From NCBI GenBank assembly GCA_023896275.1, contig MLDA01000026.1, positions 1-43,951 on the forward strand: 43,951 nt of DNA, read 5' to 3'. The notes beneath the pieces were generated by a model. It was not told the origin of the DNA. It made no database searches and worked only from the letters and a program-made list of their open reading frames with translations. Both the position numbers and the translations under genes were made by a program. This document shows positions 1 through 43,951 of the stretch, one piece after another; the stretch's first letter is position 1, and each line of letters opens with the position of its first letter. The stretch comes from Kocuria rosea subsp. polaris. GTDB taxonomy: Bacteria; Actinomycetota; Actinomycetes; Actinomycetales; Micrococcaceae.

Positions 1-158
1 GGGCAGTCGCGGGGTGGCGGCGGGGGCGGGCGATGCGGTGGTGGCCATGTCCACCATGGTTCGCCGGCCGCGCGCCGTTTCCAAGGCTTATGCGGCGATT
101 TCAGGGCGAACCCCGGCCAGAACCGGGCCCTCCCCGAGCCGGGCCCCGGGGTCCTCCC
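1..158. other. Left edge: short non-coding stretch, possible start of a minus-strand gene
   Basis: No complete gene is visible. On the minus strand an ATG at 57-55 (and another in frame at 48-46) opens a frame rich in Ala, Pro and Thr that runs off the left edge after 19 codons. It could be the N-terminus of a gene continuing outside the window, but there is no clear ribosome binding site, so this is only a possibility. The rest is very GC-rich and contains short self-complementary GGGCCC runs just downstream of the SGNH hydrolase gene, which might act as a weak terminator. Confidence 0.2.
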
Positions 159-938
159 CTACTCCGGGTGGACCTGCACGTAGTCGGGGTACTTCGGGTC
201 CATCTGGTCGCCGGAGCTTTTGCCGGTCAGGCGCCGTTGCACCCACGGCAGCAGGTGCGTCTTGGCCCACTGGGCGTTCTGCTTGATCTCCTCGACCCGG
301 CCGCGGGCGGCCGACGTGTGCAGTTCGGGGACCTCGATCGTGTGCTCGAGCCGCAGCAGCTCGAGGATCCGCGAGGCCATGAGGCAGTGGCCGGAGGTGT
401 TCATGTGCAGCCGGTCCTCGTCCCAGTAGCCGATGTTCTGGAACTCGCGCCAGCGCCAGTAGTCGGCGATCACGATCCCGCGCCGGTCAGCGATCTCGCG
501 CAGCCGCTCGTTGAACAGCGCCACGCGCCCCAGGGTGGCGCTGAAGATCGGAGACGCGGACACGTCGAACCCGGTGAAGACGACGACGTCGGCTCCGGTC
601 GCCTTGAGTTCGCCCAGCGCGTCGTCGAGCTGAGCGATGATGGCCTCGACGTCGACGCGCGGGCGCAGGATGTCGTTGCCGCCGGCGGAGACGGTCACGA
701 GCGTCGGCTTCAGCGCGATGGCCTGCGGCACCTGCTCGGCGACGATCTGGGGCAGCTTCCGCCCGCGGATGGCCAGGTTGGCGTAGCCCCAGGCCGGGTC
801 GGCGGTGATCAGCTGCTCGGCGACGCGGTCGGCCCAGCCCCGCACCCCGTTGGGCCGGTCGGGCGCGGGGTCCCCGACGCCCTCGCTGAAGGAATCTCCA
901 ATGGCAACGTATCGCTTCTCGAAATCCACGTCCTTCAC
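159..938 (-). CDS. SGNH/GDSL-type hydrolase (esterase/lipase family)
   Basis: This 259-residue protein has the SGNH hydrolase blocks in order: GDSFSEG at residues 14-20 (nucleophile Ser16), a block-II glycine near 59, GGND at 86-89 and D-R-L-H at 175-178 (Asp/His of the catalytic set). There is no signal peptide or membrane segment, so it is expected in the cytoplasm. Family members are esterases or lipases acting on acyl esters; the substrate cannot be read from sequence. The GTG at 938-936 is chosen because the SGNH fold begins almost immediately after it (residue 10 on). The longer open frame upstream lies inside the neighbouring hydrolase gene in another frame. It follows the serine hydrolase gene on the same strand with a 59 bp gap, so co-transcription is possible. 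Confidence 0.9.
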   Translation of the reverse strand: MKDVDFEKRYVAIGDSFSEGVGDPAPDRPNGVRGWADRVAEQLITADPAWGYANLAIRGRKLPQIVAEQVPQAIALKPTLVTVSAGGNDILRPRVDVEAIIAQLDDALGELKATGADVVVFTGFDVSASPIFSATLGRVALFNERLREIADRRGIVIADYWRWREFQNIGYWDEDRLHMNTSGHCLMASRILELLRLEHTIEVPELHTSAARGRVEEIKQNAQWAKTHLLPWVQRRLTGKSSGDQMDPKYPDYVQVHPE

Positions 939-997
939 GATAGACCACCGCGCACCGGCCCCGCGCCATTGCGGCACGCGCGGCCGCAATCGGGACT

Positions 998-2197
998 CTA
1001 CGCGACGAGCCCCTGCAGCACGGCCTGGCGCACGCTGAGGCTCAACCGGCCGTTGCGCGCGAGCGTGCCCATCTCCTCGGCGCGCGCCGGGACGTAGCCG
1101 AACGCGATCCCGTAGGCGGGATCCGCGTACCCAAACGCCCCGTTCGCACCCTCGTGGCCGAAGACCCGCCAGGACCCGAACTCCTTCTCCGGGGTCGGCT
1201 TCATGAACACCACGCCGAACGCCTTGAGCGCGCCATCGGCCCGGTCGAGGCCGAAGACCTGGTCCTCGGCCATGATCGTCTGGGTGTGCTCCGTCAGCAG
1301 GGGCGCGCTGCGCGTGCCGTCCTCGAGCACGACGCCGGTGCTCGCCGCCGCGTAGAGCCTCGCCAGCCCGCGGGCGTTGGCGACGCCGCCGGCCGAGGTC
1401 ATGCCGGCCGCCCGGATCTCGCGGCTGTTCGGCAGGTCGAGCAGATCGCCGGGCTCCCCGTCTTCCCGCGTGAAGCCGCCGGTCGAATTGAACGCGGTCC
1501 CGAGGTAGCCGTACGGGTCGATGAAGGGCAAGGGCGCGGCCGCGGGCTTGAGCACGTCCCGGTAGCGGGGCTCCTCGGACTCCGGCAGCCCCAGGTAGAA
1601 GTCGATGCCGTGCGGGGCGCGGACACGCTCCTCGTACACCTCCTGCAGGGTCCGACCGGTGATGCGGCGGACGAGCTCCTCCATGAGGATGCCGATGCTC
1701 AACCCGTGGTACGAGAACGCGATGCCCGGGCGCCAGTTGGGGGGCTCCGCGGCCAGCCGGGCCGCGGCGAGGGCGGAGTTGTTGTACTCCTCCGCGGTGA
1801 AGCCGCCGGCGACGCCGAGGGAGCCCGCCTGGTGGCTCAGGGCTTGGCGGACGGTTGTGGCCTCTTTGCCGGCCTGCCCGTACTCGGGCCAGTAGGCCGC
1901 GACGGGCGCGTCGAGATCCAGCAGACCGTCCTGGACGAGCAGCGCCATGACGATCGCGCCGGCGCCCTTGCTGCACGAGAAGACGCCGGTCAGCGCCTCG
2001 GCCCCGAACGCCGGGGCGTCGGCGCCCGCTTCGCCGTCCGCACCGGCCTGCGGCGCCCGGTCGGGCCCGACGGCGAGATCGAGCACGAGCTCACCCTCGT
2101 AGTACACGGCCAGCTGCCCGGCGTAGTCCGGGTCCTCCTGGCCGAAGCGTTCGAAGAGCTCAGCGACGGGCGTGAAGCGCGGGTCGGTCTCGGTCAC
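998..2197 (-). CDS. Serine hydrolase, beta-lactamase/class C (EstB-like) family
   Basis: The 399-residue protein belongs to the beta-lactamase-fold serine hydrolases (Pfam Beta-lactamase). The nucleophile motif S-C-S-K lies at residues 74-77, a tyrosine motif S-Y-H-G near 163, and a late H-E-G-A-N-G near residue 360 stands where class C enzymes have KTG. That substitution is usual in EstB-type esterases and D-aminopeptidase-like members rather than in true beta-lactamases. No secretion signal is visible, arguing for a cytoplasmic esterase or amidase. The GTG at 2197 has a strong ribosome binding site (GGAAGG, 6-7 nt upstream). It sits between the RNase H fusion gene (50 bp upstream) and the SGNH hydrolase gene, all on the minus strand and possibly one transcript. 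Substrate unknown. Confidence 0.9.
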   Translation of the reverse strand: MTETDPRFTPVAELFERFGQEDPDYAGQLAVYYEGELVLDLAVGPDRAPQAGADGEAGADAPAFGAEALTGVFSCSKGAGAIVMALLVQDGLLDLDAPVAAYWPEYGQAGKEATTVRQALSHQAGSLGVAGGFTAEEYNNSALAAARLAAEPPNWRPGIAFSYHGLSIGILMEELVRRITGRTLQEVYEERVRAPHGIDFYLGLPESEEPRYRDVLKPAAAPLPFIDPYGYLGTAFNSTGGFTREDGEPGDLLDLPNSREIRAAGMTSAGGVANARGLARLYAAASTGVVLEDGTRSAPLLTEHTQTIMAEDQVFGLDRADGALKAFGVVFMKPTPEKEFGSWRVFGHEGANGAFGYADPAYGIAFGYVPARAEEMGTLARNGRLSLSVRQAVLQGLVA

Positions 2198-2247
2198 GGG
2201 TTTCCTTCCGATGCGTGGTCTGCGAGCGGTGCGGGGCGGCGGGCGGC

Positions 2248-3189
2248 CTAACGCTCGGGGGTGGACTGGCGGAAGCGCAGGCGCCACCGCCCGTCCGCCT
2301 GCACCCAGAGCGAGGCGACGATGGTGGCGTACCCGGCGCCAGAGAGCCGGTAGGTGAGCATCACCGTGTCGGCGACCGGCGAGGCGTCGAGCAGCTCGAA
2401 CGTACCCGCGGGGGCTGCGGCGGACTCCTCGAGGACGGCGATCGCGGTGTCGCGGTCGTGCAGGTTCCCGCGGGAGCCGATCTGCCGGAAGTCGGCGTGC
2501 AGCAGATAGGAGACGGCCGAGGCGTCGGCGCGGACCTCCGGCTCGAGCAGTTCGCGCTCGAGGGTGACGACGGCGTCCAGCGCGGCGTTGCCCGTCCCGG
2601 ACTCCTGGACGTCCTCGAGCGAGGAGAACAAGTCGGGTTCCGCTTCTTCCGCCGCAGCGGGGGGCGACGGCGGCGCGGCCGGCGGGGCCGCCGTCGTCGT
2701 GCTGCGCGGGGCGGCCGGGGCTCCTCCGGCGAGGCCGGGTCCGGCCTCGGGGGCGACGCCGCGTTGGTGGGCGGTGGCGGCAGCGCGGGCCCGAACGTCG
2801 GCGGCTTCGTTCAGGTCGTGGCCGGCGTGGCCCTTGACCCACTCGAACTCGTACGTGCGGCCGGCGAGCGCGGCGTCGATCTGCTTGAGCAGCTCGACGT
2901 TGAGGACCGGCTTGCCGTCCTTCTTCTTCCAGCCCTTCTTCTTCCAGCCGGGCATCCACTTGGTGACGGAATTGATGACGTACTGCGAGTCGCAGAGGAT
3001 GTGCAGCGGCTCGTCGGCGCGGTGTGCGGTGCACTGGAGCAGGTCCAGGACGGCCATGAGCTCACCCATGTTGTTGGTGCCGTGGTCCCATCCTCCGGCG
3101 CGCCAGTTCGCGTCGTCGATGTACCAGGCCCATCCGGCTGGGCCGGGGTTGCCGAGCGCGGATCCATCTGCTGCAGCGATGATCGTCAT
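2248..3189 (-). CDS. Ribonuclease HI fused to a C-terminal NTF2-like (SnoaL/DUF4440-type) domain
   Basis: Residues 1-137 are an RNase HI domain that cleaves the RNA strand of RNA:DNA hybrids. All four metal-binding acidic residues are in place: Asp8 (ADGSALGNPGPAG), Glu43 (NNMGEL), Asp67 (CDSQYV) and Asp131 (NEAADVRA). The conserved H-A-G-H-D-L-N-E segment is present, as is a basic protrusion with two W-K-K-K motifs around 82-90. An Ala/Pro/Thr-rich linker of about 50 residues follows, then a ~120-residue domain (VTLERELLEPEV...FRQIGSRGNLHDRDTA...) that looks like the NTF2/DUF4440 fold and ends in WVQADGRWRLRFRQ. The ATG at 3189 fits the usual RNase HI N-terminus and has an AGGA site upstream; longer readings have no support. 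The role of the second domain is unknown. It may bind a small ligand or mediate dimerisation (inference). Confidence 0.9.
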   Translation of the reverse strand: MTIIAAADGSALGNPGPAGWAWYIDDANWRAGGWDHGTNNMGELMAVLDLLQCTAHRADEPLHILCDSQYVINSVTKWMPGWKKKGWKKKDGKPVLNVELLKQIDAALAGRTYEFEWVKGHAGHDLNEAADVRARAAATAHQRGVAPEAGPGLAGGAPAAPRSTTTAAPPAAPPSPPAAAEEAEPDLFSSLEDVQESGTGNAALDAVVTLERELLEPEVRADASAVSYLLHADFRQIGSRGNLHDRDTAIAVLEESAAAPAGTFELLDASPVADTVMLTYRLSGAGYATIVASLWVQADGRWRLRFRQSTPER

Positions 3190-3309
3190 GGCGTCAATCC
3201 TGCCATGTCGGGCCCGCAAAAGGGCCTCGACGGGCGAAAGGACGCGGCACGACGCCGGAGGCCTCCGCCACCAACGATTGGACGGTTCCGGGGAAAATGT
3301 GAGAAGCTT

Positions 3310-3325
3310 CACAGGTTTTTCTGTG
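3310..3325. promoter_or_regulatory. Inverted repeat in the divergent RNase H / AGCS promoter region
   Basis: CACAG at 3310-3314 and CTGTG at 3321-3325 form a perfect 5 bp inverted repeat around a GTTTTT centre, in the most AT-rich part of the 212 bp divergent region. A CATAGAT stretch at about 3334-3340 could be a -10 box for the symporter. The repeat is a candidate operator, but it is short and may be chance. Confidence 0.3.
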
Positions 3326-3401
3326 GTGTGCAACATAGATGACATCAATGACGTGCATCATTGGACGCATCACTTGAACCTTCATGGAGGAACCTCACAC
3401 A

Positions 3402-4940
3402 ATGAGCGAAGTCTTATCCGCAATCAACGACGTCATCTGGAGTGACTGGCTGGTCTATCTGTGCCTCGCCAGCGGCGTCTACTTCTCCGTCCGCTCCCGC
3501 TTCCTGCAGGTGCGGCACATCAAGGGCATGGTCCAGCAGCTGGTGCGCGGCGAGCGTTCGCCGTCCGGCGTCTCCTCCTTCCAGGCCCTCGCCATGTCCC
3601 TGTCCGGCCGCGTCGGCACCGGCAACATCGCCGGCGTCGCCACCGCCATCGCCTTCGGCGGCCCCGGCGCGCTGTTCTGGATGTGGATGGTCGCCTTCCT
3701 CGGCGCCTCCACGTCCTTCATCGAGTCGACGCTCGGCCAGATCTACAAGACCCGCGACCCGCTGACCGGCGAGTACCGCGGCGGCCCGGCTTATTACCTC
3801 TCCCGCGCGCTCGCCCACACCAGGGGCGCCCCGTTCTTCAAGGTCTACGGCTACATCTTCGCCGCCGTGACCGTGCTCGCGTGCGGCGTGCTCCTGCCGG
3901 GCGTGCAGGCCAACTCGATGGCCACCGCGATTGACGGCGCCTGGGCCCTGCCTTCGTGGACGGTCGCCGTCGGCGCCGTCATCGTCCTGGCGTTCGTGAT
4001 CATCGGCGGCGTCAAGCGCATCGCCAACTTCGCCGCCTTCGTCGTGCCGTTCATGGCCGTGGCCTACATCATCCTGGCCCTGATCGTCGTGTTCGCGAAC
4101 GCCGCCGCCCTGCCGGAGATGTTCTCGATGGTCTTCCGCGCGGCATTCGGCATGGACGCCGCCTTCGGCGCCGTCGTCGGCCTCGCCGTCATGTGGGGCG
4201 TCAAGCGCGGGGTCTACTCGAACGAGGCCGGCCAGGGCACGGGCCCGCACGCCGCTGCCGCCGCCGAGGTCTCGCACCCGGCCAAGCAGGGCCTCGTGCA
4301 GTCCTTCGCCGTCTACATCGACACCCTGTTCGTCTGCTCGGCCACGGGCTTCCTGATCCTCTCCACGGGCGCCTACCGCGTGCACGAAGGTGGAAGTTCC
4401 GACGGCTCGGTGCTCGTCGAGGGCGGGCTGCTCTCGACGACCGCGGTGGTCGGACCGCAGTTCGTGCAGGCCGGCTTCGACAGCGTCTTCGCCGGCTTCG
4501 GCGCCTCGTTCATCGCGGTCACGCTGATGTTCTTCTGCCTGACGACGATCATCGCCTACTACTACATGGCCGAGACCAACCTGCGCTTCCTCGTGGGCAC
4601 CGCGTCGAGGACGCTCATCCCGGGCATCAAGGCCAGCGTCGGCCGCGTGACCACGATGGCCCTGCAGGTCGCGATCCTCATCGCCGTCGCGTACGGCTGT
4701 GTGAACACCGCGGACAACGCCTGGGCCATGGGCGACATCGGCGTGGGCCTCATGGCCTGGCTGAACATCATCGGCATCTTGATCCTGCAGCAGCCGGCGT
4801 TCAAGGCGCTCAAGGACTTCGAGGCGCAGAAGAAGCTGGGACTGGACCCCGTCTTCGACCCGAAGGTCCTGAACATCGTCGGTGCCACGTTCTGGGAGAC
4901 CTACAAGTCGGACCGAGAGAAGGAAAAGGCCAAACTGTAG
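3402..4940 (+). CDS. AGCS-family sodium:alanine/glycine symporter
   Basis: This 512-residue integral membrane protein belongs to the alanine or glycine:cation symporter family, which imports alanine, glycine or related amino acids with Na+. Family hallmarks seen are FQALAMSLSGRVGTGNIAGV, the GGPGALFWMWMVAFLGA segment followed by F-I-E-S-T-L-G-Q, and SNEAGQGTGPHAAAAAE in mid-protein. About 10-11 hydrophobic segments span the length, and size matches the family. An upstream ATG at 3384 overlaps the GGAGG Shine-Dalgarno sequence (3386-3390), so the ATG at 3402 is preferred. It is transcribed alone: divergent from the RNase H gene and ending at a strong shared terminator. Substrate (alanine versus glycine or glutamine) is not decided by sequence. 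Confidence 0.92.
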   Translation: MSEVLSAINDVIWSDWLVYLCLASGVYFSVRSRFLQVRHIKGMVQQLVRGERSPSGVSSFQALAMSLSGRVGTGNIAGVATAIAFGGPGALFWMWMVAFLGASTSFIESTLGQIYKTRDPLTGEYRGGPAYYLSRALAHTRGAPFFKVYGYIFAAVTVLACGVLLPGVQANSMATAIDGAWALPSWTVAVGAVIVLAFVIIGGVKRIANFAAFVVPFMAVAYIILALIVVFANAAALPEMFSMVFRAAFGMDAAFGAVVGLAVMWGVKRGVYSNEAGQGTGPHAAAAAEVSHPAKQGLVQSFAVYIDTLFVCSATGFLILSTGAYRVHEGGSSDGSVLVEGGLLSTTAVVGPQFVQAGFDSVFAGFGASFIAVTLMFFCLTTIIAYYYMAETNLRFLVGTASRTLIPGIKASVGRVTTMALQVAILIAVAYGCVNTADNAWAMGDIGVGLMAWLNIIGILILQQPAFKALKDFEAQKKLGLDPVFDPKVLNIVGATFWETYKSDREKEKAKL

Positions 4941-4999
4941 TCCCCCGCACCACGTGCGTCCCGCTCATCACGGGGCGCGCGGCATCACTCGCACAGACG

Positions 5000-5055
5000 A
5001 AAGCCGGCGTTCCGCCGTCGTACTTGATCCGTACGACGGCGGGGCGCCGGCTTTT
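5000..5055. terminator. Strong bidirectional intrinsic terminator
   Basis: AAAGCCGGCG at 5000-5009 pairs with CGCCGGCTTTT at 5045-5054, and CCGCCGTCGTAC with GTACGACGGCGG inside it, around a TTGATCC loop. With A residues on one side and T residues on the other, it should work in both directions for the convergent symporter and reductase genes. Confidence 0.9.
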
Positions 5056-5070
5056 CGCGTTCCCGACGCC

Positions 5071-6189
5071 TCAGGAGGTGAGCGGATTGGCTCCCCGGGC
5101 GACCCGCTCGCCGGGGCGGACGGGACCCGGCGCGGTGCCGGCGCCGAAGGGCGTGCCGCCGAGCGCCTCGCGGCCGTGATCGGTGAGCCAGCCGGAGAGG
5201 TCCGGGCCTTGGGGGACGATGCCGGTGGGGTTGATGTCCTCGTGCACGACGTAGTAGTGGCGCTTGATCTGCTCGAAGTCGACCGTGTCGCCGAAGCCGG
5301 GCGTCTGGAACAGATCGCGGGCGTAGCCCCAGAGCGCGGGCATCTGATCGAGCTTGTTGCGGTTGCACTTGAAATGGCCGTGGTAGACGGGGTCGAAGCG
5401 CACCAGCGTCGTGAAGAGGCGCACGTCGGCCTCCGTGATGGACTCACCCATGAGGTAGCGGCGCGTGCTCAGGCGCTCCTCGAGCCAGTCCATCGCGACC
5501 CAGAGGCGGTCGTAGGCGTCGTCGTATGCCGCTTGGTCCCCAGCGAAGCCGCAGCGGTAGACGCCGTTGTTGACCTCGGTGAAGACGCGCTTGATAACGC
5601 CGAACATTTCCGACGTCTTCTCGGCCGGGAGCAGGTCCGGGGCGCCCTCGCGGTGGAACTGCCGCCACTGGGTCGAGAAGTCGAGCGTCATCTGCGGGTA
5701 GTCGTTGGTGACAACCCCGCCGGAAGCGACTTCCACGATCGCCGGGACCGTGATGCCACGCGGGTAGTCGGGGAAGCGCTTGAAGTAGTTCTCCTGCAGG
5801 CGTTCCGTGCCGAGCACGGGGTCGCGCCCGCCCTCGTCGAGGTCGAACGTCCAAGAGCGCACGTCGTGCGTGGGGCCCGGGGTGCCAAGGGAGATGACGT
5901 CCTCGAGCCCGAGCAGGCGGCGGACGATGATCGCGCGGTTGGCCCACGGGCACGCGCGGGCGGCGACGAGGCGGTAGCGCCCGGCCTCGACGGGCCACGC
6001 CCGCGCCCCCTCGGTCAGTCCGGCCCCGAGCTGGCCGATCGTGCTCGGTTCCGCAGTCGGCAGCGCGGAGACGGCCTCCACGTCTGCGACGATGCGGTCC
6101 TCGATGTAGTTCGTGTCCCGCGTGAACTCGCCACCAGTGACGTACGCGCCGCGGGTCGAGTGTTCGGTCGGGGATTGATTCTGGCTCAT
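5071..6189 (-). CDS. Glutathionyl-hydroquinone-reductase-like (YqjG/ECM4, GST-fold) protein
   Basis: The 372-residue protein has the layout of the Xi-class GST/YqjG family: an N-terminal thioredoxin-like domain with the nucleophile motif A-C-P-W-A-N-R (around residues 80-87), then an all-helical GST C-domain with YLMGESITEADVRLFTTLVR and HYYVVHEDINPTGIVP near the end. In glutathione-using bacteria these enzymes reductively remove glutathione from hydroquinones. Actinobacteria normally use mycothiol, so the partner thiol here is probably mycothiol (inference). The ATG at 6189 overlaps the stop of the FMN reductase gene by 4 bp (ATGA), so the two are translationally coupled. The pairing of a hydroquinone deconjugase with a flavin reductase suggests detoxification of quinones or halogenated aromatics. 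Confidence 0.88.
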   Translation of the reverse strand: MSQNQSPTEHSTRGAYVTGGEFTRDTNYIEDRIVADVEAVSALPTAEPSTIGQLGAGLTEGARAWPVEAGRYRLVAARACPWANRAIIVRRLLGLEDVISLGTPGPTHDVRSWTFDLDEGGRDPVLGTERLQENYFKRFPDYPRGITVPAIVEVASGGVVTNDYPQMTLDFSTQWRQFHREGAPDLLPAEKTSEMFGVIKRVFTEVNNGVYRCGFAGDQAAYDDAYDRLWVAMDWLEERLSTRRYLMGESITEADVRLFTTLVRFDPVYHGHFKCNRNKLDQMPALWGYARDLFQTPGFGDTVDFEQIKRHYYVVHEDINPTGIVPQGPDLSGWLTDHGREALGGTPFGAGTAPGPVRPGERVARGANPLTS

Positions 6190-6758
6190 GCCGTGACCTC
6201 CTGCTTGCGAACGGTTTCCAGGGCGTGCGTCCACGCGACGACCTGTTCGAGCATCGACGCCAGTGCTCCGGCGGCGCGGTCGGACGGGGCAAACGTCCCG
6301 TCGACGAAGTCGGCGCCCAGAGCGAACATGACGGTCTTCTGGACGTGCGCGACGCCGACGGCGGAGAGGGTTCCGCGCAGGACCTCCACCGCGCGGGCGC
6401 CCTTCGCCCCGCCGTAGGAGACGATGCCCGCGGCCTTGTCGCCCCACTCGGCGAAGAGGTAGTCGATCGCGTTCATCAGCGCCGGCGACGGGGCGTGGTT
6501 GTACTCAGCGGTGACGAACACGAAGCCGTCGAACGAGCCGATCTTCGCCGACCACACCTTGGTGTGTTCGTGCTGATACTTACTTTTCGACGCCGGGTAC
6601 GGCTCGTCGAGCAGCGGCAGGGCGTAGTCGGCGATGTCGACGAGCTCAAACTCGATGTCGGGCCGCGCCTTCCGGGCCTCCGTCAGGGTCCACTCGGCCA
6701 CTTGGGGATTCAGCCGCCCGGGGCGGGTCGATCCTGTCAGAACAGCGATCCTGGTCAT
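6186..6758 (-). CDS. NAD(P)H-dependent FMN reductase (flavodoxin-like)
   Basis: This 190-residue protein is a NADPH-dependent FMN reductase (Pfam FMN_red). The FMN phosphate loop G-S-T-R-P-G-R lies at residues 9-15, the E-Y-N-H-A-P-S-P segment typical of the family around 85-92, and S-Y-G-G-A-K-G near 117. Such enzymes reduce free FMN, quinones, azo dyes or chromate with NAD(P)H. The start ATG at 6758 has an AAGGAG site 7 nt upstream. It is the first gene of the two-gene operon with the hydroquinone-reductase-like gene (4 bp overlap), and a strong inverted repeat lies 35 bp upstream of its start. Together these features suggest an electrophile/quinone-inducible unit; the exact substrate is unknown. 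Confidence 0.9.
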   Translation of the reverse strand: MTRIAVLTGSTRPGRLNPQVAEWTLTEARKARPDIEFELVDIADYALPLLDEPYPASKSKYQHEHTKVWSAKIGSFDGFVFVTAEYNHAPSPALMNAIDYLFAEWGDKAAGIVSYGGAKGARAVEVLRGTLSAVGVAHVQKTVMFALGADFVDGTFAPSDRAAGALASMLEQVVAWTHALETVRKQEVTA

Positions 6759-6792
6759 GCAAAACTCCTTCGTCGATGCGGCCCTACCACCA

Positions 6793-6816
6793 ACTTACAT
6801 GCTTTTGCATTTAAGT
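6793..6816 (-). promoter_or_regulatory. Candidate operator (10 bp inverted repeat) of the reductase operon
   Basis: ACTTACATGC (6793-6802) and GCATTTAAGT (6807-6816) are complementary at 9 of 10 positions around a TTTT centre. The sequence is strikingly AT-rich for this genome and lies 35-58 bp upstream of the FMN reductase start, where the promoter is expected. The size and symmetry suit a dimeric MarR- or HxlR-type repressor, but no such regulator gene is in the window. Confidence 0.6.
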
Positions 6817-6833
6817 GGCCAGTGCCCTTGCTG

Positions 6834-7184
6834 CTACTTCAGCGCATCGAGGTGGGCCGGCTTGACCTTGGCGACGTGCTCGGCGAACTCATCGGCGTGC
6901 TTGGTCACGAACCGTTTGATGTAGGGGCACACGGGCACGATCTTCAGCCCCGCGGCCACCGTCTCCTCCAGCGCGGCCCGCGCCAGCACGCCGGCCAGGC
7001 CGCGGCCGCCATAGGCCTCGTCAACCACCGTGTGGTAGAAGATCCGCTCGTCCTGGCCGAATCCGAGGTAGTAGGCCTTGCCGATCACGGCACCTCCCTC
7101 CGCGGCGGTGTCCACGAGTTCGTAGCGGAGCTTCTCCGCGTAGTTGCGCACCATCATCGCGGCGTTGCTCTCCTGCTCGGTCAT
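6834..7184 (-). CDS. Small GNAT-family N-acetyltransferase
   Basis: The 116-residue protein matches the short GCN5-related acetyltransferases of the YjdJ/GNAT_YjdJ type: an N-terminal strand pair with YELVDT, then Y-Y-L-G-F-G-Q, and the acetyl-CoA pyrophosphate loop D-E-A-Y-G-G-R-G-L-A-G-V-L. The ending V-P-V-C-P-Y-I-K-R-F is the characteristic C-P-Y tail of this subfamily. The start ATG at 7184 has AGGAGAG 8 nt upstream. It follows the pirin gene by 17 bp on the same strand and is probably co-transcribed. These proteins are of uncertain substrate; small-molecule or protein amine acetylation is likely. Confidence 0.88.
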   Translation of the reverse strand: MTEQESNAAMMVRNYAEKLRYELVDTAAEGGAVIGKAYYLGFGQDERIFYHTVVDEAYGGRGLAGVLARAALEETVAAGLKIVPVCPYIKRFVTKHADEFAEHVAKVKPAHLDALK

Positions 7185-7201
7185 GACGTTCTCTCTCCTG
7201 T

Positions 7202-8215
7202 TCACTGTTCGCGGGCGCGCAGTCGCGCGTGGGGCATCTCCGGTGCGGGCAGCGGCGCCGGCGTGCCCTCGGGGAAGGTGCCGAAGCGCGGGTAGGGCGC
7301 CCCGTCGTCGTACTCCCCACCCTCCGGCGCGGGGGCCGGATCGGCACCGATCTCCGCCTGCCAGGCGGCGCGGTGGGCGACAATCTCCTCGTGCGCTCGG
7401 CCGACGAAGTTCCACCACATCACGATCTTCTCCGGGAACGGTTCGCCGCCGATGATGAGCGCGCGCACGCGCGTTTCTCCCGCGGAGAGCACGACGGCGT
7501 CGCGTCCGGTCGGCAGGTACGCCAGGTGGTCGCGGGGCAGGGTTTCGTCATCGAGCCACAAGTCGCCGTCGTCCAGCAGCACGCCGTGCTCGAAGGACGG
7601 GTCGAGATCGAGCACGATCTCGGCGCCCGGTTCGAGCAGGATCTCCGCGCCGAGCGTCGGGTGGTCCGTGACGACCGGGGACATGCTCCCGCCGAGCGAG
7701 CCGAGGAAGACGCGCAGCTCGGCGCCCTCACCCGTGATGGGCTCGGGCGCGTAATGCTCGAAGTCCGGCTCCCTGCCCCGCGCCGCGTCCGGCAGGGCGA
7801 GCCACAACTGGGCGCCGTGCAGCAGGTCGGTCTCGGGAGTGGAGAACTCGGAGTGGCTGATGCCGCGGCCCGCCGTCATCAGGTTCAGCTCGCCGGGCCG
7901 CACTGTCGCCTGGTGGCCGGCCGAATCGATGTGCTCGACCGCGCCAGAGAACAGCCAGCTGACCGTGGCCAGACCGGTGTGCGGGTGCCGGGCGACATTC
8001 ATGCCGCCGGTCGCGGCGACGTGGTCGGGGCCGTAGTGGTCGAGGAAGCACCACGCGCCGATGAGGCTGCGCTCGCGCTGGGGCAGCGTACGGCGCACAT
8101 CCATGCTGCGCAGCCCGCCGAGGGGCACATCGCGCGGCTCCAGGATTGAGACGCCGTCGCACGGGTCGCCGGCCTGACAGGTCACGGCCTCAGGGGCGCG
8201 CTCCAGATCACTCAT
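7202..8215 (-). CDS. Pirin family protein (bicupin)
   Basis: The 337-residue protein is a pirin: residues about 20-180 form the N-terminal cupin with R-H-P-H-T-G-L-A-T-V (two metal-binding His) and A-G-R-G-I-S-H-S-E-F (third His and Glu), and the C-terminal pirin domain follows around 190-290. Bacterial pirins bind Fe or other divalent metals; some have quercetinase activity and some interact with central-metabolism enzymes. The last ~50 residues are a Pro/Gly-rich extension beyond the usual fold. The gene heads a two-gene unit with the GNAT gene and appears leaderless: TAGGCT lies 6 bp before the ATG. Its place beside the quinone-related reductases is suggestive but not proof of a shared role. 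Confidence 0.92.
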   Translation of the reverse strand: MSDLERAPEAVTCQAGDPCDGVSILEPRDVPLGGLRSMDVRRTLPQRERSLIGAWCFLDHYGPDHVAATGGMNVARHPHTGLATVSWLFSGAVEHIDSAGHQATVRPGELNLMTAGRGISHSEFSTPETDLLHGAQLWLALPDAARGREPDFEHYAPEPITGEGAELRVFLGSLGGSMSPVVTDHPTLGAEILLEPGAEIVLDLDPSFEHGVLLDDGDLWLDDETLPRDHLAYLPTGRDAVVLSAGETRVRALIIGGEPFPEKIVMWWNFVGRAHEEIVAHRAAWQAEIGADPAPAPEGGEYDDGAPYPRFGTFPEGTPAPLPAPEMPHARLRAREQ

Positions 8216-8221
8216 GGTGCC

Positions 8222-8227
8222 AGCCTA
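8222..8227 (-). promoter_or_regulatory. -10 box for leaderless pirin transcript
   Basis: TAGGCT on the minus strand ends 6 bp before the pirin ATG (8215), the spacing typical of actinobacterial leaderless genes. There is no Shine-Dalgarno sequence in the intervening bases. Confidence 0.5.
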
Positions 8228-8246
8228 ACGGGCGTCGCCGGCCTCG

Positions 8247-8450
8247 TCAGGAGGGGATGCCCAATCGCTGCGCGGCGGTGTGCCCGCCGAACCACTCGAA
8301 CACCCACGCGGACAGGACTGTGGTCATGCGGAATCGGCGCGAAGTCCGCAGATCTTCGGGGCGGCGGAGCAGCAAGGCCACCGACACGTAGAACCCTACG
8401 GCCAGGTAGAGCAACGCGATGGCGTACAAGCCGATCGCGGACTGCATCAT
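8247..8450 (-). CDS. Small membrane protein of unknown function
   Basis: A 67-residue open frame starts with tandem ATGs at 8450 and 8447. Residues about 4-29 form one hydrophobic helix (IGLYAIALLYLAVGFYVSVA), followed by a basic stretch L-L-R-R-P-E-D-L-R-T-S-R-R-F-R and a more polar tail with a second, weaker hydrophobic patch. This gives a plausible one- or two-pass membrane protein with the basic loop in the cytoplasm. I do not recognise a family. It lies between the divergent pirin and glucose-6-phosphate dehydrogenase genes, on the pirin strand; a 31 bp gap to the pirin start would allow co-transcription. No clear ribosome binding site is visible, so it is moderately supported. Confidence 0.6.
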   Translation of the reverse strand: MMQSAIGLYAIALLYLAVGFYVSVALLLRRPEDLRTSRRFRMTTVLSAWVFEWFGGHTAAQRLGIPS

Positions 8451-8509
8451 GCCGACACCCTACCGGCGTGGCTGTTCCGCCGTTCGAGCCGGCGTGCAAA
8501 AGTAGCCCT

Positions 8510-9883
8510 ATGACAGGTACCACCTTGCTGATCTTGGGCGCCTCGGGCGACCTGACCTCGCGCCTGCTCCTGCCGGGCCTGGCCACCCTGCTGACCGTCG
8601 AGGGCGACCGCCGCGTCACCCTGGTCGGCGCCGATCTGCCGGAGATGTCCGCGGACGCGTGGCGGGAGCGGGTGACGGCCGCGTTCGGGCGCGCGGACGC
8701 CGCCGAGGCGCTGCCGCGCGTGCTCGAAGACACCCGTTACGTCGCCGGCGATGCCACGAACCCGCAGGTCCTGGGCGGTCTGATCGAATCCCTCGACGTC
8801 GACGCGGACTCGCCGCTGGTGATCTACTTCGCGCTGCCGCCTCAGGTCAGCGCGGCGGTCTGCGGGACGCTGGCCGGGCTCGACCTGCCGGAGAACACGA
8901 CGCTCGCCCTCGAGAAACCCTTCGGCTACGACGCCCAGTCGGCCAAGGACCTCAACGTGTTGCTCTCCAAGTCGGTGCCGGAGGACCGGGTCTTCCGCAT
9001 CGACCACTTCCTCGGGCTGTACACGGTCCTGAACCTGCTCGGCCTGCGCTTCGCGAACCGGCTCTTCGAACCCGTCTGGGACCGGGACTCGATCGAGAAG
9101 GTGGAGATCTTCTACGACGAAACAGTCACCCTCGAGGGCCGGGCCGGCTACTTCGACCGGGCCGGAGCGCTGCGAGACATGATCCAGTCCCACCTCTTGC
9201 AAGTCATGGCCGTCGTCGCCATGGAACCGCCCGCGAGCGTCGGCGAGCGGGATCTGCGCGACGCGATCGGCCAGGTGCTGCGGGCCGCCCGAGTCGTCGA
9301 CCCCGTCGCCGATTCGAGGCGCGCCCGCTACACGGCCGGGTCGATCGGCGAGCGCGCGGTGCCCGATTACGCGGCGGAGGAGGGTGTCGATCCGGAGCTC
9401 GGCACCGAGACCCTCGCCGAGGTGGAGGTCGAAGTCGCGAACCAGCGGTGGGCCGGGGTCCCGTTCATCCTGCGCAGCGGCAAGTCGTTCGCCGAGGTCC
9501 GCAAGCAGGTCGTCATTCACTTCAAGCCCCCGGCGCACATCCCCGACGGACTCCTTGGCCGTGACACCCCGGACACCCTGACGATCGACCTGCGCCCGGA
9601 TACGTTCACGCTCTCGCTCACGACCAACGGCTCGGGCGACGCGTTCACGCTCGGCCGGACGGACCTCGTCGGCGAACTCGGCGGCAGCCAGCTCGAACCC
9701 TACGGCGAGGTGCTCTCCTCGATGCTGGACTGCAATCCGCGCCTCGCAGTGCGCGGGGACGCGGCGGAGGAGTGCTGGCGGATCGTCGAACCGGTACTCG
9801 CCGCGTGGTCGAGCGACGACGTCCCGCTGGAGACCTACCCGGCCGGCTCGCAGGGGCCGGAGAACTGGTCCAGCACCCGCTGA
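8510..9883 (+). CDS. zwf: Glucose-6-phosphate 1-dehydrogenase (short form)
   Basis: The 457-residue protein is a glucose-6-phosphate dehydrogenase, converting glucose-6-phosphate and NADP+ to 6-phosphogluconolactone in the oxidative pentose phosphate or Entner-Doudoroff route. The dinucleotide-binding G-A-S-G-D-L is at residues 10-15, E-K-P-F-G near 135, the substrate motif R-I-D-H-F-L-G at about 163-169, and the catalytic-region I-Q-S-H-L-L-Q near 228. It is about 30-50 residues shorter than most bacterial Zwf proteins (480-515). The usual tkt-tal-zwf-opcA-pgl neighbours are missing, so this may be a second, stand-alone copy. Start ATG at 8510 lacks a good ribosome site. It converges with the gamma-glutamyltransferase gene, 12 bp apart. 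Confidence 0.88.
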   Translation: MTGTTLLILGASGDLTSRLLLPGLATLLTVEGDRRVTLVGADLPEMSADAWRERVTAAFGRADAAEALPRVLEDTRYVAGDATNPQVLGGLIESLDVDADSPLVIYFALPPQVSAAVCGTLAGLDLPENTTLALEKPFGYDAQSAKDLNVLLSKSVPEDRVFRIDHFLGLYTVLNLLGLRFANRLFEPVWDRDSIEKVEIFYDETVTLEGRAGYFDRAGALRDMIQSHLLQVMAVVAMEPPASVGERDLRDAIGQVLRAARVVDPVADSRRARYTAGSIGERAVPDYAAEEGVDPELGTETLAEVEVEVANQRWAGVPFILRSGKSFAEVRKQVVIHFKPPAHIPDGLLGRDTPDTLTIDLRPDTFTLSLTTNGSGDAFTLGRTDLVGELGGSQLEPYGEVLSSMLDCNPRLAVRGDAAEECWRIVEPVLAAWSSDDVPLETYPAGSQGPENWSSTR

Positions 9884-9895
9884 CGATCCCCGTGG

Positions 9896-11575
9896 CTACG
9901 GCTGCCCGACCTCGTACGCGGCCTCGCGCCGCGAGTCGGCCGCGCCCGTGACCGTGCCGTCGTCGTAATCGATCTCGAGCGCCTGCACGGACCCGAAGAC
10001 CGCGTCGTGCCGGGTCGTGACCCGGCTGTCCCAGCCGCGGGAGCGGATCAGGCCCGTCACCTCCGGGGACGGCTTGGACTCGAGGGCAAGCACCCCGTCC
10101 TGCAGGTGGTGCCGCGGCGCGTCGACGGCTTCCTGCAATGTCGCGTCGCGCAAGGCCCACGGCACGAGGACCCCGGAGAGGATGTTCGGGATCTGGTGGC
10201 CGCCGGGGCTGCCGATCCCGAGGACCGGTCGGCCCTCGTCGTCGAGGACGACGGTGGGAGCGGCCCAGCTGACCGACTTCCTCCCGGGCGCGGGCCGGTT
10301 GTTCGCGCTGCCGTCCGTCTCGAATCGGGAGAGCTGGTTGTTCAGGAAGAACCCGCCGACGCTCTCAGCGGCGCCCCAGAAGTTCGTGATCGTGTTGGTC
10401 ATCGAGATCGTGAGGCCGTCGGAGTCAACGACGCTCAGGTGGGTCGTGTTGCCCGCGACGATCTGGTCGTCCCCCGTCGACCCGCGTGATTGCTGCACGG
10501 AGGCGGGCCCGATGGTGTCCTCGGCGAGCCGGCGGTTCTTCGCGGCGTCGGTGAGTCGGTCGACGGGCACGTCCACGAAGCGCGCGTCCCCGAAGTGGCG
10601 AGCGACGTTGTCCTCGGCGACCGTCCAGGCCCCGGAGAGCCGGTCGATGTAGTCGGCCGACCCAGGTTCGGCCGAGTCCACCTGCGCGGCTTCGGCGATC
10701 TGCAGCGTCTGGATCACCGCGGCCCCGGGCAGCGCGGGGGCCATCGACACCACCTCGTAGTCGCCGACCTCGCCCGTGACCGGCTCCAGCTTCTCCGTCT
10801 CGTAGGCGGCCAGCGATTCCCGGTCGATCCCGTCGACGCGCGAGAGATCGTCGACGAGGCTGCCCGTGTAGAAGGCCTCGGCGCCCTCGTCCGCCAGAGT
10901 CCGCATCGTCCCCGCGAGATCCTCCTGGACGAGCCGGTCCCCCTCGCCGATCGCGCCCCACCCGGAACGGAACTGGGACAGCCCGGAGACGGCGGAAGGA
11001 CCGACGTCGGCCTCCAGCCGGTGGGCGAGGAACGGCGTGACCTCGAACCCCTCCTCGGCGAGCTTGATCGCCGGCGCCAGCACCTGCTTCCAGTCGAGCT
11101 GGCCGTGCTCGGCATGGATCTGAGCCATCCCCGACACGAAGCCCGGGATGCCCGTCCCCGACTCGGGCACGGTACCGTCCTGGGCGACGACCTCGCGGTA
11201 GTCGTACGTCATCGGGTCGGCACCGGGTTCGACGAGGACGGTCGACCCGCCTCCGCCGATGCCAGAGGCGAAGGGTTCGACGACGGCCACCGCGAACGCC
11301 GTGGCGACGGCGGCATCGGCCGCGTTGCCCCCGGCGTCGAGGATCTCCATTCCCGCATCGACCGCGGCCGGGTGCGCGGCCGCGACCGCGTGCTCGCTCA
11401 GCAGACTCTCCTCGGGGGCCTCCTCCGAGGCAGACGGCGTGCTCGACGCCGACGGACCCGGCGGCTCAGACGCCCCCGGTGGGGAAGCGGGTGCGGGGTC
11501 GCCGGCCGGCGTCGAACAGGCGGTGGTGGCCAGGAGGACGGCGGCGATGGCGGCGCCAACGGTTTTTCTCGGCAT
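9896..11575 (-). CDS. ggt: Gamma-glutamyltransferase, predicted lipoprotein
   Basis: The 559-residue precursor is a gamma-glutamyltranspeptidase, an Ntn-hydrolase that processes itself into two subunits and transfers or hydrolyses gamma-glutamyl groups. The N-terminus has a basic start, a hydrophobic core and a lipobox-like L-A-T-T-A-C (Cys20), then a Ser/Pro/Glu-rich linker to about residue 60, so it should be a surface lipoprotein. A-A-D-A-A-V-A-T and G-I-G-G-G-G mark the large subunit; A-G-N-T-T-H-L-S-V contains the expected autocatalytic Thr (residue 377), and G-S-P-G-G-H-Q-I-P lies in the small subunit. The ATG at 11575 is preferred because GAGGA lies about 9 nt upstream; the ATG at 11584 would touch that site. 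As actinobacteria generally lack glutathione, peptide or poly-gamma-glutamate substrates are plausible. Confidence 0.9.
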   Translation of the reverse strand: MPRKTVGAAIAAVLLATTACSTPAGDPAPASPPGASEPPGPSASSTPSASEEAPEESLLSEHAVAAAHPAAVDAGMEILDAGGNAADAAVATAFAVAVVEPFASGIGGGGSTVLVEPGADPMTYDYREVVAQDGTVPESGTGIPGFVSGMAQIHAEHGQLDWKQVLAPAIKLAEEGFEVTPFLAHRLEADVGPSAVSGLSQFRSGWGAIGEGDRLVQEDLAGTMRTLADEGAEAFYTGSLVDDLSRVDGIDRESLAAYETEKLEPVTGEVGDYEVVSMAPALPGAAVIQTLQIAEAAQVDSAEPGSADYIDRLSGAWTVAEDNVARHFGDARFVDVPVDRLTDAAKNRRLAEDTIGPASVQQSRGSTGDDQIVAGNTTHLSVVDSDGLTISMTNTITNFWGAAESVGGFFLNNQLSRFETDGSANNRPAPGRKSVSWAAPTVVLDDEGRPVLGIGSPGGHQIPNILSGVLVPWALRDATLQEAVDAPRHHLQDGVLALESKPSPEVTGLIRSRGWDSRVTTRHDAVFGSVQALEIDYDDGTVTGAADSRREAAYEVGQP

Positions 11576-11745
11576 GTGGATCATTCCTCATTCCGACGTA
11601 TTGGGGCCCTGAAATTCAGGCTGATCCCGCACAATCTAACAAGTCCCTTACGCGGTACTCGATGCTGAATCCCGTTCCAAGGTCTGTCCTTTAGGATCGG
11701 CGGGATTCGATTCTGCCCCCTCGCCTACAGGACACCCTCGGCACC

Positions 11746-12846
11746 ATGACACGCACCGCTGCACCCGCTCCGACACCCGACGAACGCGCGTCGGGAACCG
11801 GCGCGGCGCGGATCGTCGCGCTGGACGCTGCACGGGCAGCGGCCATCGTGGGCATGATCGCCGTGAATGTGGGTCCCCGAGACAGCGAGGGACCGCTCAG
11901 CCTGTTCTATCTGCTCCCGGCCGGGCGGGCGTCCCTGCTCTTCATGCTGCTGGCGGGCATCGGCATGTCGATCCTCTCGCGCGCGGCCCGACTCCCGGGC
12001 GGCAAGACGCCGTGGCCGGCCATCGTCTGGCGAGCCGTCCTGCTGATCGCGGGCGGGCTGGCCCTGCAGCTCCTGGAACATGACGTGAGCGTCATCCTCC
12101 CCACCTACGGCTTCCTGTTCCTCGTTTCCCTGCCCCTCCTGCGGCGCTCCAACCGGACGCTGACGGTGGCCGCGGCGCTGCTCGCGGCCACCGGCCCGCT
12201 CGTCTGGATCCTCGCGCAGACGACGACGGGAGAGACCTTCGAGTTCATCCCGCCGACGCTCCTCGACGGACCGGCCGACATCCTGCACGGCATCGTGTTC
12301 TCCGGCTCGTACCCGGCGGTGGTGTGGGCGGCGCCGTTCGTGCTCGGTCTCCTCATCGGCCGGGCGGACTTACGGGACCGTCGGCTACAGAAACGGTTCG
12401 TCATCGTCGGCGCCGTCGCGGCCGTCGGCGGGTACCTGCTCTCGCGGCTGCTCGTAGCTCTTGTGGGCGAACCCGCCGAAGAAGTCGGACTGGACCGACT
12501 CGTCTCTGCGGTGGACCACTCGCAGATGCCGCTCTGGCTGATCTCCGGCACGGGCAGCGCCGTGTTGGTGCTAGGAGTGTTCCTGCTGAACGAGCGCCTC
12601 GTCGCCCGCCGCCTCGGATTCCTCGCCGCTACCGGGCGCCTGTCGCTCACGATCTACGTGGGACACCTCGTGCTGCTGGCCGCGCTCGTTCGCCCGGAGC
12701 CGTACACCATGCCTCAGGGCATCGCCATCACCACCGCCATCACCGTGCTCGCGGTCGTCTTCGCGAGTCTCTGGACCCGGCGCTTCGCGACCAGGCCGCT
12801 GGAGCTGCTCTTCCGCTGGCCCCGCCGGCGGCGCTCCGGGCGCTGA
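11746..12846 (+). CDS. DUF418 / acyltransferase-like multi-pass membrane protein
   Basis: The 366-residue protein has about 8-10 hydrophobic segments and the layout of DUF418/DUF1624 (HGSNAT-like) membrane proteins: the opening R-I-V-A-L-D-A-A-R-A-A-A-I-V-G-M, an early lumen-facing loop, and a C-terminal DUF418 block with S-L-T-I-Y-V-G-H and R-R-F-A-T-R-P-L-E-L-L-F-R-W. Members are thought to be membrane acyltransferases or carriers, but the bacterial substrate is unknown. The gene stands alone on the plus strand, 170 bp from the divergent gamma-glutamyltransferase gene, and converges with the ATPase-reductase fusion gene at an 18 bp gap. A TAGGAT at 11692-11697 may be its -10 box. Confidence 0.82.
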   Translation: MTRTAAPAPTPDERASGTGAARIVALDAARAAAIVGMIAVNVGPRDSEGPLSLFYLLPAGRASLLFMLLAGIGMSILSRAARLPGGKTPWPAIVWRAVLLIAGGLALQLLEHDVSVILPTYGFLFLVSLPLLRRSNRTLTVAAALLAATGPLVWILAQTTTGETFEFIPPTLLDGPADILHGIVFSGSYPAVVWAAPFVLGLLIGRADLRDRRLQKRFVIVGAVAAVGGYLLSRLLVALVGEPAEEVGLDRLVSAVDHSQMPLWLISGTGSAVLVLGVFLLNERLVARRLGFLAATGRLSLTIYVGHLVLLAALVRPEPYTMPQGIAITTAITVLAVVFASLWTRRFATRPLELLFRWPRRRRSGR

Positions 12847-12864
12847 CTCGCCAGGCGTGCGCGG

Positions 12865-14754
12865 CTACATCTCGGACTTGCCGCGCCGCCAGTAGCCCAT
12901 GAACGAGACCTGCTTGCGGTTCATGCCCGCGTCGCGCACGAGGTACCGGCGCAGCTCCTTGATGGTCCCCGCCTCTCCGGCGAGCCACGCGTAGAACGGC
13001 TGATTTCCGCCGCCGGCCGTCTCCCACAGGATCGTCTCATCGACGTCGATGTCCTCCGGCTCGCGGCCCGCGACGACGGCGCCGGCCGCAGGGATCGCCA
13101 CGGCCGAGCGCACGGCCGTCTCCAGGAGCTCGCCGTGGGGTCGGGACCCGCGCGGCAGCCACTGCACGGAGACTCCGGAGCGCGTGAAGGACCCCTGGAT
13201 GTCGTCGACCGTCGGGACCTCGATGAACGCGTTGCCCGTCATGCCGGGCGGCAGCGTCTCCAGGATCGAGCAGATCGCCGGAGCCGCCGTCTCGTCGCCG
13301 GCGAGCAGAATGCGCCGGGCGGTCCCCGGGCGGAACTCGATGCCCGCGTAATCCGTCCCGCACAGCGCGGCGTTCGGTCCGAGCATCGTGATCGTCTGCC
13401 CGGGCTCAGCCGTCGCCGCCCACACCGACGCCGGGCCGCCGACGAGTTCGCCGTCGACGCGCTCGACGTGCAGGACAAAATCGACGTCGATCTCCGGGTA
13501 CTCGCCCAGGTTGCCGGGGTGCCCCGCGGGCCGGTACGAGCGGATCGAATACGTGCGCAGCCAGCCGCGCTCAGCGGCGTCGATCTGCAACCAGTTCCGG
13601 TACCACGCGGTGACGTCCGTGTCGGCGATCTGACCGTCCGGTCGCAGCGCCGCGAAGTGGTCCACTCCCCCGCTGTCGCCCGGGATGACCAGCTTGATGC
13701 GCAGATCCAGGGGGTGGCCGCCCGTGCCGAAGTGCGCGAGGTCCTCACCCGTGAACGTCACCCGGCGGTAGCTCGGGCTGAGCGTCGTCGTCGCCACGGC
13801 GTGCAGCGTGAACGCCAGTGTGGGGCAGGCCTCGAGGGCCGGGCGCAGCCCGCCGGCCGGCACGACGTCGTCGCCCGCCTCAGGTTCGGACGCCACGGAA
13901 GGCAGCGTCCCGGTCGGCCGACCGGCCGCGGCGCGCGCAGCGTTCTCGTCGTGGTTGACGTCGCGCACAACCCGGTTGCGGCCGATCGGCAGCACGAGCG
14001 GCGTTCCGGCCACCGGGTCGGGAATGACGCGGCTCGGCATGCCGAACACGTCCTGCACCATCTTCTCGGTCACGACGGCGGCCGGGTGGCCCTGCGCGTA
14101 GATCTCCCCGCCCTTGAGGGCGATCAGGTGGTCGGCGTAGCGCGCAGCGAGGTTGAGGTCGTGCAGGACGATCGCCACCGTGGTGCCGCGGCGGCGGTTC
14201 AGATCGGCGACGACGTCGAGCACCTCGAGCTGGTGGGCGACGTCGAGGTAGGTCGTCGGCTCGTCGAGCAGCAGCAGGTCCGTTTCCTGGGCGAGCGCCA
14301 TCGCGATCCACACGCGCTGGCGCTGGCCGCCGGAGAGCTCGTCGATCGCACGGTCGGCGAGTTCCTCGGTGCCGGTCGCGTGCATAGCGCGCGCGACGGC
14401 GTCGTCGTCCTCCGCGGACCAGCGGCGGAACCAGCCCTGGTGCGGGTAGCGGCCGCGGCCGACCAGCTCGCGCACGGTGATGCCGTCCGGGGCGACGGGC
14501 GTCTGCGGCAGCAGGCCGAGCACCTTGGCGATCTCGCGGGCGGGCTGGGAGTGGATGTCCTTGCCGTCGAGCACGACGGAGCCGCCGGACGGCTTGAGCA
14601 GGCGGGACATGCCGCGCAGCAGCGTGGACTTGCCGCAACCGTTCGCGCCGACGATCATCGTGACCTCGCCGGCCGGCAGATCCAGCGACAGGTCGGTGAC
14701 GATGGTGGACTTGTCGTATCCCAGGCTCAACGACCGGGCAGTAAGTTGGGCCAT
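12865..14754 (-). CDS. Fusion: siderophore ABC-transporter ATPase + siderophore-interacting protein (FAD-dependent reductase)
   Basis: Two complete enzymes are joined in 629 residues. Residues 1 to ~265 are a FecE/FepC-type ABC ATPase: Walker A G-A-N-G-C-G-K-S-T at 36-44, L-S-G-G-Q-R-Q-R near 140, Walker B L-L-L-L-D-E-P-T. A ~60-residue linker leads to a SIP (ViuB-like) domain from about 330 to the end, with the FAD motif R-T-Y-S-I-R, an NAD(P)-site-like G-D-E-T-A-A-P-A and the family ending G-Y-W-R-R-G. SIPs reduce ferric siderophore in the cytoplasm to free Fe(II), so import and release are combined in one polypeptide. The ATG at 14754 is supported by GGGAGG 6 nt upstream. It is the last gene after two permease genes (1 bp gap). 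No frameshift is seen, and the frame is continuous through the linker. Confidence 0.93.
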   Translation of the reverse strand: MAQLTARSLSLGYDKSTIVTDLSLDLPAGEVTMIVGANGCGKSTLLRGMSRLLKPSGGSVVLDGKDIHSQPAREIAKVLGLLPQTPVAPDGITVRELVGRGRYPHQGWFRRWSAEDDDAVARAMHATGTEELADRAIDELSGGQRQRVWIAMALAQETDLLLLDEPTTYLDVAHQLEVLDVVADLNRRRGTTVAIVLHDLNLAARYADHLIALKGGEIYAQGHPAAVVTEKMVQDVFGMPSRVIPDPVAGTPLVLPIGRNRVVRDVNHDENAARAAAGRPTGTLPSVASEPEAGDDVVPAGGLRPALEACPTLAFTLHAVATTTLSPSYRRVTFTGEDLAHFGTGGHPLDLRIKLVIPGDSGGVDHFAALRPDGQIADTDVTAWYRNWLQIDAAERGWLRTYSIRSYRPAGHPGNLGEYPEIDVDFVLHVERVDGELVGGPASVWAATAEPGQTITMLGPNAALCGTDYAGIEFRPGTARRILLAGDETAAPAICSILETLPPGMTGNAFIEVPTVDDIQGSFTRSGVSVQWLPRGSRPHGELLETAVRSAVAIPAAGAVVAGREPEDIDVDETILWETAGGGNQPFYAWLAGEAGTIKELRRYLVRDAGMNRKQVSFMGYWRRGKSEM

Positions 14755-14755
14755 G

Positions 14756-15823
14756 TCAGCCTCCCATTCCTTGTTTGTTGGAGCGCACCAGAAGCCAGAG
14801 CAGGAACGGTGCGCCAAGCGCGCCCGTGATCACTCCCGCGGGGAGGCTGGTGTCGCCGAAGAGGTTGGCGCCTGCGAAGTCGGCGGCGAGCACGAGGGCT
14901 GCGCCCACGAGTGCCGAGCAGGCGAAATTGGTGCGGCCGGCGAGTATCCGCGCGAGCGGGCCGGCGAGGAACGCGACGAACGCGATCGGGCCGGTCACCG
15001 CGATGGTGCACGCGCTGAGCGCGACGCCGAGGACGACGAGTGCGGCGCGGGTGCGGCGGACGTCGAGTCCGAGCCCGCTGGCGGCGTCGTCTCCGAGCTC
15101 GAGGATCTGCAGCTTGGAGACGGCCAGCGCGGTCAGCGGGACGAGCACGGCGAGGCCCACGAGCATAGTTCCCGCCCGCTCCCACGTGCTCGTCGAGAGC
15201 GAACCGACGAGCCAGTGCAATGCGTCGCCCGCGGCGCGGACATCGGTGCGGGTGAGCAGGTAGTTCATGACCGCCTGCAGCATCGCGGCGACGCCGATGC
15301 CGATGAGGATGAAGCGGCCGCCGGTGTGCTTGCCCGAGTCGGCCATGAAGTACACGAAGAGGGCCACGACGAGGCCGCCGGCGAACGCCGCGAGGCTCAG
15401 CAGCGGGCCGGCGAGCCCGAACACGAGCATGCCGGTCACGGCCGCCGTCGCCGCTCCGTAGCCGACGCCGATGACGTCCGGACTGGCCAGCGGATTGCGC
15501 AGCAGGGTCTGGAACACGGTGCCGGAGAGGCCCAGCGCGGCCCCGGCCATCGCGCCGACCGTCGCGGCGGGCAGCCGGTGCTCCAGCACGATGAAGCTCA
15601 GCCCCGGCAAGGTCTCGCCGGCGAGAATGCGCACGAGCTCGTCGACGTAGACGAACGGGCTGCCGAGCATCACTCGAGCGATGAAGAGCACGACGACGAC
15701 CCCCGCGAGGATCGCTGCCACCCGGCGCACACGCCGTGCCGAGCTGCGCGCGGCGCTCGGGAGAACACCGCTGCTCGCGTGGGCGTCCGCGGGTGCCGGA
15801 GCGGTTTCTGCACGCTTGAGCAC
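14756..15823 (-). CDS. FecCD-family siderophore ABC transporter permease (second subunit)
   Basis: The 355-residue protein is a FecCD-type permease with 9-10 hydrophobic segments, one half of the inner-membrane channel for ferric siderophores. Family motifs include R-L-P-A-A-T-V-G-A-M-A-G-A-A-L-G-L-S-G, N-P-L-A-S-P-D-V-I-G-V, and the coupling-helix region G-D-D-A-A-S-G-L-G-L-D-V. A charged ~40-residue cytoplasmic N-terminus precedes the first helix. The GTG at 15823-15821 shares its first G with the TAG stop of the preceding permease (TAGTG), indicating coupled translation. The 3-prime end is 2 bp before the ATPase-reductase fusion start. It pairs with the 15823-16890 permease; the binding protein at 17788 is the likely partner. 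Confidence 0.93.
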   Translation of the reverse strand: MLKRAETAPAPADAHASSGVLPSAARSSARRVRRVAAILAGVVVVLFIARVMLGSPFVYVDELVRILAGETLPGLSFIVLEHRLPAATVGAMAGAALGLSGTVFQTLLRNPLASPDVIGVGYGAATAAVTGMLVFGLAGPLLSLAAFAGGLVVALFVYFMADSGKHTGGRFILIGIGVAAMLQAVMNYLLTRTDVRAAGDALHWLVGSLSTSTWERAGTMLVGLAVLVPLTALAVSKLQILELGDDAASGLGLDVRRTRAALVVLGVALSACTIAVTGPIAFVAFLAGPLARILAGRTNFACSALVGAALVLAADFAGANLFGDTSLPAGVITGALGAPFLLWLLVRSNKQGMGG

Positions 15824-16890
15824 TAGAGAGTCACCTGCTTCCGGGTCCGGATGAGCCAGATGAAGACGGGGGCGCCGATCACCGCGGTCATGACGCCGAC
15901 CTGCACCTCGCTCGGCGGCAGGACGATGCGGCCGAGCACGTCTGCGCCGAGCAGCAGCACCGGGCCGGCGAGGATGCTCAGGGGCAGCAGGTGCCGGTAG
16001 TCGGCGCCGACCAGGAGCCGAAGGGCGTGCGGGACGACGAGGCCGAGGAACGCGATCGGCCCGGCCAGCGCCGTCGCGCCGCCGGCGAGCAGGACGACGC
16101 CGAGCCCCGAGACGATGCGGCCGCGTCCGACGCGCACGCCGAGCCCGGTCGCGGCGTCGTCGCCGAGGGCCAGCGCGTTGAACAGGCGCGTCGAGGCCAG
16201 CGCGAGCACCGTTCCGACAGCGATGAACGGCACCATGGTCGCCACCTCGGCGACGCTGCGGGCGCCGAGGACGCCGACCTGCCAGAAGCGGAAACCGTCG
16301 AGCGCCGTCTGATCCATGAGCAGGACCGCGTGCATGATCGACGCCAGCCCGGCCGCCAGCGCGGCGCCGGCGAGCGCGAGTTTGACCGGAGTGGCGCCTT
16401 CGCGCCCCAGGCTGGCGATCAAGTAGATGACGACCGCCGCGAAGGCCGCGCCGGCGAAGGCGAACCAGGAGTATCCGGAGACGCTCGTGATCCCGAACAG
16501 GTGGATGCCGAGGACGACCGCGAGCGCGGCTCCGGCGTTCAGGCCGAGGATGCCCGGGTCGGCCAGTGGGTTGCGGGTGATGCCCTGCATCGCGGCGCCC
16601 GCCAGGGCGAGGGCCGCGCCCACGACGAGCCCCGTCACCGTCCGCGGGATCCGCGCCTGGATGACCACGTGGTCGGTGACCGCCGGGTCGTAGGCCGTCA
16701 GCGCCTGCCACACGACGGGCAGGCTCGTCGCGCGGGCGCCTACGGCCAAGGAGATCCCGGAGAGGACGACGACGGCCGCAACCAGCACGAGCCCCGTCGC
16801 CAGGGCGCGGCCCACGGGAACCGGCTTCGCCGCGCGGGATGTACCGGCCGCCGTCGTGACCGCGGCCCGGGTGCGCAACGTCTCGGTCAT
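15823..16890 (-). CDS. FecCD-family siderophore ABC transporter permease (first subunit)
   Basis: This 355-residue FecCD permease starts the minus-strand siderophore-transport operon. It has about ten hydrophobic segments, with R-I-P-R-T-V-T-G-L-V-V-G-A-A-L-A-L-A-G-A, N-P-L-A-D-P-G-I-L-G-L-N-A-G, and the coupling region G-D-D-A-A-T-G-L-G-V-R-V. The segment G-P-I-A-F-L-G-L-V-V-P-H is diagnostic of this family. A ~30-residue polar N-terminus precedes the first helix. The start ATG at 16890 has AGGAAG about 6 nt upstream. The gene begins only 35 bp from the divergent metallo-hydrolase gene, so its promoter must overlap that region; I see no clear iron box there, unlike the other iron operons. 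Confidence 0.93.
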   Translation of the reverse strand: MTETLRTRAAVTTAAGTSRAAKPVPVGRALATGLVLVAAVVVLSGISLAVGARATSLPVVWQALTAYDPAVTDHVVIQARIPRTVTGLVVGAALALAGAAMQGITRNPLADPGILGLNAGAALAVVLGIHLFGITSVSGYSWFAFAGAAFAAVVIYLIASLGREGATPVKLALAGAALAAGLASIMHAVLLMDQTALDGFRFWQVGVLGARSVAEVATMVPFIAVGTVLALASTRLFNALALGDDAATGLGVRVGRGRIVSGLGVVLLAGGATALAGPIAFLGLVVPHALRLLVGADYRHLLPLSILAGPVLLLGADVLGRIVLPPSEVQVGVMTAVIGAPVFIWLIRTRKQVTL

Positions 16891-16913
16891 GCGCTCTTCC
16901 TCATCGTGATCTC

Positions 16914-16919
16914 TAGACT
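16914..16919 (+). promoter_or_regulatory. -10 box for leaderless MBL-hydrolase transcript
   Basis: TAGACT at 16914-16919 is followed by 6 bp and the ATG at 16926. There is no Shine-Dalgarno sequence, which fits a leaderless transcript starting at the A of the ATG. The box lies in the 35 bp region shared with the divergent permease operon. Confidence 0.55.
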
Positions 16920-16925
16920 GGTCAA

Positions 16926-17777
16926 ATGGTCGATTCTCCTCAGCCGACGCCCGTTTCCGCGTTCGCCTCGATGCTGCTCGCGCCCAACCCGGGCCCGATG
17001 ACCCTCGACGGCACGCAATCCTACGCCGTGCGGTTCCCGGGTCACGACTCCGTCGTGGTGGTCGATCCAGGACCCGCCGACGACGCGCACCTGACGGCGC
17101 TGGCCGCGTTCGGCGGGGTCGCTCTGATCCTGGTCACGCACCGTCACGCCGACCACTCGGCGGGCATCGATCGGCTGCACGAGCTGACCGGTGCGCCGGT
17201 GCGGGCCGCTTCGGCCGAGTTCTGCCGACCGGCCGCAACGGGCCATCCGGCCCACGGCACGGACGCCGGCCGACCGCTGATCCATGGCGAGGTGATCGAA
17301 TCGGCCGGAGTTCGGATCAAGGTCCTGGCGACGCCGGGACACACCTCGGACTCGATGAGCTTCTTCCTGCCCGACGACGGGGCGCACGGCGCCATGATCA
17401 CCGGCGACACGATCCTCGGGCGCGGGACGACGATCCTCGACTTCCCGGATGGGACCCTCGGCGACTACCTCGAGAGCCTCGAGACGCTGGCCGGTTTCGG
17501 CGACGCGAAGGTCCTGCCCGCCCACGGCGGGACCCTGCCGGCCCTCGCATCGATCGCCCGGGCTTACCGGGCTCACCGCGAGCAGCGGATCGAGCAGGTG
17601 CGCGCCGCCGTCGAACTGATCGCGGCCCGGCGCGCGGACGCCGAAGGCCCCGCAGCGGCGACCGTGGCCGAGGTGGCCGACGTCGTGTATGCGGACGTCG
17701 ACCCCTCGGTCCGGTCGGCTGCGGAGCACTCCGTCGCCGCCCAGCTGGCGTACCTTCACGGCGAGGATCACCGGTAG
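16926..17777 (+). CDS. MBL-fold metallo-hydrolase (LACTB2-like)
   Basis: The 283-residue protein is a metallo-beta-lactamase-fold hydrolase of the LACTB2/glyoxalase II-like group. Metal ligands are visible: T-H-R-H-A-D-H-S-A-G (HxHxDH) near residue 72, a later T-P-G-H-T-S-D-S, G-D-T-I-L-G-R-G, and A-H-G-G near 200. The C-terminal ~75 residues form the helical tail (REQRIEQVRAAVE...) found in LACTB2-like proteins. Substrates in this group range from thioesters to RNA. It sits in the opposite orientation between the siderophore-binding-protein gene and the permease operon, converging with the former (10 bp gap). A role in siderophore hydrolysis is conceivable from position only; its house-keeping presence in many actinobacteria argues against it. 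Confidence 0.9.
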   Translation: MVDSPQPTPVSAFASMLLAPNPGPMTLDGTQSYAVRFPGHDSVVVVDPGPADDAHLTALAAFGGVALILVTHRHADHSAGIDRLHELTGAPVRAASAEFCRPAATGHPAHGTDAGRPLIHGEVIESAGVRIKVLATPGHTSDSMSFFLPDDGAHGAMITGDTILGRGTTILDFPDGTLGDYLESLETLAGFGDAKVLPAHGGTLPALASIARAYRAHREQRIEQVRAAVELIAARRADAEGPAAATVAEVADVVYADVDPSVRSAAEHSVAAQLAYLHGEDHR

Positions 17778-17787
17778 CGTTTCAGGG

Positions 17788-18825
17788 CTACTTGATGAGT
17801 CCGTCGGCCGTCTCGATGAAGTCCGGGATGACGTTCTCGAGCGCCCACGGCAGGCCCAGGACGTTGGCGGCGGAGATGGACATTGTCTCCTCGTTGGACC
17901 GCGTGGCCACGAGGCCGTCGTTCGCGACCGCCGGGATCTGCGCGTAGAGGTCGTCCTCCGTGACGGCCGACAGCTCGGTGCCCTCTGGGATGAACGTGTA
18001 GAGGATGTCGGAGTCCAGCTCGTCGGCGCGCTCGACCGACCACTCGAAGTAGAAGGAGCCCTCCTCGGTGTTCTCGGTGACGATCGGCGCCTGCTTCATG
18101 CCCATGGTCTCGAAGAGCCGTGCCCGCGTGTCGCCGCCTGCGTAGACGTTGATCGTGTTCTCCGCCAGGTCCAGGTTCGCGGCGATGAAGGTGAGGTCTT
18201 CGATGCCCGGGTGGTCCTCGGCGATGGCTGCGAAGTCCGCCTCGATGTCTGAGACCAGCGCCTCGGCCTCGTCGGGCTTGCCGAGGGCCTCACCCGTGAC
18301 CTTCGCAACGTCCTGCCACGGCGACTGGTAGTTCGCCTCCTGCGGTCCGACGACGGGCGCGATCTTGGAGAGCTTGTCGAACTCCTCCTTGGTCAGGCCG
18401 GAGTAGGCCGCGAGGATCACGTCCGGCTCCAGCGCGGCGATGGCCTCGAAGTTCACGCCGTCGACCTCGCTGTAGAGCTCCGGCGCGCCGTCCGATCCGA
18501 GCGGGGCGCCGAGCTCCTCGAGCTTGTCATCCACCCAAGCGGTCGTTCCGTCTTCGCCGCCGCCCCACGCATCGGCCGGCATGCCGACCGGGACGACGCC
18601 GAGCGCCAGGGCGGTATCGGCGTTGCTCCACGAGATGGTGACGACGCGCTCCGGCTGTTCCGGGATCACGGACTCCCCGTGGATGCTGTCGACGGTCACG
18701 GGGAACGCGCCGGAGGCGGCGTCGGAGGAATCGGCGGTACCCGTCGCGGCGCCCGAGCAGGCGGAGGCGGCGAGAACGGTGGCGGCTGCTGCTGCAAGCA
18801 GGCCGGCGCGGCGTGAAAAGGCCAT
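17788..18825 (-). CDS. Iron-siderophore ABC transporter substrate-binding lipoprotein
   Basis: This 345-residue protein is a FecB/FepB-type periplasmic-binding-like lipoprotein. The signal has an A-S-A-C lipobox (Cys23), and the mature part carries the peripla_BP_2 pattern: P-E-R-V-V-T-I-S-W near 60, a first lobe with L-E-P-D-V-I-L-A-A-Y, a long connecting helix, and a second lobe ending with ENVIPDFIETADGLIK. It would capture ferric siderophore outside the membrane and hand it to the permeases at 14756-16890, from which it is separated by the inverted MBL gene. A candidate iron box lies 53 bp upstream of the start. The ATG at 18825 begins a clean signal peptide; GGA lies a few bases upstream. 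Confidence 0.93.
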   Translation of the reverse strand: MAFSRRAGLLAAAAATVLAASACSGAATGTADSSDAASGAFPVTVDSIHGESVIPEQPERVVTISWSNADTALALGVVPVGMPADAWGGGEDGTTAWVDDKLEELGAPLGSDGAPELYSEVDGVNFEAIAALEPDVILAAYSGLTKEEFDKLSKIAPVVGPQEANYQSPWQDVAKVTGEALGKPDEAEALVSDIEADFAAIAEDHPGIEDLTFIAANLDLAENTINVYAGGDTRARLFETMGMKQAPIVTENTEEGSFYFEWSVERADELDSDILYTFIPEGTELSAVTEDDLYAQIPAVANDGLVATRSNEETMSISAANVLGLPWALENVIPDFIETADGLIK

Positions 18826-18877
18826 GGGAAGTCCTTGAGGGGTCTCGAGTTGATTCGTGGAGCGGCCGATGGGCCAA

Positions 18878-18896
18878 CGAAGTAAGGCTAGCCTCA
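18878..18896 (-). promoter_or_regulatory. Candidate DtxR/IdeR iron box upstream of siderophore-binding protein gene
   Basis: The 19 bp segment contains the perfect core AAGGCTAGCCT and matches the DtxR/IdeR consensus (TTAGGTTAGGCTAACCTAA) at about 13 positions. It lies 53-71 bp before the minus-strand start at 18825. Repression by a metal-bound DtxR-family regulator under iron-replete conditions is the natural reading. Confidence 0.65.
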
Positions 18897-18905
18897 GCCG
18901 GACGG

Positions 18906-18925
18906 ATTACGCAAAACTTGTGTTA
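18906..18925. promoter_or_regulatory. Imperfect inverted repeat with ATTACGCAA half-site between divergent siderophore genes
   Basis: ATTACGCAA (18906-18914) faces TTGTGTTA (18918-18925); the arms agree at 6 of 8 positions. The same 9-mer ATTACGCAA recurs as half of a perfect inverted repeat in the fbp leader (23065-23073). It lies between two iron boxes in a 249 bp divergent control region and may be a second regulator site. Confidence 0.4.
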
Positions 18926-18959
18926 CCCAATTGGACTGAAATCTGCCATCGAAGTTCGA

Positions 18960-18987
18960 TTTGAGATTAGGCAGACCTTCCTATAGC
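18960..18987 (+). promoter_or_regulatory. Promoter with overlapping iron box for the second siderophore operon
   Basis: TTTGAG (18960-18965), a 16 bp spacer and TATAGC (18982-18987) form a -35/-10 pair. An iron-box-like sequence at 18962-18980 (TGAGATTAGG then CAGACCTTC, 13 of 19 to consensus) covers the -35 and spacer, so a bound DtxR/IdeR dimer would exclude RNA polymerase. A 5-prime leader of about 80 nt follows. Confidence 0.68.
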
Positions 18988-19074
18988 TTCATCTCGACAC
19001 CTATTTTCGTAATAGTTTCGTTCGCTAATTGTTTGGACCTTCGCGGTCGCTCGCCCCTGACACTGGAGAAGAAG

Positions 19075-20061
19075 ATGAAGCTTTCCCGCACGTCCGCATC
19101 ACTCGGCAGCGTTGCCGCCGTCGCACTGCTGGGTCTCACCGCCTGCGGCGGCAGCACCGACGCAGCCGAGCCTGGCACCAACGCTCCGGCGGAGACGATC
19201 ACCGTCGAAACCAACAACGGCCCCGTCGAGATCCCCGCCGATGCAGAGCGTGTCGCCGCGCTGGACAACACGTCCTTCACGACACTCAAGGCCCTCGGCG
19301 TCGAGCCGGTGGCGGTGCCGAAGCAGCTGCTCCCCAACACCGGATTCGAGGACTGGCGCGACGACGAGGAGATCGCTGACGTCGGCACCCACCGCGAGGC
19401 GGACCTCGAGGCCCTCAACGCAGCCGAGCCGGACGTGATCGTCGGCGGCTACCGGTTCTCCGAATACACCGACGACCTCGCCAAGATCGCCCCGGTCCTC
19501 GACGTCACCCCGGACTCCGAGACCCCCGGCGTCTGGCTGGACGGCCTGCGCACCCAGACCGAAACGCTCGGCGCGGTCTTCGGGGCCGAGGAGCAGGCCG
19601 CCGCGATCGTCGCCGACCTGGACGCGGCACAGTCCGCCGCGGAAGCTGCGACCGATGGTGAGACCGTCTTCCTCGCCAACGCCTCCGCCGGGAAGCTCGA
19701 CAACGGCGCCGGCCGCATCGGCCGCCTGCTCGAGGGAGTCGACCTCGAGGACGTCTTCGCCAGCGAGGAACTCGACGGCGAATCGGTGCACAACGACTCC
19801 GGCCTCGCCCCCGAGACCGTCGCCGAGGCCGATCCGGACTGGATGATCGTGATGGACCGCGACGCCGCCGTCTCCTCCGCGGAAGACGACTTCACGCCCG
19901 CGCAGTCGCTCGTCGCCGCGCTTGAGAACGTCTGGGGCGAGACGACGTTCTTCGCGAACGACCAGATCATCTACCTCGACGCCAACTTCTACGTCACCGA
20001 GGGCATCCAGGCCTACACCGAGGCCTACGAACAGATCGCCGAAGCCTTCTCGGCCAACTAG
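19075..20061 (+). CDS. Siderophore ABC transporter substrate-binding lipoprotein (FatB/CeuE-like)
   Basis: The 328-residue protein has a lipoprotein signal (L-T-A-C, Cys24) and a FatB/CeuE/YclQ-like binding fold: T-V-E-T-N-N-G-P-V-E-I-P-A-D-A-E-R-V just after the signal, A-L-D-N-T-S-F, L-N-A-A-E-P-D-V-I-V-G-G-Y, and a C-terminal lobe with Q-I-I-Y-L-D-A-N-F-Y-V. Related proteins bind catecholate/carboxylate siderophores such as petrobactin, anguibactin or enterobactin fragments. The ATG at 19075 follows a GGAGAAGAAG ribosome site. It heads a four-gene operon with two permeases and an ATPase and is preceded by an iron-box promoter. Its divergent neighbour is a different siderophore-binding protein, so two substrate ranges are likely. 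Confidence 0.92.
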   Translation: MKLSRTSASLGSVAAVALLGLTACGGSTDAAEPGTNAPAETITVETNNGPVEIPADAERVAALDNTSFTTLKALGVEPVAVPKQLLPNTGFEDWRDDEEIADVGTHREADLEALNAAEPDVIVGGYRFSEYTDDLAKIAPVLDVTPDSETPGVWLDGLRTQTETLGAVFGAEEQAAAIVADLDAAQSAAEAATDGETVFLANASAGKLDNGAGRIGRLLEGVDLEDVFASEELDGESVHNDSGLAPETVAEADPDWMIVMDRDAAVSSAEDDFTPAQSLVAALENVWGETTFFANDQIIYLDANFYVTEGIQAYTEAYEQIAEAFSAN

Positions 20062-20082
20062 CCCCGAACGCACACCACCGCC

Positions 20083-21057
20083 ATGCGCAACCTCTCCACC
20101 CGGTTCTTCCCGGCCGCCGTCGTCCTGGCGGCGGTCGGGCTGACCGTGGCCTCGCTGCTCGTCGGCGGGTACAGCATCACCTTCGAGAAGCTGCTGCACG
20201 ACCCCGCCGCGCAGCACATGTTCCTCGTCTCACGCATCCCGCGCACGCTCGCGCTCATCTTCGCCGCCGCGGCGATGAGCGTGTGCGGAGTGATCATGCA
20301 GCTGATCACCCAGAACAAGTTCGTCGAGCCCACCACGGCCGGGACCGCCCAATGGGCCGGGCTGGGCATGCTCGCGATCCTGATCGTGGATCCCGGCGCG
20401 ACGCCGATCGCCAAGATGGCTGTCGCGATCGCCTTCGCCTTCGCCGGAACGTTCATCTTCATCGCGTTCCTCAACCGGGTGCGCGTTAAGAACTCGCTCG
20501 TGGTCCCACTCGTCGGGATCATGCTCGGCGCGGTCGTCGGCTCGTTCTCAACGTTCCTCGCGGGCACGTTCGACCTGCTGCAGACCATGTCGGCGTGGCG
20601 ATCGGGCGGGTTCAGCAGCATCGTCGAGGGCTTCTACGAACCGCTCTGGCTGGCCGCCTTCGTGTGCGTCGCCGCGTACTTCGTCGCCGACCGCTTCACC
20701 GTCGCCGGCCTCGGCAAGGACGTCGCGACCAACGTGGGCCTGAACTACCACCGCGTCGTCTTCCTCGGCGTCACGATGGTGGCGCTTGCGACCGGCGTGA
20801 CCACCGTCGTCGTCGGCTTCATCCCGTTCCTCGGGCTGATCGTGCCGAACGTCGTGTCGATGATCCTGGGCGACGACCTACGCCGCAACCTGCCGTGGGT
20901 CGCCGCGCTCGGCGTCGTCTTCCTGCTCGCGTGCGACCTCATCGGCCGTACCATCATCATGCCGATGGAGCTGCCCGCCTCCGTCATCCTCGGCGTCGTC
21001 GGCGCCGTCGTCTTCATCTCCCTCGTTCTCAGGCAGCGCCAGCATGTCAACGCTTAG
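20083..21057 (+). CDS. FecCD-family permease (FatD/CeuB-like)
   Basis: This 324-residue permease of the second siderophore operon has 8-9 hydrophobic segments and FatD/CeuB-like features: R-I-P-R-T-L-A-L-I-F-A-A-A-A-M-S-V-C-G, N-K-F-V-E-P-T-T-A-G-T (in place of N-P-L-A-x-P), and V-G-F-I-P-F-L-G-L-I-V-P-N. The gene starts 21 bp after the binding-protein gene; no Shine-Dalgarno sequence is visible before the ATG, so translation may depend on coupling with the upstream gene. Its last 14 bp overlap the next permease gene. With the FatC-like partner it forms the membrane channel for a ferric siderophore. Confidence 0.92.
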   Translation: MRNLSTRFFPAAVVLAAVGLTVASLLVGGYSITFEKLLHDPAAQHMFLVSRIPRTLALIFAAAAMSVCGVIMQLITQNKFVEPTTAGTAQWAGLGMLAILIVDPGATPIAKMAVAIAFAFAGTFIFIAFLNRVRVKNSLVVPLVGIMLGAVVGSFSTFLAGTFDLLQTMSAWRSGGFSSIVEGFYEPLWLAAFVCVAAYFVADRFTVAGLGKDVATNVGLNYHRVVFLGVTMVALATGVTTVVVGFIPFLGLIVPNVVSMILGDDLRRNLPWVAALGVVFLLACDLIGRTIIMPMELPASVILGVVGAVVFISLVLRQRQHVNA

Positions 21058-22084
21058 TCCCAGCCCCGCCGCAACCACGACGACGGCGCACCCGACCCCC
21101 AGCACCTCCCCGCCCGCGGCGCGGGCCAGGCGGCGGCTCACGCCCGGCGCGCGGATCGCGATCATCGCTGCGCTCGTGGTCGTCGCCTCCGCGTGCTTCC
21201 TCCTGATGTTCATCCGCGGGTCGTTCGAGTTCGCGTTCGAACGACGGCTGACGATGTGGGGGGCGATGGTCGTCGTCGCGTTCACGCAGGGCGTCGGCAC
21301 CGTCGTGTTCCACACCGTCACGCACAACCGGATCCTCACGCCCTCGATCATGGGGTTCGACTCGATCTACACGCTCATGCAGACCGTGCTCGTGACGGTG
21401 TTCGGCGGGCTGTTCCTCGTCAACGCCGACGGCGTCCCGATGCTGCTGGGCCAGACCGCGGCGATGGTCCTCTTCGCCACGGTGCTCTACCGCTGGCTGT
21501 TCTCCGGAAAGTTCGGCAGCCTCTACATCCTGCTGCTCGTCGGCGTCGTCTTCGGCATGGCCTTCGACTCGATTTCGATCTTCCTGCAGCGCCTGCTGAA
21601 CCCGACCGACTACGACATGCTCTCCGTCGAGCTGATGGGCCGCATGAGCTCGGTCGACGCGACGTACCTGCCGTGGGCGTTCGCGGTCTGCGCCGCCGTC
21701 GGGTGGGTCCTGTGGAGCCGCCGGTTCCGGCTCGACGTCCTGCTGCTTGGCCGCGACGCCGCCCAGAGCCTCGGCATCAACCACAAGCGCGAGCTGACGG
21801 CGATGCTGATCGTCATCGCGGTCATGGTCGCCTTCTCCACCGCGCTCGCGGGCCCGATGACGTTCTTCGGGTTCATCGTCGCGACGCTCGCCTATCAGGT
21901 CGCCGGCACCCACGAGCACCGCTTCGTGATGCCGATGGCGTTCCTGCTCGGCCTGTTCACGCTCGTCGCCGGGCAGTTCGTGCTCCAGCACGTCTTCTAC
22001 GCGTCGGGTTTCCTGACCGTCATCATCGAATTCGTCGGCGGGGCGCTCTTCCTGCTGATCCTGCTGCGAAAGGGCAAGATGTGA
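21044..22084 (+). CDS. FecCD-family permease (FatC/CeuC-like)
   Basis: This 346-residue protein is the second permease of the operon. After a ~40-residue Pro/Thr/Ala-rich cytoplasmic N-terminus come about nine membrane segments. FatC/CeuC-type motifs include T-H-N-R-I-L-T-P-S-I-M-G-F-D-S, the coupling region G-R-D-A-A-Q-S-L-G-I-N, and A-G-P-M-T-F-F-G-F-I-V. The ATG at 21044 lies inside the upstream permease gene (14 bp overlap), and its stop overlaps the GTG of the ATPase gene by 4 bp (GTGA). This arrangement means stoichiometric, coupled synthesis of the importer. Confidence 0.92.
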   Translation: MSTLSPSPAATTTTAHPTPSTSPPAARARRRLTPGARIAIIAALVVVASACFLLMFIRGSFEFAFERRLTMWGAMVVVAFTQGVGTVVFHTVTHNRILTPSIMGFDSIYTLMQTVLVTVFGGLFLVNADGVPMLLGQTAAMVLFATVLYRWLFSGKFGSLYILLLVGVVFGMAFDSISIFLQRLLNPTDYDMLSVELMGRMSSVDATYLPWAFAVCAAVGWVLWSRRFRLDVLLLGRDAAQSLGINHKRELTAMLIVIAVMVAFSTALAGPMTFFGFIVATLAYQVAGTHEHRFVMPMAFLLGLFTLVAGQFVLQHVFYASGFLTVIIEFVGGALFLLILLRKGKM

Positions 22085-22839
22085 TCGCCTTCACCGAGGT
22101 CCACAAGTCCTACAACGACACCACCGTCCTCGGCCCCGTCACGGGCCGGATCGCCGCGGGCGGGATGACGGCGCTCATCGGCCCCAACGGCGCCGGCAAG
22201 TCGACCCTGCTGACGATCATCGGGCGTCTGCTGGATCCGACGGCCGGGCGCATCACGGTCAAGGACCACGACATCGCCACGACCAAGGGCGCCGACCTGG
22301 CGAAGCTACTCTCGATCCTGCGCCAAGAGAACCACATGACCGCGCGGCTGACGGTGCGCGACCTCGTGGGATTCGGCCGCTACCCGCACTCCAAGGGCCG
22401 ACTCACCGAAGCCTGCCGCGCCGCCATCGACTCCGCGCTCGACTTCCTCAACCTCACGGGCCTGCAGGATCGGTTCATGGACCAGCTCTCCGGCGGCCAG
22501 CGCCAGCGCGCCTTCGTCGCCATGGTCCTGGCTCAGGACACCGAGTACGTGCTGCTCGACGAGCCCCTGAACAACCTCGACATGAAGCACGCAGTGCTGA
22601 TGATGCGCCAGCTGCGGCGCGCGGCCGACGAACTGGGCAAGACCATCGTGCTCGTCATCCACGACATCAACTTCGCCGCTGCTTACTCCGATCACATCGT
22701 GGCCCTGCGCGAGGGGCAGGTCGCCTACGCCGGCACGCCGGAGGAGATCATGCGCGACGACGTGCTCACGGACGTCTTCGACACCGGCGTGCGCGTGCAC
22801 GAGATCGAGGGCCGCCGCACCGCCATCTTCAGCCTCTGA
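22081..22839 (+). CDS. Siderophore ABC transporter ATP-binding protein (FatE/CeuD-like)
   Basis: The 252-residue protein is the ATPase of the second siderophore importer. It has Walker A G-P-N-G-A-G-K-S-T near residue 37, F-G-R-Y-P-H-S-K-G as in CeuD/YclP, signature L-S-G-G-Q-R-Q-R and Walker B Y-V-L-L-D-E-P-L-N-N-L-D, then the H-loop V-I-H-D-I-N-F-A-A-A-Y-S-D-H. The GTG at 22081 overlaps the permease stop by 4 bp. Unlike the ATPase of the minus-strand system it has no reductase extension and is of standard length. It ends the operon; a short hairpin follows. Confidence 0.93.
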   Translation: MIAFTEVHKSYNDTTVLGPVTGRIAAGGMTALIGPNGAGKSTLLTIIGRLLDPTAGRITVKDHDIATTKGADLAKLLSILRQENHMTARLTVRDLVGFGRYPHSKGRLTEACRAAIDSALDFLNLTGLQDRFMDQLSGGQRQRAFVAMVLAQDTEYVLLDEPLNNLDMKHAVLMMRQLRRAADELGKTIVLVIHDINFAAAYSDHIVALREGQVAYAGTPEEIMRDDVLTDVFDTGVRVHEIEGRRTAIFSL

Positions 22840-22841
22840 CC

Positions 22842-22856
22842 GGCGTCCGTGACGCC
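22842..22856 (+). terminator. Weak hairpin after the siderophore operon
   Basis: GGCGTC-CGT-GACGCC forms a tight 6 bp hairpin 2 bp after the ATPase stop, but no T-run follows. It could be a Rho-dependent or RNA-stabilising end rather than a true intrinsic terminator. The remaining stretch to the fbp promoter (22857-23018) shows no gene that I can support. Confidence 0.35.
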
Positions 22857-23018
22857 CCGGGTCGGCCCGCCCTTCCGGGATTATGCGCCGGCGGCTCCCA
22901 AGGCGACGGCGGCGTGCGCGGCTCGTTCTGCGCAGTCACCGGGCGGTCCCGTGATCGGCGACATGAAGTGCGCCTGCGAATCTCAATTCGCCACCCGCCT
23001 CGGCCCCGCGATCGCGAC

Positions 23019-23046
23019 TTTGAGGTGAGGCTACCCTTGCTATAGA
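23019..23046 (+). promoter_or_regulatory. fbpABC-type promoter with overlapping iron box
   Basis: TTTGAG (23019-23024), a 16 bp spacer and TATAGA (23041-23046) repeat the architecture of the 18960 promoter. The DtxR/IdeR-like box TGAGGTGAGGCTACCCTTG at 23021-23039 matches the consensus at 14 of 19 positions, including the GAGGCTA core, and covers the -35 and spacer. This is the best iron-box candidate in the window. Confidence 0.72.
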
Positions 23047-23063
23047 TTCAGCGTGACCCGCGT

Positions 23064-23091
23064 CATTACGCAAGATGCTTGTTGCGTAATG
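23064..23091 (+). promoter_or_regulatory. Perfect 10 bp inverted repeat in the fbp leader
   Basis: CATTACGCAA (23064-23073) and TTGCGTAATG (23082-23091) are exact complements separated by 8 bp. It lies about 11 nt after the expected transcription start, so it may be an operator that blocks elongation or a leader-RNA hairpin. No T-run follows. The half-site shares ATTACGCAA with the 18906 region. Confidence 0.5.
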
Positions 23092-23134
23092 TGCCGGGTA
23101 CATCACATCGCACCTGTCACCTCTGGAGAGGCAC

Positions 23135-24193
23135 ATGAAGAATCTATCGAAGGCGATCACCGCCGCATCGGCCCTCGTCGCACTCGCAGCCCTGAGCGCC
23201 TGCGGTTCCAACGCATCTTCCCCGGAAGCCGACGACACCGCAGTCGCCGCTGAGCCGGCCTCCGACGAGTCGCTGGTCCTCTACTCGGGCCGCGACGAAG
23301 AGCTCATCGCTCCCCTCGTCGACCAGTTCACCGAGGAGACGGGCATCGAGGTCGAGGTCCGCTACGCGGGGACTCCTGAGATGAACGCGCTGCTCCTCGA
23401 GGAGGGCGACGCCACCCCGGCCGACGTCTTCCTCTCCCAGGACGCCGGCGCGCTCGGCTCGTTGGCCAAGGCCGACCTGCTCGCCGAGCTGCCGGAGAAC
23501 CTTGCCTCCCAGGTGCCCGCCGAGCTGACCTCGACCGACGGCTCGTGGGTTGGTCTGACCGGCCGCGCCCGCGTCATTGCGTTCGACGGCGACAAGCTCA
23601 CCGCCGACGAGGTCCCGGACACCGTGGACGCGCTCGTGGAGGACGAGTGGAAGGGCCGCGTCGGCTTCCCGCCCGGCAACGCCAGCTTCCAGTCCTTCGT
23701 GACCGCGCTGCGCGTGCTCGAGGGTGAAGACGCCGCCGCCGCGTGGCTCGAGGCCCTGGCCGGAAACGACCCGGTCCTGACCGAGAAGAACGGCCCGACC
23801 CTCGAGATGGTCAACAACGGCCAGCTCGACCTCGGCCTCATCAACCACTACTACTGGTACCAGCTCGCCGCCGAGCAGGGCGCCGAGAACATGCGCGCGG
23901 AGCTGAAGTTCCTCCCGGGCGACGCCGGCGGCATCGTCAACGTCACCGGCGCGGCCGTGCTCGCCGGCTCGGGTGAGAACGAGAACGCGCTTGCCTTCGT
24001 CGAGTTCCTGCTCGCCGACTCCGCGCAGACCTACTTCGCGGAGGAGACCTTCGAGTACCCGCTGGTGCCCGGTTCCCCCGCCCCGGAAGGCCTCCCGGCC
24101 CTCGACGAACTGATCAACCCGGAGCTCGACCTGAGCGACCTCGACTCGCTCGAGGAGAGCCAGTCCATGCTGGCCGACGCCGGGCTGCTCTAG
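23135..24193 (+). CDS. Ferric-iron ABC transporter substrate-binding lipoprotein (FbpA/FutA-like)
   Basis: The 352-residue protein is an FbpA-type binding protein for Fe(III) without a siderophore. It has a lipobox L-S-A-C (Cys23), the mature start S-L-V-L-Y-S-G-R-D-E-E-L-I typical of the family, and the tyrosine cluster N-H-Y-Y-W-Y at residues 237-242 (Tyr239, Tyr240) where FbpA coordinates iron. Its C-terminus F-E-Y-P-L-V-P-G is also characteristic. The ATG at 23135 follows CTGGAGAGG. It heads a three-gene operon with a two-domain permease and an ATPase and sits behind the strongest iron box in the window, so induction at low iron is expected. Confidence 0.94.
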   Translation: MKNLSKAITAASALVALAALSACGSNASSPEADDTAVAAEPASDESLVLYSGRDEELIAPLVDQFTEETGIEVEVRYAGTPEMNALLLEEGDATPADVFLSQDAGALGSLAKADLLAELPENLASQVPAELTSTDGSWVGLTGRARVIAFDGDKLTADEVPDTVDALVEDEWKGRVGFPPGNASFQSFVTALRVLEGEDAAAAWLEALAGNDPVLTEKNGPTLEMVNNGQLDLGLINHYYWYQLAAEQGAENMRAELKFLPGDAGGIVNVTGAAVLAGSGENENALAFVEFLLADSAQTYFAEETFEYPLVPGSPAPEGLPALDELINPELDLSDLDSLEESQSMLADAGLL

Positions 24194-24205
24194 CCCGTCC
24201 TGCTG

Positions 24206-25762
24206 ATGCCCCGAGGTACTTCCCGCCGGCTGCCGCGCGCCCTGACGCTCGCGGCGGCCGGCTGCGGTCTGCTCGCGGCCGTGCCCCTGATCTACCTCGT
24301 GGTCAGGGTCGCGACCGCGGGGCCGGAGAGCCTGATCGCCACGCTCTCACGGCCCCGCCTGCCCGAGCTGCTGCTCAACTCTCTGCTGCTGACGACGGCG
24401 GTCACCGCGACCGCCGTCGTCATCGGCGTTCCCATCGCGTGGGCGCTCGCGCGCGCCCGCCTGCCCTGGCGCAACGGGTGGGCCGCGCTCGCCGCCCTGC
24501 CGCTCGCCGTGCCGTCCTACGTCGCCGCGTACGGCTGGCTGGCCGCGTTCCCCGCGATGACCGGCTTCTGGGCCGCCTGGTTCGTGTTGTCCCTGGTAGG
24601 GATCCCGTACGTCGTGCTGCCCGCGACGGCGGCCCTGCGCTCCTCGACCACGGACCTCGACGACGTCGCCCGCACGCTCGGCCGGGGCCCGGTCGGAGCG
24701 TTCGTGGCCGGCACCCTGCCGCAGATCCGGCCGGCGGTGCTCTCCGGCGCGCTGCTTGTGGCGCTCTACACGCTCAGCGACTTCGGCGGCGTCGCCCTCT
24801 TCCGCTTCCAGGTCTTCACGACGGCGATCCACCGCGCCTACGCCGCCAGCTTCGACCGCGACTACGCCGCCATCCTCGCCACCCTCCTGATGCTCGTCGC
24901 CCTGCTGATCGTCCTCGGCGAGCAGCTCACCCGCCGCCAGACCCGGCACGGGAACAACGGATCGCACCGGCGTTCCGCCCCGATCCGCCTCGGGGCGTGG
25001 ACGGTCCCCGTCTGCGCCGGACTCGTCGTCGTACCGCTCCTGACCGCTGGCGTGCCGGTCGCGGCGCTCATCGTGCGGTGGGCGCAGGCCGCCGACATGG
25101 CCGCGATCGACCCCGTGCGATTCGCCGCCGCCCTCGGCAATACCGTCGCCCTCTCGGCCGGCGGGGCGCTCATCGCCCTCGGGCTGGCCACCCCGATCGC
25201 CGTGCTCTCCGCCCGCCACTCCGGCCGCCGCGTGCGCCTACTCGAGACCCTCGGCGCGCTCCCGCTGGGGCTACCCGGGATCGTCGTCGGGCTCTCACTC
25301 GTCTTCGTCTCGCTCAAGGTCGTGCCATGGTGGTACCAGTCGGCCGGCGTGCTGGCCTTCGCCTACGGCGTCCTGTTTCTGCCCAAGGCCATCGGCGGGG
25401 TGCGCAGCGCCGTCGCGCAGGTCCCGACCGAGCTCGAGGACGTCGCGCGCAGCCTCGGCGGCTCCCGGGTACGCGTCTGGTGGGAGGTCACCGCGCGGCT
25501 CGCCTCCCCCGGCGCCGCCGCCGCCGCACTCCTCGTCGCCGTCACCGCCATGAAGGAGCTTCCCGCAACCCTGATGTTGCGCCCCACCGGCACCAACACC
25601 CTCGCCACGGAGCTGTGGTCGCGCACCGATATCGCCGCCTACGGCGCCTCCGCGCCCTACGCGCTCGCGCTGCTGGCCGTCGCCGCGGTGCCCGCCTTCT
25701 TGCTCTCCCAACAGCGCCCCGGCGCCTCCGATACGACAGGAGCCACCCCATCAGCGAGCTGA
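24206..25762 (+). CDS. Ferric-iron ABC transporter permease (FbpB-like, two fused permease domains)
   Basis: The 518-residue protein carries two consecutive BPD_transp_1 domains (about 60-260 and 310-505) with roughly 12 hydrophobic segments, as in FbpB/SfuB. EAA-like cytoplasmic loops are seen in both halves: D-L-D-D-V-A-R-T-L-G-R-G-P in the first and E-L-E-D-V-A-R-S-L-G-G-S-R in the second. It forms the whole channel as a single chain. The ATG at 24206 is 12 bp after the fbpA stop with no obvious Shine-Dalgarno sequence, suggesting coupling. Its 3-prime end overlaps the ATPase gene by 13 bp and contains that gene's ribosome binding site. Confidence 0.93.
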   Translation: MPRGTSRRLPRALTLAAAGCGLLAAVPLIYLVVRVATAGPESLIATLSRPRLPELLLNSLLLTTAVTATAVVIGVPIAWALARARLPWRNGWAALAALPLAVPSYVAAYGWLAAFPAMTGFWAAWFVLSLVGIPYVVLPATAALRSSTTDLDDVARTLGRGPVGAFVAGTLPQIRPAVLSGALLVALYTLSDFGGVALFRFQVFTTAIHRAYAASFDRDYAAILATLLMLVALLIVLGEQLTRRQTRHGNNGSHRRSAPIRLGAWTVPVCAGLVVVPLLTAGVPVAALIVRWAQAADMAAIDPVRFAAALGNTVALSAGGALIALGLATPIAVLSARHSGRRVRLLETLGALPLGLPGIVVGLSLVFVSLKVVPWWYQSAGVLAFAYGVLFLPKAIGGVRSAVAQVPTELEDVARSLGGSRVRVWWEVTARLASPGAAAAALLVAVTAMKELPATLMLRPTGTNTLATELWSRTDIAAYGASAPYALALLAVAAVPAFLLSQQRPGASDTTGATPSAS

Positions 25763-26841
25763 GAGTCACCGATCTCGAGGTCGAGTACGGATCCACCCGC
25801 GTGCTGCGCGGCATCGACCTGTCGGTCCCCGCCGGGGACCTGCTGGCACTCGTCGGTCCGAGCGGGTGCGGCAAGACGACGGCGCTGCGCGCCATCGCCG
25901 GGCTCGAACGTGCCAGCGCGGGGACGATCTCCGTCGGCGGGCGCCTGCTCGCCGACCCGGCCCGCCACGTCCGCCCGGAGCAGCGGCGCATCGGCTGGGT
26001 CCCGCAGAGCGCCACCTTGTTCCCGCACCTGACCGTCGCGCAAAACGTCGCGTTCGGCCTCAAGGACGCCGGCGGTTCACGGCGCTCGGCCAAGCGACGG
26101 GCCGCCGACCCCGAGGTGCACCGACTGATCGAACTCGTCGGTCTCGCCTCCCACGCGGGCATGCTGCCCGCGCAGCTCTCCGGCGGTCAGGCCCAGCGGG
26201 TCGCGCTTGCTCGAGCGCTGGCCGCGGGACCCGACCTCGTGCTGCTCGACGAACCCTTCGGCGCCCTCGACCCGCTGCTGCGCCATCAGCTGCGCGACTC
26301 GACCCGCGCCTGGCTGCGCGCGGAATCCGTGACCGGCGTGCTTGTCACCCACGATCAGTCCGAGGCGCTCTCCGTCGCCGATCACGTGGCCGTCATGCGC
26401 GACGGTGAGCTGCTCCAGCAGGCGTCGCCGCGGACGTTGTTCTCGCGCCCGGTGACGCCCTGGGTGGCTGGGTTCGTCGGCGACGCCGTCTTCCTCGACG
26501 CGGTCGTGCGATCTGTGGGCGCCGGGCACGACTCGGTCCTGGACACCACGAGCGAACTCGGCGAGGTGCCGGCCCGCTGGATGGGGGCGGTGCCACCGTC
26601 GTCCGGCGAGACGGTGCGGCTCATGGTCCGGCCCGCGCAGGTGGTCCCGCGTGCCGACGGCGTGCGCGGCCGGGTCGCCTCGCTGCGCTTCACCGGGTAC
26701 GACGCCGTCCTCACGGTCGAGCTGCCGACCGGGACGGCGGTGTCCGCGCTCGTTCCGGCGGCCGAGGCCCCGGACCACGACGCCGACATCGAGGTCGGCG
26801 TGAACGGTGAGGCCCTCGCCTACCCCGCCGCCTCCGTCTGA
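25750..26841 (+). CDS. Ferric-iron ABC transporter ATP-binding protein (FbpC-like), apparent ATC start codon
   Basis: The 363-residue protein is an FbpC-type ATPase: Walker A G-P-S-G-C-G-K-T-T, Q-S-A-T-L-F-P-H-L-T-V, signature L-S-G-G-Q-A-Q-R, Walker B L-V-L-L-D-E-P-F-G-A-L-D, H-loop V-T-H-D-Q-S-E-A, then a ~110-residue C-terminal TOBE-like regulatory domain with V-R-L-M-V-R-P-A-Q-V. The start is unusual. The frame gives (M)SELRVTDLEVEYG if translation begins at ATC 25750-25752, which has AGGAG exactly 7 nt upstream. No ATG, GTG or TTG lies nearby in frame; CTG at 25759 is the only other weak option, and the first downstream GTG (25801) would delete the first strand. Either ATC is a real non-canonical start or the base is a mutation or sequencing error. 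Confidence 0.88.
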   Translation: MSELRVTDLEVEYGSTRVLRGIDLSVPAGDLLALVGPSGCGKTTALRAIAGLERASAGTISVGGRLLADPARHVRPEQRRIGWVPQSATLFPHLTVAQNVAFGLKDAGGSRRSAKRRAADPEVHRLIELVGLASHAGMLPAQLSGGQAQRVALARALAAGPDLVLLDEPFGALDPLLRHQLRDSTRAWLRAESVTGVLVTHDQSEALSVADHVAVMRDGELLQQASPRTLFSRPVTPWVAGFVGDAVFLDAVVRSVGAGHDSVLDTTSELGEVPARWMGAVPPSSGETVRLMVRPAQVVPRADGVRGRVASLRFTGYDAVLTVELPTGTAVSALVPAAEAPDHDADIEVGVNGEALAYPAASV

Positions 26842-26848
26842 CCACCGT

Positions 26849-26928
26849 GCGCAGAACCCTGCGCGCCGCGCTAGGGGTTCGATACGTCGGTCCGGTAGGG
26901 GCTCACCCCGGACCAACTCAGCAACCCC
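26849..26928. terminator. Hairpin cluster after the fbp operon
   Basis: GCGCAG-AACC-CTGCGC (26849-26864) is a perfect 6 bp hairpin 7 bp after the ATPase stop. A second nested structure follows: outer arms GGGGTT (26874-26879) and AACCCC (26923-26928), inner arms GGTCCGG (26889-26895) and CCGGACC (26908-26914). No T-run is present. They may end transcription of both the fbp operon and the convergent AbiEi-like gene. Confidence 0.45.
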
Positions 26929-26930
26929 CG

Positions 26931-26968
26931 GAGGGACCCCACGGCCGCCGAGGGAACCCACGGCCGCC
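26931..26968. repeat. Two tandem copies of a 19 bp GC-rich unit
   Basis: Two adjacent 19 bp units (26931-26949 and 26950-26968) starting GAGGGA and ending CCACGGCCGCC differ at a single base. They lie between the hairpins and the stop codon of the AbiEi-like gene. This looks like a local duplication; no function is apparent. Confidence 0.7.
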
Positions 26969-26973
26969 GGGCC

Positions 26974-27945
26974 CTACCGCCGGGGGACGCCGGCCGAATC
27001 GAGGATCCGGCGCAGCCGCTCGGGTTCGACGAGGTCTCGCCAGAGCCACCGCGCGACGCTCCGTCCCGTGCGGCGGATCCGGTCTTCACGCACCTTCTCC
27101 GCAGCGACGATGTCGCCCTCCGAAACGCCCCGCTCGACGGCTCCCCGCGTGTACTTCTGCCACCCGTCGAACTCGCCGGCCACCCGGGCCCCGTCCCAGT
27201 AGAAATCGACGTCGGCGAACCGGCCCTGTTTATCCCGGATCGGTTCCTGCAACCGGGGCGGTTGGTATCCCAGCTGGTGGATCCGCACCCGGCTGAAGGA
27301 TTCGCCGGGCGAGGCGGAACGCGTCGAAGAGAAGTCGAAGACCCGCTGCGCGCGGGCCCGTCGCCGAGGACCGGCGATCCGCGCGATGGACTCCAGCAGG
27401 TCGTCGTCGGCGACGTGGCCGGCACGGCTGGCGGTCCGTGCCGCGTCCATCACGACGACGGCGTCCGCGAACGTGGCATACGCGGCGCATTCGACCACCG
27501 TGGCGGTCCTGCTCGGGACGCACACACCGAGGTTGTCGATCCGCACGAGTTCACTCTGGGGAAGATGCCTCCGGCGCACCCCGAATCCCCGGGGTGCCCG
27601 CAGCCCCGGCTGCGCTGGACTCGTCAGGAGGCGGCCGCTCGCGATTCCCGTATTCCCCTTGGTGCGGGCACGGAGGACGACCTCGCCGGGCACCTTCGTC
27701 AGCGGGTAGCCCCACAGGGCCGCCGCGGTCTCGACGGCGAAGCTCGTAGCCGGCGCACCGCGTGCCACGGCGACGGCGTAAGCGACGTACCGGTCGCTCG
27801 GCCACGACTCGGCCCAACTATCGGCCGGGCAGTAGACGCCGGGACGCAGACGCAGCAGCTCGCCGCTGCGGAAGCGCCGCCGGAGGTCGTCGTTGTGGGC
27901 GCGGTCTGCTGTTTCCGGCCGGGAGAAGAGAAGCTGTTCGATCAC
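26974..27945 (-). CDS. AbiEi-antitoxin-like / DUF559-like protein, orphan
   Basis: The 323-residue protein resembles the many actinobacterial proteins annotated as AbiEi-antitoxin-domain or DUF559-related. Residues 1 to ~60 look like the AbiEi N-terminal winged helix (R-R-R-F-R-S-G-E-L-L-R-L-R-P-G-V-Y), the middle contains S-A-x-A-L-W-G-Y-P-L and an A-T-V-V-E-C-A-A motif, and the C-terminal ~110 residues (ESFSRVRIHQLG...VDFYWDGARVAGEFDGWQKY) look like a Vsr/DUF559 endonuclease-like fold with D-x-Y and E-F-D-G acidic positions. No AbiEii toxin partner is adjacent. In AbiE systems the antitoxin is a repressor; here the function is unknown. Related hairpins flank the gene on both sides. Confidence 0.8.
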   Translation of the reverse strand: MIEQLLFSRPETADRAHNDDLRRRFRSGELLRLRPGVYCPADSWAESWPSDRYVAYAVAVARGAPATSFAVETAAALWGYPLTKVPGEVVLRARTKGNTGIASGRLLTSPAQPGLRAPRGFGVRRRHLPQSELVRIDNLGVCVPSRTATVVECAAYATFADAVVVMDAARTASRAGHVADDDLLESIARIAGPRRRARAQRVFDFSSTRSASPGESFSRVRIHQLGYQPPRLQEPIRDKQGRFADVDFYWDGARVAGEFDGWQKYTRGAVERGVSEGDIVAAEKVREDRIRRTGRSVARWLWRDLVEPERLRRILDSAGVPRR

Positions 27946-28065
27946 GCCCCCAGCGTTCCGCGGGGCCGCCGGATGGACCAGCGGTTCCGTCGGACCTGTG
28001 GACAGCGGGGGCCTGTGGAGAGCCGGTCGGGTCTGAGCGTGATCGACGAGGCCGCGTCATGGGCT

Positions 28066-28109
28066 GGATACGTCGGCCCGGGGCGAGCGCTCCCCGGTCC
28101 GACGCATCC
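28066..28109. repeat. Long imperfect hairpin related to the one at 26881
   Basis: Two 18 bp arms (28066-28083 and 28092-28109) pair at 16 of 18 positions around an 8 bp loop. The left arm contains GATACGTCGG, identical to 26881-26890, followed in both places by a CCGG and a later CCCCGG. It lies between the YqaJ gene end and the AbiEi-like gene start. It could terminate transcription or be a small mobile hairpin (REP/MITE-like). Confidence 0.5.
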
Positions 28110-28133
28110 ACCCCAGGGCCGAGGCCCGAAGAG

Positions 28134-28886
28134 TCAATAGTTCAGGGCCGCCGGCCCGTAGTCCGCCCGCCGCTCCGCGCGCACGCGCGCCGCCTGCGTC
28201 TTGGAGTGCAGCAGGTCGATGAGCCGGTTCGCGTTGTCGATGAGGTCGGCGATCGCGGAGTCGTCGCGGTCCACCCAGACGTGCTTCGGGACGTCGTGCA
28301 GCGGACGGAAGTCGCGGTGCTCCTCCCAGACCATGAGCGTGCGTTCGGCACCGATGACGTACTGCTGCCACCAGACCTGACGCAGGTAGTGCTTGGGGAT
28401 CTTCCCCCACGCCTTGTTGGTGGTCTTGATCTCGGCCAGTTCGACCCGGCCGTCAGGCCGCAGCGCGATGCCGTCCGGGGTGGCCAGGTGCCGCACCTCG
28501 TCCGCGGAGTGGAAGAGCAGAGAGCTCGGCTCGATGCCGAACTGCTCGCGCACCCACGCGGCGATCACGGGCTCGCGCCGGCGCCCGTACTCGGTGTAGG
28601 GGTTGCCCGCGAACCCGGAGCCGTTGAGCTTCGAATCGGCGGCGGCCTCGATGCTGCGCGGGGTCGAGAGTTTCGCGACGTCGGTCGCGGTGATGCCGCG
28701 GGTCCGCGCCCGCAGCCAGTTCACGCGATCGCTCGAATCCGCGACGACGCGGCCCATGCACAGGTGCTCGGCCGGCTCCGGCCGCAGGGCGATGCCCGGT
28801 ACGACGCCGATCGGGCCGTCCCCCGGCGGGCGGGCGGGTTCCTGCGGGGCGGTCTCGTCGAATGGCACCCGACCATTCTGCCCCAT
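28134..28886 (-). CDS. YqaJ-type (lambda exonuclease-like) nuclease, orphan
   Basis: The 250-residue protein has a YqaJ viral recombinase/PD-(D/E)xK domain from about residue 50: W-L-R-A-R-T-R-G-I-T-A-T-D-V-A-K, G-N-P-Y-T-E-Y-G-R-R-R-E-P-V, the metal-site D in A-T-P-D-G-I-A-L, E-I-K-T-T-N (ExK) and L-R-Q-V-W-W-Q-Q-Y, in the family order. Such enzymes resect double-stranded DNA, usually in phage recombination with a RecT/Bet annealing protein. Here no phage gene or annealing protein adjoins, and stand-alone copies are common in Micrococcales chromosomes. Start: ATG 28886; a GTG at 28868 is an alternative, since the first 40 residues are Pro-rich and outside the domain. Confidence 0.85.
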   Translation of the reverse strand: MGQNGRVPFDETAPQEPARPPGDGPIGVVPGIALRPEPAEHLCMGRVVADSSDRVNWLRARTRGITATDVAKLSTPRSIEAAADSKLNGSGFAGNPYTEYGRRREPVIAAWVREQFGIEPSSLLFHSADEVRHLATPDGIALRPDGRVELAEIKTTNKAWGKIPKHYLRQVWWQQYVIGAERTLMVWEEHRDFRPLHDVPKHVWVDRDDSAIADLIDNANRLIDLLHSKTQAARVRAERRADYGPAALNY

Positions 28887-28942
28887 GGGCGGGCCCGATC
28901 CCCGGCAGGCGGCGCCGCCGAGGCCCGGATCCGCGGTCGAAC

Positions 28943-30076
28943 CTACTCCCCCACGGCCTGGATGACCGGTTTGGGCAGCGCGTCCGGGTAGTTCTTCTGC
29001 AGTTCCGTCACGAGCGTCTCCCGCACGGAGTTGTGCAGGCTCCAGAGGTCGCCGGCGTTGCGCGCGCTGAGCCAGATGTAGACGGTCATCAGCCCGCCCT
29101 TGGCGTCGGTGACGGAGAGGTCCGAGGCGCGCCCGTCCCAGTATTCGTTCTGCTGCAGCTCCTCCTCGAGCTTGGCACGCAGCACCTCGACAGGCGCCTT
29201 CCAGGTGAGCTCGAGGGAGATCCCGCCGGAGACCTCGCTGGTGCCGCGCGAGTAGTTCCGGAAGGGCGTCGTCGTGAAGTACGTCGAGGGCAGGATCAGG
29301 CGGACGTCGTCGATCAAGCGCACGACGACGTAGGTGAGCGTAATTTCCTCGACGTTGCCGCGGGCGCCCTCGACAAACACGGTGTCCTCGACGCGCAGGG
29401 AGTCCGTGAACGCGATCTGCAGGCCGGCGATGACGTTGGAGAGCGTCGACTGCACGGCCATGCCGGCGATGACGGAGATCAGGCCAGCGGAGGCGAGGAT
29501 TCCGGCACCAAGCGCGCGCACCTCCGGGATCAGCAGCAGGATGCTGGCGATCGCGAGCACCAGCACGACGGCGACGGCGACCCTGCGCAGCAGCCCCACC
29601 TGGGTCCGCAGTTTCGCCATCCGGCGGGCGTCCACCGAATTCTCCAGGCGGTACTTCGAGAGCAGCGCCGACTCGACCAGGTGCAGCAGAACCACGATGA
29701 GCCAGGCGAGGGCCGCGATCGTCACCGCGAGCAGCAGGAGGTTCGCGGCGCCACGCCACTCGGCGTCGGCGGCAGTGACCTCGAGCGAGCCGACGATACC
29801 AACGGAGGAGAGCACGACGAAGATGGGCCAGCGCGAGCGCCCGATGTCGTCGCGCAGCTCGGGCCGGCGGCGCAGAACGCGGTTGACGACCGCGGCGCCA
29901 ACCCATGTCACGAGGAACGCCACGACGACGGCGATGCCGACGCCGATCCACGGCTGCAGGTATTCGGGCATGTCCCGCACCGCGGTTTCGGTCAACTCGC
30001 CCATGCCGCCGTCGAGGGGGGCCGGGGCGTCGGTCGAGGGGGATTCGCTCGCAGCGGTGAACACAAGAGAACGCAT
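28943..30076 (-). CDS. MscS-family mechanosensitive ion channel
   Basis: The 377-residue protein has a signal-like N-terminus and extracellular region, four to five hydrophobic segments, and the MscS core: a pore helix region L-G-A-G-I-L-A-S-A-G-L-I-S-V-I-A-G-M-A, then Q-S-T-L-S-N-V-I-A-G-L-Q-I-A-F-T and the beta domain with V-E-G-A-R-G-N-V-E-E-I, L-P-S-T-Y-F and a C-terminal alpha/beta cage. It opens under membrane tension to release solutes on hypo-osmotic shock. ATG 30076 is used; a GTG at 30097 would add seven residues. It ends 57 bp from the YqaJ gene start and is probably its own unit. Confidence 0.9.
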   Translation of the reverse strand: MRSLVFTAASESPSTDAPAPLDGGMGELTETAVRDMPEYLQPWIGVGIAVVVAFLVTWVGAAVVNRVLRRRPELRDDIGRSRWPIFVVLSSVGIVGSLEVTAADAEWRGAANLLLLAVTIAALAWLIVVLLHLVESALLSKYRLENSVDARRMAKLRTQVGLLRRVAVAVVLVLAIASILLLIPEVRALGAGILASAGLISVIAGMAVQSTLSNVIAGLQIAFTDSLRVEDTVFVEGARGNVEEITLTYVVVRLIDDVRLILPSTYFTTTPFRNYSRGTSEVSGGISLELTWKAPVEVLRAKLEEELQQNEYWDGRASDLSVTDAKGGLMTVYIWLSARNAGDLWSLHNSVRETLVTELQKNYPDALPKPVIQAVGE

Positions 30077-30215
30077 GCACCCAGACTGCCACAGCACACC
30101 GAGCGCCTGCTGTGAGGATCGCGTGTGCCGTCACGCACGTCGCCGCGCGCGAAACGTCCGGTCACGTTCGCGCGGATTCGCCCGCCCGGGGCCCCGAATG
30201 TGTCACGATTCAACC

Positions 30216-31220
30216 ATGGCCGAAGTCTCTGCAGTCCGTGTTCCGTTTAAGCAAGTCGACGTGTTCTCCACCGTCCCTTACCGCGGCAACGCGCTGGCGG
30301 TGGTTCTCGACGCGACGGGGCTGGACACGGAGTCCATGCAGGCGTTCGCCCAGTGGACCAACCTGGCGGAGACCACGTTTGTCCTCCCGCCGACGCAGCC
30401 CGGCGCCGACTACCGGGTGCGGATCTTCACCTCGACGACGGAGCTCCCGTTCGCCGGCCACCCGACCCTGGGCACCGCGCACGCGTGGCTCGAGGGCGGC
30501 GGGGTGCCCGCGAGCCGCGACGTCGTCGTGCAGGAGTGCGGCGCGGGGCTGATCGAGATCCGGATCGACGAGAACGACGGCGTCGCGCCCCGCCTCGCGC
30601 TCAAGGCGCCCGAGCTGACCCGCACCGGACCCCTCGAGGCCGACGTGCTCGAGTGGGCCATCACGGCGCTGGGGCTGGAACCCGACGACGTCGTCGACCA
30701 CCAGTGGCTCGTGAACGGACCCAACTGGGCCGGCCTGCTGCTGCGCGACGCGGAGACCGTCCTGCGGATCGAGCCCGATTTCCCCTCGCTCGAGGGGCTC
30801 GAGGTCGGCGTCATCGGACCGCACCTGCAGACGCCGTCGGGCAACATCCTGACCGGGCGCGACCCCCGCGACGAGGCCAAGCGCCCCGAGGGTGCCCGCG
30901 CCGAGCTCGAGCCGCTGCCGGACACTGGCGCCATCAGCATGGGTGCGTTCGCCGCGGCGATCGCCCACGCGCCGGCCGACTACGAGGTCCGCGCCTTCTG
31001 CCCGGGTGAGGCCATGCCGGAGGATCCGGTGACGGGCAGCCTCAACGCCGGCTTCGCCCGCTGGCTGATCTCCGAGAAGATCGCGGAGCCGAACTACACG
31101 GTGCGCCAGGGCACGCGCGTGGGCCGCGCCGGCGACGTGTTCGCGAGCCTCGACGACGACGGCGTGTGGATCGCCGGCCACGCTGTCACCTGCATCGACG
31201 GCTCCGTCCTGGTCCCTTAA
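30216..31220 (+). CDS. PhzF-family isomerase/epimerase
   Basis: The 334-residue protein is a PhzF-like enzyme of the diaminopimelate-epimerase fold: Q-V-D-V-F-S near 13, G-N-A-L-A-V-V, the catalytic glutamate in N-L-A-E-T-T-F (Glu52), P-F-A-G-H-P-T-L-G-T-A, and the second-half D-P-V-T-G-S-L-N-A-G. The fold has two similar halves, both present. PhzF acts in phenazine synthesis, but no phenazine genes are nearby, so it is a general PhzF-like protein of unknown substrate. There is no Shine-Dalgarno sequence; CACGAT 6 bp before the ATG suggests a leaderless message. The exporter gene starts 3 bp after its stop, so they are likely co-transcribed. Confidence 0.9.
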   Translation: MAEVSAVRVPFKQVDVFSTVPYRGNALAVVLDATGLDTESMQAFAQWTNLAETTFVLPPTQPGADYRVRIFTSTTELPFAGHPTLGTAHAWLEGGGVPASRDVVVQECGAGLIEIRIDENDGVAPRLALKAPELTRTGPLEADVLEWAITALGLEPDDVVDHQWLVNGPNWAGLLLRDAETVLRIEPDFPSLEGLEVGVIGPHLQTPSGNILTGRDPRDEAKRPEGARAELEPLPDTGAISMGAFAAAIAHAPADYEVRAFCPGEAMPEDPVTGSLNAGFARWLISEKIAEPNYTVRQGTRVGRAGDVFASLDDDGVWIAGHAVTCIDGSVLVP

Positions 31221-31223
31221 CCC

Positions 31224-32744
31224 GTGGCTGGGCCCGCAACGGCGGCCGAACCCGAGGACCGGCAGGCCTGGGCGGCGCTCTGGGCGCTCGTGATCGGGTT
31301 CTTCATGATCCTCGTCGACTCGACGATCGTCACGACGGCGATGCCCGCGATCATGACCGGGCTGGACACGGGCGTCTCCGGCGTCGTCTGGGTGCACAGC
31401 TCCTACCTGCTCGCCTTCGTCGTCCCGCTCCTGATCACGGGCCGCATGGGCGACCGGTTCGGCCCGAAGAACCTCTACCTGATCGGGCTGGCCGTCTTCA
31501 CGCTTGCCTCGCTGTGGTGCGGGCTCGCGACGGATCTCGGGAGCCTCGTCGCCGCCCGCGTCGCCCAGGGTTTCGGCGCCGCGATCATGACGCCGCAGTC
31601 GATGACCTTCATCACCCGTCTCTTCCCGGCCCACCGGCGCGGCTCCGCCATGGGCATCTGGGGTGCCGCGGGAGGGATCGCGGCGCTGACTGGACCCCTG
31701 CTCGGCGGCGTCCTGACCGATTCGCTCGGCTGGGAATGGATCTTCTTCGTGAACGTTCCCATCGGGGCGATCGCCTTCTGGCGCGTCGTCGCCGCCGTCC
31801 CGGCGCTACCCACGCACGCGCGCAGCTTCGACATCCCGGGCGTCGTCCTCTCCGCCGTCGGCATCTTCCTGATCGTCTTCGGCGTTCAGGAGGCCGAGAC
31901 GTTCGACTGGGGGCCGGTGATCGGCTGGTTCGGCATCTGGCACATGATCGTCGCCGGCGTGCTCGTGATGATCGCGTTCGTGCTCGTCCAGCGGTTCACC
32001 CGCACGGAACCGCTGCTGCCGCTGGGCCTCTTCGCTGACCGCAATTTCGCCCTGGCCACGAGCGCGATCGCGTGCATGGGCCTCGTCATCACCACCTTGA
32101 ACATCCCCATCATGTTCTACCTGCAGTCGGTCCGCGGGCTCACCCCCACCCAGGCGGCCCTACTCATCGCGCCGATGGCGCTGTTCGGCGCCCTCCTCGC
32201 GAAGTACGCGGGAGCCCGCGTCAACCGGCGCGACCCGCGCGGCCAGTCCGCGCTCGGTTTCTTCGGCTTCGGCGTCACGATCATCGCCTACGGCCTGCTC
32301 CTGCCCGCCCAACCGCCACTGCTCTGGCTCCTGTTGCCCGCGGCCCTCATGGGCGCCTCGAGCGCGTTCGTGTGGCCGGCCGTCTCGTTGACCGCCACGC
32401 GCGACCTCGGGCCCGCCAACGCGGGCGCGGGCTCTGGTGTCTACAACGCGACCCGCCAGATCGGTGCCGTGCTCGGCTCGGCGATGATGGCGGTGCTCAT
32501 CGAGGCCCGCATCGCCGCTCACGTCGACTCGTCCGGCACGCAGGCGAGCGCGGCCGGCGGCCTGAGCGACGTCATGGCCGGCCACGTTCCCGAACTCATC
32601 CGCTCGGCCGCCTCGTGGGGGCTGGGCGAGGCCCTCCTGCTGCCCGGCGCGGCCGCGTTGCTCGGCGGTGCCCTGAGCCTCGGCTTCCGTCGCTCCGCCC
32701 ACCACCTCGAGAGTGAGCCCGACGTGCTAGATTCGCGGCCATGA
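31224..32744 (+). CDS. MFS drug exporter, DHA2 (EmrB/QacA) family
   Basis: The 506-residue protein is a 14-helix DHA2 exporter. Motif D1-like D-S-T-I-V-T-T-A-M-P-A-I is in the first helix, motif A G-R-M-G-D-R-F-G-P-K-N-L-Y follows helix 2, and motif C-like G-G-I-A-A-L-T-G-P-L-L-G-G in helix 5 indicates proton-coupled drug export. The GTG at 31224 is 3 bp after the PhzF gene and lacks a clear ribosome site. The stop overlaps the next gene's ATG (ATGA), placing the exporter in one unit with a TetR regulator, the usual pairing for inducible efflux. Substrates are unknown. Confidence 0.92.
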   Translation: MAGPATAAEPEDRQAWAALWALVIGFFMILVDSTIVTTAMPAIMTGLDTGVSGVVWVHSSYLLAFVVPLLITGRMGDRFGPKNLYLIGLAVFTLASLWCGLATDLGSLVAARVAQGFGAAIMTPQSMTFITRLFPAHRRGSAMGIWGAAGGIAALTGPLLGGVLTDSLGWEWIFFVNVPIGAIAFWRVVAAVPALPTHARSFDIPGVVLSAVGIFLIVFGVQEAETFDWGPVIGWFGIWHMIVAGVLVMIAFVLVQRFTRTEPLLPLGLFADRNFALATSAIACMGLVITTLNIPIMFYLQSVRGLTPTQAALLIAPMALFGALLAKYAGARVNRRDPRGQSALGFFGFGVTIIAYGLLLPAQPPLLWLLLPAALMGASSAFVWPAVSLTATRDLGPANAGAGSGVYNATRQIGAVLGSAMMAVLIEARIAAHVDSSGTQASAAGGLSDVMAGHVPELIRSAASWGLGEALLLPGAAALLGGALSLGFRRSAHHLESEPDVLDSRP

Positions 32745-33439
32745 CGACCTCTTCAATCCCCGTCGGCGCCCTCCGCCTGCTCGTCACGCAGGGCTTCGAC
32801 GCGACCAGCGTGGACGAGCTGGCCACCGCCGCCGGCATGAGCCGCAGCACCTTCTTCCGGCGCTTCGGCTCCAAGGAGGGCATGGTCTTCGCTGACATGG
32901 AGCGCGTCATCGACTCGGTCTCCGAGCGCCTCGGCGAGCGCGGCCGCGGCCCGACGGCGGACGCCGTCGTGCGCGCCGCCCTCGGCGTCTTCGACCACCA
33001 CACCGCCGACGCGGAGCGCGCGGAGCTGCGCCACCAGTTGCTGTCGGCCGTCCCGGCGCTGCGCGACCGCGAGCTCGTGAGCACCCACCGCTTCGAATCC
33101 GCCTTCCGGCACGGGCTCGCCGAAATCTTCGAGGGCGACCCGAGCACCGGGATCGCCTACAGCGCCGCCGTCGTCGCGGTGCACAACTACCACTTGCGCC
33201 GGTGGCTCGCCGCCCCCGGGCCGGCTCCGCGGGCCGCTCTCGAGGCCGACGTGCGCCGGCTCTCCGAGCGCTACGCGGACGCCCTTTCCCCCTCCGGCAC
33301 GACGACGTGCGCCGGCCCCCGCGCGCAGGCCGGCGCCGCCGTCGTCGTCGCGGTGGCGGACGCCGGAGCGGACGAATCAGCAATTCTGGACGCCGTGCGG
33401 GCGCAGCTGCGCGCGCACGGCCGCGAGGTGAGCGCCTGA
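32741..33439 (+). CDS. TetR/AcrR-family transcriptional regulator
   Basis: The 232-residue protein has a TetR N-terminal helix-turn-helix at about residues 7-55: G-A-L-R-L-L-V-T-Q-G-F-D-A-T-S-V-D-E-L-A and M-S-R-S-T-F-F-R-R-F-G-S-K-E-G, followed by an all-helical ligand domain. The last ~40 residues (after L-S-P-S-G-T-T-T) are Ala/Val-rich and look like a non-standard extension. It overlaps the exporter gene by 4 bp and the DinB gene by 1 bp, so it probably autoregulates an efflux operon of four genes including the PhzF-like gene. No operator palindrome could be picked out with confidence. Confidence 0.9.
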   Translation: MTTSSIPVGALRLLVTQGFDATSVDELATAAGMSRSTFFRRFGSKEGMVFADMERVIDSVSERLGERGRGPTADAVVRAALGVFDHHTADAERAELRHQLLSAVPALRDRELVSTHRFESAFRHGLAEIFEGDPSTGIAYSAAVVAVHNYHLRRWLAAPGPAPRAALEADVRRLSERYADALSPSGTTTCAGPRAQAGAAVVVAVADAGADESAILDAVRAQLRAHGREVSA

Positions 33440-33969
33440 TGGCGGTCGGCGCGCGGGAACCGCGCTTGGACTCGCCCGATCCGGCGGTCCAGCTCGCCGC
33501 CTACCTGGACTACTACCGGGCGTCGATCGAGGGGAAGCTGGCCGGGCTGGACGACGCGGCGCTGCGGACGTCGCGGCTGCCGTCGGGGTGGACGCCGATC
33601 GAACTGCTCGCACACCTCGTGCACATGGAGCAGCGGTGGTTCGTGTGGGGCTTCCTTGCCGAGGACGTCGAGGCGCCCTGGGGAGACCACGCGGGCGGCG
33701 CGGACAAGGGGCCCTGGGCGGTGCCGGCGGACGCCGGACGCGCCCACGCCGACGCCCTGATCGGCCGGCTGCACGAGATCGGGCGCCGGACCACCGAGAT
33801 CCTCGGCTCGACGCCGCTCGAAACCCGCGGTTCCCTCGGCGGGCGCTTCACCGAGGAACCCGCACCGCGGCTCGCGTGGATCGGGTTCCACGTCCTGCAG
33901 GAATACGCCCGGCACGCCGGCCACCTCGACATCGTGCGCGAACTCGAGGACGGCGCCCGGGGCGAATAG
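33439..33969 (+). CDS. DinB-like (DUF664) four-helix-bundle protein
   Basis: The 176-residue protein is a DinB/DUF664 four-helix bundle: Y-L-D-Y-Y-R-A-S-I-E-G-K-L-A-G-L at the start, W-T-P-I-E-L-L-A-H-L-V-H-M-E-Q-R with the first metal-binding His, and a late E-Y-A-R-H-A-G-H-L-D-I with the His pair. The family includes mycothiol-dependent S-transferases and maleylpyruvate isomerases in actinobacteria. That makes a mycothiol-linked detoxification role beside a drug exporter plausible (inference). Its ATG overlaps the TetR stop by one base (TGATG). Confidence 0.88.
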   Translation: MAVGAREPRLDSPDPAVQLAAYLDYYRASIEGKLAGLDDAALRTSRLPSGWTPIELLAHLVHMEQRWFVWGFLAEDVEAPWGDHAGGADKGPWAVPADAGRAHADALIGRLHEIGRRTTEILGSTPLETRGSLGGRFTEEPAPRLAWIGFHVLQEYARHAGHLDIVRELEDGARGE

Positions 33970-33977
33970 GCAACATT

Positions 33978-34020
33978 GGGACTCGGTTTCTTGACGTGGG
34001 ACTGAGTTTCAGCCCATAGT
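33978..34020 (+). promoter_or_regulatory. Promoter with direct repeats for the acyl-CoA dehydrogenase gene
   Basis: TTGACG (33991-33996), an 18 bp spacer and CATAGT (34015-34020) form a good promoter. Two 13 bp direct repeats, GGGACTCGGTTTC (33978-33990) and GGGACTGAGTTTC (33998-34010), are spaced exactly 20 bp and flank the -35 box. That is two helical turns, so a regulator could bind both on one face. Confidence 0.6.
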
Positions 34021-34060
34021 GGTGTCCTACCAGACCCGCCTCGACACCCGGGAGCCCCTC

Positions 34061-35326
34061 ATGCCTGCCCACACAGAGAATTCCGCCGCGAGCTTCCCCC
34101 ACGGCGTCACCGCACCCGCCTACGAGGTGTGGGGCGACGTCAACGTGGACCCCGCGGGCATCTTCGACGACGTCCCCGACGCGGACCGCGCCTACTGGGA
34201 CCGGGCCCGCGCCTTCGGCCGCGACGAAGTCGCTCCGGTCATCGCCGACTATTGGAACCGCGCTGACTATCCGCTGCACCTGGGGCGTCGGCTGGGCGAA
34301 CTCGACCTGCTGCGCGACGGCGTCGAGATCGAGGGCAGCGAACCCATGAGCACGCTCGCCGCCGGGTTGGTCAACATGGAGCTCTCCCGGGCCGACGGCT
34401 CGGTGGGCACGATCTGCGGCGTGCAGGCCGGCCTGGCGCTGCGCTCGATCGCCCTCTGCGGGACGCCGGAGCAGATCGAGACATGGGTCCCGAAACTCTC
34501 TCGCGCCGAGGTCTGGGGCGCGTTCGCGCTCACCGAGCCCACGCACGGTTCGGATTCCGTCTCCCTGGAGACGAAGGCAACCCCGGTCGAAGGCGGCTAC
34601 CTGCTCAGCGGCGAGAAGAAGTGGATCGGAAACGCCTCCCTGGGTGACACCGAGGAGGGTGGCATCACCGTCGTCTGGGCGCGCGTCGACGGCGGCGAGC
34701 ACCACGGCAACGTGCGCGGCTTCATCGTGCAGCAGGAGTGGGAGGGCTACCAGGCGACAACGATCGAGAACAAGCTCAGCCTGCGCGCCATCTGGCAGGC
34801 CCACATCCGGATGGACAACGTGTTCGTCCCGAACAGCCACGTGCTCGAGCGCTCCTCCACCTTCAAGGACACCGCCCGGGTTCTCTTCGCCACTCGGCTC
34901 GGCGTCGCCTGGTCGGCTGTCGGGCACGCGACCGCCTGCTACGAGACCGCAGTCCAGTACGCGGGCCAGCGCACGCAGTTCGGGCGACCGCTTGCGGCGA
35001 GCCAGATCGTTCAGGAGCGTCTGACCCGCATGCAGTCCGAACTGGTCTCGATGCAGCTCATGGCCCGCCAGATGACGACCCGCGCCGAGGCCGGAACGCT
35101 CACCCCCGAGCAGGCATCCCTGGCCAAGTACACGTGCACCCGGGCCGCCCGCCGGGTCGCGGCCGAGGCGCGCGATCTGCTCGGCGGCAACGGCATCCTG
35201 CTCGAGCACCGCGTCGCCCGCCACTTCGCAGATGTCGAGGCCATCCACACCTACGAAGGCACCGAGACCGTCCAGGCCCTCATCATCGGGCGCTCGATCA
35301 CGGGGCACTCGGCCTTCGCCTCGTAG
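34061..35326 (+). CDS. Acyl-CoA dehydrogenase, glutaryl-CoA-dehydrogenase-like
   Basis: The 421-residue flavoprotein is an acyl-CoA dehydrogenase closest in pattern to glutaryl-CoA dehydrogenase: W-G-A-F-A-L-T-E-P-T-H-G-S-D (flavin site), G-E-K-K-W-I-G-N-A-S, R-T-Q-F-G-R-P-L-A, and the C-terminal E-A-I-H-T-Y-E-G-T-E-T-V-Q-A-L-I-I-G-R-S-I-T-G, containing the catalytic-base Glu of Y-E-G-T. Glutaryl-CoA dehydrogenase makes crotonyl-CoA from glutaryl-CoA in lysine/tryptophan catabolism. The specific arginine set is not verifiable here, so related acyl-CoA substrates remain possible. ATG 34061 is preferred (GGGAG 7 nt upstream); the GTG at 34019 lies in the -10 box. Confidence 0.88.
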   Translation: MPAHTENSAASFPHGVTAPAYEVWGDVNVDPAGIFDDVPDADRAYWDRARAFGRDEVAPVIADYWNRADYPLHLGRRLGELDLLRDGVEIEGSEPMSTLAAGLVNMELSRADGSVGTICGVQAGLALRSIALCGTPEQIETWVPKLSRAEVWGAFALTEPTHGSDSVSLETKATPVEGGYLLSGEKKWIGNASLGDTEEGGITVVWARVDGGEHHGNVRGFIVQQEWEGYQATTIENKLSLRAIWQAHIRMDNVFVPNSHVLERSSTFKDTARVLFATRLGVAWSAVGHATACYETAVQYAGQRTQFGRPLAASQIVQERLTRMQSELVSMQLMARQMTTRAEAGTLTPEQASLAKYTCTRAARRVAAEARDLLGGNGILLEHRVARHFADVEAIHTYEGTETVQALIIGRSITGHSAFAS

Positions 35327-35383
35327 GCGCGGATTCACACCCGCCCCATGGGCGCTACGCAGACTGTTTTCAGGTTGCAGTCT

Positions 35384-35477
35384 TAGTGTTTTAACCACCT
35401 CTTGAAGGTGCGAGTGATGAGAGCACCGGTCGGGCCACGGCTATCCCCCTAGCCGCCGACCGGTGCTCATCTCGTTA
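35384..35477 (+). ncRNA. Two-hairpin RNA-like element, copy 1
   Basis: A -10-like TAGTGT (35384-35389) is followed about 7 nt later by hairpin 1 (CACCT-CTTGA-AGGTG, 35396-35410), the linker CGAGTGATGA, then hairpin 2: a perfect 13 bp outer stem (35421-35433 with 35456-35468) holding an inner stem GGCTA/TAGCC with loop TCCCCC. It ends ATCTCGTTAATG, a weak T-run. No reading frame runs through it. The same plan occurs at 35559 and 35957 with compensatory base changes, so it is probably a small RNA of about 80 nt with its own promoter and a terminator hairpin. I do not recognise it as a named family; the C-rich loop recalls actinobacterial 6C RNAs, but those have two C-rich loops. Confidence 0.7.
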
Positions 35478-35558
35478 ATGACCCCGCCGCCGCAACCCTC
35501 CCAGCGGATTCCTATGCGGGCCGAAGCGCCGCCACAGTCCCGGCACAGCTTGGCCCCT

Positions 35559-35654
35559 TAGGTTTGTAAGTACCTCATGGAGGTGCGAGTGATGAGAGCA
35601 CCGGTCGGAGCAACGGCTTTCCCCCAAGCCGCCGACCGGTGCTCGTCGTTTAAC
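35559..35654 (+). ncRNA. Two-hairpin RNA-like element, copy 2
   Basis: TAGGTT (35559-35564) precedes hairpin 1 (ACCTC-ATG-GAGGT, 35572-35584), linker GCGAGTGATGA, and hairpin 2, whose 13 bp outer arms (35596-35608 and 35632-35644) are identical to copy 1. The inner stem is GGCTT/AAGCC, a compensated change from GGCTA/TAGCC, with the same TCCCCC loop. GTCGTTTAAC follows. It lies 75 bp upstream of the SFPASDPP small-protein gene. It may be a separate small RNA or, if read-through occurs, a leader controlling that gene. Confidence 0.7.
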
Positions 35655-35728
35655 ACCTCCACAGGGTGCTAGCCAAAGCGACCCTGAAGAAGCAGACTAG
35701 GGGTACCCAATCCGAGAGGAGCAGAGTC

Positions 35729-35884
35729 ATGACGGCCAACGAATCCGGCAATGGCACGAGCGCCGAGTCACCCCAGGGGACCGACGAGGAGATTGCCAAG
35801 AAGAAGCATGATCATGAAGACGAGATGGTCGAAGAATGGGAAGACGAATCCTTTCCGGCCTCGGATCCTCCCTCGAATTACTAG
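35729..35884 (+). CDS. Small acidic protein with C-terminal SFPASDPP motif
   Basis: The 51-residue product is very acidic and hydrophilic: E-E-I-A-K-K-K-H-D-H-E-D-E-M-V-E-E-W-E-D-E-S-F-P-A-S-D-P-P-S-N-Y. The ending E-S-F-P-A-S-D-P-P is a recurring signature of small uncharacterised proteins in many bacterial phyla; its function is unknown. No membrane segment, cysteine or signal peptide is present. The ATG at 35729 is chosen because AGGAG lies 7 nt upstream; a longer reading from an upstream ATG would include that site. It lies between RNA-like copies 2 and 3 and is followed immediately by interlocked inverted repeats. Confidence 0.82.
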   Translation: MTANESGNGTSAESPQGTDEEIAKKKHDHEDEMVEEWEDESFPASDPPSNY

Positions 35885-35886
35885 CA

Positions 35887-35951
35887 TTCACCTGAAGTTC
35901 GCTCGACCCCCAGTGGCCTCCTACCTTGCGTTCAGGTGAACTCAAGGTAGG
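35887..35951. repeat. Interleaved inverted repeats (pseudoknot-like or paired operator)
   Basis: TTCACCTGAA (35887-35896) is the exact complement of TTCAGGTGAA (35931-35940), and CCTACCTTG (35920-35928) of CAAGGTAGG (35943-35951). The order A-B-A'-B' cannot form two nested hairpins but suits an H-type pseudoknot, alternative hairpins, or protein binding to DNA. The A sites are also TTCA-NN-TGAA palindromes. It lies just upstream of the -10-like box of RNA copy 3. Confidence 0.6.
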
Positions 35952-35956
35952 GGCCC

Positions 35957-36057
35957 TAGGCTGAATTCACCTTCTCAAGGTGCGAGTGATCACGAAGCAC
36001 CGACCGCGGCGGTTTTATCGCCTCCTTGTCCGCAGCGGTCGGTGCTTCGATCTTTTA
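35957..36057 (+). ncRNA. Two-hairpin RNA-like element, copy 3 (diverged)
   Basis: TAGGCT (35957-35962) precedes hairpin 1 (CACCTT-CTC-AAGGTG, 35968-35982), the invariant GCGAGTGAT linker, and hairpin 2 with a perfect 14 bp outer stem, GAAGCACCGACCGC (35994-36007) with GCGGTCGGTGCTTC (36035-36048). The stem sequence differs from copies 1 and 2 (ACCGACC for ACCGGTC) yet stays fully paired. The inner region differs: GGCG/CGCC with loop GTTTTAT, then an unpaired CCTCCTTGTCC. TCTTTTAAC gives the best T-run of the three. It lies 76 bp upstream of the aldo/keto reductase gene. Confidence 0.7.
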
Positions 36058-36132
36058 ACACCCGTCGCACCTGAGCCGACCCGCACCCCTGCCGGATAGC
36101 ATGATGAATACGCGCGACACCCAGGAGGACAC

Positions 36133-37170
36133 GTGACCGAGCACCGCATCGACCGCACGCACGAAACGCATCGGCCCTACGTGGCAGCCGAGGACCGCTA
36201 CGACTCGATCGCCTACCGCTCCGTGGGTAGCTCGGGGTTGGTCCTCCCTCCGCTGAGCCTGGGACTGTGGTGGAACTTCGGGGACAATCGCCCGTTCGAC
36301 ACCCAGCGCCAGATCCTGCGGCACGCGTTCGACCGCGGCATCACCCACTTCGACCTGGCCAATAACTACGGTCCTCCCTACGGAAGCGCGGAGGAGAACT
36401 TCGGCCGCATGATGGCCAAAGACTTCGCCCCGTACCGCGACGAGCTCATCGTCTCGTCGAAGGCCGGCTACGATATGTGGCCGGGCCCTTACGGCAACGG
36501 GGGCTCCCGCAAGTACATCCTGTCCTCGGCCGAGGCCTCGCTCAAGCGGTTGGGCCTCGACTACGTCGACATCTTCTACTCGCACCGGCCCACTCCCGAC
36601 GTCCCGCTCGAGGAGACCGTCGGCGCCCTCGACACCCTCGTCCGCCAGGGCAAGGCACTCTACGTCGGCATCTCCTCCTACTCCCCCGAGCGCACGGCCG
36701 AGGCCGCTGAGATCGCCCGCTCGCTGGGCACACCTCTCGTCATCCACCAGCCCTCCTACTCCCTCCTGAACCGGTGGGTCGAGGACGGCCTGCTCGCCAC
36801 CCTCGAGCGGGAGGGCATGGGCTCGATCGCCTTCACCCCGCTGGCCCAGGGGCTCTTGACGAACAAGTACCTGGAGAACTCGGACGCCACCCCGTCGGGC
36901 GGACGCAGCTCGCTGTCCGGCCTGACCGCGGAGAATCTCGCCATCGTCCGGAACCTCAACCGCCACGCCGCAGAGCGCGGCCAGAGCCTCGCGCAGATGT
37001 CCATCGCGTGGCTCCTGCGCTCGGGCGGCGTGACCTCAGTGCTCATCGGCGCCTCCTCGACGGACCAGCTCGACGACAACCTCGGCGCGCTCATCAACAC
37101 GAGTTTCACCGAGTCCGAGCTCCTCCTGATCGACCGGATCACCGCGGGCGACCCCGGGTCCGAGGCCTGA
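36133..37170 (+). CDS. Aldo/keto reductase (YghZ / L-glyceraldehyde-3-phosphate reductase-like)
   Basis: The 345-residue protein is an aldo/keto reductase of the AKR14/Kv-beta-like group. The catalytic tetrad is visible: Asp74 and Tyr79 (F-D-L-A-N-N-Y-G), Lys110 (S-S-K-A-G-Y) and His151 (F-Y-S-H-R). The W-P-G-P-Y-G-N-G-G-S-R-K and Y-V-G-I-S-S-Y motifs are those of YghZ-like enzymes, which reduce L-glyceraldehyde 3-phosphate or methylglyoxal with NADPH. The GTG start at 36133 has AGGAGG about 5 nt upstream. The DUF5129 gene starts 7 bp later, so they are co-transcribed. Confidence 0.9.
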   Translation: MTEHRIDRTHETHRPYVAAEDRYDSIAYRSVGSSGLVLPPLSLGLWWNFGDNRPFDTQRQILRHAFDRGITHFDLANNYGPPYGSAEENFGRMMAKDFAPYRDELIVSSKAGYDMWPGPYGNGGSRKYILSSAEASLKRLGLDYVDIFYSHRPTPDVPLEETVGALDTLVRQGKALYVGISSYSPERTAEAAEIARSLGTPLVIHQPSYSLLNRWVEDGLLATLEREGMGSIAFTPLAQGLLTNKYLENSDATPSGGRSSLSGLTAENLAIVRNLNRHAAERGQSLAQMSIAWLLRSGGVTSVLIGASSTDQLDDNLGALINTSFTESELLLIDRITAGDPGSEA

Positions 37171-37177
37171 CGACGCC

Positions 37178-38671
37178 ATGGCAGCGCCAAGCTTCCGACT
37201 CAAAGTCCGCACGACGGCGTCGCGGCCGATCGTAGCGGCCATCGCCGCACTGCTGCTCGCCGTCTGCCTGGCGGCTTCCGGTCTCCTCAGCGGCGCGGAG
37301 CGCGCCGCGGCCGCGGCGCCGTCAACCGTCGAGGTCGCCGACACATCCGACGCGCTCGACGAGGCGGCACTCTCCGCAGCGATCGGCGAGATCGACTTCC
37401 ACGTGCCGACCGACGTCGTCGTCCTCACGATCGACGGAAGCGGATCGAATCAACTGAACGAAGCCGTCCTGAACTACGCCCGGACGGACAGCCCGGAGTG
37501 GATCTCCGCTGACGGCGAGAAGTGGGCGGACGGGCTCTTCATTCTCGCCGTGGATCCGCGCGGCCGGCAGGTCGGCACCTACTTCGGCGACGACCGCGAA
37601 GTCTCCCAAGACGCGCAGAACCGCATCCAGGAGGCGACGAAGTCCGACTTCCGGGCCGGGCGTTGGGACGCGGGTGTCCTCTCGGGCGTAAAGGAAGCCG
37701 CCGTTCTGATCGGTCGGCCGTGGTACCGCCACCCCGGATTCTACGTCTTCGGCGGCGTACTTGCCGCGGCCGGGCTCTTCACCTCGCTCGGCGTCGCGGG
37801 ATATCGGCGCGGAAACCGCCAGAAGGTGGACGCGGCCCTCGTCCGCGGCGACGACCACCTGGCGAGCGTGGCGGCCGCGCTGCGCGCCACCGACCAGAAC
37901 GCCAAACGCATCCCCTCCACGTCGTCGTACGGGGCGAAAGTGCTGGAGCGGTACGCGACCTTCGCACAGGAGCGCCGGGACCTGCTCGCCGAGCGGGAGG
38001 AGCTCGGCGGTTTAGACGAACGCGCGCGGGCGGCGAAGTCGTCCGCCGAGCGGGCTGAAACCTGGGCGGACCGCGCTGCGGCCCTGGACGCGTTCGACGA
38101 CGTCGTCGCGGACGCAGCTGACTTGCTGACGATGAGCGGCGAGTGGCAGGCGGCCTGGAAGCGGCAGGTGGCCGGGTTCCGGGCCGACGTGGACGCGGTC
38201 CCCGAACTCGTCGACCTCGAGCCGGCGGCCGCCAACAGCCCCGAGGCCGGTGAGCTGCTGGAGTTTGCCGGCCGGGCGCGCGTCGAGCTGAGTTCGATCG
38301 GATCCCGCCTCACGGCACGGCAGATCACGGCCGAGCTGGCGCTCGACGATCTGCAGAAGCTGCGTGTTCGACTCTCCGACCTTTTCGCGGCCTTCGCCGA
38401 CGTGGTCACCGAGTCCTACGCGAAGACCGACGCGGAACGGACGACGATGCGGGAGGAGATGGACTCGACCCGCCGCTCCGCGACCGGCTCGCACGGGAAC
38501 ATCCTCGACGTCGCCTACCCCACGCTCTTCCTGCTGCATGGCCACTCGTTCAGGTCCTGGCATTCCGAGGGCACCTCGGCGGTAGAGGCCGCGCGGTCCT
38601 CGAGCACCAGCACCGGGTACGGGTCGAGCGGCGGTGGCTTTTCCGGCGCCGGTTCGTCTTCCCGCTTCTAG
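37178..38671 (+). CDS. DUF5129/TPM-like membrane-anchored protein
   Basis: The 497-residue protein starts with a signal/membrane segment (about 19-40), followed by a TPM-like extracytoplasmic domain (about 50-170: V-P-T-D-V-V-V-L-T-I-D-G, D-G-L-F-I-L-A-V-D-P-R-G-R-Q-V-G-T-Y). A second membrane helix lies near 190-205 (FYVFGGVLAAAGLFTSLGVAG), then a long helical, partly coiled-coil cytoplasmic region (215-430) and a Gly/Ser-rich tail ending S-S-G-G-G-F-S-G-A-G-S-S-S-R-F. This matches actinobacterial DUF5129 proteins; TPM-domain proteins of other phyla have a similar Gly-rich end. Function unknown. ATG 37178 has no strong ribosome site. Confidence 0.82.
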   Translation: MAAPSFRLKVRTTASRPIVAAIAALLLAVCLAASGLLSGAERAAAAAPSTVEVADTSDALDEAALSAAIGEIDFHVPTDVVVLTIDGSGSNQLNEAVLNYARTDSPEWISADGEKWADGLFILAVDPRGRQVGTYFGDDREVSQDAQNRIQEATKSDFRAGRWDAGVLSGVKEAAVLIGRPWYRHPGFYVFGGVLAAAGLFTSLGVAGYRRGNRQKVDAALVRGDDHLASVAAALRATDQNAKRIPSTSSYGAKVLERYATFAQERRDLLAEREELGGLDERARAAKSSAERAETWADRAAALDAFDDVVADAADLLTMSGEWQAAWKRQVAGFRADVDAVPELVDLEPAAANSPEAGELLEFAGRARVELSSIGSRLTARQITAELALDDLQKLRVRLSDLFAAFADVVTESYAKTDAERTTMREEMDSTRRSATGSHGNILDVAYPTLFLLHGHSFRSWHSEGTSAVEAARSSSTSTGYGSSGGGFSGAGSSSRF

Positions 38672-38678
38672 TCACGCC

Positions 38679-38742
38679 TAAGATGTAACCTGATCTCAGG
38701 TTTGTCCACCTCATGGTGACCCCCGGGTACGGGATGGTCACC
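38679..38742 (+). promoter_or_regulatory. Promoter and structured leader of the AI-2E transporter gene
   Basis: TAAGAT (38679-38684) is a good -10 box. The leader that follows can fold CCTGA-TC-TCAGG (38689-38700) and a larger hairpin GGTGACCCCC / GGG..GGTCACC (38715-38742), just before the ribosome site GAAGGAG. The segment AGGTTTGT...ACCTCATGG resembles the start of RNA-like copy 2. Confidence 0.45.
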
Positions 38743-38758
38743 GCAACGAAGGAGCGCC

Positions 38759-39940
38759 ATGTCATTCGGTCTATTCCGACGCCGCCGCATGGAGGCCGCC
38801 GCCCGACCGGCCAGCGACCGGCCGGACCGTACCCACGGGACCGGGCGCGTTGCCAGCATGTGGAGCGATTTCCTCGGCATGACAGCCACGCGGGCGGCGC
38901 AGCTCCTGCTGGTGCTGGCGATCGGCACCGTCGCGGTCATGGCGTTCCGACAGGTCAGCGTGGCTGTACTACCGCTGATCATCGCCCTGATCCTTGCCAG
39001 TGCCCTCTGGCCGGTGGTCCGCATGTTCCGCAAGGTGATGAGCCCGCTCCTGGCCGCGTGGTCTGTCTTTCTGGGATCGATCATTGTCCTCGGCGGGATC
39101 GGCTGGGGCTTGGTCGTCTCTGTGATCCACGAGTGGCCGAGCCTTGTCGAACAGGCGGTCCAGGGCTTCAGCGAAGTCCAGTCGATGATCGACAACCTCG
39201 CGCAGAACCTGCCTTTCAATCTCAGCCAGGACAACGTCAACCAGACCGTCAACGACGCTGTGGAGGCGGCCGCGGCGTTCCTGACGAGCAGTCAGTTCGG
39301 TTCCGGCGCTCTCAGCGGCCTCTCCGCGGCGGGCAGTTTCGTCACCGGGGCGGTTCTGCTCATGGTGATCCTCTTCTTCTTCCTCAAGGATGGCGACCGG
39401 ATCTGGGAGTTCTTCCTGTCGTGGATCCCTGAACAGCACCTGGCCCGCTGGCGCGCGTCCGGTTCCGAAGCCACGGACACGTTCGGCGGCTACATCCGCG
39501 GAACAGCGATCGTGGCCGCCGTGGACGCCCTCGGCATCGGCATTGCGCTCCTGCTGCTCGGCGTACCGCTGGCACTGCCCCTGGCAGTCATCGTTTTCCT
39601 CGCGTCCTTCATCCCGATGGTCGGTGCCACGATCGCCGGCATCTTGGCGACCTTGGTCGCCCTCGTCGCCAATGGCTGGGTCGTCGCACTGGCCGTCCTC
39701 GGCGCGGTCATCCTGGTGAACCAGCTGGAGGGCAACTTCCTGCAGCCCATCGTGATGGCGCGGACGCTGAGCCTGCACGCGCTGGTCGTGTTGCTGGCCC
39801 TGACCATGGGCACGGTGATCAGCGGCTTGGTGGGCGCGATTCTGGCCGTCCCGCTCACCGCGGCAGCGTGGGCGGTCATCAAGGTGTGGACCGGGCGCTC
39901 GGACCACGCAATCCAGGAGATCTCCCCGCAACCCGCCTGA
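38759..39940 (+). CDS. AI-2E family transporter
   Basis: The 393-residue protein belongs to the AI-2E/UPF0118 family (TqsA/PerM-like), with about 8 hydrophobic segments in the typical pattern: two helices, a helix pair near 100-125, a long extracytoplasmic stretch (about 130-185), then L-F-F-F-L-K-D-G-D, G-G-Y-I-R-G-T-A-I-V-A and the late F-I-P-M-V-G-A-T-I-A-G-I and N-Q-L-E-G-N-F-L-Q-P. Members export autoinducer-2 or act as Na+/H+ antiporters; the role here is not determinable. A ~50-residue Arg-rich cytoplasmic N-terminus precedes helix 1. GAAGGAG lies 4 nt before the ATG. A strong terminator follows. Confidence 0.9.
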   Translation: MSFGLFRRRRMEAAARPASDRPDRTHGTGRVASMWSDFLGMTATRAAQLLLVLAIGTVAVMAFRQVSVAVLPLIIALILASALWPVVRMFRKVMSPLLAAWSVFLGSIIVLGGIGWGLVVSVIHEWPSLVEQAVQGFSEVQSMIDNLAQNLPFNLSQDNVNQTVNDAVEAAAAFLTSSQFGSGALSGLSAAGSFVTGAVLLMVILFFFLKDGDRIWEFFLSWIPEQHLARWRASGSEATDTFGGYIRGTAIVAAVDALGIGIALLLLGVPLALPLAVIVFLASFIPMVGATIAGILATLVALVANGWVVALAVLGAVILVNQLEGNFLQPIVMARTLSLHALVVLLALTMGTVISGLVGAILAVPLTAAAWAVIKVWTGRSDHAIQEISPQPA

Positions 39941-39974
39941 CGTTCCTTGCGACGACTCAGTCCTCGCGCACTTG

Positions 39975-40007
39975 AGCGGCCGCACCGGTACACGGTGCGG
40001 CCGCTTT
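39975..40007. terminator. Intrinsic terminator between convergent genes
   Basis: AGCGGCCGCACC (39975-39986) pairs with GGTGCGGCCGCT (39994-40005) around a 7 bp loop, ending in TTT. It lies between the AI-2E gene and the convergent DUF305 gene and may serve both. Confidence 0.85.
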
Positions 40008-40056
40008 CGCGTTCCTGCCGCTCACCCCTCCGCCAGAAACGCGCGAAGTACGGATC

Positions 40057-40806
40057 CTAGAGCGCGCCCAACAGGTCCCGCATGCGTCCGATCTCCGCCG
40101 CCTGGCTCGACGACATGTGCGTCGACATCTCCTGGACGGTGTTGTCGATGCCCTGGATCTGGACCGAATCGCACATCATGATCGCCCCTTCATGATGCTT
40201 GATCATGCCCTCCAGGAACAGCCGGTCGAACTCCTGGCCGTCGGCCTCGGCGAGCGCGGCCATCTCCTCGTCGCTCAGCATGCCGTGCATGTGCATGCCG
40301 CCGGGCGCCCAGCCGTCCTCGGCCTCCGCGGGCACATCCACGTCGCGCGCGGTCAGCCAGTCCACCATGTACTGAATCTCGGCCCCCTGCTCCAGGTTCA
40401 TGCGTCGAGCAAGATTCTTCAGCTCCTCCGAGGCGGCCTGCCCGGGCACCATGTCCGTCATCGCCACGGCCTGGGCGTGGTGCGGGATCATCATCGCCAT
40501 GAACTCGGCGTCCGCCTCGTTCCAGGACTCCCCGGCGTCCGGGCCGCCGGTCCCCGGCGCTCCCGTCTCGTTGCCGCCGCCCGGGGCGCCGGGGACGACG
40601 ACGGCCGGCGCCGAGCTGGTCGCCGTCGGCTCCGGTTTTTTCTTGCCCTGAGAATCATCCGGGACTGCCCCGGCTGCCACACAGGATGCGAGGCTCAAGC
40701 TCAGAACTGCGGCAGTGACCGCGGTGGCGAGTGATCGGATCGGCCCTGAGCGCCTTCGCGTCGATTGCTTGAATGTTGCACCTTGACTAGGGGATATGTC
40801 GTTCAT
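40057..40806 (-). CDS. DUF305 lipoprotein (ferritin-like four-helix fold)
   Basis: The 249-residue protein has a lipobox L-A-S-C (Cys42), a Pro/Gly-rich linker to about residue 90, then a DUF305 domain made of two similar helical halves: F-M-A-M-M-I-P-H-H-A-Q-A-V-A-M near 103 and F-L-E-G-M-I-K-H-H-E-G-A-I-M-M near 197, each with the conserved M-x-x-H-H pattern. A Met/His-rich segment G-G-M-H-M-H-G-M lies between. DUF305 proteins are surface or periplasmic and often linked with copper or metal resistance; the Met/His ligands fit metal binding. AGGAGAG precedes the ATG at 40806. It is divergent from the LVIVD-repeat gene. Confidence 0.9.
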   Translation of the reverse strand: MNDISPSQGATFKQSTRRRSGPIRSLATAVTAAVLSLSLASCVAAGAVPDDSQGKKKPEPTATSSAPAVVVPGAPGGGNETGAPGTGGPDAGESWNEADAEFMAMMIPHHAQAVAMTDMVPGQAASEELKNLARRMNLEQGAEIQYMVDWLTARDVDVPAEAEDGWAPGGMHMHGMLSDEEMAALAEADGQEFDRLFLEGMIKHHEGAIMMCDSVQIQGIDNTVQEMSTHMSSSQAAEIGRMRDLLGAL

Positions 40807-40874
40807 GGGTCAACCCTCTCCTCATGCAAGACCCTCGTGCAATAGATCTTTAACAAGTGCTGGACGAATCTATG

Positions 40875-40888
40875 TGTTGCAGGCAACA
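40875..40888. promoter_or_regulatory. Perfect palindrome in the DUF305/LVIVD divergent promoter
   Basis: TGTTGC (40875-40880) and GCAACA (40883-40888) flank an AG centre, about mid-way in the 118 bp shared control region, which is AT-rich by local standards. A single regulator here could control both divergent genes. Its identity is unknown. Confidence 0.45.
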
Positions 40889-40924
40889 ATACAAGCACAC
40901 GACCCAGGAGGTGAAGACGCACAC

Positions 40925-42394
40925 ATGCGTCCAAACAATCACAAGCACCCGCGCCGCCGCGCGGCTCTGGCGACCGCAGCGGCAATTCTGCTGGCCGGAT
41001 CCGCGGTCTCGGCAGCAGCGCCCGCTCTCGCCGAGCCCGCGCACCCGGGCCATGAGGACCCGTTCGAGCACAATCACCAGCCGTCAGAACAGGCACAACC
41101 CAAGCTTTTCTCGGGCCAGCAGGAAACTTCCGCCGGGGAACCCGATGTGGCTCCCGGTGAGACCGAGAGCTCCAACATGGAACTCCTGAGCAACATCCCG
41201 ATGGACGGGACGCTGCAGGGCACCGGTTCCGACCTCGCGTTCGAGGGAGACTACGCGTACGCCGGCAACTACGACGGCTTCACGGTCTACGATCTGTCCA
41301 ACCCGAAAGAGCCGTCCAAGTTGACCGAGGTCTACTGCCCGGGCGCGCAGAACGACGTCTCCGTCTACGGCGACATCCTCATCGCCTCGGTCGACGCCCG
41401 CATGGTCGACGACAAGTGCGGCAGCGAGCGCACCTCGGACCCGGAGAACTATTGGGAAGGCATCCGCGTCTTCGACATCAGCGACCCGGCCGATCCGCAG
41501 TACATCAAGTCCGTCGAGACGAAGTGCGGCTCGCACACCAACTCGATGGCGCCCTCGAAGAACGGCCGGGACCTGTACGTCTACGTCTCGTCGTACTCGC
41601 CCAACGCTGCCCTGGCGAACTGCCAGCCCCCGCACGATCTGATCTCCGTCGTCAAGATCCCGGTCAAGAACCCGGCCGCGGCCGCTGTCGTCTCCGAACC
41701 CAACCTCTTCCCGGATGGCGGCTACGAGGGCGGCGGTTGGGCCAGCGCGACCTCGGGCTGCCACGACATCACGACGTACGCCAAGAAGGACATCGCCGCC
41801 GGCGCCTGCATGGGCGACGGCATCATCATGGACATCTCCGACCGCGAGAACCCCGTGGTCACGGAGCGCGTGCGCGACACGGAGAACTTCGCGTTCTGGC
41901 ACTCGGCCACCTTCAACAACGACGCAACGAAGGTCGTCTTTACGGACGAGCTCGGCGGCGGCGGCTGGGCCACCTGCACCGAGGAATTCGGCCCGGAACT
42001 CGGCGCGAACGCCATCTACGAACTCAAGGGCGGCAAGCTCGACTTCGCCTCCTACTACAAGATCCCGCGCATCAACACCGAGAACGAGAACTGCGTGGCC
42101 CACAACGGTTCGCTGATCCCAGTCAAGGGCAAGGACCTCATGGTGCAGTCCTGGTACCAGGGCGGCACGTCGGTCTTCGACTTCACCAACGCGAAGAACC
42201 CGAAGGAGGTCGCCTGGTTCGACCGCGGCGAGGGCCTCTCCGGCGGCGGCACGTGGTCGTCGTACTACTACAACGGCTACGTCTACTCGAACGACCTCTC
42301 CGTCGGTCTGGACACCTTCAAGCTGGACTCGGCAATCGATGCCAAGGCCAAGAAGCAGAAGGAACTGAACCCGCAGGCGCAGCGGCGGTACTGA
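40925..42394 (+). CDS. Secreted LVIVD-repeat beta-propeller-like protein
   Basis: The 489-residue protein has a signal peptide (basic N-terminus, A-A-A-I-L-L-A-G-S-A-V-S-A-A-A, probable cleavage after A-L-A), then a His-rich stretch H-P-G-H-E-D-P-F-E-H-N-H. A propeller of LVIVD-type blades follows: Y-A-Y-A-G-N-Y-D-G-F-T-V-Y-D-L-S-N-P near 110, R-V-F-D-I-S-D-P-A-D-P near 185, and T-S-V-F-D-F-T-N-A-K-N-P near 415. Such proteins are extracellular, and actinobacterial ones often neighbour DUF305 genes, as here; the function is unproven. Several cysteines (about six) may form disulfides. ATG 40925; AGGAGG is 13 nt upstream, longer than usual. Upstream in-frame starts would put 40 residues before the signal. 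Confidence 0.9.
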   Translation: MRPNNHKHPRRRAALATAAAILLAGSAVSAAAPALAEPAHPGHEDPFEHNHQPSEQAQPKLFSGQQETSAGEPDVAPGETESSNMELLSNIPMDGTLQGTGSDLAFEGDYAYAGNYDGFTVYDLSNPKEPSKLTEVYCPGAQNDVSVYGDILIASVDARMVDDKCGSERTSDPENYWEGIRVFDISDPADPQYIKSVETKCGSHTNSMAPSKNGRDLYVYVSSYSPNAALANCQPPHDLISVVKIPVKNPAAAAVVSEPNLFPDGGYEGGGWASATSGCHDITTYAKKDIAAGACMGDGIIMDISDRENPVVTERVRDTENFAFWHSATFNNDATKVVFTDELGGGGWATCTEEFGPELGANAIYELKGGKLDFASYYKIPRINTENENCVAHNGSLIPVKGKDLMVQSWYQGGTSVFDFTNAKNPKEVAWFDRGEGLSGGGTWSSYYYNGYVYSNDLSVGLDTFKLDSAIDAKAKKQKELNPQAQRRY

Positions 42395-42427
42395 TCCCGC
42401 GCATCCACACGTAAACCGCGGTACGAC

Positions 42428-42457
42428 GGCGGCGGGTCCCTTCCGGGGCCCGCCGCC
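42428..42457 (+). terminator. GC-rich hairpin after the LVIVD-repeat gene
   Basis: A 13 bp stem with one mismatch (42428-42440 with 42445-42457) and a 4-base TTCC loop starts 34 bp after the stop. No T-run follows, so termination may be imperfect. Confidence 0.6.
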
Positions 42458-42488
42458 TCGCGCGTCGGCGGGCTTCGCGCGCGGAGGA

Positions 42489-42512
42489 CGGGCGGTGGAT
42501 CGATACCGCCCG
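42489..42512. repeat. Perfect 8 bp inverted repeat upstream of the dehydratase gene
   Basis: CGGGCGGT (42489-42496) and ACCGCCCG (42505-42512) are exact complements around GGATCGAT. It lies 30 bp upstream of the GntR-type operator and could be a second operator or a terminator stem. Confidence 0.45.
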
Positions 42513-42541
42513 CGCATGTGGTCATGCCGATGCGGATGAAT

Positions 42542-42558
42542 CACTTGTCGGACAAGTG
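42542..42558 (+). promoter_or_regulatory. GntR (FadR-type) operator before the dehydratase gene
   Basis: CACTTGTC-G-GACAAGTG is a perfect 17 bp palindrome ending 21 bp before the ATG at 42580. The TTGTC-N-GACAA core matches sites of FadR/FCD-subfamily GntR repressors, and a gene for such a regulator starts just downstream at 43717. Autoregulated repression relieved by a sugar acid is likely. Confidence 0.75.
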
Positions 42559-42579
42559 CCCAACTTGAACGATGGGTTC

Positions 42580-43713
42580 ATGACGCACACCGCCGACGCC
42601 ATCCGCCACCTCCGCCTCTCCACCGCGACCCTGCCGCTGCCCACTCCCATCTCCGACGCCAAGGTCTTCACGGGGCGCCAACGCCCGATGACCGAGGTGA
42701 TCTTCCTCTTCACCGAGATCACCACCGAGCAGGGCCACCAAGGGCTCGGCTTCTCCTACTCCAAGCGGGCCGGCGGGCCGGCGCAGTACGCGCACGCCGC
42801 CGAGGTCGCCGAGCTGGCGATCGGCGAAGATCCGAACGACATCGCCAAGCTCAACACGAAACTGCTCTGGGCCGGCGCCTCGGTGGGCCGCTCCGGCGTG
42901 GCCACGCAGGCGCTGGCAAGCATCGACGTCGCACTCTGGGACCTCAAGGCCAAGCGGGCGGGGTTGCCGCTGGCCAAACTGCTCGGCGCGCACCGGGACG
43001 CCGTGCGCACCTACAACACCTCCGGCGGCTTCCTCAACGCCGGCATCGAGGAGATCAAGGAGCGCGCCACGGCCTCGCTCGCCGACGGCATCGGCGGCAT
43101 CAAGATCAAGGTCGGCCTCCCGGATTCCGCCGAGGACCTCCGGCGCGTGGCCGCCATCCGCGAGCACCTCGGCCCCGATGTCCCGCTCATGGTGGACGCC
43201 AACCAGCAGTGGGACCGCGCCACCGCCCTGCGCATGGGGCGGCGGCTCGAGGAGTTCGACCTCGTCTGGATCGAGGAGCCGCTCGACGCGTACGACGCCG
43301 AGGGCCACGCGGACCTCACCCGGCGCCTCGACACACCGATCGCCACGGGAGAGATGCTGGCATCCGTGGGTGAGCACACGCGCCTCATCGAGAACCGCGC
43401 CTGCAACGTCATCCAGCCGGACGCGCCGCGCGTCGGCGGCATCACCCAGTTCCTGAAGCTGGCCGCGCTCGCGGACCACGCGGGCCTGGACCTGGCCCCG
43501 CACTTCGCCATGGAGATCCACCTGCACCTCGCCGCCGCCTACCCGCGCGAGGCCTGGGTGGAGCACTTCGACTGGCTCGACCCGTTGTTCAACGAGCGCC
43601 TCGAGACGCGCGAGGGCCGCATGATCGTGCCCGATCGACCAGGCCTCGGCGTGACCTTCTCCGACCAGGCACGCGCCTGGACCACGGACGCGATCAGCTT
43701 CGGGCGGTCCTGA
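42580..43713 (+). CDS. Enolase-superfamily (mandelate racemase/muconate lactonizing) sugar-acid dehydratase
   Basis: The 377-residue protein is of the mandelate racemase group: the K-x-K pair Lys175/Lys177 (I-K-I-K-V-G), metal ligands Asp206 (V-D-A-N-Q-Q-W), Glu232 (W-I-E-E-P-L-D) and a glutamate near 258 (A-T-G-E-M), and the late D-A-P-R-V-G-G-I-T-Q and H-F-A-M-E-I-H-L-H segments. This pattern is found in L-talarate/galactarate dehydratase-type enzymes, which dehydrate hexarates to keto-deoxy sugar acids. Substrate assignment from sequence alone is uncertain. The ATG at 42580 is chosen because the GTG at 42556 is inside the operator palindrome. A GntR gene follows 3 bp later. Confidence 0.88.
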   Translation: MTHTADAIRHLRLSTATLPLPTPISDAKVFTGRQRPMTEVIFLFTEITTEQGHQGLGFSYSKRAGGPAQYAHAAEVAELAIGEDPNDIAKLNTKLLWAGASVGRSGVATQALASIDVALWDLKAKRAGLPLAKLLGAHRDAVRTYNTSGGFLNAGIEEIKERATASLADGIGGIKIKVGLPDSAEDLRRVAAIREHLGPDVPLMVDANQQWDRATALRMGRRLEEFDLVWIEEPLDAYDAEGHADLTRRLDTPIATGEMLASVGEHTRLIENRACNVIQPDAPRVGGITQFLKLAALADHAGLDLAPHFAMEIHLHLAAAYPREAWVEHFDWLDPLFNERLETREGRMIVPDRPGLGVTFSDQARAWTTDAISFGRS

Positions 43714-43716
43714 GCC

Positions 43717-43951
43717 GTGCCGACGCCCCGCACCGCAGAACTGGTGGCGGCGCTCCGGGCGCGCATCGTCGACGGCGAGGTGGCACCCGGCGAGCGCCTG
43801 CCCAGCGAGTCCGCCCTGCGCGAGGAGTACGGATTGAGCCGCTCCGCGGTGCGGGATGCGATGACCCGGCTCCAGGCGGAGGGGCTCGTGCACACCCGCC
43901 GGGGAGCGGCTCAATCCGTACTCCTCGCGCAGGGCGGACTCGCTGGGCAGG
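43717..43951 (+). CDS. GntR-family (FadR-type) regulator, 5-prime part only, ending in fold-back sequence
   Basis: A GTG at 43717 opens a typical GntR winged helix: T-A-E-L-V-A-A-L-R-A-R-I-V-D-G-E-V-A-P-G then E-R-L-P-S-E-S-A-L-R-E-E-Y-G-L-S-R-S and A-V-R-D-A-M-T-R-L-Q-A-E-G-L-V-H-T-R-R-G. After R-R-G the expected wing (G-x-x-V/T) is replaced by A-A-Q-S-V-L-L-A-Q-G-G, because from 43903 the DNA is the reverse complement of 43797-43845. So the true gene is reliable only to about 43902. It is the probable repressor at the 42542 palindrome and controls the dehydratase gene 3 bp upstream. Confidence 0.8.
   Translation, partial: MPTPRTAELVAALRARIVDGEVAPGERLPSESALREEYGLSRSAVRDAMTRLQAEGLVHTRRGAAQSVLLAQGGLAGQ
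43797..43951. repeat. Perfect 49 bp inverted repeat ending at the window edge
   Basis: 43797-43845 and 43903-43951 are exact reverse complements (49 of 49), with a 57 bp spacer. The right arm ends on the last base of the window, so the true length is unknown. It cuts through the GntR coding region and destroys its wing, which suggests a fold-back chimera at a contig end rather than a natural element. Confidence 0.95.

Follow-up and report, generated by a model that had tools for sequence, protein, structure and literature searches.

We observed that a two-hairpin element occurs in three copies in the window (the whole 43,951-nucleotide stretch of DNA that was analysed), and that these copies belong to a family found across the Micrococcaceae. 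Comparative data agree with the view that the copies are small-RNA genes with a selected structure, and we think it somewhat probable that they are PhoP-family-controlled genes whose RNAs repress translation via C-rich loops resembling an anti-Shine-Dalgarno sequence. The existence of the three-copy element, described earlier from the letters of the window (hereafter the sequence-only reading), was confirmed: the copies lie where that reading had placed them, each behind a TANNNT box, and follow a common plan of -10 box, hairpin 1, GCGAGTGAT, long GC-rich hairpin and TTAA-type tail (Table 1). They start at 35396, 35571 and 35968 with a near-invariant 5' module, ACCUCAUnAAGGUGCGAGUGAU. When no mismatch was allowed, GGTGCGAGTGAT occurred three times in the window, always within these copies. 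The direct repeats upstream are imperfect at copies 1 and 3. The T-run had been called weak, and a strict scan of 35320-36130 indeed called no terminator there; neither did strict scanning of this region find a promoter of the TTGACA/TATAAT (sigma-70) type. The 51-aa ORF listed in Table 1 gave a product with no Pfam match at E 0.01. Two further model matches, at C33:17152 and C11:189706, bring the total for the 3.43 Mb genome of the window (G000) to five. Both have the 5' module as in the window, together with hairpins that lack a C-run loop.

Table 1. Coordinates of the features of the three copies and of related sites in the window.
Feature	Position	Strand	Basis
ATCACTCGCAC, 11 nt exactly complementary to part of the 5' module	4984-4994	+	complement search
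Copy 1, 11-bp-spaced direct repeat CAG-N8-CAGG, 5' of -10 box	35360-35374	+	family-logo register -47 and -36
Copy 1, -10 box TAGTGT	35384-35389	+	sequence; family-wide TANNNT position
Copy 1, 5' module: hairpin 1 (35396-35410) and single-stranded GCGAGTGAT (35410-35418)	35396-35418	+	sequence, fold
Copy 1, long hairpin, TCCCCC loop	35421-35468	+	fold, loop counts, covariation
Copy 1, weak terminal TTAA	35475-35478	+	sequence; no terminator called by strict scan
Copy 2, direct repeat CCACAG-N5-GCACAGC, PhoP-box-like	35532-35549	+	sequence, spacing statistics
Copy 2, -10 box TAGGTT	35559-35564	+	sequence
Copy 2, 5' module: hairpin 1 (35571-35585) and GCGAGTGAT (35585-35593)	35571-35593	+	sequence, fold
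Copy 2, long hairpin, TCCCCC loop	35596-35644	+	fold, loop counts, covariation
Copy 2, terminal TTTAAC	35649-35654	+	sequence
51-aa acidic-protein ORF, C-terminal end EEWEDESFPASDPPSNY, separate from the RNA	35729-35884	+	ORF; accompanies copy-3-type elements of other genera
Copy 3, imperfect direct repeat TTCAGGT-N4-TCAAGGT	35931-35948	+	sequence
Copy 3, -10 box TAGGCT	35957-35962	+	sequence
Copy 3, 5' module, CTTCTCAA variant: hairpin 1 (35968-35982) and GCGAGTGAT (35982-35990)	35968-35990	+	sequence, fold
Copy 3, long hairpin, anti-SD-like CGCCTCCTTGTC in loop	35994-36048	+	fold, loop survey
Copy 3, terminal TTTTAAC	36053-36059	+	sequence

Building a covariance model and searching with it showed that the family far exceeds three copies. 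The model (R1) describes the -10 box and the 5' module and was made from 90 sequences. It matched 111 of 120 Micrococcaceae genomes, representing 31 of 32 genera; these counts are a lower bound because the filters were strict, and they are not independent because the sequences are related. Forty of the 111 genomes carried one match and 71 carried two to eight; among the nine Micrococcaceae genomes without a match, six belong to genus g6 and three to g3. In an order-wide search with R1, 13 of 198 genomes matched, every one from the Micrococcaceae, and a class-wide pattern search allowing one mismatch matched 2 of 394 genomes, both from the same family. Contigs of one genome per species were also scanned with the pattern, which yielded at least 118 stretches. 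Among the 118 listed, 115 came from entries named 'Micrococcaceae bacterium' or from genera that we take to be Micrococcaceae, and the remaining three were matches in MAGs labelled Acidobacteria (L060), Anaerolineae (L119) and Saprospiraceae (L162). The latter two lacked the architecture of the element. The Acidobacteria-labelled contig held two full elements, and is perhaps a mis-binned Micrococcaceae contig. From these searches the family appears to be confined to the Micrococcaceae. Viral contigs gave no match to the exact module pattern, and on this basis a viral origin of the element was rejected. On a contig titled Arthrobacter (L144), four module matches lie within 3 kb on the minus strand (positions 90-3039) and adjoin a TPP riboswitch at 2096-2203, a cluster that looks like a local amplification of the sRNA genes.

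The structure of the element was assessed by folding and by comparison of homologues. Copies 1, 2 and 3 folded with z values of -5.7, -7.1 and -6.0 relative to dinucleotide shuffles, and 0 of 200 shuffles of each was as good; the folded hairpin 1 loops of the three copies read CUUGA, AUG and CUC. For 31 homologues of the GCACCG type, to which copies 1 and 2 belong, the whole structure paired in 97% of cells, compared to at most 43% when slid. The sequence-only reading had held that the stems change together. Within these 31 sequences the claim stood for hairpin 2, where 4 of 13 pairs had changed on both sides, and fell for hairpin 1, which showed zero compensatory changes; homologues with covariation thus exist for the second hairpin only. 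The inner hairpin 1 pair proposed earlier (-6 x -2) can form in just 28 of 184 copies, a non-redundant set for which exact GGTGCGAGTGA was required for entry. Throughout this set the hairpin 1 stem is kept as sequence, in the form ACCU-loop-AGGU with a variable loop length. The best-conserved part of the element is the 5' module rather than the long hairpin. Judged by these comparisons, the interpretation as small-RNA genes appears supported, with amendments on hairpin 1 and the 5' module.

The two ends of the element behaved differently, with a constant 5' module and a 3' hairpin that varies freely from lineage to lineage among the 184 copies. GGTGCGAGTGAT was kept by every one of 143 model matches from 100 loci, which had been fetched by a pattern containing the same letters. 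Of the 184 copies, 128 had a CCCC run in the loop of a downstream hairpin, compared to 14 after shuffling, and 4 had GGGG, compared to 2; the survey spans 110 nt from the module start and the shuffling was limited to the part 3' of the module. In 107 of the 184 copies the CCCC loop began within +11 to +64. Among strict, perfect-stem hairpins followed by T, which form a control on a different scale from this survey, 3 of 17 in the element carried CCCC, and elsewhere in the loci 4 of 83 carried CCCC and 4 of 83 GGGG. By the fold used, 45 of the 184 copies, including the C33 and C11 copies of G000, had neither CCCC nor CCTCC in any loop, so the C-loop cannot account for the function by itself. 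Copies of the copy-3 type, found in Zhihengliuella, Paeniglutamicibacter, Glutamicibacter and further Micrococcaceae, carry CCTCCTT after G or A, a sequence that we take to be close to the 16S rRNA 3' end. In 9 of 22 loci of this type the 51-aa acidic protein is encoded upstream. Pairing of the C-rich loops with Shine-Dalgarno sequences had been put forward as a testable role; the loop C bias and the precedents of B11/6C and LhrC strengthen this suggestion.

The copies are preceded by promoter-like signals of their own. A TANNNT box begins between -24 and -20 in 182 of the 184 copies, and at -23 in 138. When aligned on the module, the family logo shows CA(G/A)(G/C) at -69, -58, -47 and -36; the most downstream of these begins 13 nt ahead of the usual -10 box. 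In 154 dissimilar upstream sequences, CA-CA spacings peaked at 11, 22 and 33 nt with 193, 156 and 108 pairs, compared to 9-48 pairs at directly neighbouring spacings, and the relative entropy was 10.4 bits compared to 0.55 +- 0.08 for rotated controls. CAG-N8-CAG direct repeats were present 5' of the -10 box in 110 of 184 copies and in 1 for the reversed-letter control. The longer form CACAG-N6-CACAG preceded just 5 of the 184 putative sRNAs exactly; with up to two mismatches it preceded 116, compared to 3 in shuffled and 7 in reversed sequences. The upstream 11-bp-spaced repeats are absent from the sequence-only reading.

Next, the 21 Trans_reg_C matches of G000 and a further genome, G003, were scanned for such repeats, and two regulators, A and B, carried them upstream in both genomes. 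Regulator A (G000:C22:161750-162424) is preceded by TCACAG-N5-GCACAGG and then TAGATT at an sRNA-like distance, while regulator B (G000:C6, around 63289-63513; loci L255 and L256) shows TCAGG-N6-CCCAG, or a sequence close to it, some 35 nt ahead of its start codon. The two proteins are 54% identical. M. tuberculosis PhoP is the best solved-structure relative of both, at 287 bits for B (PrrA next, 180) and 222 bits for A (PrrA, 182). CAG-N8-CAG was found upstream of 13 of 16 B genes in other genera (control 2), as well as of the B genes of G000 and G003, and upstream of 28 of 39 A loci (control 0). At the PhoP-orthologue genes (L256, L342-L357) it lies mostly about 60 nt before the match start, in sRNA-less genomes included. 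The PhoP orthologue, B, likely autoregulates and has further targets. CACAG-N6-CACAG with at most one mismatch preceded 24 of 29 A genes versus 0 of 19 'other' regulators, B among them, and the opposite strand of the same 29 upstream sequences gave 6 exact matches. A matrix of the sRNA repeats (background 99.99th percentile 9.1, maximum 17.9) scored 15.4 at regulator A in G000, second to 16.9 at L253, an AT-rich stretch that is not upstream of the regulator gene of that locus.

These data point to B as the more likely general activator, because A is missing from genomes with sRNAs, the repeats are kept there and B was detected in every genome searched. At E 1e-80, A was absent from 17 of 61 genomes, 15 of which had sRNA matches, and at Nesterenkonia-labelled loci (a group in which two genomes, G016 and G045, lack A) 22 of 34 sRNA upstreams were within two mismatches of CACAG-N6-CACAG. 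At E 1e-60, B was present in 16 of 16 genomes, nine of them sRNA-less. A may add to the action of B. The box preceded 28 of 34 A genes in genomes with model matches and 0 of 5 in genomes without (Fisher p 0.0008, genomes related), and three g3 genomes with model matches had no CACAG box before A; this association is given little weight because of the relatedness, the three exceptions and the presence of the B repeats in sRNA-less genomes. A had been considered as the PhoP counterpart and gave way in that role to B, which is nearer to PhoP and has the repeats too. The switch to B bears on the identity of the activator and leaves the reality of the family untouched. The DNA sites of M. tuberculosis PhoP are 7-bp motifs repeated directly with 4 bp between them, and direct repeats of such geometry are the binding pattern of OmpR/PhoB-family regulators (both from an excerpt of PMC4832192).

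By analogy with B11/6C, LhrC, the csRNAs and Mcr7 under PhoP, we favor a regulon of sibling sRNAs. Each copy would be a stand-alone small-RNA gene of about 80-95 nt, specific to the Micrococcaceae. A PhoP-subfamily regulator (the orthologue B, the paralogue A, or both) would bind the 11-bp-spaced (T)C(A/C)CAG(G/C) repeats that lie immediately 5' of the -10 box, and would activate the sibling genes jointly. The RNA is predicted to have its 5' end at the ACCU of hairpin 1 or directly beside it, to expose the invariant GCGAGUGAU as a single strand and to end in a GC-rich hairpin with a C-rich loop, which would read UCCCCC in copies 1 and 2 and the anti-SD-like CCUCCUU in copy 3. Such a loop could pair with G-rich or Shine-Dalgarno sequences in mRNAs and thereby block translation. 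The sRNAs would be stable by structure, and their constant 5' module might serve as a common pairing seed or as a handle for a shared protein. As a more speculative extension, ACCUCAUnAAGGUGCGAGUGAU could be the docking handle for one dedicated Micrococcaceae RNA-binding partner, with the terminal C-loop exchanged per target; we raise this idea tentatively. We know of no Hfq-type chaperone established in actinobacteria. If the docking idea is right, this would be a modular sRNA regulon with a PhoP-family regulator and a chaperone of its own, and its constant 5' module would allow the partner to be fished out, which bears on how actinobacteria handle sRNAs. The regulon proposed here would be conserved across the Micrococcaceae (Arthrobacter, Glutamicibacter, Micrococcus, Nesterenkonia and others) and would come with proposed regulators and a testable pairing rule.

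Other explanations were weighed against the translational repressor. The working part could be the 5' module itself, with hairpin 1 and GCGAGUGAU forming a site for an RNA-binding protein (a chaperone, a nuclease or a sequestered regulator) and the variable hairpins acting mainly as terminators. The constancy of the module beside the variation of everything 3' of it fits this idea, as does the retention of GGTGCGAGTGAT in every model match, with loci pre-selected by the same letters, and the 45 C-loop-less copies amount to barely more than the module and a terminator-like hairpin. It leaves the excess of C-run loops over shuffled sequences unexplained, however, and no candidate protein is known, and we regard it as a doubtful though serious alternative. 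We consider it unlikely that a regulator from outside the PhoP subfamily uses the repeats or that the sRNAs are constitutive. The repeat geometry is common to OmpR/PhoB-family regulators (PMC4832192, in excerpt), A is missing from some sRNA genomes, the three g3 genomes lack the box before A, and the matrix reached 16.9 at the L253 stretch of another regulator locus. Against this, CAG-N8-CAG occurs before both PhoP-subfamily regulators and 110 of the 184 sRNAs, with 0 to 2 in the reversed-letter controls, and the pstS upstreams of relatives, read by eye, carry GTTAACC/GTTCACC boxes instead. On the latter observation, phosphate control via a classical PHO box was also rejected.

A cis-acting leader or attenuator of the downstream gene has its best case in copy 3: of 22 loci of this type, 16 carry a same-strand aldo/keto reductase gene downstream, and three of the remaining six, with under 300 nt of sequence beyond the element, are too short to judge. 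The distance from element to reductase match ranges from 163 to 1839 nt, however. The next feature after copy 1 is copy 2, after copy 2 it is the 51-aa ORF, and after the C33 copy it is a gene on the opposite strand. A simple gene caller, used on 225 copies, near-duplicates included, could call the next downstream gene in 206 cases; it lay on the opposite strand in 120 of these and on the same strand in 86. Because of these 120 cases the family is not in general a cis leader, and we consider such a role improbable. In 41 cases an opposite-strand gene that by eye reads as proC lies upstream, and a gene that reads as an isomerase or ppx lies downstream in other clusters of the proC-type locus. 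Least probable of all is a short leader-peptide gene with a GTG or ATG start after AAGGTG. AAGGTGCGAGTGATG does resemble a ribosome binding site and start, but the GTG frame is no more open than in shuffles (median 29.5 versus 36.4 codons), ATG directly follows the GTG codon in 117 of 184 copies, and in 47 of 184 the loop of hairpin 1 has an ATG in its usual position.

Pairing partners of the 5' module were sought in three Zhihengliuella genomes, which together held 37 exact matches to ATCACTCGCA. Among the 30 matches listed, the single non-element site conserved across the three genomes is located 3' of a sodium:alanine symporter gene. In the window this site is ATCACTCGCAC (Table 1), 3' of the symporter gene (3384-4940) and directly before a terminator-like hairpin, and a 10-mer of it is kept in the two other Zhihengliuella genomes. 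It is possibly a target or a sponge, or is due to chance; three close relatives do not suffice to claim selection on the site. In the start regions of the three genomes, the search for the exact complement of the module gave no convincing mRNA target.

To place the proposed sRNAs among known systems, we compared them to named RNA families. The sequence-only reading had allowed for a match to one of these. The window gave 0 matches at gathering to the 4227 families of Rfam 15, and a search of 35320-36140 at E up to 10 gave 17 matches, all below gathering and judged to be chance, with 6C absent. On 18 further copy-bearing loci (143873 bases), Rfam detected just two TPP riboswitches, outside the copies. 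The claimed difference from 6C held: RF01066 did not match the window copies, and 6C RNA has two adjacent C-loop hairpins, whereas the window copies have such a loop in the second hairpin alone, with a C-run in copies 1 and 2 and CCTCC in copy 3. Identification of the copies as 6C was rejected, RF01066 being a separate RNA that stays below gathering at the window copies. At E 0.001 it was found in 4 of 41 Micrococcaceae genomes, 1 of them above the cut-off, and G000 had none. 6C-like RNAs with CCCCC-loop hairpins occur in genera g6 and g11, at L213 and L219 (G009), L212 and L218 (G014), L214 and L220 (G043) and L215 (G039). The GCGAGUGAU module was not found at the 6C hairpins in L218, L219 and L220, and tblastn of 16 neighbour proteins against five 6C-like loci gave no match, which is uninformative either way.

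The family resembles 6C/B11 in being an actinobacterial sRNA with C-rich hairpin loops, and the two C-rich loops of B11 repress an mRNA that carries a G tract (PMC10470900, in excerpt). LhrC of Listeria and the csRNAs of streptococci are likewise multicopy siblings under a two-component system, a control that is proposed for the Micrococcaceae family; the CU-rich sites of LhrC block lapB translation under LisRK control (PMC4132741, in excerpt). Several copies with C-rich loops are the hallmark of these RNAs, and at least two matches were found in 71 of the 111 genomes and one in 40. By repeat counts, similar repeats stand upstream of the sRNAs and of the two regulator genes. LhrC and the csRNAs differ in coming from another phylum, with sequence compared via Rfam. 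Two features are the Micrococcaceae family's own, its constant 5' module and a C-loop that caps the terminal hairpin. Mcr7 of M. tuberculosis is similar as an sRNA under PhoP control and has been proposed to occlude the tatC ribosome binding site; compared by its description, it differs in its length of about 350 nt and its restriction to the M. tuberculosis complex (PMC4038636, in excerpt). The open-access literature on sRNAs of Arthrobacter, the Micrococcaceae and Micrococcus luteus, on 6C, LhrC, Mcr7 and multicopy anti-SD sRNAs and on PhoP repeats, as far as its available portions extend, contains no description of the Micrococcaceae family. In conclusion, these comparisons suggest a new sRNA family that would be of a known functional kind and has an anatomy of its own.
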